Source: an uncultured Bacilli bacterium (GTDB lineage: Bacteria > Bacillota_I > Bacilli_A > RFN20 > CAG-826). From it: a stretch of 33,949 nucleotides of DNA. The notes under the pieces are model-generated. The model was not told the origin of the DNA, did not search any database, and saw nothing but the letters and a program-made list of their open reading frames with translations. Positions 1-33,949 of this stretch are shown here, one piece after another; position 1 is the stretch's first letter, and each line of letters opens with the position of its first letter. The position numbers and the translations under genes are program-made. The DNA lies in contig CALVOS010000005.1 of assembly GCA_944350325.1 (NCBI GenBank), positions 1 through 33,949 of the forward strand, in the 5' to 3' direction.

Positions 1-30
1 ATGCTACCGGCGCCGATCCCGTCCGGGCGC

Positions 31-62
31 GAAAATAGGTCAGGCGCCGGCGCCTGACCTAT
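31..62 (-). terminator. Loopless palindrome, probable terminator of the AbiEi-like gene
   Basis: Positions 35-62 are a perfect 28-base palindrome with 14-base arms (left arm ATAGGTCAGGCGCC). Read on the minus strand it is followed by ATTTTC, a short T run. It lies downstream of the minus-strand gene ending at 148, so an intrinsic terminator is the simplest reading. The hairpin would have to open its central bases to make a loop. A dimeric protein-binding site is an alternative. Bases 63-147 hold nothing else I can recognise. Confidence 0.5.
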
Positions 63-147
63 CTCCTTGGTGTCTAAGCCCTTTTATTTTCCGGCAAACG
101 GACTCCTTGACATGGGGTCCACTTCACGGGGAGGTCCTTTTTCTTTC

Positions 148-753
148 CTACCCCCTCCAGAGAACCTTGTGGAGCCCCAGCTCGACGAGCCTCCGGGACG
201 CCTTGGCAGGGAAGAGGGGGGAAAGGGAGGAGATCTCGTCCGCCCCGATCTGGTTCCGCCGCACGTAGTTGCGGAGAAGAGGAACCTCGTCCCTGAGCGC
301 ATCCATGTTTCCAAGGGCGAGGTAGGAGAGGAAGGCGTTCGCTGGAAGCGACTTCTTCTCCACGGTCGCCCATGGGGCCCTGAGGGTCAGCCTATGCCCC
401 ATGAGGATGGTCCTCTTGCGGCCTGACGTCGACTTCCTTGTGATGATCTCGGGCTCGGTCAATAAAGCGGGATCCCTCCCGTGAAGGAGCTCTCGGAAGG
501 AAGGTCCCGCCCAGAAGCCGAAGGGGTCCTTGTCGTCCCCGATGTAGCGGAGCTCCACGACTTCCCGGAAGGTGGGTTCCTTCGCGTCCTTGCCTCGGTA
601 GATCCCGTAGGCGAGAGGGACGACCTCGCCCTCCTCGACCAAGAGACGGATTCCCTTGGTAGACCCTACGGACGAGAGAAGATCCTTGGAGGAAATAAGC
701 GATAACCTACGAAAACCATACCCCTTCGTAGTTTTGGAATGAGCAGACTTCAT
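148..753 (-). CDS. AbiEi-like (DUF6088-type) antitoxin / winged-helix regulator, orphan
   Basis: About 201 residues. The N-terminal part resembles the winged-helix region of AbiEi/DUF6088-type antitoxins: a helix, then L-V-E-E-G-E-V-V-P-L-A-Y-G-I-Y near residues 39-53, matching the family pattern of a strand pair ending in G-[IV]-Y. In that family the N-terminal domain binds DNA and autoregulates, and the C-terminal part neutralises an AbiEii nucleotidyltransferase toxin. No AbiEii-like gene is adjacent: pmbA lies upstream and a probable terminator lies downstream. It is therefore an orphan here, or the partner is outside the window. The ATG at 753 is preferred; a TTG directly before it (756) is also possible. 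There is no Shine-Dalgarno sequence, and a TATAAT box lies 7 bases before the ATG. The family call is from motif memory only. Confidence 0.55.
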   Translation of the reverse strand: MKSAHSKTTKGYGFRRLSLISSKDLLSSVGSTKGIRLLVEEGEVVPLAYGIYRGKDAKEPTFREVVELRYIGDDKDPFGFWAGPSFRELLHGRDPALLTEPEIITRKSTSGRKRTILMGHRLTLRAPWATVEKKSLPANAFLSYLALGNMDALRDEVPLLRNYVRRNQIGADEISSLSPLFPAKASRRLVELGLHKVLWRG

Positions 754-760
754 CAATGGA

Positions 761-785
761 ATTATATAACTAATTCCTAGTTATA
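761..785 (-). promoter_or_regulatory. Minus-strand -10 box overlapped by an inverted-repeat operator
   Basis: On the minus strand a perfect TATAAT occupies 766-761, leaving 7 bases to the ATG at 753. Positions 765-785 form an inverted repeat with 8-base arms (TATAACTA / TAGTTATA) around a 5-base centre, overlapping the -10 box. This strongly AT-rich island stands out in GC-rich DNA. A matching -35 is weak: TTTTTA at 17 bases or TTGTTT at 20 bases. Autorepression by the gene product is inferred from the overlap and from known AbiEi behaviour. Confidence 0.6.
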
Positions 786-807
786 AAAACAACTAACGAG
801 CATAAGG

Positions 808-829
808 AAAACCCGTCCTTGCGGACGGG
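808..829 (-). terminator. Intrinsic terminator of the tldD-tldE operon
   Basis: A 7-base stem (CCCGTCC 812-818, GGACGGG 823-829) with a 4-base loop is followed on the minus strand by TTTT (811-808). It lies 10 bases beyond the end of the pmbA/tldE gene. Confidence 0.85.
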
Positions 830-838
830 CTTGGAAAG

Positions 839-2158
839 CTATTCTCCGGCGATCGACATCCCCTTTATCAGGATGTCGGGGCACTCTACCTTCCGGGTCG
901 TAAGGACGGTGTTCGCGTCGAGCGCGGAGCAGTCCTTGAGCATCTTGAACAGGTTGCCGCTCAAGGTGATGAGGGTCAGCGGGCGGCCGATCTTCCCATT
1001 GACGATTTCAAACCCCTGGGCCTGGCAGGAGAAGTCCCCGTTATAGGGGTTGAGGCCGGTCCCTAGCCCGGCGATGCTCGTGATGTAGACGCCGTTGCCG
1101 GCCTTCGCCACGAGGTCTTCCAAGGTGCCCTTCCCCTTCCGAAGGCGGATCAGCCCGGCGCCGATGCCGATCGAGCCTCCGCCATAGGAGGCGTTGCCTG
1201 TGGTCTTCACCCCGTCCTTCTTCGCGGTCTCGCGATTATGGAGATAGGTGAGGAGGGTTCCCCTCTCAATGAGCTTGCGGTTCTCTTTCGCCACGCCCTC
1301 GTCATCGAAGCCGCAGAAGAAGACCGTTCTGTCCAGCGGCCTCTCCTCGATGGTGATCTTCGGCGAGAGGATCCTCTCCCCGAGCTTCCCGGCAAGAGGG
1401 CTCGTCTTCTTCTGGACGGACTCCGCGCTAAGCGTGGACACGAAGGCGCGGATGAAGGAGGGGAGGACCTTGTTCTGGATGATGGTCGGATACACGCCGC
1501 TCTTGATGCTGGAGGCGCCCATGCGCTTCCGGAGGTCTTCCCCGATCTTACCGGCGAGCTCGGCGGGATCGAAGGCACTAAGATCGTTGCCGAAGAAGGA
1601 ATCTCCGGTATCGATCGTCTTCTCCCCGTCCTTGCCGGTCACGTAGCCGCCGATGATGAAGCTGTTTCCCGCGCTCTTCAGCCTAAGCCCATGGGAGTTC
1701 ATGAAGAGGACGGTGTCGTCGCTTTCCGAATAGAACACCTCAGCGACATCGGCCACGCCTTCCTCCTGGAGGAGAAGCTCCTCAAGCTTCCTTGCGAGGG
1801 CGATCTTTTCCTCGGGGGCGGTCCTTGCAAGGACGGGGTTCCGCACCTTCTTCGACACGTAGCGATCGCTTCCCTCGAAGATCCCGACCTCGTCCGGCTT
1901 TTCGAGAAGCGACGTGGATCGCACGATCGCGTCGACCATCTCCCGGTAGCCTTCCTCGTCATCCTTCTCGGAAGTGGAGAAGGCGATATGTCCGTCCTTA
2001 ACCCCGGTCGCCCAGAGGGAGATGGAGGTTGAGACGCTATAGGAGTCGAGCTCCTTGTGGAACAGGGCGAACTCGAAGCTCTCCGAGCGGCTGACGTAGA
2101 GCTGGGCTTCCTCAAGCCCGGCTTCCTTCGCGTATTCAAAGAAGCGGTCGTACTTCAT
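839..2158 (-). CDS. pmbA: TldE/PmbA-type protease subunit
   Basis: 439 residues, a normal length for TldE/PmbA (peptidase family U62). The N-terminal half has the family pattern of a helical domain with an A-Q-L-Y-V-S-R-S-E-S-F-E-F strand (about residues 18-30). The C-terminal half has the typical Gly-rich beta structure (T-G-N-A-S-Y-G-G-G-S-I-G-I-G-A-G near residues 324-339). TldE has no zinc motif and pairs with TldD to degrade unfolded or modified peptides; in other bacteria the pair matures microcins or removes leader peptides. The start ATG overlaps the tldD stop as ATGA, showing translational coupling. The products very probably form the TldD/E heterodimer in the cytoplasm. No peptide-modification substrate gene is visible nearby. 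Confidence 0.92.
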   Translation of the reverse strand: MKYDRFFEYAKEAGLEEAQLYVSRSESFEFALFHKELDSYSVSTSISLWATGVKDGHIAFSTSEKDDEEGYREMVDAIVRSTSLLEKPDEVGIFEGSDRYVSKKVRNPVLARTAPEEKIALARKLEELLLQEEGVADVAEVFYSESDDTVLFMNSHGLRLKSAGNSFIIGGYVTGKDGEKTIDTGDSFFGNDLSAFDPAELAGKIGEDLRKRMGASSIKSGVYPTIIQNKVLPSFIRAFVSTLSAESVQKKTSPLAGKLGERILSPKITIEERPLDRTVFFCGFDDEGVAKENRKLIERGTLLTYLHNRETAKKDGVKTTGNASYGGGSIGIGAGLIRLRKGKGTLEDLVAKAGNGVYITSIAGLGTGLNPYNGDFSCQAQGFEIVNGKIGRPLTLITLSGNLFKMLKDCSALDANTVLTTRKVECPDILIKGMSIAGE

Positions 2159-3558
2159 TCCAGTCTCCCTCCCCGTCCTCCGACGGTGATTTCCTTAACG
2201 CGGATGGTCGGCTGCCCGACGGTGACGGGCACGGAGCCCGAGACGGACCCGCAGTACCCGCATCCGAGGTCGAGGTCGTTCCCGACCCGGTCGATGTTCA
2301 TGAGGACTTCCTTCCCCGAGCCGATGAGGATGCATCCCTTCACCATCTCGGCGATCTTGCCGTGGCGGACGATATACGCCTCCGAGGCGGCGAAGTTGAA
2401 TTCCCCGGTCGTCGTGTCGACGGAACCCCCGCCGAAGTTCGCGACGTAGAGCCCCAGCTCCGTGTCCTTGATGATGTCCTCCGGTCTGTCCTTCCCCGGG
2501 GCGATGTAGGTGTTGCTCATCCTTGAGGTCGGCTCATAGCAATAGCTCTCCCGGCGGGAGCAGCCGTTCGGCTCCATATGGAGGCGCCTTCCGTTGAACT
2601 TGTCCACGAGGAAGCCCGTGCAGACGCCGTCCTTGATCAGCTGGTTCTTCCGGGTCTCGTTGCCCTCCGAGTCCGCGTTGTTGCTCCCCCAGGCGTTGCG
2701 GATCGTGCCGTCGTCATAGGCGGTGACGAGCGGGGAGGCGATGACCTTCCCGATCGAGTTCGAGAAGACCGAAAGCCCCTTGGCGGTCGCGGTAGCCTCA
2801 AGGCTATGCCCGCAGGCCTCGTGGAAGATGACCCCGCCCCAGCCGTTAGCGATGATGACCGGGAAGCGCCCGGAAGGGCACTCCTTGGCGGAAAGCAGGG
2901 CTATCGCTACGTCGCGGGCATTACGCGCGATCGCGACGCCGTCGATCTTCTTGAGGAGATAGGACCACCCCCCATGGATTCCGGGGGAGTTGGAGGCGGT
3001 CTCGATCTTCCCGTCCTCGGAGGCGGTCGCCACGGCGGTTACCCGGGCGTGAGACTCCTCGTTCTTCATGAGGAAGCCTTCCTCGCCCTCTGCGGCGAAG
3101 ATCTCGATTGCCTTCTTCTCCCCGTAGATTTCCGATCGGGCGCGAACGATGCGGGCGTCCTTCCTCATTTCCTCATCCATGGCGCGGAGGAATTGGATCC
3201 TGGTTTCCGCGGGGATGTCGATGACCGGGTCCTTGATTGGGCAGACGGAGGGAGCCTTTTTCCTGGTGAAGGACTTCACCTCGAAGAGCCGTTCTCCTTC
3301 GTAGGCGAGAGCAAGCTTTCTCGCAAGGGAGAGAAGGCCCCTCTTCGAAAGGTCCGCGGTGTAGCCATACACCGAGCGAAGGCCCTTGAGGATGCGGAGC
3401 CCCGCCCCCCTTGTCCTCGCCTTCGAGATCGACTCCACGTGCCCGGTCTCTACCTTGATGGCTTCCCGCGCCGTATCTTCCACGTAAAGCTCAGCGTAGT
3501 CCCCGCCTGTGGCGAGCGCCTCGTTAAGCGTAAGCAATGCCAGTTTCTTGGCTAGCAT
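2155..3558 (-). CDS. tldD: TldD metalloprotease subunit
   Basis: 467 residues from the ATG at 3558, which follows a clear AAGGAGGAG ribosome site; an in-frame start at 3621 has no such support. The zinc site H-E-A-C-G-H is at residues 246-251 inside G-W-G-G-V-I-F-H-E-A-C-G-H-S-L-E. A C-terminal G-C-G-Y-C-G-S segment supplies the cysteine expected as a further metal ligand in this family. TldD is the catalytic partner of TldE, the next gene, which overlaps it by 4 bases. The complex acts in the cytoplasm on short or unfolded peptides. A weak extended -10 lies upstream (3590-3598). Confidence 0.95.
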   Translation of the reverse strand: MLAKKLALLTLNEALATGGDYAELYVEDTAREAIKVETGHVESISKARTRGAGLRILKGLRSVYGYTADLSKRGLLSLARKLALAYEGERLFEVKSFTRKKAPSVCPIKDPVIDIPAETRIQFLRAMDEEMRKDARIVRARSEIYGEKKAIEIFAAEGEEGFLMKNEESHARVTAVATASEDGKIETASNSPGIHGGWSYLLKKIDGVAIARNARDVAIALLSAKECPSGRFPVIIANGWGGVIFHEACGHSLEATATAKGLSVFSNSIGKVIASPLVTAYDDGTIRNAWGSNNADSEGNETRKNQLIKDGVCTGFLVDKFNGRRLHMEPNGCSRRESYCYEPTSRMSNTYIAPGKDRPEDIIKDTELGLYVANFGGGSVDTTTGEFNFAASEAYIVRHGKIAEMVKGCILIGSGKEVLMNIDRVGNDLDLGCGYCGSVSGSVPVTVGQPTIRVKEITVGGRGGRLE

Positions 3559-3589
3559 AGGCTCCTCCTTCCAAATTCCAAGCGAGCGC

Positions 3590-3598
3590 ACGGTAGCA
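3590..3598 (-). promoter_or_regulatory. Possible extended -10 promoter for tldD
   Basis: Read on the minus strand this is TGCTACCGT, an extended -10 shape (TGn followed by a T-A-x-x-x-T hexamer). It would give a leader of about 25 bases containing the tldD ribosome site. The same TGCTACC shape precedes the minus-strand HAD gene (11095-11087). Evidence is weak. Confidence 0.25.
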
Positions 3599-3613
3599 CC
3601 TTTAGGGCAAACC

Positions 3614-3648
3614 TTCACCAAAAACCGCTAGATGGGGATAATCCCCAT
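3614..3648 (+). promoter_or_regulatory. Promoter with palindrome abutting the start codon
   Basis: GATAAT (3637-3642) lies 6 bases before the ATG at 3649, with TTCACC 17 bases further upstream (3614-3619). A palindrome with 8-base arms (ATGGGGAT / ATCCCCAT around one A, 3632-3648) covers the -10 box and ends exactly at the start codon. There is no Shine-Dalgarno sequence at normal spacing. The layout implies a leaderless transcript with an operator over the promoter. Confidence 0.5.
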
Positions 3649-4248
3649 ATGGATTGGCGCTCGCTTTGCGAAGAGGCGGAACGGAACTTCCAGAAGGAAG
3701 CCCCGCTTGCCTCCGGACGACTCCTCTCCTTCCTGCTGAATAGGACGAGCGCCAGGACGAGGCTCCTCGGCTTCATGACGAAGCCCTATTGGTCTCGGAA
3801 GAGACTGGTCAAGGAAGGAAAGGTCGCCTTTGGGTATGCCTTCCGGGAATGGGATTTCGGGGAACATTCCCTCGAGCACCCCGTCTGGATCGTCCACTCT
3901 CCGTCCCGCAAGGCTATGGATAATCCTGAAATCCTTAAAAGCGCGGCGGAACTGCTCATGAAAAAAGAGGAATGGCCAGCGATAGGGAAGAAAGAGTCCG
4001 CCATGCTCGCCCATGCCCTCGAGCCATTGGCGAGACCTCATTTCCTCCCTCTCCCGGATTCCTTCGGCGAAGTCCCTTTCTTCCTGAGCGTGTTGGATTG
4101 GGTCCCTGCCCACGTCCACGAGCTTCGCCTTGGACTGAACCTGATCGTCCAGAACCCCAGCGTCTCCAAAGAAAGCCTCTTCCTGATGGAACGCTATTTC
4201 CCGGAAGGGTGGAGGGATGCATACTTCGGCCAGGGCATCGCCTTATAG
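3649..4248 (+). CDS. Conserved-looking protein of unknown function
   Basis: 199 residues that I do not recognise. The protein is soluble, with no signal peptide or membrane segment. It has a basic N-terminal half (residues about 30-58 rich in R and K) and aromatic-rich stretches such as F-G-Y-A-F-R-E-W-D-F. The composition is protein-like throughout, and the gene starts right after a promoter-like element and ends 20 bases before a metallo-hydrolase gene that has its own ribosome site, so the two are probably co-transcribed. An antisense frame (4119-3628) covers the same DNA but looks like a GC-rich shadow. The start at 3649 is chosen because it is the first ATG in frame and fits the leaderless arrangement. 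Confidence 0.6.
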   Translation: MDWRSLCEEAERNFQKEAPLASGRLLSFLLNRTSARTRLLGFMTKPYWSRKRLVKEGKVAFGYAFREWDFGEHSLEHPVWIVHSPSRKAMDNPEILKSAAELLMKKEEWPAIGKKESAMLAHALEPLARPHFLPLPDSFGEVPFFLSVLDWVPAHVHELRLGLNLIVQNPSVSKESLFLMERYFPEGWRDAYFGQGIAL

Positions 4249-4268
4249 CGAGGAAAGGAGTCCTATCG

Positions 4269-4862
4269 ATGGCAACGCTTTTCTACCAAGGGCACGCTTC
4301 CTTCCGCATCACATCCGAGGAAGGAAGGGTCCTCTTCATCGATCCTTATGCTGGCGTTGGGTACCAGACTCCCGCCGACCTCTGCCTTGTCACCCACGAG
4401 CACTATGACCATAACGCGGTGGAGAAGATCGTTAGGAAGTCCCAGACGGTCTTCATCCGCGTTGCCCAGGCGCTGGACGGTGGCATCTATCGCTCGTTCG
4501 ACTATTTCGGATACCACATTGAGGCCGTTCCCGCCTACAACTCCCACCACAAGAGGGAAGAGACCGTGGGCTATCTCATCACGGTGGACGGAATCACCCT
4601 CTACCACGCGGGGGACACCGACCTGATCCCGGAGATGGCCGCCCTCAAGGAGAAGAAGATCGACTACGCGCTTCTTCCAATCGACGGTTTCTACACGATG
4701 GGTCCTGAGGACGCCGCCAAGGCCGCCGACATCATCGGCTGCCGCCACCTCATCCCGATGCACATGCATGTAGGGACCGACTTCGATATCGCCCAGGCCA
4801 TGAAGGTCCATAGCGACAAGGCCATTCTCGTAAGGGTGAACCAGAAGCTTGAACTCAAATAG
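4269..4862 (+). CDS. Metallo-beta-lactamase-fold metal-dependent hydrolase
   Basis: 197 residues. The metal motif is T-H-E-H-Y-D-H at residues 42-48 (HxHxDH). A preceding G-H-A-S-F-R-I and F-I-D-P-Y are typical of the UlaG/YtkL-like branch of the fold. A later Y-H-A-G-D-T-D supplies the bridging aspartate, and H-M-H-V near the C-terminus a further histidine. It is shorter than the usual UPF0173-type protein of roughly 225 residues but has all the metal ligands. The substrate is unknown. The ATG at 4269 follows AAAGGAG with 8-base spacing; longer in-frame starts run into the upstream gene. It ends the two-gene unit, followed by a terminator at 4970. Confidence 0.85.
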   Translation: MATLFYQGHASFRITSEEGRVLFIDPYAGVGYQTPADLCLVTHEHYDHNAVEKIVRKSQTVFIRVAQALDGGIYRSFDYFGYHIEAVPAYNSHHKREETVGYLITVDGITLYHAGDTDLIPEMAALKEKKIDYALLPIDGFYTMGPEDAAKAADIIGCRHLIPMHMHVGTDFDIAQAMKVHSDKAILVRVNQKLELK

Positions 4863-4969
4863 ACGCAAAACGCCTATCAAATTCCGAATATCTTGAGTTT
4901 CTCAAAACCATGCAGGTGACTTTGCTCACTCGTGCCCTTCCATATTCCTTTCGAAATGAAGGGCTATGA

Positions 4970-4988
4970 GGCACCTTAAGGTGCCTTT
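4970..4988 (+). terminator. Intrinsic terminator after the hydrolase gene
   Basis: GGCACC (4970-4975), TTAA loop, GGTGCC (4980-4985), then TTT. It lies about 110 bases downstream of the hydrolase stop and directly in front of the gdpP promoter. Confidence 0.7.
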
Positions 4989-4992
4989 CGTC

Positions 4993-4998
4993 TATAAT
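4993..4998 (+). promoter_or_regulatory. -10 box of the gdpP-rplI-dnaB-yycJ-rlmH operon
   Basis: A perfect TATAAT ends 8 bases before the gdpP ATG (5007). No good -35 is visible; the 17-base position falls in the terminator stem. No Shine-Dalgarno sequence precedes the ATG, so transcription probably begins at or within two bases of the start codon. Confidence 0.55.
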
Positions 4999-5006
4999 GA
5001 CGCGGC

Positions 5007-7061
5007 ATGATCGATGCCATCCGGAAATACAGGGTCGCGACCCTGGTGCTCCTCATCTTCGAGATCTGCGCGTCTGCCGTCGCTCTCATTTTCTACTACT
5101 TCGATATCTACGGATTCCAAGAAGTCGAGCACTCCTTCATCTACATCCTCGCCGTCCTCGCCGTGTTCCTCGTGGTGGATTGCCTGACGCTGTTCTTCGC
5201 CCTTGCCAGGCTGAACAAGCTCCGGAGCAAAGACGACTTCAACGCGGCGACCATGATCGGCCCCGAGTTCCAGGAGGCATACGAGTTCGGACGGGTCGGC
5301 ATCATCATCGTCGACGAGGATAACGTGGTCCTCTGGACCAACGGCTTCCTCCAGGGCAGGCAGATCGATCTCGTCGGGACGGAGCTCATGCATTCGGCGC
5401 CCGAGCTCGTCCCTCTCACGTCCTCGCCGTCCACTACCAGGAGAAAGATCGAGTTTGGCGAGAAGATATACGACGTCTGCTATCTTTCCGGCTCTCATAT
5501 GTTCATCCTCAGGGATGTCAGCGACTACGAGGAGGTCGTCGCCTATAACCGCGACCAAGCCCTCGCCCTCGGGATCGTCTCGATCGACAACCTCAACGAG
5601 GTGTCGGGAGAGACCGACGAGACGGCGGATGTCGTCAATGACGTCCGGAGCGAGCTGATCTCGTATTTCCGTTCCTATGGGGTCGTCCTCCGGAGGATCC
5701 GGAACGATAGTTATTTCTGTGTGGCGACCGCCTCTTCCATCCGGAAGATGGAGGCGGAGGGGTTCTCGGTCCTCGAGAAGGTCCGTTCCCTCGTCGTCGA
5801 CCAGCCGACGAAGCTGACCCTTTCCTGCGGCTTCGCCTATGACATGCCGGACACCGCGAAGCTCAACGATATGGCGGGCAACGCCCTTGACGTCGCCCTT
5901 TCCCGCGGAGGCGACCAGGTCGTCGTCTCGCAGTTCGCCGCGGGACTCCGCTTCTTCGGAGGGAAGTCCGTCGCGCAGGAGGCGACGAGCAAGGTCAAGA
6001 TTCGCTCGACCGCCGACTCCATCGTCTCGCTCGTCCGGGACTCCACTGAGATCTTCGTCATGGGCCACGCGGACGCCGACATGGACGCCATCGGGAGCTG
6101 CCTCGGCATCAAGGCTCTCGCCGACTGGGCGACCGAAGGGAAGAAGCGCTGCCGCATCGTCTACTCCCCGAAGCTTTTCGAGCAGAAGGCCCGCCTTGCC
6201 TTCTGCGGCTCCTTCCCCAAGGAAGAGTTCGAGAAGATGACGATTTCCCCGGAAGGCGCCGTCCGCGAGATGAAGTCGACGTCGCTCTTGATCGTCGTGG
6301 ACGTGAGCAACCCCGACCTGACGATCTCGCCCCGCCTCTTGGAGAAGAGCAACAAGACCATCGTCATCGACCACCACCGGAGGGGAGAGAAGTACATCGA
6401 CCACTATGTCCTCTCCCACGTCGACCCCTCGGCATCCTCCGCCTCCGAGCTGATCGCCATCTTCCTTCGCTACGCGACGGCGAACCCGCCCATTCCCCTT
6501 CCCGCCTCCTACGCGACGGTCATGCTCGCCGGCATCTTCCTGGACTCCAACTACTTCAAGAGCAAGGCGACCGGGGCCCGCACCTTCGAGGCGGCGGAGA
6601 TCCTCAAGGACCATGGGGCCGACAACGCCCGTGCGGACGACTTTCTCAAGGACGGCTTCGAGGAGTTCGAGCTGACGACGAAGATCGTCTCCTCGATCGA
6701 GACCCTGGAGACCGGCGCGGTCTATTGCGCCGCCGAGGAGCGGCAGCTTCTGCCCAGGAGCACGCTCGCCAAGGTCGCCAACCAGGCCATGCAGATCAAG
6801 AGTATCAACGCGGTGTTCGTGATCGGGCGGACCGCGCCGGACAAGGTCAACGTCTCCTGCCGGAGCGACGGGACGGTGAACGTCCAGCTCATCGCGGAGA
6901 AGCTAGGGGGAGGAGGCCACTTCCAGATGGCCGCCGCCAGCTTCCCCAACGACCTTTGCAAGGCCCAGACGGTCCAGGGCGTCGTCGATGCCCTCAAGGG
7001 CGTCGTCGAGCAGTACTGGGACTCCGCTCTTGCGGGCGTAAGCGCCCCTTCGGAGCCCTAG
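5007..7061 (+). CDS. gdpP: Cyclic-di-AMP phosphodiesterase GdpP (DHH family)
   Basis: 684 residues, matching Bacilli GdpP/YybT. Two membrane helices (about 10-32 and 43-66) are followed by a PAS-like domain (about 85-180), a degenerate GGDEF domain (about 180-310) and a DHH/DHHA1 phosphodiesterase. Metal ligands visible are H354, D356, D358 and D360 in G-H-A-D-A-D-M-D, D455-H456-H457 in V-I-D-H-H, and the C-terminal G-G-G-G-H at 634-638. It hydrolyses c-di-AMP at the membrane and so affects potassium homeostasis and wall stress. It heads the operon; rplI begins 14 bases after its stop. A 540-residue antisense frame over it is a shadow. Confidence 0.95.
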   Translation: MIDAIRKYRVATLVLLIFEICASAVALIFYYFDIYGFQEVEHSFIYILAVLAVFLVVDCLTLFFALARLNKLRSKDDFNAATMIGPEFQEAYEFGRVGIIIVDEDNVVLWTNGFLQGRQIDLVGTELMHSAPELVPLTSSPSTTRRKIEFGEKIYDVCYLSGSHMFILRDVSDYEEVVAYNRDQALALGIVSIDNLNEVSGETDETADVVNDVRSELISYFRSYGVVLRRIRNDSYFCVATASSIRKMEAEGFSVLEKVRSLVVDQPTKLTLSCGFAYDMPDTAKLNDMAGNALDVALSRGGDQVVVSQFAAGLRFFGGKSVAQEATSKVKIRSTADSIVSLVRDSTEIFVMGHADADMDAIGSCLGIKALADWATEGKKRCRIVYSPKLFEQKARLAFCGSFPKEEFEKMTISPEGAVREMKSTSLLIVVDVSNPDLTISPRLLEKSNKTIVIDHHRRGEKYIDHYVLSHVDPSASSASELIAIFLRYATANPPIPLPASYATVMLAGIFLDSNYFKSKATGARTFEAAEILKDHGADNARADDFLKDGFEEFELTTKIVSSIETLETGAVYCAAEERQLLPRSTLAKVANQAMQIKSINAVFVIGRTAPDKVNVSCRSDGTVNVQLIAEKLGGGGHFQMAAASFPNDLCKAQTVQGVVDALKGVVEQYWDSALAGVSAPSEP

Positions 7062-7075
7062 GGAAAGGAGAAACC

Positions 7076-7537
7076 ATGCGCATCATCATGCTGAAGGACG
7101 TGAAAGGCGTCGGGAAGAAGGGGGAGATCGTCACCGTCAGCGACGGCTACGGGGCCAACTACCTCATCCCGCGCGGCCTTGCTGCGCTTTCCTCTCCCGA
7201 GGCTCTCGGACGCCTCAAGGCGGAAGAGAGGCAGGAGGCCATCCGCCAGAAGGAGCTAAAGAAGGAGGCGGAGGCCATCCGCGACCGACTCGAGCACATC
7301 AACGTCGAGTTCACCGCGAAGGCGGGGAAGGACGGAAGGATGTTCGGCTCGATCTCGCCCAAGGAGATCGAGGAAGGGCTCCTCCGCCAGTGGGGCATCC
7401 AGATCGACAAGAGGAAGTTCCTCGACAAGTACCCCGCCAACGCCTTCGGCTACACGAGGCTTCGCATCGAGCTCTACAAAGGAGTCGAGGGACAGGTCGT
7501 CGGCACGGTCAACGTCCATATCACGGAGGCGAAGTAG
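7076..7537 (+). CDS. rplI: Ribosomal protein bL9
   Basis: 153 residues, the normal length. The N-terminal signature V-K-G-V-G-K-K-G-E-I-V-T-V-S-D-G-Y-G-A-N-Y-L-I-P is fully kept (residues about 8-31), followed by the long connecting helix and the C-terminal domain with G-K-D-G-R-M-F-G-S-I. The protein binds 23S rRNA at the base of the L1 stalk. A strong ribosome site, GGGAAAGGAG, precedes the ATG. The stop codon shares one base with the GTG start of dnaB. Confidence 0.97.
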   Translation: MRIIMLKDVKGVGKKGEIVTVSDGYGANYLIPRGLAALSSPEALGRLKAEERQEAIRQKELKKEAEAIRDRLEHINVEFTAKAGKDGRMFGSISPKEIEEGLLRQWGIQIDKRKFLDKYPANAFGYTRLRIELYKGVEGQVVGTVNVHITEAK

Positions 7538-9030
7538 TGGCCGCCAGGGACTTCGAGACGCCGGCGAACGTCTTCGCTGAACAGGCCGTCCTCGGGATGA
7601 TGCTCATCGACCAGGACGCGGCGGCCCTTGGCCTTGCCGTTCTTTCGGAGCAATCCTTCTCAGGCAGGGACGAGAGGAACGTCCTCATTTTCCGCGCGAT
7701 GAAGTCCGTCGAGGACAAGCGCTCTCCCGTCGATCTGCAGACGGTGACCAACGAGCTCATCAACGCGAACTGCTTCGAGTCCGCGGGCGGGAACGACTAC
7801 CTCCGCCAGCTTCTCGACGTCCCTATGTCGCCGGAGAACATCGAGCACTACATCCGCATCGTGAACGACCAGGCCGTCCTCCGGGACTTCCTCATCAAGA
7901 TGAGGGAGGGGATCCTCGAATACCGGAAGGCCGGGGAGTTCAAGGACGTCGGAGAGTTCCTCGCCCGCTACACCGCCGACCTCACGAGGATCTCCGGGAA
8001 GCGTTCCGTCGGGGAGTTCCGGACCGCCGAGGTCGTGGCCCGCTCCGTCCAGAAGATGCTGGAGGCCGAGGGACAGCGGAGCGCCAACGGCATCACCGGG
8101 GTCGACACGGGCTATAGCGACATGAACCGCTTCACCCACGGCTGGCAGAAGGGCGACCTCATCGTGATCGCCGCCCGCCCCTCCGTCGGGAAGACGGCCT
8201 TCGCGATCAACCTCGCGGTGAACGCGGCGAGGAAGACGGGCAAGCCCGTCGCCTTCTTCTCCGCGGAAATGTCCGCCGACCAGATCATGAAGAGGATTAT
8301 CTCCTCCGAAAGCCACGTGACCGGGGACGACCTTCTCGCCCCGATGTATCTCGACGCCAGGAGGCGGGCGCAGGTCGCCAGCGCGATCGACCATATCGCC
8401 ACCTACCCCATCTACTTCGACGACACTCCGAACATCCGCCTTGGCGACCTTCTGGCGAAGGCCCGGAAGCTCAAGGGCGCCCACGAGGACCTTTCCCTCA
8501 TCGTAATCGACTACCTCAACCTCATCACCACCGAGCACCAGGAAAGCCGCGCCCTTGAGGTCCAGCAGATCTCGATGTCCCTCAAGGAGCTCGCCCGCTC
8601 CCTCAAGGTGCCGGTGATCGCCCTTGCGCAGCTGAACCGTGCGAGCGACTTGAACCCCAAGGGAGTGCCTACCCTCGCCAACCTCCGCGAGTCCGGCTCG
8701 ATCGAGAACGATGCCGACCTGGTCCTTCTCATGTACCGGAGCGACTACTACCAGAACCAGGCGCAGGGGAAGGGGGCGCAAGGTGGGGAGAAGAGCTATC
8801 GCGAGAGGCTCGAGGAATCCCTGGAGCAGGGGAAGAAGGAGGTCGGGGACAAGGCCTCGATGTCCATCACCGAGGTGAGGATCGCGAAGAACAGGAACGG
8901 CTCGCTCGGGACCTGCTACTACCTTTTCAGCAAGGCGTACTCCCGCTTCGACATGCCGGACGAGGAGACGCGGCGCGCGATCGCCCGCGAGAAGAACGAG
9001 CCGATGGCGGACGCGGATCCGGAGGCTTGA
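7537..9030 (+). CDS. dnaB: Replicative DNA helicase DnaB
   Basis: 497 residues from the GTG at 7537, which overlaps the rplI stop (TAGTG). The N-terminal domain begins with the typical P-A-N-V-F-A-E-Q-A-V-L-G. The RecA-like domain has a Walker A motif, A-R-P-S-V-G-K-T (to T220), and a Walker B motif, L-I-V-I-D-Y-L (D325). The C-terminal region keeps L-R-E-S-G-S-I-E-N-D-A-D and K-N-R-N-G, both standard for DnaB. The hexamer unwinds DNA at the replication fork. An insert rich in Q, G and K (Y-Y-Q-N-Q-A-Q-G-K-G-A-Q) followed by a Glu-rich helix before the last strand is longer than in the Bacillus protein. Confidence 0.97.
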   Translation: MAARDFETPANVFAEQAVLGMMLIDQDAAALGLAVLSEQSFSGRDERNVLIFRAMKSVEDKRSPVDLQTVTNELINANCFESAGGNDYLRQLLDVPMSPENIEHYIRIVNDQAVLRDFLIKMREGILEYRKAGEFKDVGEFLARYTADLTRISGKRSVGEFRTAEVVARSVQKMLEAEGQRSANGITGVDTGYSDMNRFTHGWQKGDLIVIAARPSVGKTAFAINLAVNAARKTGKPVAFFSAEMSADQIMKRIISSESHVTGDDLLAPMYLDARRRAQVASAIDHIATYPIYFDDTPNIRLGDLLAKARKLKGAHEDLSLIVIDYLNLITTEHQESRALEVQQISMSLKELARSLKVPVIALAQLNRASDLNPKGVPTLANLRESGSIENDADLVLLMYRSDYYQNQAQGKGAQGGEKSYRERLEESLEQGKKEVGDKASMSITEVRIAKNRNGSLGTCYYLFSKAYSRFDMPDEETRRAIAREKNEPMADADPEA

Positions 9031-9794
9031 TGCTTTCCTTCAGCTCCCTGGGGTCCGGAAGCAAGGGGAACGCCTTCCTTGTCTATGACGGGGAGACCCT
9101 CCTGCTGATCGACATGGGGCGCCCTAAGGAGGTCCTTGTCGATTATCTGAAGAATAAGGGGCTTTCTATCAGCGATATCTCCGCGATCCTCGTTACCCAC
9201 ACCCACATCGACCACGTGGGGACGCTTCCCTTGGTCGCAGGAAGAGGGAGAGGCGGGAAGCCTCCCGTCTACATGGGAAACCGTTCCTATAAGGGGGTGC
9301 ACTTCCCCCTCGTCCCTTTCCAGCCCCTTACCTTCGGGAGCATGAAGGCGATCCCGCTCCCTACCTCCCATGACTCCCCGGACTCCTGCGGGTTCCGCAT
9401 CGAGGGGGGAGGACGCGTCCTCGTCTATATGACGGACACGGGCTACGTCCCGATCGAGGACTATGAGAGGATGGAGGAGGCCGACTACCTTGTCCTCGAG
9501 AGCAATCACGACCCCGTCATGCTCAGCGGCTCCTCTCGTCCGCTCTCCCTCAAGAAGCGGATCCGGGGGGACAAGGGGCATCTTTCGAATGACGAATGCG
9601 CCTCCCTCGTGAGGAACATCCTGTCCGAACGGACGAAGGAGGTGCTCCTCGCCCACCTCTCCGAGGAGTGCAACACGCCTGAGATCGCCTTGGAATGCAC
9701 GAGAAGGGTCCTTGAAGAAAAGGGAAGGGAGGACGTCCTCCTCCGGACCCTTCCCCAGTGGACTATCCTCGAGGGAGGGGATCCCTGGCCATGA
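9030..9794 (+). CDS. yycJ: YycJ/WalJ-like metallo-beta-lactamase-fold hydrolase
   Basis: 254 residues. It begins with L-S-F-S-S-L-G-S-G-S-K-G-N-A, typical of YycJ/WalJ, and has the metal motif T-H-T-H-I-D-H-V-G (about residues 53-61). Y-M-T-D-T-G-Y and L-E-S-N-H-D-P (about 130-160) and a later L-L-A-H-L-S complete the active site. Family members act as 5'-3' exonucleases linked to DNA repair and wall-related phenotypes. The ATG overlaps the dnaB stop (TGATG). In many Bacilli this gene sits beside walRK; here walRK is absent and the gene sits directly between dnaB and rlmH. Confidence 0.9.
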   Translation: MLSFSSLGSGSKGNAFLVYDGETLLLIDMGRPKEVLVDYLKNKGLSISDISAILVTHTHIDHVGTLPLVAGRGRGGKPPVYMGNRSYKGVHFPLVPFQPLTFGSMKAIPLPTSHDSPDSCGFRIEGGGRVLVYMTDTGYVPIEDYERMEEADYLVLESNHDPVMLSGSSRPLSLKKRIRGDKGHLSNDECASLVRNILSERTKEVLLAHLSEECNTPEIALECTRRVLEEKGREDVLLRTLPQWTILEGGDPWP

Positions 9795-10270
9795 GGATCC
9801 GCATCCTCGCAGTCGGGCGTCTCCACGAGCCCTTCTGGAAGGAGGCGGAGAAGGAATACCGGAAGCGCCTTTCCTCCTACGCGGACATCGAAATCGTCGA
9901 GCTCGAGGATGAGAAGGTCCCTACCGGGGCCTCCATTTCCGTCCAACGGGCCATCAAGGAGAAGGAGGGGGAGAGAATCCTCCAGAGGGTGAGGCCCCGC
10001 GACTTCCTCGTCCTTCTCGACCTTGGAAGGAAGGAGCCGACCTCCGAGGAGTTCTCCTCCTTCCTAATGGACGCCCTCCGGATGGGGGAAGGGACGGTGG
10101 ACTTCGCCATCGGGGGCACCCTCGGGCTTGGGGAGAGCGTAAGAAAAAGAGGGAACTCGTCCCTTTCCTTCGGAAGGATGACCCTCCCCCACCAGCTTTG
10201 CCGCATCCTCCTGCTCGAGCAGGTATACCGCGCCTTCCGGATCAGCCGGGGCGAGCCCTACCATCGCTAG
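9791..10270 (+). CDS. rlmH: 23S rRNA (pseudouridine1915-N3)-methyltransferase RlmH
   Basis: 159 residues, exactly the usual length. Conserved elements are the N-terminal M-R-I-R-I-L-A-V-G, a Y-x-K-R-L near residue 25, F-A-I-G-G-T-L-G-L (about 105-113), the SAM-binding knot segment, and the C-terminal M-T-L-P-H-Q-L-C-R with Y-R-A-F-R-I-S-R-G-E-P-Y-H. It is a SPOUT methyltransferase acting on helix 69 of 23S rRNA in 70S ribosomes. The ATG overlaps the yycJ stop by 4 bases. The ORF ends the operon and overlaps the convergent HAD gene by 4 bases at the stop codons. Confidence 0.97.
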   Translation: MRIRILAVGRLHEPFWKEAEKEYRKRLSSYADIEIVELEDEKVPTGASISVQRAIKEKEGERILQRVRPRDFLVLLDLGRKEPTSEEFSSFLMDALRMGEGTVDFAIGGTLGLGESVRKRGNSSLSFGRMTLPHQLCRILLLEQVYRAFRISRGEPYHR

Positions 10271-11073
10271 GTCCTGGGGAAGGCGTCCTCCTCCTCGATG
10301 ATCCCGAAGTGGACGAGGGCCTTCGCCCATCCGTCCTCGTCGATGTCCTCGGTGACGTAGGTGGCGATCTTCTTCACCTCGTCGGAGGCGTTTCCCATCG
10401 CGACGGAGACGGACGTGTACTCCAGCATCTCCCTGTCGTTCATCCCATCCCCGATCGAGAAGGTCTCCTCCCTCTTCCCCCCGGTGTACTCCAGGGCGGC
10501 GGCGATTCCTTTCGCCTTGTCGCTATCCATGGGCATGATGTCGACGGCGAACTCGTCCCACCTCGCCGCCTTGCAGTTATGGAGGTGAGGAAGGAAGAGC
10601 GCCTCGTCGAAGGAGTCGCAGAAGGCGATCATCTGGTAGACGGTCCTGTCGTAGGGGATCGGGAACTTCCGGGGCTGGGGGAAGCGCGTCCCGTACTTCG
10701 CGTGCGCGTCGATGACCCGGTCGTCGATGAAGTTGATGTGCCCTTCCTTTTCCTCGATGAGGGTGAGGCCGAACTTCAGGCGGTAGGAGAACATGATCAT
10801 CGCGTCGACGACATCCTGCGGGATCGGGTACTTGTAGATGAGCAGGTCCCCGATGGCCACGGCGGCCCCGTTCATCATCACCAGCCCGTCCGGATGGACG
10901 AGGTCGAGGATTCCCGTCTTGCGGATGAGATAGAAGTTCCTGCCGCTTGAGAGGAAGAGGCGGACCCCCTTTCTCTTAAGGGCCTGGATCGCGCGGATGG
11001 CGCTTAGGGGGACCTCTCTTTTGGTATGCGAGTAGAGGGTCCCGTCGATGTCGGTGAAGACGTACTTGATCAT
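10267..11073 (-). CDS. Cof-type HAD phosphatase
   Basis: 268 residues. Motif I is F-T-D-I-D-G-T-L (D8, D10), motif II is L-F-L-S-S-G-R-N (about 39-46), and motif IV is S-I-G-D-G-M-N-D-R-E-M-L (about 212-223), with a C2-type cap in between. This is the Cof/YidA type of sugar-phosphate or flavin-phosphate phosphatase; the substrate cannot be told from sequence. The stop codon overlaps that of rlmH, so no classical terminator separates the convergent units. Upstream on the minus strand an extended -10-like TGCTACCAT (11095-11087) would give a very short leader without a Shine-Dalgarno sequence. Confidence 0.9.
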   Translation of the reverse strand: MIKYVFTDIDGTLYSHTKREVPLSAIRAIQALKRKGVRLFLSSGRNFYLIRKTGILDLVHPDGLVMMNGAAVAIGDLLIYKYPIPQDVVDAMIMFSYRLKFGLTLIEEKEGHINFIDDRVIDAHAKYGTRFPQPRKFPIPYDRTVYQMIAFCDSFDEALFLPHLHNCKAARWDEFAVDIMPMDSDKAKGIAAALEYTGGKREETFSIGDGMNDREMLEYTSVSVAMGNASDEVKKIATYVTEDIDEDGWAKALVHFGIIEEEDAFPRT

Positions 11074-11094
11074 GGTCTCGGACTAAATGGTAGC

Positions 11095-11454
11095 ATGCGT
11101 ATTAGACTTAAGCGCATGGACTTCAAGGATTTCCCCCATCTCACGCGCCTCACGGACGAGGAGAACCGCCTCGTCCTCCTCTTCCGGAACGAGGAAGGGG
11201 ACCTTCTGTATCTCGAGCCGGGCTTCCTGTACGCCCTCGAGGGAATGAAGGAGAAAAGAGGGGAGGACTACCCACGGATCCTGCTCCGGATCGAAGAGGA
11301 GCTGAGGAACGAGCACCGCCTCATCCTGACAGGGAACTACGAGACCCCCTTTTTCTCGAAGGAAGGGTTCGTCTATCGCGAGATCACCGACATCACCGAC
11401 CCCCTTGGCATCTTCGTCGAGGACAAGAGCCGCGGGAGCGACTACGGGGACTAG
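11095..11454 (+). CDS. Small protein of unknown function
   Basis: 119 residues from the ATG at 11095; a second ATG at 11116 is also possible. The protein is soluble and strongly charged, with no signal or membrane segment. It contains E-E-N-R-L-V-L-L-F-R-N-E-E-G-D-L-L-Y and a C-terminal acidic tail. I do not recognise the family. It is divergent from the HAD gene 21 bases away, and its stop is one base before the next gene, so it is coupled to the dehydrogenase-like gene. No Shine-Dalgarno sequence is present before 11095. A functional link with its neighbour is plausible but only contextual. Confidence 0.6.
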   Translation: MRIRLKRMDFKDFPHLTRLTDEENRLVLLFRNEEGDLLYLEPGFLYALEGMKEKRGEDYPRILLRIEEELRNEHRLILTGNYETPFFSKEGFVYREITDITDPLGIFVEDKSRGSDYGD

Positions 11455-11455
11455 G

Positions 11456-12532
11456 ATGGAGCGCACCCTTCTTCTTGGGGGAGGAACCCTCCTTCTCCGC
11501 TCGATCGCCTTCGCCAGGAAGGCCTTCGGAGGGGAGGTCCTCCTCGGGGTGACCGACCAAGAGAGGGAGTCCCTCTACCGGAAGGGAGTCTTCCCAGGGA
11601 CCCGCGACCCCCTCCTTTTCAAGGAATCTAGGAAAAGGAACGTCGCCTTCTCCTCCGACTGGAGGAAGGACATTGCCTCCGTCGACCGCATCCTCCTATG
11701 CGAAAGGATCTTCCAGAACGACCCTCTCCTCCAGGAGCTGCCCTTCCTTCTTGCGGGGAGGAAGATCGAGGTCGTCGTGCGTGGCCTTTCCCGGCCTGGG
11801 ACGGTCCGTTTCTTCAAGGACCTCCTGGGAGAGGGACCTAGGGTGCTATACGTCCCCTCCTTCTCCCGTCTTGGCTTCGAGGTGGTGGAGGAGAAGGACC
11901 CTTCCCTCCTTCTCATCGGGACCGCCGAGGGAAAGGACGAGCGGGCGGAAGCGCTCGCGCACCCATACGCGAGACGGGGGACGAACGTCCTCATCTACTC
12001 CTACGAGGACGCGGAAGGGTACCGCCTGGCCTACGAGGACGCCTTCCTTAGGAAAAGCGAGCAGGCCCTCTTCCTTCACGAGAAAGGGAAGGACCTCGGT
12101 TTTGACGGGGACCTCGCGCTCTCGACCCTCCCCTTCGCTCCCTCAATGAACCGGACGGGGCTTTCCCTTGCCCCGTTCCCGAGGGGCGAGGAAGGACATT
12201 TCGCCTCCCTCGTCCTTCATGGAGAAGAAAAAACTGAGGAAATCCTAAGGAAACGCGAGGATATCGCATTCAAGGACGCGCTTGATGAAGCAAGGAAACG
12301 GAGCCTTTCCTCCCTTGCGATCCTCCATCTAGGAGGAAAGGACATGCCGAGCGTCAGGAAGTCCGCCCTCCTTCTTGCCAAGCGCGCCGAGGAAGAGGGA
12401 CTCTCCGTCCGCGCCTGGGACGAGGAGGAGGCCCTTTGCCGTTCCTTCAAGAAGGAACGTCCCTCTTCCCGGGTCTTTCTCAGGAAGGAGGAGGCCCTGG
12501 AGGGGGCCGTTCCCCTGGCCCTGACGGAATAA
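11456..12532 (+). CDS. Degenerate UDP-glucose/GDP-mannose dehydrogenase-like protein
   Basis: 358 residues. The whole chain can be aligned by eye to nucleotide-sugar 6-dehydrogenases. The N-terminal strand (T-L-L-L-G-G-G-T, 4-11) replaces the Rossmann GxGxxG. K-G-V-F-P (43-47) and F-S-S-D-W-R-K-D-I-A-S-V-D-R-I (65-79) match the usual KGxxP and FTTDxxxAIxxADV. R-P-G-T-V (113-117) matches the STVPPGT motif. V-P-S-F-S-R-L-G (133-140) is where NPEFLREG falls. E-G-Y-R-L-A-Y-E-D-A-F-L (187-198) stands for AELxKYxxNAFL. G-G-K-D-M-P-S-V-R-K-S (293-303) stands for FKPxTDDxRxSP. The segment that should hold the catalytic cysteine (about 240-256) has none; the only cysteines are C82 and C328. The chain is also shorter than the usual 400-450 residues. 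Dehydrogenase activity is unlikely. It starts one base after the preceding stop. Confidence 0.55.
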   Translation: MERTLLLGGGTLLLRSIAFARKAFGGEVLLGVTDQERESLYRKGVFPGTRDPLLFKESRKRNVAFSSDWRKDIASVDRILLCERIFQNDPLLQELPFLLAGRKIEVVVRGLSRPGTVRFFKDLLGEGPRVLYVPSFSRLGFEVVEEKDPSLLLIGTAEGKDERAEALAHPYARRGTNVLIYSYEDAEGYRLAYEDAFLRKSEQALFLHEKGKDLGFDGDLALSTLPFAPSMNRTGLSLAPFPRGEEGHFASLVLHGEEKTEEILRKREDIAFKDALDEARKRSLSSLAILHLGGKDMPSVRKSALLLAKRAEEEGLSVRAWDEEEALCRSFKKERPSSRVFLRKEEALEGAVPLALTE

Positions 12533-12616
12533 AGGAAGAGCCCCCTCCATTTCCTGTCTTCCGTGCCTTCTGGAAGGGATTTCTTCATAAGGCCAAGCTC
12601 CGAATCTCCGGGAATG

Positions 12617-12646
12617 TTGGTAAAGGGCTCTTCTTTAGCGTATCTT
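12617..12646 (+). promoter_or_regulatory. Probable promoter of the membrane-protein gene
   Basis: TTGGTA (12617-12622), 18-base spacer, TATCTT (12641-12646), about 57 bases before the ATG at 12704. It is the only convincing pair in this 171-base gap. Confidence 0.4.
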
Positions 12647-12703
12647 TTCCAAAGCAGGACTCGCGCGAGCACGCGCGTGCCTCTCAAGAAAGAAGACTGA
12701 CAC

Positions 12704-13873
12704 ATGGCGAACAAGAAGAACGGCAAGAAGGCGCCGAAGAAGGCGCATCCCTTCTGGGCGAGGCTCTGGAGCGGTTTCCGCTACTGGCTCCAGACCCTTT
12801 GGAGCAACGGGGCCTGCCTCCTCGCGAGAGGAAAGCCCTGGTGGGCCTCGATCCCCGTGGTGATCCTCTCCATCATCATCGCGATCATCCCGACCGCCGT
12901 GGCGATGGGGAACGTGAACGCCTCCAGCTTCATCACCCAGAGCGACTACGGCCTCGTCACTCCGACCGCGGCCTTCGTCCGGGACATGGATGAGAAAGGG
13001 ATCCTCCTCTCGATCGACAAGGACGGGATCCTCTCCGACGAGAACGGGTCCTGGGAGAAGGCCTATGGGGCAAATGACCTCGGGGCCTACTACCACACGG
13101 TCGTCCGCGAGGTCGTCAAGCTGCCCGTCGAAAGCGACTCCTCCTTGAGCGAGGTCGTCGGATCCAAGCCCGAGGTCGTCGAGGAGACGATCGTCGACTT
13201 CGCCGTCTACTATGACTACGACGGGCTCTACCCCACCGTCGCGGACCTCTATGAGTTCGTCGTCACGGACGAGAACAGCAAGGACCCGAACGGGGAGGAC
13301 GCCTACTCGGTGAACTCCCTCTTCCTCGATTCCGACGGGTTCATTCTCACCATCATGCCGAACCTCGTCAGCGCGGACGGCCAGAGCCAGGAGACCTCCG
13401 TCCAGTACCGCTGGGATAGCGAGGAATTCCATGGGAAGACCCTCGTGGACCTGCTTACCCCGACCTTCGAGGGCGAGGCCCCCCTCCCGGACTCCTATGA
13501 GTACCGCGAGGCCTCGCGCGCGACGTGGGGACGCTTCCTCGACCTCGGCTACGCCTCGACGAAGTGGAACGCGGCCTGGACGAACGTCGGCATCATCTCC
13601 GCGATCGTCGCGGGCACGATCTTCATCATGGGCCTCATCGTGTTCCTCTCGACGAGAGGGAAGAACAACCCGTACCGCCCACTCAACTTCTGGGATGCCC
13701 AGCAGGCCGTCTACTTCGAGTCCTTCACCTGCTCGGTGATCGCGATGATCCTAGGCTTCGTCTTCGGCGGCTCCAACTACGTGATGGGGATGACCATCTT
13801 CATGATGGTGCTCGCGGTCCGCGTCATCTACACGATCTTCAAGACGATGCGGGGCCCGATCGCCCAGGGCTAG
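12704..13873 (+). CDS. Multi-pass membrane protein of unknown function (possibly DUF1189-like)
   Basis: 389 residues. A Lys-rich cytoplasmic N-terminus leads into a first membrane helix after P-W-W-A-S-I-P (about 46-70). An extracytoplasmic acidic domain of roughly 210 residues follows (about 71-285), then three more helices (about 287-308, 332-352, 354-375). The topology, with one N-terminal helix, a long outside domain and a C-terminal helix cluster, recalls DUF1189-type proteins, but the chain is longer and the match is weak. A modest ribosome site (AGAAAGAAG) precedes the ATG, and an intrinsic terminator follows 20 bases after the stop, so it is probably monocistronic. Confidence 0.7.
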   Translation: MANKKNGKKAPKKAHPFWARLWSGFRYWLQTLWSNGACLLARGKPWWASIPVVILSIIIAIIPTAVAMGNVNASSFITQSDYGLVTPTAAFVRDMDEKGILLSIDKDGILSDENGSWEKAYGANDLGAYYHTVVREVVKLPVESDSSLSEVVGSKPEVVEETIVDFAVYYDYDGLYPTVADLYEFVVTDENSKDPNGEDAYSVNSLFLDSDGFILTIMPNLVSADGQSQETSVQYRWDSEEFHGKTLVDLLTPTFEGEAPLPDSYEYREASRATWGRFLDLGYASTKWNAAWTNVGIISAIVAGTIFIMGLIVFLSTRGKNNPYRPLNFWDAQQAVYFESFTCSVIAMILGFVFGGSNYVMGMTIFMMVLAVRVIYTIFKTMRGPIAQG

Positions 13874-13892
13874 CCTCTATCCAGGGACAAGG

Positions 13893-13919
13893 AAGGCGCT
13901 CCGGGAGGGGCGCCTTTTC
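13893..13919 (+). terminator. Intrinsic terminator after the membrane-protein gene
   Basis: AAGGCGC (13893-13899) pairs with GCGCCTT (13910-13916) around a 10-base loop, followed by TTCTC. Confidence 0.75.
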
Positions 13920-14035
13920 TCTAGCCAGAGAGAAGGCGAGCCGAGGTTGGGAAAGTCTTCCGAAGATAAGGAGGTCTCATTCCTTGAGGGACGATGCGAT
14001 GGGGCGAGGGAATCCATCCAGGAGCAAGCGGGCAA

Positions 14036-14056
14036 GGAAAAAGCCCCCGAGGGGGC
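14036..14056 (-). terminator. Intrinsic terminator of the SipW-type operon
   Basis: On the minus strand GCCCC-CTCG-GGGGC (14056-14043) is followed by TTTTTCC. It is 22 bases beyond the stop of the signal peptidase gene. Together with the plus-strand terminator at 13893 it insulates the two convergent units. Confidence 0.85.
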
Positions 14057-14078
14057 GTGGGGGACGGAAGGGGAGGCC

Positions 14079-15071
14079 CTAGTCCTCAGGCTCCTGGACG
14101 GGGCCCTTCTCCTCCCGGAGGAGGCGCTTGACGATGAGGCGGTGCTCCTCCATCACGTGGTGCTTCGTCTCCCCGTCGATGATGGGGTAGAGGACCCTCT
14201 TCCTCTCCTCGATCCTCCGCCCGAGGGAGATCTCGAAGATGTCGTAGCAGCCTACGAGCACGAGCCCGAAGCAGACGGCGATGATCCCGATGTCGCTTTG
14301 GAGGTATCCGATCGCCATCCCGAGCCCCACGTTCTGGAAGCCGTTATACTCGCCGACGATTCTCTCGAAGGGGACGTCCAGCTCCTCCACGAGGCTCGCG
14401 GAGTTCGCGTCGCCGCGGAAGGTGTAGAGGTCGCCGTTCTCCGTCTCCTCGATGGAGATGAGGCGGTGGACGAGGATCCTGTCCTCCCCCTGGAAGGCGT
14501 AGATGCCGTATAGCCTCATGTCCTCGGGGGCGCTCACCCTATCGAGCCCGACGAGGGCCATCGTGGGGATGTCCTCGGTGAGGTTGTTCTCGACGAGGTA
14601 GGTGTTGCTCTCGTTATCCTCCTCCATCGACCCGGTGCGGATGATGAGACAGGCGGTGTCCCCGAAGAGGAAGGTCTCGCCCGAGGCGCGGGAGTAGGCG
14701 GCGAAGGCAAGGACGGAAAGGCAGAGGAGGTAGACGACGACGAGGACGGCGTTAGCGAGGACCTTGAGGCCGTTCTTGCGCTTCATCACGCCCTTGACGT
14801 GCTCCTCGAGCGTGGGGATCGCCTGGTACTTCTCCTCAAGCGTCATGCTCTCGTCCTGGGCGACCTCGTCAACATGCCGGAAGTAGCGAGGGTTCTCCTG
14901 GATGACCTCCTTCTTGATGTAGGAGTCCTCCAGGGATCCGTCCACGCACTTCCTGTAGTAGCGGTAATACAGGTAGAAGAGGATCCCGAAGGACAAGGTC
15001 AGGAAGAAGATGACGACGATGGAGACGACCATCGAGGTCGTTTCGATGCGGTTCATCGCGAGAGTGAGCAT
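14079..15071 (-). CDS. sipW: SipW/ER-type signal peptidase I with extra membrane segment
   Basis: 330 residues. The nucleophile is in I-I-R-T-G-S-M (S148, M149). I-L-V-H-R-L (H202) replaces the lysine of ordinary signal peptidases, and F-R-G-D-A-N (D221) follows; this Ser-His-Asp set marks the ER/archaeal/SipW type. Membrane helices are predicted at about 14-37, 103-126 and 260-280. Ordinary SipW proteins have about 190 residues. This one has an additional roughly 100-residue N-terminal part with its own helix and a charged C-terminal tail of about 50 residues. An AGGAGG site precedes the ATG at 15071. It is the last gene of an operon of three exported proteins with related signal peptides, its likely substrates. 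Confidence 0.85.
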   Translation of the reverse strand: MLTLAMNRIETTSMVVSIVVIFFLTLSFGILFYLYYRYYRKCVDGSLEDSYIKKEVIQENPRYFRHVDEVAQDESMTLEEKYQAIPTLEEHVKGVMKRKNGLKVLANAVLVVVYLLCLSVLAFAAYSRASGETFLFGDTACLIIRTGSMEEDNESNTYLVENNLTEDIPTMALVGLDRVSAPEDMRLYGIYAFQGEDRILVHRLISIEETENGDLYTFRGDANSASLVEELDVPFERIVGEYNGFQNVGLGMAIGYLQSDIGIIAVCFGLVLVGCYDIFEISLGRRIEERKRVLYPIIDGETKHHVMEEHRLIVKRLLREEKGPVQEPED

Positions 15072-15084
15072 CCTGTCTTTCCTC

Positions 15085-17472
15085 CTAGCTTCCTGGCTTC
15101 CAAAGGTAGAGGGCCATGCTGCCCTGGGGCTCGTAGGTCGCTCCCGAGCCCACGTAGAATTCCATCGGGGTGAAGATTCTCCCCGTGGTGATGTCCTGGA
15201 GGTAGGAGCCCGTCGACCGGTAGACCTCCTTGAGGATATCCGCGAAGGCCTTCGCCGATGTTCCGTCCTTGGAGACGAACGAGGTCTCCGGGGTCAGGGC
15301 CTCGCTTTCCTGGAACGCCTCGAAGCGATAGTCGTAGACGCTGGTGTCGACGAACCCAGCCATGCTCCCATCCTCTTCTCCATGCGTGGGGGCATTGCCG
15401 ATATCGATATCGGGGTCGACGCAGACATTGACGTAGTAGGCGGCCCTCCGCCTTCCGTAGATGGTCACCGTGCTTGGGGTATTCCACGTCCCTGTCTCAT
15501 CCCACTTCATTTCCACAGTCACGAGAAGGTCGTAGGATCCCTTAAAATCATCCTTGGCCTTGGCCAGCGTGTATTGTTTGTCCTCTTCGGTCGTCACGAA
15601 GTATTTCTCGAAGTATTCTCCGCTGAAATCGGAGTAGTTATAGCCTTCGCCGGCGGGACCCGGCCCATTCCCGGGCTTCATCTGGTAGGTCGTGAAGTCC
15701 GCCTGGTTCGCGAGCATCACCGCGAAGATGTCGTTTGTCATAGGGATGTTCCCATTGCTCGTCGTCAGGGTATAGGACGTTTCGCCATCAAGGTTCACGT
15801 TCGTCAGGGTATAGGTGTGCTGGGTGGGTCCTGCCACCTGGGTCATCCCCCTTCCGTTCGCGAAGTCCATCGAACCCGTGTCCCCAAGAATCAGGCGTGG
15901 CTCGTAGACCCTCTCCAGGACGATCGCAAGGGCGCGGGTCTGCGCGTAGAAGGTCCAGTCATAGCCATAAAGATGGGGGCTGCCTCGTTCTTCCCTGGGA
16001 ACCGTCACAAGCTTGACGTGGTCGATGATAACAACCTGGTAGGCGGTTATCCCGTATGAGGAAAAGACATCGACCAGGGCGGATTTGGTGCCAGTCAGCT
16101 CGTTTTCTGCTGTAAATGTAGAAGGCCAATTAGGGGAGAGCCATCCTCCCTCGCTTGTCTCTTTTAGTTGCTGGTCGTCGTTGATGAGGTCGACGAAGTA
16201 GATGTTGTAGCGGCCGCTTAGCCCCGTGATGCTGTTCGGCGCGGCGTTAGCGATGGAGTCGGCTTCCGTGATGTAGAACCGATTCGTCTCATCGTAGTTG
16301 ACGGTTGTTCCGTCATGGTTTGTCTGCACCTGTGCGTCTCCGTCCCATCGGCCTTTATTGTCCACCCCAGGCCATCCAGCATAGTCGACATCGTCGTAGC
16401 CATTGCCCATGGACCGGTTCGGGTCCAGGGCGAATCCTAGGGAAGAGCCGCTTCCTTCCTGGAAGACGACGTTCTCGTAGCGGAACACCTCCACCCTTGT
16501 CCCGGAGGTCACATTTTTCATGACCTCCCGGCTGAGCATTGGGTCATAGGTCGCGTTCGGGCCCTGGCCCCCCATGTCGTACGAGTTTCCGTCGGAGTCC
16601 TTCCCGGGGCCAGGGATGAGATTCACGGCAAGCGCGTCGGTGACGGTCTCGCCCGCGTCATATGCGTGGTTGTTTTTTCCAGAACTGAGGATGGGGTAGA
16701 GGATGAGGTCCTTCCTTCCGTTCCCGTCGATGTCCCTCGCGGCGTAATCCTGGTACTTTTCAAGAAGGGTGTTCGCGGAGAACAGAAGGAGGCTCCCGTC
16801 GTTCGGGTAGTATCCGTCCACCTGGAGGTACTCTATCTCCTCCCCCTCCTCCGTCTTCACGTTCACCACGTTTTTCTTGATAGTTTCCAGTTCCGGCCAG
16901 TGAAGATGTTTGCTGAAATGTGGTCCGAGCGCGAAGTTGCATACGAGCATCGGGGTCCAGCCGACGAGGGAGAGCGGCCAGGGCGTCCTGTCCACGACCT
17001 TCGAGACGAAGGAGGCGTTGATGTCCTCCAACTCCGAATGGGTGATGGAGGTCTTCTTCTCGAAGAAGCGGTAGTAGGAGGGGGAAGTCTCTCCCTCCAC
17101 TTCGAAGTGACCGAGCCTAGGGTCCGTCTGTTCCGCCGCTACCCCTCCATAGCAAGGGTTGGAAGTGCTGAACGAGGATTGATCCGAGCCAAGGATCTGG
17201 CTTCCTACCTGGCTATCCGAGATGTGTCCTGTTGACCCTGTGAGAGGAGTCACCTGCGCTGCGAAATAGACGTCGTAGAACGTCTGGCCCGCGTAGTCGG
17301 GATCGTTGTCGTCCCCGAGGACGTGGTTGTCGCGGATGGGGTCGCCCTGGACGATGACGTTCGCCTTGTCCGAGGCCTCATCGAAAGAGAACATCCACGC
17401 GGCGGATCCCGCGGGGATGAGGGTCGCCAGGAGCGCGATCCCCCCGAAGAGGGCGAAGAGATGCCTACGCAT
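15085..17472 (-). CDS. Large exported protein with SipW-type signal peptide
   Basis: 795 residues. The signal peptide (1-26) ends in A-G-S-A-A-W-M-F, matching the G-x-G-x-S-x-W-x-F ends of the two preceding proteins. The mature part is rich in D, G, Y, T and N, as expected for an extracellular beta-rich protein. It contains a calcium-loop-like D-I-D-G-N-G-R-K-D at 247-255. I see only three cysteines and no C-terminal anchor, LPXTG motif or membrane helix. No enzymatic motif is recognisable. The start overlaps the previous gene by 8 bases, and the signal peptidase gene follows 13 bases after its stop. By analogy with TasA/TapA operons it may be a matrix or fibre component; this is inference. 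Confidence 0.75.
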   Translation of the reverse strand: MRRHLFALFGGIALLATLIPAGSAAWMFSFDEASDKANVIVQGDPIRDNHVLGDDNDPDYAGQTFYDVYFAAQVTPLTGSTGHISDSQVGSQILGSDQSSFSTSNPCYGGVAAEQTDPRLGHFEVEGETSPSYYRFFEKKTSITHSELEDINASFVSKVVDRTPWPLSLVGWTPMLVCNFALGPHFSKHLHWPELETIKKNVVNVKTEEGEEIEYLQVDGYYPNDGSLLLFSANTLLEKYQDYAARDIDGNGRKDLILYPILSSGKNNHAYDAGETVTDALAVNLIPGPGKDSDGNSYDMGGQGPNATYDPMLSREVMKNVTSGTRVEVFRYENVVFQEGSGSSLGFALDPNRSMGNGYDDVDYAGWPGVDNKGRWDGDAQVQTNHDGTTVNYDETNRFYITEADSIANAAPNSITGLSGRYNIYFVDLINDDQQLKETSEGGWLSPNWPSTFTAENELTGTKSALVDVFSSYGITAYQVVIIDHVKLVTVPREERGSPHLYGYDWTFYAQTRALAIVLERVYEPRLILGDTGSMDFANGRGMTQVAGPTQHTYTLTNVNLDGETSYTLTTSNGNIPMTNDIFAVMLANQADFTTYQMKPGNGPGPAGEGYNYSDFSGEYFEKYFVTTEEDKQYTLAKAKDDFKGSYDLLVTVEMKWDETGTWNTPSTVTIYGRRRAAYYVNVCVDPDIDIGNAPTHGEEDGSMAGFVDTSVYDYRFEAFQESEALTPETSFVSKDGTSAKAFADILKEVYRSTGSYLQDITTGRIFTPMEFYVGSGATYEPQGSMALYLWKPGS

Positions 17473-18136
17473 CGGGATATTCCTCCCCCGCGTAGCGGAT
17501 CGTCGCGGTCAGGGAGAACTGGCTCGCGTTCAATAGGTCGCTCAGCTGCCAGTACTCCACGGTGCTGGTCGGCTCCTGCCCGTCCTTCCATTCGAAGATG
17601 GGGGAGTAGGTGATGGTGCTCTCCTCTCCCTCGTCCAGGATGGTCGAGGGAATGATCGCCTTTGTCGCGGAGAAGGAGAGGGAGGAGACCGTCTCCTCGC
17701 TTTCTTGAAGCTGGATCCTATTGAGGAACTCCGACTCCGCCGCCGACCCGTCCTCCCCGGTCTGCTGGAACCCTTCGATCGTCCAGGAAAGCTCGTAGGA
17801 GAGCGACTCGTCGATCGCGTACCCGCTGAAGGTGAGATCGATGGTCCTCGGGGCGAACTCGAGCCTCATCTCGTCCTCCCCGTTCATGAGGAGGCGGTAG
17901 TGCTCGTAGAGCTGAAGCGAAAAGGAGGCGCTGTTTGAACCGTAGACGACATGGGGGATGTCGTTGATGACGAGCTCCCCGATCTCCGCGCGGGCGCGAA
18001 CCTTGATGGATCCTCCCAGGCCCTGGGAAGGGCTGCCGCTATCGAAGCTCCACGTCGAAAACCCGGTGCCGACGATCGCCCCGAAGGACAGGAGTGGCAC
18101 TACGAGGGAAGCTACGATGCGCGTGAGTTTGGGCAA
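17465..18136 (-). CDS. TasA/CalY-like exported protein with SipW-type signal peptide
   Basis: 223 residues from a TTG at 18136 that follows AAGGAGGGG with 5-base spacing; a further TTG at 18160 lacks a ribosome site. The signal peptide is K-L-T-R followed by a hydrophobic core and V-G-T-G-F-S-T-W-S-F (22-31), the same end as in the upstream paralogue. The rest is a beta-rich secreted domain without cysteines or anchor. Camelysin/TasA proteins of similar size are released by SipW and assemble into fibres. The gene lies second in the operon, 85 bases after the first gene, and overlaps the third by 8 bases. The family assignment rests on signal peptide, size and context. Confidence 0.7.
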   Translation of the reverse strand: MPKLTRIVASLVVPLLSFGAIVGTGFSTWSFDSGSPSQGLGGSIKVRARAEIGELVINDIPHVVYGSNSASFSLQLYEHYRLLMNGEDEMRLEFAPRTIDLTFSGYAIDESLSYELSWTIEGFQQTGEDGSAAESEFLNRIQLQESEETVSSLSFSATKAIIPSTILDEGEESTITYSPIFEWKDGQEPTSTVEYWQLSDLLNASQFSLTATIRYAGEEYPDA

Positions 18137-18221
18137 AGAAACCCCTCCTTGGATAGCCAAGCGACGGGACAGGGAACCCCGCCCCGCCGCTTTGGACGAT
18201 GGATGGCGGAAAGAAGGGGGA

Positions 18222-18887
18222 CTAGGCCGCCTTCACGGAGATCTTGGCGTCGAAGTAGACGTTCAGGTTGAACTTCTTGCCGTCGAGGTCGGACTTCATG
18301 GAGTTGTACGACGAGATATCGGTGGGCTTGTTGGCGTAGATGATGCTGTCGAGCGAGCCGATCTCGATGGTCCAGGTGCCGTAGGTGTCGGCGCCGCTGG
18401 TGCTGGTGGTGTAGCCGCCTCCGTTGTTGGAGATGGTCCCGGCGTTGCTGTCTCCGTTGTAGCTGCCGTTCCAGGTGATCCAGTTGGTGAGGTTCGAGGC
18501 GGCGTCCTCAAGAGCGGAGCTTTCCGCGCCGATGGTCTCGAGGACGACCCAGTACTTGATGGTGACGTCGTTGGTCTCGAGGAGCTTCTCGTAGTCCTTC
18601 CAAGTGAGGGTGGCGGTGAGGGTGTTCCCGCTGTTGTAGGAGATGCTGTAGGAGATGCCCTCTTCCTTGTTCGAGTTGTTCACTCCGCCCTGGTCGAGGG
18701 TGAGGGTGAAGGTCTCGGCGTTCAGGGCGACGTTCATCCCCTCGATGAGCGGGGTGACGCTGATGGTGCCGGTGATGCCGTCCGCGGTACGGGCCTCGCT
18801 GGTGAACGTCCAGGCGGAGAAGCCGGATCCGACGATGGCCGCGGCCCCCAGGACGGGAAGCGCGAAGGTGAGGAATTTCTTGTGCAT
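18222..18887 (-). CDS. TasA/CalY-like exported protein, first gene of SipW operon
   Basis: 221 residues from the ATG at 18887 behind a strong AGGAGGT site; an earlier in-frame start at 18923 is not supported. The signal peptide M-H-K-K plus hydrophobic core ends in V-G-S-G-F-S-A-W-T-F (19-28). The mature part is rich in T, S, N and G with a Gly/Asn/Thr-rich stretch (about residues 135-165), as in extracellular beta-sandwich proteins. There are no cysteines, anchor or LPXTG motif. It is probably the most abundant product of the operon, being promoter-proximal with the best ribosome site. A fibre or biofilm subunit is inferred by analogy to TasA. Confidence 0.72.
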   Translation of the reverse strand: MHKKFLTFALPVLGAAAIVGSGFSAWTFTSEARTADGITGTISVTPLIEGMNVALNAETFTLTLDQGGVNNSNKEEGISYSISYNSGNTLTATLTWKDYEKLLETNDVTIKYWVVLETIGAESSALEDAASNLTNWITWNGSYNGDSNAGTISNNGGGYTTSTSGADTYGTWTIEIGSLDSIIYANKPTDISSYNSMKSDLDGKKFNLNVYFDAKISVKAA

Positions 18888-18948
18888 GTATGACCTCCTG
18901 AAATCCCAAGCGCGGTGCTTCAAGACGAATGCCCCGCTTACGGGCGCG

Positions 18949-18976
18949 ATTATTGATTTCTTTCAATTTCAATCAA
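18949..18976 (-). promoter_or_regulatory. Probable promoter of the SipW-type operon
   Basis: On the minus strand TTGATT (18976-18971), a 16-base spacer and AATAAT (18954-18949) lie about 60 bases upstream of the ATG at 18887. TTGATT and an AATCAA at 18959-18954 also form a small inverted repeat. A CCCG-CTTA-CGGG hairpin sits in the leader near 18934-18945. A second possible -10, TATTAT, lies at 18987-18982. Confidence 0.45.
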
Positions 18977-18988
18977 CCATGATAATAC

Positions 18989-19001
18989 CTACGGACCGTA
19001 G
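18989..19001. promoter_or_regulatory. Palindrome upstream of the SipW-operon promoter
   Basis: CTACGGACCGTAG is a perfect 13-base palindrome with 6-base arms, 12 bases upstream of the proposed -35. The position suits an activator, or a repressor if the alternative TATTAT box is used. The binding protein is unknown. Confidence 0.35.
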
Positions 19002-19011
19002 AGTAATTTCA

Positions 19012-19019
19012 CCCCCCCC
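19012..19019. repeat. Homopolymer C8 (G8 on the operon strand)
   Basis: An uninterrupted run of eight C lies in the promoter region of the SipW-type surface operon, about 35 bases upstream of the proposed -35. Such tracts can change length by slippage. Confidence 0.5.
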
Positions 19020-19137
19020 TTTTCCACGGAAAAGTATGGAAACCAATAGATTTTGTCGAGTAATTGGAGATACCTTCGCGCACGAACTTTCTTGAGCTCC
19101 CGCGTGAGAATTTGCAATGTCCGTCAAGAGGAACGCG

Positions 19138-19143
19138 TATGAT
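19138..19143 (+). promoter_or_regulatory. Probable -10 box of ssrA
   Basis: TATGAT ends 37 bases before the mature tmRNA 5' end. TTGCAA (19112-19117) could be the -35, but its 20-base spacing is long. The precursor would carry a roughly 30-base leader. Confidence 0.4.
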
Positions 19144-19149
19144 AACCTT

Positions 19150-19173
19150 GTATTTCCGGCGCGACGGAAATAC
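19150..19173 (+). other. Leader hairpin of the tmRNA precursor
   Basis: GTATTTCCG (19150-19158) pairs perfectly with CGGAAATAC (19165-19173) around a GCGCGA loop, ending 7 bases before the mature 5' end. It has no T run and precedes ssrA, so it is not an obvious terminator. A role in RNase P processing or precursor stability is inference. Confidence 0.5.
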
Positions 19174-19180
19174 GCCCCAT

Positions 19181-19583
19181 GGGGTCGTTCTGGCTTTGAC
19201 GGGGGATCATCCGGACTTCGATCGCAGTGGCGTGACGAGCCATAACGTCGACTAAAGATAACTGCCAACAGCTATCCTGTTTGGAGGCAGGGCTCTGCCC
19301 GCGTCTCCTACGCCGCGGCCTAACTAGGTAATCTACGGATTCCCTCCTCTCACTGAAGGAGGGCCGGCTCGTCCTCCTCCTCTCGCGTCCCGGGGGAGGG
19401 CAGGGCGTCATCAGGGACGATAAGAGCCAGCCTCCGGCCCGGGGCGGGCTACGAAAACCTCAGGGCCTGGGCTCCCCGGGAAATGGTTCTGCCTTACCGG
19501 GGGCGACAGACGCAGGACCTAAACTGTAGAAGTCGTCGCCTGGAATCCTTCGGACAGGGGTTCGAATCCCCTCGACTCCACCA
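19181..19583 (+). ncRNA. ssrA: tmRNA (one-piece)
   Basis: The 5' GGGGTCG (19181-19187) pairs with CGACTCC (19573-19579), followed by an A and an encoded CCA (19581-19583), forming the tRNA-like acceptor stem. The T-arm AGGGGTTCGAATCCCCT lies just before the 3' strand. G-A-C-G-G-G follows the 5' stem as in other tmRNAs. An internal tag frame starts at 19264 after ATAACT. The molecule releases stalled ribosomes by trans-translation with SmpB and tags the nascent chain for proteolysis. An intrinsic terminator follows. Gene order here is not conserved with any neighbour I recognise. Confidence 0.95.
19264..19323 (+). other. tmRNA proteolysis tag frame
   Basis: The resume codon GCC at 19264 follows the typical ATAACT context, and the frame ends with TAA at 19321. 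The encoded tag has 19 residues: A-N-S-Y-P-V-W-R-Q-G then S-A-R-V-S-Y-A-A-A. The start (A-N) and end (Y-A-A-A) fit known tags, but the length and the W and two R residues are unusual compared with the common 10-15 residue tags ending ALAA. Confidence 0.8.
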
Positions 19584-19595
19584 CTCGCGCAAGAC

Positions 19596-19624
19596 GGGGG
19601 CTGCGGAAGCGGCCCCCTTTCTTT
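19596..19624 (+). terminator. Intrinsic terminator of ssrA
   Basis: GGGGGC (19596-19601) pairs with GCCCCC (19612-19617), extended inward by three pairs including one G-T, around a GGAA loop, and is followed by TTTCTTT. Bases 19625-19802 up to the convergent pgmB stop contain nothing I recognise. Confidence 0.85.
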
Positions 19625-19802
19625 CGCCTTCAAGGAAACATGGAACCCTTGTGAGACACAGGAAGAATCCCGAGGCAGTTCTCAAAGGGGAAAACGAAAA
19701 CTCTTCTTATGCGTGCATATTCCAGGAAGAGCGCCTCAACTTCTTAACAAGTGGACGAGGTGGGGCGAAGGAAATTACTTCTGTTTCACGGGAGTCCCCT
19801 CG

Positions 19803-20453
19803 CTAGCGTCCCAGCCGTTCGAGAAGGGGGACGATGTCCCCGGCATCCTCTCCCTCGTAGTCCTTGAGAGGGCATTTCCGGGCGTCCTTGATCGCGAAGG
19901 AGAGGCAGCCCGCCCCGTGCGCGCTTTCGATCCCCGCGACCGCGTCCTCGACGACGAGGCATTCCCCATGGGGGAGCCCGAGGCGGTCCGCGGCGAGGGA
20001 GAACACCTCAGGGTCGGGCTTGCTCCTCCTGATGTCGTTCCCGTCGACGATGACGTCGAACTCCCCTCTTATCCCTAGCCTTTCGAGAATCCTCATCGTG
20101 TTCTTGCTCGAGCTCCCGATCGCCTTCTTGATGCCTCTTTCCCTGAGGTAGTCGAGCGCCTTTCTCGCCCCGGGGTCGATGGAGGAGGGATCGATCGCGG
20201 AAAGCCCATCCACGTAGATGCGGTTCTTCTTCTCCGCGAGAGCCTCCTTCTCCTCCGGGGAGTAGGTTCTTCCCGCCTTCTCGAGGATGATCTCGAGGGA
20301 GCGGAGGCGCGAGACCCCGCGGAGGCGCTCGTTGTCCTCCCTCTCGAAGGGAATGCCTTCCGCATCGGCGATCGCCTTCCAGGCTCTGTAATGGATTTCG
20401 TCCGTCGAGCAGATGACTCCGTCGAGATCGAAGATGACTGCCTTGATTCCCAT
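19803..20453 (-). CDS. pgmB: Beta-phosphoglucomutase
   Basis: 216 residues, the normal size. Motif I is F-D-L-D-G-V-I-C-S-T-D-E-I-H-Y-R-A-W (D9 nucleophile, D11 acid/base), which includes the substrate-specific H-x-R-A-W of beta-PGM. Motif II is I-G-S-S-S-K-N, and the S-K-P-D-P-E-V-F and V-V-E-D-A-V-A-G-I-E-S-A segments complete the HAD core. It converts beta-glucose-1-phosphate, the product of inverting GH65 phosphorylases, into glucose-6-phosphate. It starts two bases after the GH65 stop, so it is translationally coupled and ends the sugar operon. Confidence 0.95.
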   Translation of the reverse strand: MGIKAVIFDLDGVICSTDEIHYRAWKAIADAEGIPFEREDNERLRGVSRLRSLEIILEKAGRTYSPEEKEALAEKKNRIYVDGLSAIDPSSIDPGARKALDYLRERGIKKAIGSSSKNTMRILERLGIRGEFDVIVDGNDIRRSKPDPEVFSLAADRLGLPHGECLVVEDAVAGIESAHGAGCLSFAIKDARKCPLKDYEGEDAGDIVPLLERLGR

Positions 20454-20455
20454 CC

Positions 20456-22516
20456 TTAGAACTTCCTTTCCTTGGGGACGCCCCCTTCCTTGTAGCGGTA
20501 GCGCATCCCCCTCATTCCTTCCGGGAGACGGGGGGAGAAGCGGACCTTCCCTTCCTTGATCCTCGCTCCCAGGAGCCCGCGGGCGAGGTCGAGGTAGGCC
20601 CCTCCCATCGCGGCGGGATGGCTTCCCCCGATGTAGATGCCTCCGGCGAAGAGCTTCTTGCCTCCCCGGATGTCGGTGAGGGCGCTTTCCCTCATGTAGC
20701 GGACCGCCTTCCCTAGCTCCCCGCACCAGGCGGAGAGAAGGCCGTACATGGAGTTCGATAGGGAGCTCCCGCCCTCCGTGTAGGGCTCATAGAAGCGAAG
20801 GTTCCTTTTGAGGACCTCAGGGGAGTAGCGCTCCGGATGGAGGGCGAGCAGGGCGACGACGTCGGCCTGCTTGATGACCCTGGTGGGAGTCGCCTTCCCC
20901 TCCTTTCCTCCGAGGTACTCCTTCGGATCCTCGATCCTCTTCCGGAACTCCCGGTACTTGACGTCCTCGAGGGCGAAGTAGCCGTCGAACTGCTCGATGA
21001 AGCCGTCCTTCCCTGGCTTCGGGACATGGATCCTTCTCGCGAAGCGGAGCCATCCCTTGAGATCCTCCTCAGGGATGCCCCCGTAGCCCTTCTTTCTCAG
21101 ATAGGAGACGGCGTCCTCGATCTCGAAGCGGACCATCGCGTTGGTATAGGCGTTGTCGTCCACGAGCTCGTGGTATTCGTCAGGACCGATGACCCCCCTG
21201 AAGTGGAAGAGGCCATCCTCTTTGAGGGACGCCCTGCTCTTGTAGAAGCGGACCACCTCCCGGAGGACCTCCTTCCCGCCCTCGTCGAGGATCCCGAGGT
21301 CCCCGGTCGCCCTCACGTACTCCATGAGGCCATGGAGGACGTCGATCGAGATATGGATCTGGCAGTCGGCGAAGTAGGTCCTTATGGGCTCCCCGGTCTT
21401 CGGGTCCGTGACGTTATATAGGGAGCACCCCTCCACCCCGTCCTCCTGGGACTCCCAGGCGTAGAAGGCCCCTTCGAACCCGAACTCCCGCGCCTTCCGG
21501 ATCGCGCCCGGGAGGGTGTTGATCCGGTACTGGACGAGGAGGCGCGCCGCCTCCTGGTCGGTGAGGAGGAAGAAGGGGAGGAGGAACATCTCCGTGTCCC
21601 AGAAGATAGCCCCCTTGTAGACCTGGCCGGAGAGGCCCCTCGCGGGAATGGACGTCGCCTTCCTATGGTTCCCGAGGATGAGGAGGGAATAGACCGCGTG
21701 GTCGATTCCCTTCTGGAGCTCGCCCTTCCGGGGAAGGATTGCCCGCGCCTCCTCGAAGGCACGCTCGAAGGAGAAGAGGTGCCTTCTTCTCGCCTCCTCG
21801 TAGGAAAGCGGGGCCTCCTCCTCGATTTCCCCGTCGATCCTCGCCTCGCCGATCTTCCGGAGGAGGATCCTCTCCCCTTGCCGGAGAGCGGCCTCGTAGA
21901 GATATCCCGCCCGTTCCTTTTCCAGGAAGGGCCTTCTTTCGTGGTTTCCCTCCTCATGGAGGATCACCTCGACCTTCCTCCCCTCGTTGGTGATGCCCGA
22001 GGCCAGGACGGATCCATCCTCCAGGAAGGAGAGGGACTTCTCGGGGAAGTGGGGCCCGTTGATCTCGTGGATGTCGGTGGTAAGGAAGGAGGAAAGGAGG
22101 ACCTTCGTCTCCTTCCTCGCCCTCACCTCGATCTTCTGAAGGAGATGAAGCCCTCCCCCGTAGGGACAGAATCGCTCCGTCCTCACCTCGATGTCCTCGT
22201 AGACGTCCTTCCGATAGAGGATTCCGTGCCTCATGTCGAGGCGGAACTCCCGATGGAGCGCCTCCCGTCCCGGGATGGTCCCGAGCGCGGTCTCTACGCG
22301 GAAGGGGAGGGGGTCGAAGAGGTTGATGGGCTCCCTCCACTTGTCCTCCCGCTGGTCGTAGGTCCCGATGAGGGAGAAGACCGATCTCTCTTCCTTCCCG
22401 TGCTCCTCCCTGGTCCCCTTGTAGCCGACCCTCCCGTTCCCGACGAGGAAGGCGTTGGCGATCCTCTCCAGGTCCGCGGGGGAGTACTCACGCGCGATCA
22501 GGGATCGGGGCCTCAT
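20456..22516 (-). CDS. GH65 family sugar phosphorylase, short type
   Basis: 686 residues from the ATG at 22516, which follows GGAAGGT. The N-terminal domain has F-L-V-G-N-G-R-V-G-Y-K-G-T-R-E-E (about 24-39), the usual GH65 opening. The (alpha/alpha)6 domain carries G-V-I-G-P-D-E-Y-H-E-L-V-D-D-N-A-Y-T-N with the general acid E447. The phosphate-site elements are V-I-K-Q-A-D-V-V and E-G-G-S-S-L-S-N-S. GH65 enzymes cleave alpha-glucosides with inversion to beta-glucose-1-phosphate. The actual disaccharide (maltose, kojibiose, nigerose, trehalose, glucosylglycerol and others) cannot be assigned. The G-G before S-S-L-S, where the neighbour has H-E, suggests a different specificity. The start overlaps the preceding GH65 gene by 29 bases. 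Confidence 0.9.
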   Translation of the reverse strand: MRPRSLIAREYSPADLERIANAFLVGNGRVGYKGTREEHGKEERSVFSLIGTYDQREDKWREPINLFDPLPFRVETALGTIPGREALHREFRLDMRHGILYRKDVYEDIEVRTERFCPYGGGLHLLQKIEVRARKETKVLLSSFLTTDIHEINGPHFPEKSLSFLEDGSVLASGITNEGRKVEVILHEEGNHERRPFLEKERAGYLYEAALRQGERILLRKIGEARIDGEIEEEAPLSYEEARRRHLFSFERAFEEARAILPRKGELQKGIDHAVYSLLILGNHRKATSIPARGLSGQVYKGAIFWDTEMFLLPFFLLTDQEAARLLVQYRINTLPGAIRKAREFGFEGAFYAWESQEDGVEGCSLYNVTDPKTGEPIRTYFADCQIHISIDVLHGLMEYVRATGDLGILDEGGKEVLREVVRFYKSRASLKEDGLFHFRGVIGPDEYHELVDDNAYTNAMVRFEIEDAVSYLRKKGYGGIPEEDLKGWLRFARRIHVPKPGKDGFIEQFDGYFALEDVKYREFRKRIEDPKEYLGGKEGKATPTRVIKQADVVALLALHPERYSPEVLKRNLRFYEPYTEGGSSLSNSMYGLLSAWCGELGKAVRYMRESALTDIRGGKKLFAGGIYIGGSHPAAMGGAYLDLARGLLGARIKEGKVRFSPRLPEGMRGMRYRYKEGGVPKERKF

Positions 22517-24758
22517 AGGTACCTTCCACGTGCCGTTTCTCGCCATAGAGGACGATGTCCACGGGCCCGTCGAGGGCAAGGAGGACGACCTTCCTCTCCT
22601 CCACCCTCGTCTCGAGCCTCTTCCCGTCCACGAGGAGGCGGAAGCTATAGGACTTCCACTTCCTCGGGAGATAGGGGGCGAGGGAAAGCTCCCTTCCGTC
22701 GCTTCGGAAGCCTCCGAAGCCATAGACGATCGTGTTCCACGCGGCGGCGATGGAGGTGAGGTGGAGCCCCTCGCCCGTGTTCCCGTTCCAGTCGTCGAGG
22801 TCGAGCCTCGAGGCAAAGCCATAGAGGCGGAGGGCCTCCTCCTCCCTTCCTAGGGCCGAGGCGAGGATCGAATGGACGCTCGGGGAGAGGGAGCTCTCGT
22901 GGATGCAGCGGGGCTCGTAGTAGTCGTAGTTCCTCTCAAGAACCTCCTTCCTCGTCGTGCTGAGGAAGAGGAAGAGGTGCATGAGGACCGCCGGCTGCTT
23001 GATCATGTCCCCGCGGTAGATGCGGTCGTAGGACCAGTGGGAGTAGAGGGGGAAGTCCGACTCGGGGATGCTCCCGACGTCGATGTGGGGGAGCGAGAAG
23101 AAGCCCTCGTTCTGCTCATAGAGGAGGGTCTCGGGGTCGAAGGGGATGAGCATCGCGTCGGCGGCCTCCCGGATCTCCTCGAGGAACTTCTCCCCGAACC
23201 CCTCCCTCTTGAGAAGCCTCTGGAGCGAGCGGTGCCTTTTCCTCATCATCTCGAAGAAGTCGAGGGTGAGCTCGAAGGTGAACTTCGCCATGAGGTTCGT
23301 GTAGGAGTCGTGGTTCACCATCATCTTGAACTCGTCCGGGCCCATGACCGCATAGTAGCCGAACCTCTTTCTTTCCTGGTCCCACTGGCCGCGGTCGAGG
23401 AGGAAGCGGGAGATTTCGAGGAGGACCTCCATCCCTCCCTTGAGGAGAAGGGAGTCGTCCTTGGTGACGTTATAGTGGTGGTAGAGGGCGTAGGCGGTCC
23501 CGGTGGAGGCCTGGAACTGGAGGGAGGCGTGCTGCCATAGGGCGCATCCTTCCTCTCCGTTCAGCGTGGCGACGGGGTAGCAGGCCCCACGGCAGTCGAG
23601 CATCCTTGCCCGTTCCTTCGCCTCCTTGAGGGTATGGATGCGGAAGAGGATGAGGGATTCCGCGGCCTTGGGGTTCGTGAAAAGGAAGTAGGGGAGGCAG
23701 AAGGTCTCCGAGTCCCAGAAGGTATGTCCGCTATAGGCCTCGCCGGTGAGCCCTTTTGCAGGGACGTTGTCCCGGTCGCTGTAGCCGCTATAGGTCGTGT
23801 TCAGCATGAACATGCAGTAGCGGATCCCCTGGAGGTCCTCCTCGTCCCCCTCGATCGTGATGCGCCCCCGTTCTTCGAGGCGGTTCAGGAAGAGGCGGTT
23901 CCCTTCCCGGACGTCCTCGAAGGTTCTGTCCTTTCTTTCGGAAAGCTCCGCGAGGGCCCGGGCGAGAAGGTCTCTCTTCCCGGATTCCCTGCTGTGGAGG
24001 GAGCACGCCCTCCTTTCGAAGGAGGCCTTGCCCTCGAGGAGGAAGCGGTAGCGGGTCCCGACCTCCTTCCTTCCCTCGACTCGCTCGCCCTTGAGCGGCA
24101 GGGAAGGGACGGCCTCCATCGCTCCTCCCAGGAGGATGTCGGTGAAGAGGGTCTTCGCCCGGATGGCGGGGAAGGAGTCGTCCTTCCTCCACATGTGGAA
24201 CTGGCTTTCCTTCCCCCACTGGGGAAGGTCGAAGTCAAGGAGGAAGGAAAGGTCGATCTCGACGGGGGAGTCGCTTTCGAGCCACACCCTCTGCCTCGCC
24301 TCGTGGGGGTTCTCGTAGTCGAGGATCCTCTCGATGAGGACGCGGAGCTTCTTCCCGTTTCCTAGCGTCCAGAGGAAGGAGCGGGAATAGAGCCCGTCCT
24401 CGAAGGAAAGGGAGCGCTCGAACTCCGAGAAGCGAACCTTCCCGAGGTCGAGCCTCTCGCCGTCCGCCAGGAGGCGGATCTTCCAGTAGTCGAGGGCGTT
24501 CACCATGTAGTGGGTCCGCTCGACGATGCCCTTGTAGGCGTTCGGGGTCTTCTCCCGCGCGTAGTCGTAGACCCCGTTGAAGTAGGAGCCGCGGAGGCTC
24601 TTGCCGGAGTAGCCCTCCTCGAAGTAGCCGCGGGAGCCCATGAACTCGTCGCTCAGGCTGAAGAGGCTTTCCGCGGCGAGCGCCCTTTCCTCATGGAACC
24701 CGATCTCCCGGATGGCGTTCCTCTCCACCTCGAGGAACCGATGCGCTTCCTTGCCCAT
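22488..24758 (-). CDS. GH65 family sugar phosphorylase, maltose-phosphorylase-like
   Basis: 756 residues from the ATG at 24758. The opening E-S-L-F-S-L-S-D-E-F-M-G-S-R-G-Y-F-E-E-G-Y-S-G matches the maltose-phosphorylase type, but D-E replaces the common G-N-G. The catalytic segment is V-M-G-P-D-E-F-K-M-M-V-N-H-D-S-Y-T-N with acid E476. The phosphate site is M-I-K-Q-P-A-V and C-I-H-E-S-S-L-S-P. It is expected to phosphorolyse an alpha-glucosyl disaccharide to beta-glucose-1-phosphate in the cytoplasm. The gene follows the permease gene by 5 bases and overlaps the second GH65 gene, so all are in one operon. Two clearly different GH65 proteins side by side suggest two linkages or chain types. 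Confidence 0.9.
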   Translation of the reverse strand: MGKEAHRFLEVERNAIREIGFHEERALAAESLFSLSDEFMGSRGYFEEGYSGKSLRGSYFNGVYDYAREKTPNAYKGIVERTHYMVNALDYWKIRLLADGERLDLGKVRFSEFERSLSFEDGLYSRSFLWTLGNGKKLRVLIERILDYENPHEARQRVWLESDSPVEIDLSFLLDFDLPQWGKESQFHMWRKDDSFPAIRAKTLFTDILLGGAMEAVPSLPLKGERVEGRKEVGTRYRFLLEGKASFERRACSLHSRESGKRDLLARALAELSERKDRTFEDVREGNRLFLNRLEERGRITIEGDEEDLQGIRYCMFMLNTTYSGYSDRDNVPAKGLTGEAYSGHTFWDSETFCLPYFLFTNPKAAESLILFRIHTLKEAKERARMLDCRGACYPVATLNGEEGCALWQHASLQFQASTGTAYALYHHYNVTKDDSLLLKGGMEVLLEISRFLLDRGQWDQERKRFGYYAVMGPDEFKMMVNHDSYTNLMAKFTFELTLDFFEMMRKRHRSLQRLLKREGFGEKFLEEIREAADAMLIPFDPETLLYEQNEGFFSLPHIDVGSIPESDFPLYSHWSYDRIYRGDMIKQPAVLMHLFLFLSTTRKEVLERNYDYYEPRCIHESSLSPSVHSILASALGREEEALRLYGFASRLDLDDWNGNTGEGLHLTSIAAAWNTIVYGFGGFRSDGRELSLAPYLPRKWKSYSFRLLVDGKRLETRVEERKVVLLALDGPVDIVLYGEKRHVEGTYEAPIPDRA

Positions 24759-24763
24759 TCTGT

Positions 24764-25681
24764 CTATCCTTTCACGCCTCCGTCGAGGCTTCCTCCGGTG
24801 ATCTTCCTCTGGAAGATGAGGAGGATGGCGATCTGCGGGATGACGCTGATCAAGAGCGCCATCAGGAGCATGTCCGGGGTGATGCCCTGGACGGTGCCCA
24901 TCGTCGCGTTGATGGAGAAGATCTTCACCATGAGGGTGAACATCGAGTCGTCCTTGAGGACGAGGTTGGGCAGGAGGAAGTCGCTCCATGCCGCGGTGAT
25001 GGAGAAGATGGCGACCACCCCGACGATCGCCGAGCTGAGGGGGAGGGCGAGACGGAAGAAGATCATGAGGTCGCCGGCCCCGTCCACCCGCATCGCCTCG
25101 ACGAGCTCCGCGGGGATCTTGTCGAAGAAGCTCTTGAACAGGATGAAGTAGTAGGCGTTCGCCCCGAAGGAGAACCAGAGGGGGATGTAGGTGTTCACGA
25201 ATCCGAGGTCGCTGATCATCTTGAAGAGCGGGACGATCGAGAGGATGGTCGGGATCATGTAGCTGCCCATGACGAGCGCGTAGATGACCTTCGCCCCCCG
25301 CGGGCGGAGGATCGAGACCCCGTAGGCGAGAAGCCCGTTGAAGACGATCGCGCAGACGGCGCACCCGATGATGACGAGGACGGTGTTCGTGAGGTAGGTC
25401 CCCATCCCGATCTTGGTCCAGACGTCCACGATCTTCCCGAGGTCGAAGACCTCCGGCCAGAAGGCGAAGTGGCTCGAGGTCAGCTCGGCGTTCGACTTGA
25501 AGGCCTGCACGAAGAGGAAGAAGAGGGGGAAGAGCGCGCATAGGAGCATGAGGGCGAGAAGGGCCACCATGACCCCGTAGAGGATCTTGAAGCGGGTCCT
25601 CCGGTAGTCGCTCTGGACGAGGATGCCGTCCTGCTTGTAGCGAAGGCGCGGCATATGGAACGCGCGGAATGGGCTCTTCAT
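24764..25681 (-). CDS. Carbohydrate ABC transporter permease, MalG type
   Basis: 305 residues from the ATG at 25681, which overlaps the MalF-type stop as ATGA. Six membrane helices are visible, starting with L-Y-G-V-M-V-A-L-L-A-L-M-L-L. The ATPase-docking loop is E-A-M-R-V-D-G-A-G-D-L-M-I-F-F-R-L-A-L-P (about residues 200-219), the standard EAA motif. The N-terminal cytoplasmic stretch of about 35 residues is basic. It forms the inner-membrane channel with the preceding MalF-type protein, using the lipoprotein at 26609. No ATPase gene is in the operon. Confidence 0.93.
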   Translation of the reverse strand: MKSPFRAFHMPRLRYKQDGILVQSDYRRTRFKILYGVMVALLALMLLCALFPLFFLFVQAFKSNAELTSSHFAFWPEVFDLGKIVDVWTKIGMGTYLTNTVLVIIGCAVCAIVFNGLLAYGVSILRPRGAKVIYALVMGSYMIPTILSIVPLFKMISDLGFVNTYIPLWFSFGANAYYFILFKSFFDKIPAELVEAMRVDGAGDLMIFFRLALPLSSAIVGVVAIFSITAAWSDFLLPNLVLKDDSMFTLMVKIFSINATMGTVQGITPDMLLMALLISVIPQIAILLIFQRKITGGSLDGGVKG

Positions 25682-26616
25682 ACGCGGTAGCCTCTTTTCT
25701 TCAGGAGATGGACCGCCAGGTAGTAGATGGCGGACAGGGACAGGATGATGAGGAAGAGGACGACCGTGCAGGCGCTGGAAAGATCGACCCTCCCGTCCCG
25801 GAAGCCGAAGTTGTAGGCGAGGAGGAGGAGCGAGAGCGAGGAACGGTCCCCGCCTCCCCCGTTGGTCATGACGAAGGGCTCGTAGAACACCTGCATGACG
25901 GAGATGATCTGGAGGACGAAGAGGGTGGTCATGCTCGGGACGATCTGGGGGAGGGTGATGTGGACGATCCTGCTCCAGACTCCCGCCCCGTCGATCTGGG
26001 CGGCCTCGTAGTAGCTCCGGTCGATGCCGGCGAAGGCGGAAAGGTAGATGAGGGCGGTCGACCCGGCGCCCCTCCAGGTCATCGTGACGACGATGAGGGG
26101 GATTACGAGGTTCGGGTCGTCCAGCCAGAGGATCGGCTCCATCCCGAGACCCTCGAGGACGGTGTTGAGGAAGCCGGCGCTCGAGGGATCGAAGAGGTAG
26201 GTGAAGAGGATCGAGGCGGTCAGCCCCGCGATGGCCGCGGGGAGGTAGATGCCGATCCGGAACAGGGCGCGGAAATGTATGACCTCCGAGAGTAGGAGCC
26301 CGATGATGATCGGAAGGATGAACCCGATCAGGAGCGACCATCCCAGGTAGGTGAAGGTGTTCCCGAAGGCGGTGAGGAAGTCGGGGTGCTGGAAGAGCTC
26401 CTGGTAGGTGCCGAGCCCGACGAACTCCTCCGCGTTGAACCCCTTCGTGCTGAAGAAGCTCAGGTAGAGGTTCATCAGGAGGGGCACCCAGACGAAGAAG
26501 GAGAAGAGGATCACCCCGGGGGCCATCACCCCCCATCCGGCGAACTGGCGGAGGATCCCCCCGCGCCTCCTTCTCTTTTCCTCGCTGGTGAGGAAGGCTT
26601 CCCCTCTCCTAGGCAT
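25678..26616 (-). CDS. Carbohydrate ABC transporter permease, MalF type
   Basis: 312 residues. A basic N-terminus is followed by G-V-M-A-P-G-V-I-L-F-S-F-F-V-W-V-P-L (first helix) and then five more helices. The EAA loop is E-A-A-Q-I-D-G-A-G-V-W-S-R-I-V-H-I-T-L-P (about residues 204-223). N-terminal Y-L-S-F-F-S after the first helix is typical of CUT1-family permeases such as MalF, MsmF and AraP. The start overlaps the binding-protein gene by 8 bases, and the stop overlaps malG-type by 4 bases. Confidence 0.93.
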   Translation of the reverse strand: MPRRGEAFLTSEEKRRRRGGILRQFAGWGVMAPGVILFSFFVWVPLLMNLYLSFFSTKGFNAEEFVGLGTYQELFQHPDFLTAFGNTFTYLGWSLLIGFILPIIIGLLLSEVIHFRALFRIGIYLPAAIAGLTASILFTYLFDPSSAGFLNTVLEGLGMEPILWLDDPNLVIPLIVVTMTWRGAGSTALIYLSAFAGIDRSYYEAAQIDGAGVWSRIVHITLPQIVPSMTTLFVLQIISVMQVFYEPFVMTNGGGGDRSSLSLLLLAYNFGFRDGRVDLSSACTVVLFLIILSLSAIYYLAVHLLKKRGYRV

Positions 26617-28033
26617 ATTTCGAGAGGTCCCGCTCGAACTGCTGGTTGAGGGTCGTCAGCTGGTTCTTGATCTCCTCCCTCCCCATGTTCGGGTTGGTGA
26701 GGACGGCGGAGACGGCCTGGTCGAGGTAGTCGTACATCTTCTGCGCCTCGTAGGGGACCTCCTCCTTCCTCATCGCGTCGATGGAGTCGAAGAAGTCGTC
26801 GAAGTACTCCTGGTTGACGTTCACGTACTGCTCGTCGAGCTCGTCGGCGTAGCTGTTGTACTCCTCGTTCGTCCATGGGCGGATGGAGGGGAGGATGGGC
26901 TCGTTCTTGGAAAGGGAGGTCTGCTTCCCTTCCACCATCGCGGTCTTCTGGGCCTCGCTCATGACGGGGCTCCTGCCCATGTACTCCAGGAAGAGGAGGG
27001 CGCCCCTCACCTCCTCGTCGGTCGCGTTCTCGGCGAAGACGAAGGGGGTTCCTCCGTAGAGGCTATAGCGGTCCCCGCCCGGCCCCGCGGGCATCGGGAC
27101 GAAGGCGATGTCGTTGCGTTCCATGGATCCCTGGGTCACCGCGTTCTGGATCACGTCGGATCCGCAGAAGGCGATCGCCATCCGCTCGTTGATGTTGGAA
27201 TACCAGTCGTTGTAGACGAAGCTCGTGCCCTCGACGAGATAGCCGTTGCTCCGGAGCCCGGCGATGTATTGGAGAGCGTCCACCACGGCATCCTCGTTGA
27301 GCGAGGCGTGGGGCGCGCCTCCGGTGTCGATGGTCATGAGCTCGGCGCCGAAGTTCCAGGCGATGTTCGAGAAGAGCCATCCTCCCTGGCGGTTGGCGCT
27401 ATAGAACATGGTCCCGCGGCAGTCGCCGCCGGAGTTCGTCGTGATGAGCTCCGCCCATTCGGCAAGCTCCTCGAAGGTGGTGGGGTAGAGGGGATCTCCG
27501 CTTTCGTCATAGAGGACGTACTCATGCTCGTCGATGTCGCCCTCGATGAGGCCGTAGTAGGTCAACGAGCGGAGGTTGAGGAGCATGCCGAAGCCATACC
27601 CGTCCCGGGGAATCCCGTAGAGGTTCCCCTCCTCGTCTTCGAGGGTCTCCCGCATGAAGGAGTCCATGTCGTCGTAGTATCCGACTTCCTTCACGAGGTC
27701 GGTGACGTCCCGGATGTAGCCTTGCTCGATGAGCATGCTCGGCTCGGTGAACCAGGTCTGGAAGACGGTGGGGAGGGTTCCCGACATCGCCCCGACGGCG
27801 ACGGTGTCCTGGGCGTACTCGTAGTTGGCGGGCTCGATGACGTACTCCGGGTGGTCCGCTTCGAAGCGCTGCTTCCAGATGTTGAACATCGCCACGTCCG
27901 AGGTCTGCTGGGCCGCCGGCCACATGCCAAGCTCGACGTGGATCTTCCCATCCTCCTTCTGGCATCCGTTCAGGGAGAGGAGTGCGATCGCCGCCCCGGC
28001 AAGGACGGTGGCTTTTTTCAGGAATCCAGGCAT
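26609..28033 (-). CDS. Sugar ABC transporter substrate-binding lipoprotein
   Basis: 474 residues. The signal peptide ends in a lipobox L-S-L-N-G-C (lipidated C24). The mature part is a type-1/CUT1 extracellular solute-binding protein with W-K-Q-R-F-E-A-D-H-P-E-Y near the N-terminus and G-I-P-R-D-G-Y-G-F and G-G-T-P-F-V-F downstream. The size fits oligosaccharide binders. An AGGAGG site precedes the ATG. It heads the operon SBP, MalF, MalG, GH65, GH65, pgmB. It is divergent from the sensor-only gene at 28136, across a 102-base region with a GC-rich inverted repeat (about 28088-28112) but no clear minus-strand promoter. Confidence 0.93.
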   Translation of the reverse strand: MPGFLKKATVLAGAAIALLSLNGCQKEDGKIHVELGMWPAAQQTSDVAMFNIWKQRFEADHPEYVIEPANYEYAQDTVAVGAMSGTLPTVFQTWFTEPSMLIEQGYIRDVTDLVKEVGYYDDMDSFMRETLEDEEGNLYGIPRDGYGFGMLLNLRSLTYYGLIEGDIDEHEYVLYDESGDPLYPTTFEELAEWAELITTNSGGDCRGTMFYSANRQGGWLFSNIAWNFGAELMTIDTGGAPHASLNEDAVVDALQYIAGLRSNGYLVEGTSFVYNDWYSNINERMAIAFCGSDVIQNAVTQGSMERNDIAFVPMPAGPGGDRYSLYGGTPFVFAENATDEEVRGALLFLEYMGRSPVMSEAQKTAMVEGKQTSLSKNEPILPSIRPWTNEEYNSYADELDEQYVNVNQEYFDDFFDSIDAMRKEEVPYEAQKMYDYLDQAVSAVLTNPNMGREEIKNQLTTLNQQFERDLSKYA

Positions 28034-28123
28034 AGTTGGCCTCCTATTCTGACGGAATGCTAAAGCCGGTCCTCCTGCGCATGAAGCGGGGGGATTTGCA
28101 AGATAGGCCCCCTTTCCTGCTCG

Positions 28124-28129
28124 TATAAT
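28124..28129 (+). promoter_or_regulatory. -10 box of the sensor-only gene
   Basis: A perfect TATAAT leaves exactly 6 bases to the ATG at 28136, placing the expected transcription start at the A of the start codon. No Shine-Dalgarno sequence is present. The nearest -35-like TTGCAA (28096-28101) is 22 bases away, too far. Confidence 0.5.
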
Positions 28130-28135
28130 TCGGTC

Positions 28136-29083
28136 ATGTTCGAGAAGACGAGGAGGCGCTTCTTCCTGGCGGCGTTCCTGCCGACCCTCCTTGGCGTCCT
28201 TCTTTCCCTTGGCTCGATCCTCGGAGCGGTCCTCTACCTGAACGAGAGGGACTTCTCCATGAGCGCCCAGGAATCGCTCGAGAGACTTGCGAGCGACTTC
28301 CGCTTTTCGGTGTCCCTCGTGAGGAGCTCAGTCTCTTCCTTGGAGAGAAACTCCGACATTCTTGGCTATCTTTCCGGAAATCTGAATTTCCTTTCGGGCG
28401 CCCAGAACGTGCTCAGCCAGAAGCAGGGGAGCGCCCGCCACCTGATGGGGGTCGCCCTCTATCCCAGGGACGAAGGCCTTTCTCCGGTCAGCAGCTACTC
28501 CTTAAGCGGGCTCGCCTCCCGGGAGGAGATGCTTTCCCTGCCCGAGATCGCCTCCCTGGCGCCCGGGGAAAGCGTCCTTTTCATCCGGACCGAGGCGGGG
28601 CACGGCTCCTACTACTTCAGCTCGTACAAGGAGGAGGACGGGATCCTCACCCTCGCGGAGAGGATGAACCGGGGCGACGGCTATCTCGTCTCCGACTTCA
28701 AGACGGAAAGCGTCTATGAGGACTTCCTGTCCCTCTCCGACCTTCCGGACATGGAGGAATCCAGCATCTATCTCCATGACGGTGATCGCCTCCTCCAGTT
28801 CCTTGGGAACAAGGAGAGGATCGAGGAGGAAGGCCTCGGGGCGGAGCTTTCCCCCCGCGGGGGCTCCTTGGCCTCGTCGATGAACCTCGTGGACGGGGTG
28901 AACCTGGTCTCTCTCGTCGGGAAAGGCCCCTTGGTCGGGGAGAACCTATGGATGCTCGCCCTTTATTTCCCCGTCTCCCTCCTGTTTCTGCTTTCTGGCT
29001 TCCTCGTTGCCCGCCAGCTCTCCCGGAGGATCAGCTCTCCTCTCGGGGAGCTGAGCCGCCGGATGGCGGAGTTCGGGGAATAA
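28136..29083 (+). CDS. Sensor-only membrane protein (kinase-less YesM-like input module)
   Basis: 315 residues. A first membrane helix (about 11-34) is followed by an extracytoplasmic Cache-like domain of about 240 residues, a second helix (about 275-297) and the start of a HAMP-like segment, R-Q-L-S-R-R-I-S-S-P-L-G-E-L-S-R-R-M-A-E-F-G-E, where the chain stops. This is the layout of the input half of a YesM-type kinase without any histidine-kinase or ATPase domain, and no kinase continues in another frame. It runs tail-to-tail into the complete kinase gene, overlapping it by 53 bases. Possible roles are a partner or decoy sensor for that kinase, or a truncated relic. The reading frame is intact and it has its own promoter-like box. 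Confidence 0.7.
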   Translation: MFEKTRRRFFLAAFLPTLLGVLLSLGSILGAVLYLNERDFSMSAQESLERLASDFRFSVSLVRSSVSSLERNSDILGYLSGNLNFLSGAQNVLSQKQGSARHLMGVALYPRDEGLSPVSSYSLSGLASREEMLSLPEIASLAPGESVLFIRTEAGHGSYYFSSYKEEDGILTLAERMNRGDGYLVSDFKTESVYEDFLSLSDLPDMEESSIYLHDGDRLLQFLGNKERIEEEGLGAELSPRGGSLASSMNLVDGVNLVSLVGKGPLVGENLWMLALYFPVSLLFLLSGFLVARQLSRRISSPLGELSRRMAEFGE

Positions 29084-30755
29084 GGATCCTGACCTTCGTC
29101 CCCTTCCCGGGCTCGCTTTGGACCTCGAGCAGGACCTCTTCCTTGTACTCGAGATGAAGCCGTTCCTCGACGTTCTTGATGCCGAAGCCCCGGCGGGAGG
29201 ACCCCTCGTTCCTTCTTTTCGCCTCCTCGGGGGAGAAGCCGACCCCGTTATCCTCCACTTCGAAGAGGATGCGGTCCTCTCCATAGGGAAGAGCGCGGAT
29301 TTCGATCCTTCCTGCCTCCTCGTTCTCCGGGAAGGCGTACTTGACGGCGTTCTCGACGAAGGGCTGGAGGATGAGCTTGAGGGTGCGGCACTCCTCGACC
29401 GAAGGATCGAGGGCGGTCCCGTAGGTGAATAGCCCTGGGTAGCGCCTAAGCTGGATCTCGAGGAAGTAGTGGACGATCTCCATCTCCTCCTTCACGGAGA
29501 CGTACTTCGCCCCCTTGTGGAGGGAGAGGCGGTAGAAGTTGGCGAGGGCGATCGCGAACTCCTCGACGTTCTTGTTTCCTCCGAGCTTCGCCATCCAGGT
29601 GATGGTGTCCAGCACGTTGTAGAGGAAGTGCGGGTTGATCTGCATCTGGAGGGCGTCCAGCTCCAGCTGCCTCTGGCGGCTATAGTCCTGCTCCTGCTTC
29701 TCAAGGAGCGCCTGGATGCGCCCGATCATGTCGTAGTAGGAGTCGCTCAGGATGTCGATCTCGTCCTTGGGCCCCTTTCTCCGCTTGCTGGGAAGGTCGA
29801 CTTTCCGGAGGTCGTCTTCCTTCAGTTCCTCAGCGATTTCTGCGGAAAGATCGCGGATTGGCTTGGATATCTTGCGGAAGAGGTAGATGAGGACGCCGCC
29901 CATGGCGAGGGTTGCAAGAAGCAGCGCGGAAAGGACGCTCGCCTCGATCGGGAGGAAAACGCCGTAGAGGTAGCCCCAGGGCACGTAGCGGACCAGCTCA
30001 AGTCTCTTTCCGTAGCGGCTGACAAGCTCGAGCTCCGTCCGGACGAGGAAGTAGGTCCCGTCCTCCTCGCTCGTCCTCTGCCCGCTCTCCGTCGCGGGGA
30101 TGACCTCAAGGGAGCCTTCCTCCGGGCCTGCTTCCGCCAGGACGATCCCGTTCTCGTCCACGAGATAGTTCCTCGCCCCTTCCACCTCGTCCATCAGGAA
30201 GGAGGAGACGACCTCGTCCTTCACGAAGTAGAAGCCGGAGACTCCTGCGCTATGGATCCCGAGGACGAGGGAGGGGCCGCCAGGGGTGCCATAGCTTCCC
30301 ACGACGAGAAGCTTCCTCGGGTTGTCTTCCAGGAGGGAGAGTTCCTCGCTTCCGAAGGAGAACGGGTTTCCGTCGGGGGAGAGGAATTCCCCATCGAGGG
30401 CCAGGGACATCCCCTGGTATAGCTCCTCGCTTGGCCCCGCCGCGGTCCAGAGGGAAAGGAGGCCGGCGTCCTTGTCCAGGCACCTCCGAAGGTATTCGGC
30501 ATTCTCCTCGGTCTGGATGTTCTGGGAAAGGGAGGCGACGTCGAAGAAGACGTTGGAGAGGGAGCGGTCGATCGCCGAGGCCCTCTCATCGCTTCGCTCG
30601 GTCGTTTCCTGAGGGATCACGAGGTTCCGGTATAGCTCGAAGAAGCCAAGGGAGATGAGGAAGGACGCTCCGAAGAGAGCCAGGAGCGCCCATGACGCGC
30701 TTCTGGCCAGGGTGGTTGTCTCCTTGCCCTTCCTAGTTCCCGCCCTTCCTTTCAT
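29031..30755 (-). CDS. YesM-type sensor histidine kinase
   Basis: 574 residues. Membrane helices are at about 20-40 and 270-293 with an extracytoplasmic sensor between them, then HAMP (about 294-350). The His_kinase domain of LytS/YesM type has L-Q-M-Q-I-N-P-H-F-L-Y-N (H376). The ATPase domain has L-Q-P-F-V-E-N-A-V-K-Y-A-F and D-N-G-V-G-F. After the usual last strand (V-R-I-L-I-P) there are 14 extra residues, rich in P, S, G and R, encoded opposite the end of the convergent sensor-only gene. It probably phosphorylates the YesN-type regulator whose gene precedes and overlaps it by 23 bases, and controls the sugar operon. Confidence 0.93.
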   Translation of the reverse strand: MKGRAGTRKGKETTTLARSASWALLALFGASFLISLGFFELYRNLVIPQETTERSDERASAIDRSLSNVFFDVASLSQNIQTEENAEYLRRCLDKDAGLLSLWTAAGPSEELYQGMSLALDGEFLSPDGNPFSFGSEELSLLEDNPRKLLVVGSYGTPGGPSLVLGIHSAGVSGFYFVKDEVVSSFLMDEVEGARNYLVDENGIVLAEAGPEEGSLEVIPATESGQRTSEEDGTYFLVRTELELVSRYGKRLELVRYVPWGYLYGVFLPIEASVLSALLLATLAMGGVLIYLFRKISKPIRDLSAEIAEELKEDDLRKVDLPSKRRKGPKDEIDILSDSYYDMIGRIQALLEKQEQDYSRQRQLELDALQMQINPHFLYNVLDTITWMAKLGGNKNVEEFAIALANFYRLSLHKGAKYVSVKEEMEIVHYFLEIQLRRYPGLFTYGTALDPSVEECRTLKLILQPFVENAVKYAFPENEEAGRIEIRALPYGEDRILFEVEDNGVGFSPEEAKRRNEGSSRRGFGIKNVEERLHLEYKEEVLLEVQSEPGKGTKVRILIPRTPPSGGSAPREES

Positions 30756-31980
30756 CCTCGCCCTTCATCCACTGGCTCGGGGTCGTTCCCGTCTGCTTCT
30801 TGAACACTTCCGTGAAGTACTTCTCGTCCCCATATCCTACCTTGTAGGCGACCTCGTTCACCCGGTATTTCCCAGAACGGAGAAGAATTCCCGCCTCGCG
30901 GATCCTCGTCTTCGTCAGAAGGGAGTTGAAGGTGGTCCTCAGCTCGCGCTGGATGAGGTGCATGAGGTAGCTCGGGGAGACGTTCAGCCGTTCCGCGACG
31001 AGGGAGACGGAAAGAGGCTTCATGTATTCCTGGTTGATGATCTCGACCGCGCGGATGAGGTTAGGGGTGTAGCGGGACCCGGCCTCGTTATGGACCTGGA
31101 CGCTGTTGACGAACTTCATAAGTCCGTTTGTGGCGACGCTTTTCGCCTCCTCGTAGGCCTCGTGGATCCGGAGGGCACCCTCGAAGGGGGCGCTGATGCC
31201 GATCGAGCATGTCATCCTGGTCCTGGCCTCGAACCCTTCCAAGGCCGCCTGGACGGCCGTTTCGATCTCCGGAAGTCCCTTCGCGCCGGCGATGAGCGCG
31301 ACTTTCTGATGATAGATGCCGGATGTGCAGGGAATCTTCGCCTTTCCGAATGCCTTTTCCAGTTCCTCCTCGAGATAGGAGAGCTCTTCCTGGTCCTCCT
31401 TCGTCGGCTCGTCGAGGACGCCGATGAGGAAGCGCCCTTCCTGGACGGCGGGGAGGGAGAGGAGGCCTGCCTGGCGCTCGATCTCAGGGAGGGCGTCCAG
31501 GGACTCGAGGCGGATGAGGGAGCGGACGAGCTTCCTCTTCATCTCCTCCCGGGAGGTCTGGAGGACGCCTCTTTCCAGGGAGGACCTTTCCCTTTCCTCG
31601 AGCCTTGAGCAGGACTTGAGGACGACGTCGATGAGCTGCTCGTTCGAGACCGGCTTGAGGAGGTAGGAGGCGACGTTGGCGTCGATCGCCATGCGCGCGT
31701 ACTCGAACTCTCCGTAGCCGGAAAGGATGATGATCTCGCTCTGGTTCCCCTTTTCGCGGAGGGCCTTGATCATCTCCGCGCCGTCCATCCTGGGCATCTT
31801 GAGGTCGCTCAGGATGATGTCGGGCTTCAGCTCAAGGGCCTTGTGGAAGCCCTCCTCACCGTTCCTGGCCTCTCCCACGATGATGATTCCGTGCTTTTCC
31901 CACGGGATCGTCGTCTTCAGGCCAAGGCGGGCCAGGGGCTCGTCCTCAACGATGAGCATCGTCCGTTTCATCCGTTCCAT
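30733..31980 (-). CDS. YesN-type response regulator with AraC-type DNA-binding domain
   Basis: 415 residues, shorter than many YesN proteins of about 500. The receiver domain has V-E-D-E (11-14), the phosphoacceptor D59 in L-S-D-L-K-M-P, S87 and K109 in L-L-K-P. A middle domain (about 120-300) follows, then a C-terminal pair of helix-turn-helices with L-N-V-S-P-S-Y-L-M-H-L and the final G-Y-G-D-E-K-Y-F-T-E-V-F-K-K-Q-T-G-T-T-P typical of AraC/XylS. A GGGAGG site precedes the ATG at 31980. The leader is very short after a terminator hairpin (32027-32000), so transcription may come partly from readthrough of the upstream surface-protein gene. Confidence 0.93.
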   Translation of the reverse strand: MERMKRTMLIVEDEPLARLGLKTTIPWEKHGIIIVGEARNGEEGFHKALELKPDIILSDLKMPRMDGAEMIKALREKGNQSEIIILSGYGEFEYARMAIDANVASYLLKPVSNEQLIDVVLKSCSRLEERERSSLERGVLQTSREEMKRKLVRSLIRLESLDALPEIERQAGLLSLPAVQEGRFLIGVLDEPTKEDQEELSYLEEELEKAFGKAKIPCTSGIYHQKVALIAGAKGLPEIETAVQAALEGFEARTRMTCSIGISAPFEGALRIHEAYEEAKSVATNGLMKFVNSVQVHNEAGSRYTPNLIRAVEIINQEYMKPLSVSLVAERLNVSPSYLMHLIQRELRTTFNSLLTKTRIREAGILLRSGKYRVNEVAYKVGYGDEKYFTEVFKKQTGTTPSQWMKGEDERKGGN

Positions 31981-31999
31981 TTTAGCCTCCCTTTAACGG

Positions 32000-32027
32000 A
32001 GAAAGCCGGCCCCACGAGGGGGCCGGC
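32000..32027 (-). terminator. Hairpin between surface-protein gene and response regulator
   Basis: GCCGGCCCC and GGGGCCGGC (9-base arms, 5-base loop) are followed on the minus strand by TTTCTCC. The T run is weak, so it may allow partial readthrough into the regulator gene, whose ATG is only 20 bases further on. Confidence 0.65.
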
Positions 32028-32044
32028 ATGATGTGAAGGTGCCT

Positions 32045-33949
32045 TTACTTCTTCTTGCGGAGCAGGAAGAACCAGGCGAGGAATCCGATCAGTCCGACGC
32101 CGGCGATCGCGCCGATGACGATTCCGGCGATCGCGCCAGGCTCAAGCCCGGCGGGCTCTTCGGTGGGATCACTCGGCTGAGGCTCGCTCGTGCTATCCCC
32201 AGGCTCGCTGGTGATAGGACCGGAGGCGGACCCGCTGTCGTCGGGGTCAACCGGGGAGGAGGGCTCGGCGACCGTGATGGTGATGGACTCGACGGTCTCG
32301 TTCCCGAACTCGTCCCTCGCGGTGACGGTGACGGTGTAGTCGCCCGCCTTCTCGGCGAGGAAGGAGTTGTCGGGCGCCTCGATCGTCTCGAAGGCGTCCC
32401 CGGATCCGTAGGTCACCTCGACGTCAAGCTCGATTTCCTCGGAGGGGGTCGTCTCATCTTCCGCGACGATGGTGAAGCTGACGGTGTCCCCGACCTCGTA
32501 GTTGTTCGCCTCGGGAGCGATCGTGACGGTCGGCCCCGTGAAGTCGGTGACCATGGCGGGCAGCTTTCCGGCATAGCGTCCGCTGAGCCCGTCGGTCCTG
32601 AGGAGGCTCATCTCCTCGATCGTGAAGGCGCAGGGGGAGGAGGCGTAGGCGGCATCTCCGCCATGGAGGTGGATGTTGGTGAGCTTGCCGTAGGCGATCC
32701 CGCTCTTCCCGAGGTCGATCTCGATGAGGTTCTCTCCCTCGGCGAGCGCCATGCCGATCGGCTCGCCGTCCGTTCCCTTGAGCTGGCCGGCGTTGAAGTA
32801 GAGCGTCTGCGAGGCCTCGCCCCGCGCCTGGAACTCCATGCGGAAGCCGACGAGGGCGTCATCGCGGGCGGTTTCGCTATTGATGTTCAGGCGGAGGATA
32901 TCGCCCTGGTTCGTGACGTCGTAGCCGGAGATGTAGGCGTAGTCGCCGGTCATCGAGACCGCGAGGGGCTCCGAGAGAAGGGACTGGGCCTCCGTGGTCT
33001 TCAGGAGGGACTGATAGGCGGAGACAGTGACGTTGCCGATGCTGGGAAGGCCTTCGATATCGTTGAAATGGCCGTGGTAGTGCGCGGATTTCGTCACATC
33101 GTAGCCGGATTTCTCAAGATCGATCGCGAGAGTTACGGTCTCCCCTTCGGCGATCGCCTGAGGCTCGAGGGCGACCCCGTCGGTGCCGATGAGGGCGCCG
33201 TCCTTGAGGTACTTGCTCGCAAGGCCCTCCTGTTCGAGGGAGAGGACGGAGGTGTCGCCTCCGCCTTCCCCGCCGGTGATCTCAAGCGTGAGGACCCTGG
33301 CCTTCTCGGAGACGTAGCCGATGTAGAGGTAGCCTCCGCTCGGGGCGCCCGGCTCGCCGATCGCCTGCTTCTCCGCTAGCTCCGGCGTCGCCTCGTCCGC
33401 GAAGAAGATGGAGTCGATGAGGATTTGGCCCTCAGTGTGGCTCCAGTAGAGGTTGAGCTCCCCGTTGATGGCGTCCTTCCTGAGGTTGTCGTTCTCGCTT
33501 GTGGAGAACACCATCCAGGTGTAGCCGTTTTCGTCGACGGTGCTGAACTCCGCGGTCAGATAGCCATAGTCGGCGAGGCCGCTGGTGTAGTAGATCTCGG
33601 CGGCGTTCGAGCCGACCTTGAAGCGGAAGTTATTGAAGTCCGCCCCGCCCTCGGCCTTGGCGACGACGACCATGTAGTCCTTCGGAGTCGGGTCCTTCGC
33701 CCCGATGAAGAAGTTGGAATAGGCGCCGTTGGTCGCGGGGAGGACCATGTTGTGCCCGTCGAAGCTCACGCCTTCCGCGTCGTTCCAGTTGACGACGTAG
33801 TCGATGCCGTGGGCGATGAGCTCCTCCGGCGCGTTGCTATACGCGGTGGGCCAGCCGCCCTTCGTGTAGCTGAACTCGAAGTCGTTCAGGTAGCTCGCGG
33901 TCGAAAGGTCGATCGAGGGCGCGTAGGGGTAGGCCGTCCTTCCCTGGAG
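32045..33949 (-). CDS. C-terminal part of a membrane-anchored surface protein (5' end outside window)
   Basis: 634 codons are visible and the frame is open to the right edge, so the gene continues beyond the window; the GTG at 33769 is just an internal valine. The visible part is beta-rich and reads as carbohydrate-binding or lectin-like modules, for example N-D-F-E-F-S-Y-T-K-G-G-W-P at the edge. An Ig-like/cadherin-like domain follows, ending in Y-T-V-T-V-T-A-R-D-E-F-G-N. Next comes a Pro/Ser/Asp/Glu-rich linker, a C-terminal membrane helix (A-I-A-G-I-V-I-G-A-I-A-G-V-G-L-I-G-F-L) and R-K-K-K. There is no LPXTG motif. Its place beside the sugar regulator suggests extracellular glycan binding or hydrolysis. 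No catalytic motif is visible in this part. Confidence 0.75.
   Translation of the reverse strand, partial: LQGRTAYPYAPSIDLSTASYLNDFEFSYTKGGWPTAYSNAPEELIAHGIDYVVNWNDAEGVSFDGHNMVLPATNGAYSNFFIGAKDPTPKDYMVVVAKAEGGADFNNFRFKVGSNAAEIYYTSGLADYGYLTAEFSTVDENGYTWMVFSTSENDNLRKDAINGELNLYWSHTEGQILIDSIFFADEATPELAEKQAIGEPGAPSGGYLYIGYVSEKARVLTLEITGGEGGGDTSVLSLEQEGLASKYLKDGALIGTDGVALEPQAIAEGETVTLAIDLEKSGYDVTKSAHYHGHFNDIEGLPSIGNVTVSAYQSLLKTTEAQSLLSEPLAVSMTGDYAYISGYDVTNQGDILRLNINSETARDDALVGFRMEFQARGEASQTLYFNAGQLKGTDGEPIGMALAEGENLIEIDLGKSGIAYGKLTNIHLHGGDAAYASSPCAFTIEEMSLLRTDGLSGRYAGKLPAMVTDFTGPTVTIAPEANNYEVGDTVSFTIVAEDETTPSEEIELDVEVTYGSGDAFETIEAPDNSFLAEKAGDYTVTVTARDEFGNETVESITITVAEPSSPVDPDDSGSASGPITSEPGDSTSEPQPSDPTEEPAGLEPGAIAGIVIGAIAGVGLIGFLAWFFLLRKKK

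Follow-up and report, generated by a model that had tools for sequence, protein, structure and literature searches.

What do a signal peptidase and three exported proteins, encoded side by side in an uncultured Bacilli bacterium, do together? SipW-dependent matrix fibres are known from a handful of cultured species of Bacillus and Clostridium. An earlier note on this DNA compared the genes to tapA-sipW-tasA of Bacillus and took them for a self-contained fibre or coat system.

A four-gene operon on the minus strand

In the list of open reading frames for the window (the whole stretch of DNA that was analysed, 33,949 nucleotides), four tightly packed genes run in one direction on the minus strand, from 18887 to 14079. 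We call them A, B, C, and D. The features of the locus are:

18222..18887, minus strand: gene A, with ATG at 18887; 221-residue exported protein (open reading frame; homologues in many related genomes)
18804..18815, minus strand: AWTF (residues 25-28 of A), the motif that closes the A export signal
17465..18136, minus strand: gene B, with a TTG start and AAGGAGG just 5' of it; 223-residue exported protein (open reading frame, alignment, and hhalign comparison with A)
18044..18055, minus strand: TWSF (residues 28-31 of B), the motif that closes the B export signal
15085..17472, minus strand: gene C; 795-residue exported protein (open reading frame, family alignments, structural model, and hydropathy)
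17389..17400, minus strand: AWMF (residues 25-28 of C), the motif that closes the C export signal
14079..15071, minus strand: gene D; 330-residue SipW-type (ER-type) signal peptidase with Ser148/His202/Asp221
14043..14056, minus strand: intrinsic terminator closing the operon, directly after D; GCCCCCTCGGGGGC-TTTTT, a stem of 5 GC pairs and then T5
18949..18976, minus strand: weak promoter-like site 5' of A; TTGATT-16-AATAAT (1 found versus 1.1 expected)

The earlier note had described a four-gene unit at 14079-18887 in which a SipW-type peptidase is paired with three exported proteins. This unit is real, and it lies on the minus strand with those coordinates. The intergenic gaps are 85 nt (A/B), -8 nt (B/C), and 13 nt (C/D), and a Shine-Dalgarno-like sequence precedes all four starts. 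(The longest alternative reading of gene B starts at 18160 and gives 231 residues.) When we scanned upstream of A for promoters, the sole promoter-like site was no better than chance. By hydropathy, A, B, and C each have one N-terminal hydrophobic segment and no second membrane segment.

Upstream, the operon is bounded by a divergent tmRNA gene (window 19181-19583, plus strand; tag ANSYPVWRQGSARVSYAAA). Farther upstream, at 19803-22822 on the minus strand, visual inspection suggests a glycoside phosphorylase-like gene (20456-22822) and then a beta-phosphoglucomutase-like gene (within 19803-20726). On the other side, a 389-residue membrane protein that belongs to no known family is encoded convergently to the operon (12704-13873, plus strand). 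Similar membrane proteins adjoin the cassette in two other genomes, G011 and G022 (L054:5918-7162 and L055:7155-8351). The genome also has a sortase gene, which lies elsewhere and not within the operon.

D is an ER-type signal peptidase

The best family match for D is SipW of Bacillus (NF046067; E = 3.7e-10, 39.7 bits), and D also matches TIGR02228 (E = 1.6e-4). Because its 39.7 bits are far below the curated cut-off of NF046067 (190 bits), we classify D, by sequence, as a signal peptidase of the ER type that lies outside the SipW equivalog itself. In a profile search of the PDB, the nearest solved relatives of D were the eukaryotic signal peptidase subunits SEC11C/A. The earlier note had recognized a Ser-His-Asp signal peptidase, and the catalytic residues are indeed in place (S148-M149, H202-R203, and G220-D221). 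S148, M149, H202, R203, and D221 are invariant in 17/17 homologues, and all 17 of these cassette homologues match the SipW model. Hydropathy predicts three membrane segments in D, at about residues 9-36, 100-130, and 253-284.

The export signals of A, B, and C have a conserved end

The signal ends that had been read from the three exported proteins are exactly as quoted: GSGFSAWTF in A, GTGFSTWSF in B, and AGSAAWMF in C. Their common form is [S/A]-x-[W/F]-x-F, which is kept in nearly all homologues. In large alignments that were assembled partly by a motif filter (49 A, 41 B, and 35 C homologues), W26 of A is present in 49/49 and F28 in 47/49. In B, the aromatic residue is found in 41/41 and a phenylalanine or tyrosine two positions on in 41/41; the corresponding counts for C are 35/35 and 34/35. 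In smaller sets of A and B, whose members had been picked by their gene position, the motif is likewise invariant (17/17 each). Most other alignment columns vary; few parts of the three proteins are as well kept as the signal end. The conservation of the motif exceeds chance. The published model for SipW-cognate signals (TIGR04088, with a cut-off of 19 bits) had no match above its cut-off in the whole genome; the best score was 10.3 bits, elsewhere.

Where might these signals be cut? TasA is cut between TWA and AFND, and by analogy, the cut in A, B, and C probably falls after the serine or alanine, which would leave W or F at position P2'. LepB, a P-type peptidase, is hindered by an aromatic residue at P2', and for TasA the cut is made by an ER-type SipW of its own (PMC10269814). 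Given these two findings, it makes sense for the three proteins to have a linked peptidase such as D. But F28 (P4') is kept as well as W26 in the three families, which is more than the avoidance of LepB alone would need. This fits a common donor strand; recognition by the peptidase could explain it equally well.

The cassette is conserved within one order

In 45 loci (non-duplicate neighbourhoods), genes of the C and D types share one strand with two or more genes of the A/B type. These loci were picked for holding C or D, so the figure shows linkage and says nothing about frequency. (Some of the large genes in the C position were assigned by position, size, and signal rather than by the first HMM; several of these were later caught by a better one.) Also, among 60 relatives, D has full-length homologues that adjoin C-type genes.

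The order A-B-C-D, which the earlier note had suggested searching for, does recur, 16 times. Other orders occur too: A-C-D-B and B-C-D-A account for 11 loci in all, and A-D-B-C accounts for another 11. Having the peptidase last is thus not a defining trait of the system. Neither is a GC-rich lineage, as other families of the same order carry the same gene set.

Within the order, C is present in 39 of 279 genomes and a SipW-type peptidase in 101 of 279. All 39 genomes with C are among those 101 (Fisher p about 2e-20, uncorrected for relatedness). The earlier note had reasoned that these proteins should not be common in genomes that lack a SipW-type peptidase, and the number of genomes with C and no such peptidase is 0 of 279. 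An A-like match also occurs in genome G162, which is absent from the list of peptidase-positive genomes. In phylum-wide samples (392 genomes), we found mature A in 22 genomes and C in 23. These were largely the same genomes, and all were from this order. The named records of the family are from assemblies of uncultured Bacilli or Firmicutes. A literature search, mainly of openly accessible papers, found no description of this cassette.

These results bear on two simpler explanations. First, unrelated exported proteins might have been grouped by chance near a peptidase gene. The sole point in favour of this is that A, B, and C do not belong to known families. The 45 one-strand loci with the same kinds of genes, the homology of A and B (see below), and the association of C with SipW-type peptidases all argue against it. 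Because of this conservation, a chance grouping is refuted in practice, and we give it almost no credence.

Second, the x-W-x-F end might be a mere feature of a membrane anchor or signal. The proteins would then stay attached by an uncut N-terminus, and D would serve other substrates. In agreement with this, the same genome has a second SipW-type locus with apparent substrates of its own. Against it, D adjoins the genes for A/B and C in every complete cassette that we examined, and none of the 279 genomes was found to have C without a SipW-type peptidase. We consider uncut anchors to be improbable.

Some cassettes are expanded: a single D and a single C are surrounded by as many as six genes of the A/B type (L135 in genome G072, L128, and L129), as though duplication were diversifying the small subunits. 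In another family of the same order (L151/L152, in genomes G053 and G048), D is followed by exported proteins of 500 residues with VGSGFAVWNF ends. They look like enlarged or fused proteins of the A/B type.

Homology between A and B

A and B are homologous: hhalign gives a probability of 99.8% at full length and still 98.8% (E = 6e-17) once the signals have been removed. In the profile alignment, their identity is about 15-17%. A has a near-invariant LDQGG motif and a conserved KPT...Y..M motif, and a late KP...Y motif is common to A and B. No member of either family had a convincing match in Pfam or NCBIfam, and neither single proteins nor profiles had a credible sequence match in the PDB.

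The AlphaFold model of A is of moderate confidence (pLDDT 72) and is beta-rich, with confident stretches. In this monomer model, the chain is unstructured from the signal to about residue 47. With the model as the query, Foldseek had no match below E = 0.001, and VIA-align had no match with a Z-score of 8 or more.

Are A and B related to TasA?

The fibre proteins TasA and camelysin belong to PF12389. The PF12389 model identified its targets in a B. subtilis control and in six genomes of the class, and it had no match among the A members, the B members, or the rest of this genome. When we compared mature A and B to five PF12389-positive proteins (a shallow set) by hhalign, the probabilities were 0.1% and 0.7%. 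A phmmer search from a PF12389 protein towards TasA also had no match.

In the VIA-align comparison, the TasA fibre (8aur_A) ranked 7th against the model of A (Z = 4.0, 136 aligned residues, rmsd 5.1), which is not above unrelated rows. It was the longest alignment among the rows shown. The list also includes immunoglobulin-like domains and the donor-strand pilins CfaB, FimF, and Csu (Z of 3-4). VIA-align warns that such Z-scores may mean a common arrangement only, and none of them reaches the level at which relatives can be told apart from common beta sandwiches. We treat the link to TasA as a working analogy and not as membership in the family. The earlier view of a self-contained SipW-type system stands in that a peptidase with three linked exported proteins forms a conserved module; membership in the TasA/camelysin family, by sequence, does not.

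C is the hallmark of the cassette

C is the hallmark of the cassette, and in profile comparisons it shares only the signal region with B. It had no match in Pfam or NCBIfam and no credible sequence match in the PDB, whether we used single proteins or profiles, and one scan of viral contigs found no relative. The model of C (pLDDT 77.8, pTM 0.74) is large and mostly beta, with no recognized fold (no Foldseek match below E = 0.001; no VIA-align Z-score of 8 or more). We also considered InlB-type beta-grasp repeats, because of a ...F.GW...LYPIYS motif in C and weak structural rows for ubiquitin and InlB. We rejected this idea: hhalign comparison to three Flg_new repeats of the same genome gave a probability of 0.5%.

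The strongest structural match of C is in residues 522-676, which resemble one domain of the sugar-binding protein SusF (VIA-align Z = 6.7). This match raises the question of whether the SipW-type peptidase exports three surface proteins that act singly or as a complex, such as a sugar-binding or adhesive coat, with no filament. C is also unlike any known filament tip, and the up to six copies of A/B could be a diversifying repertoire of surface proteins. However, published work describes SipW substrates of both Bacillus and C. perfringens that build extracellular fibres (PMC13082335, PMC7395162, PMC9674648). Moreover, small A/B proteins are regularly paired with a single large C, which points to fixed roles within one assembly. 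We view separate surface proteins as a minority possibility.

A proposed mechanism

On balance, we lean towards dedicated SipW-type export followed by donor-strand assembly of a surface filament or coat. The two parts of this proposal differ in strength. It is very probable, given the linkage, the motif, and the catalytic residues, that the three co-encoded proteins have a dedicated SipW-type export route, with the cleavage itself being predicted. We are evenly divided on whether they assemble into a filament or coat via N-terminal donor strands, which we propose because of several precedents. TasA subunits are joined by an N-terminal donor strand (PMC9674648), and TasA and TapA have the first residues of the mature chain in common (PMC10151520). 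Furthermore, sipW operons of B. cereus (PMC13082335) and C. perfringens (PMC7395162) form filaments from small exported proteins.

We propose that A, B, and C would leave the cell via Sec. Their signal peptides would end with [S/A], with x-[W/F]-x-F just past the cut, and an ordinary P-type signal peptidase would handle this site badly. The linked ER-type peptidase D would cut all three instead. The freed N-termini, which would start with x-[W/F]-x-F, could then serve as donor strands, each inserting into the beta-sandwich of an adjacent A or B subunit, and the product would be an extracellular filament or coat. The unstructured N-terminal part of the A model and its beta-rich remainder are as expected of a donor strand. 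Our guess, from size and copy number, is that A would be the main subunit, B a related minor or adaptor subunit, and C a large end piece (a tip adhesin or a base).

A more specific proposal is that this is a lineage-wide, three-component donor-strand filament with no relation to TasA by sequence. It would have a pair of small subunits that are homologous and a terminal subunit of very large size, all with a common mature N-terminal strand that is released by a dedicated ER-type peptidase. It would be either an independent or an extremely diverged solution of the TasA type. We put this forward tentatively and think it rather doubtful.

Comparison to known systems

Like tapA-sipW-tasA of B. subtilis, the cassette links a SipW-type peptidase to small exported proteins in which an aromatic residue closely follows the (predicted) cut. 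The subunits are of TasA size, and the co-exported proteins have a mature N-terminus in common. In contrast to the B. subtilis operon, A and B have no detectable sequence relation to the TasA family and are homologous to each other. The cassette also adds a third exported protein, of 700-1000 residues, that has no counterpart in the Bacillus operon, and its peptidase is longer by about 100 residues at the N-terminus and has one more membrane segment.

The sipW-tasA/calY/capP region of B. cereus has two related small filament proteins and one accessory protein, all reportedly processed by SipW (PMC13082335), which is similar to the cassette. However, CalY and TasA are camelysins that are 61% identical, whereas A and B are only about 15-17% identical and fall outside the camelysin family by sequence. 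Also, no protein of the size of C has been described from that region. In C. perfringens, sipW-bsaABCRSD similarly combines sipW with several exported proteins, one of which polymerizes (PMC7395162), but unlike the cassette, it carries its own two-component system. The chaperone-usher pilins FimF, CfaB, and Csu are donor-strand beta-sandwich subunits that appear in the structural list for A (Z of 3-4). These pilins depend on a periplasmic chaperone and on an outer-membrane usher. The operon encodes neither, and the likeness is at the level of a common fold only.

Our results add an order of uncultured Bacilli with small genomes to the groups that have a complete, recurring cassette of this kind, along with three protein families that are outside the curated libraries. 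If the cassette builds a filament, then it predicts a surface structure and an adhesion system for these bacteria. It would also offer a way to separate the general features of TasA (a dedicated peptidase, an aromatic mature N-terminus, and a donor strand) from those that are local to Bacillus.

Other peptidases related to D

The same genome has a second SipW-type locus (L007:5450-7987 on contig C84, and L002/L006 on contig C53), with a counterpart at L070:3901-6772. It encodes two exported proteins, with signals that end in TTAGATWIIG and SGVAFSAWILSG, and then a SipW-type peptidase. It has no C-type gene; contig ends cut the assembly there. Peptidases from cassettes match D over its full length, including the extra N-terminal membrane segment, while those from the second locus match mostly from about residue 97 and form a separate group in a quick tree. 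A third, weaker signal peptidase-like protein (L008:703-1347, contig C64) scores 40 bits against D and has an SESM motif. Finally, the cassette peptidases of several genomes have long C-terminal extensions, some of them acidic, which bring the total length to 500-1013 residues (L056:7298-9253, L060, and L116-L119).
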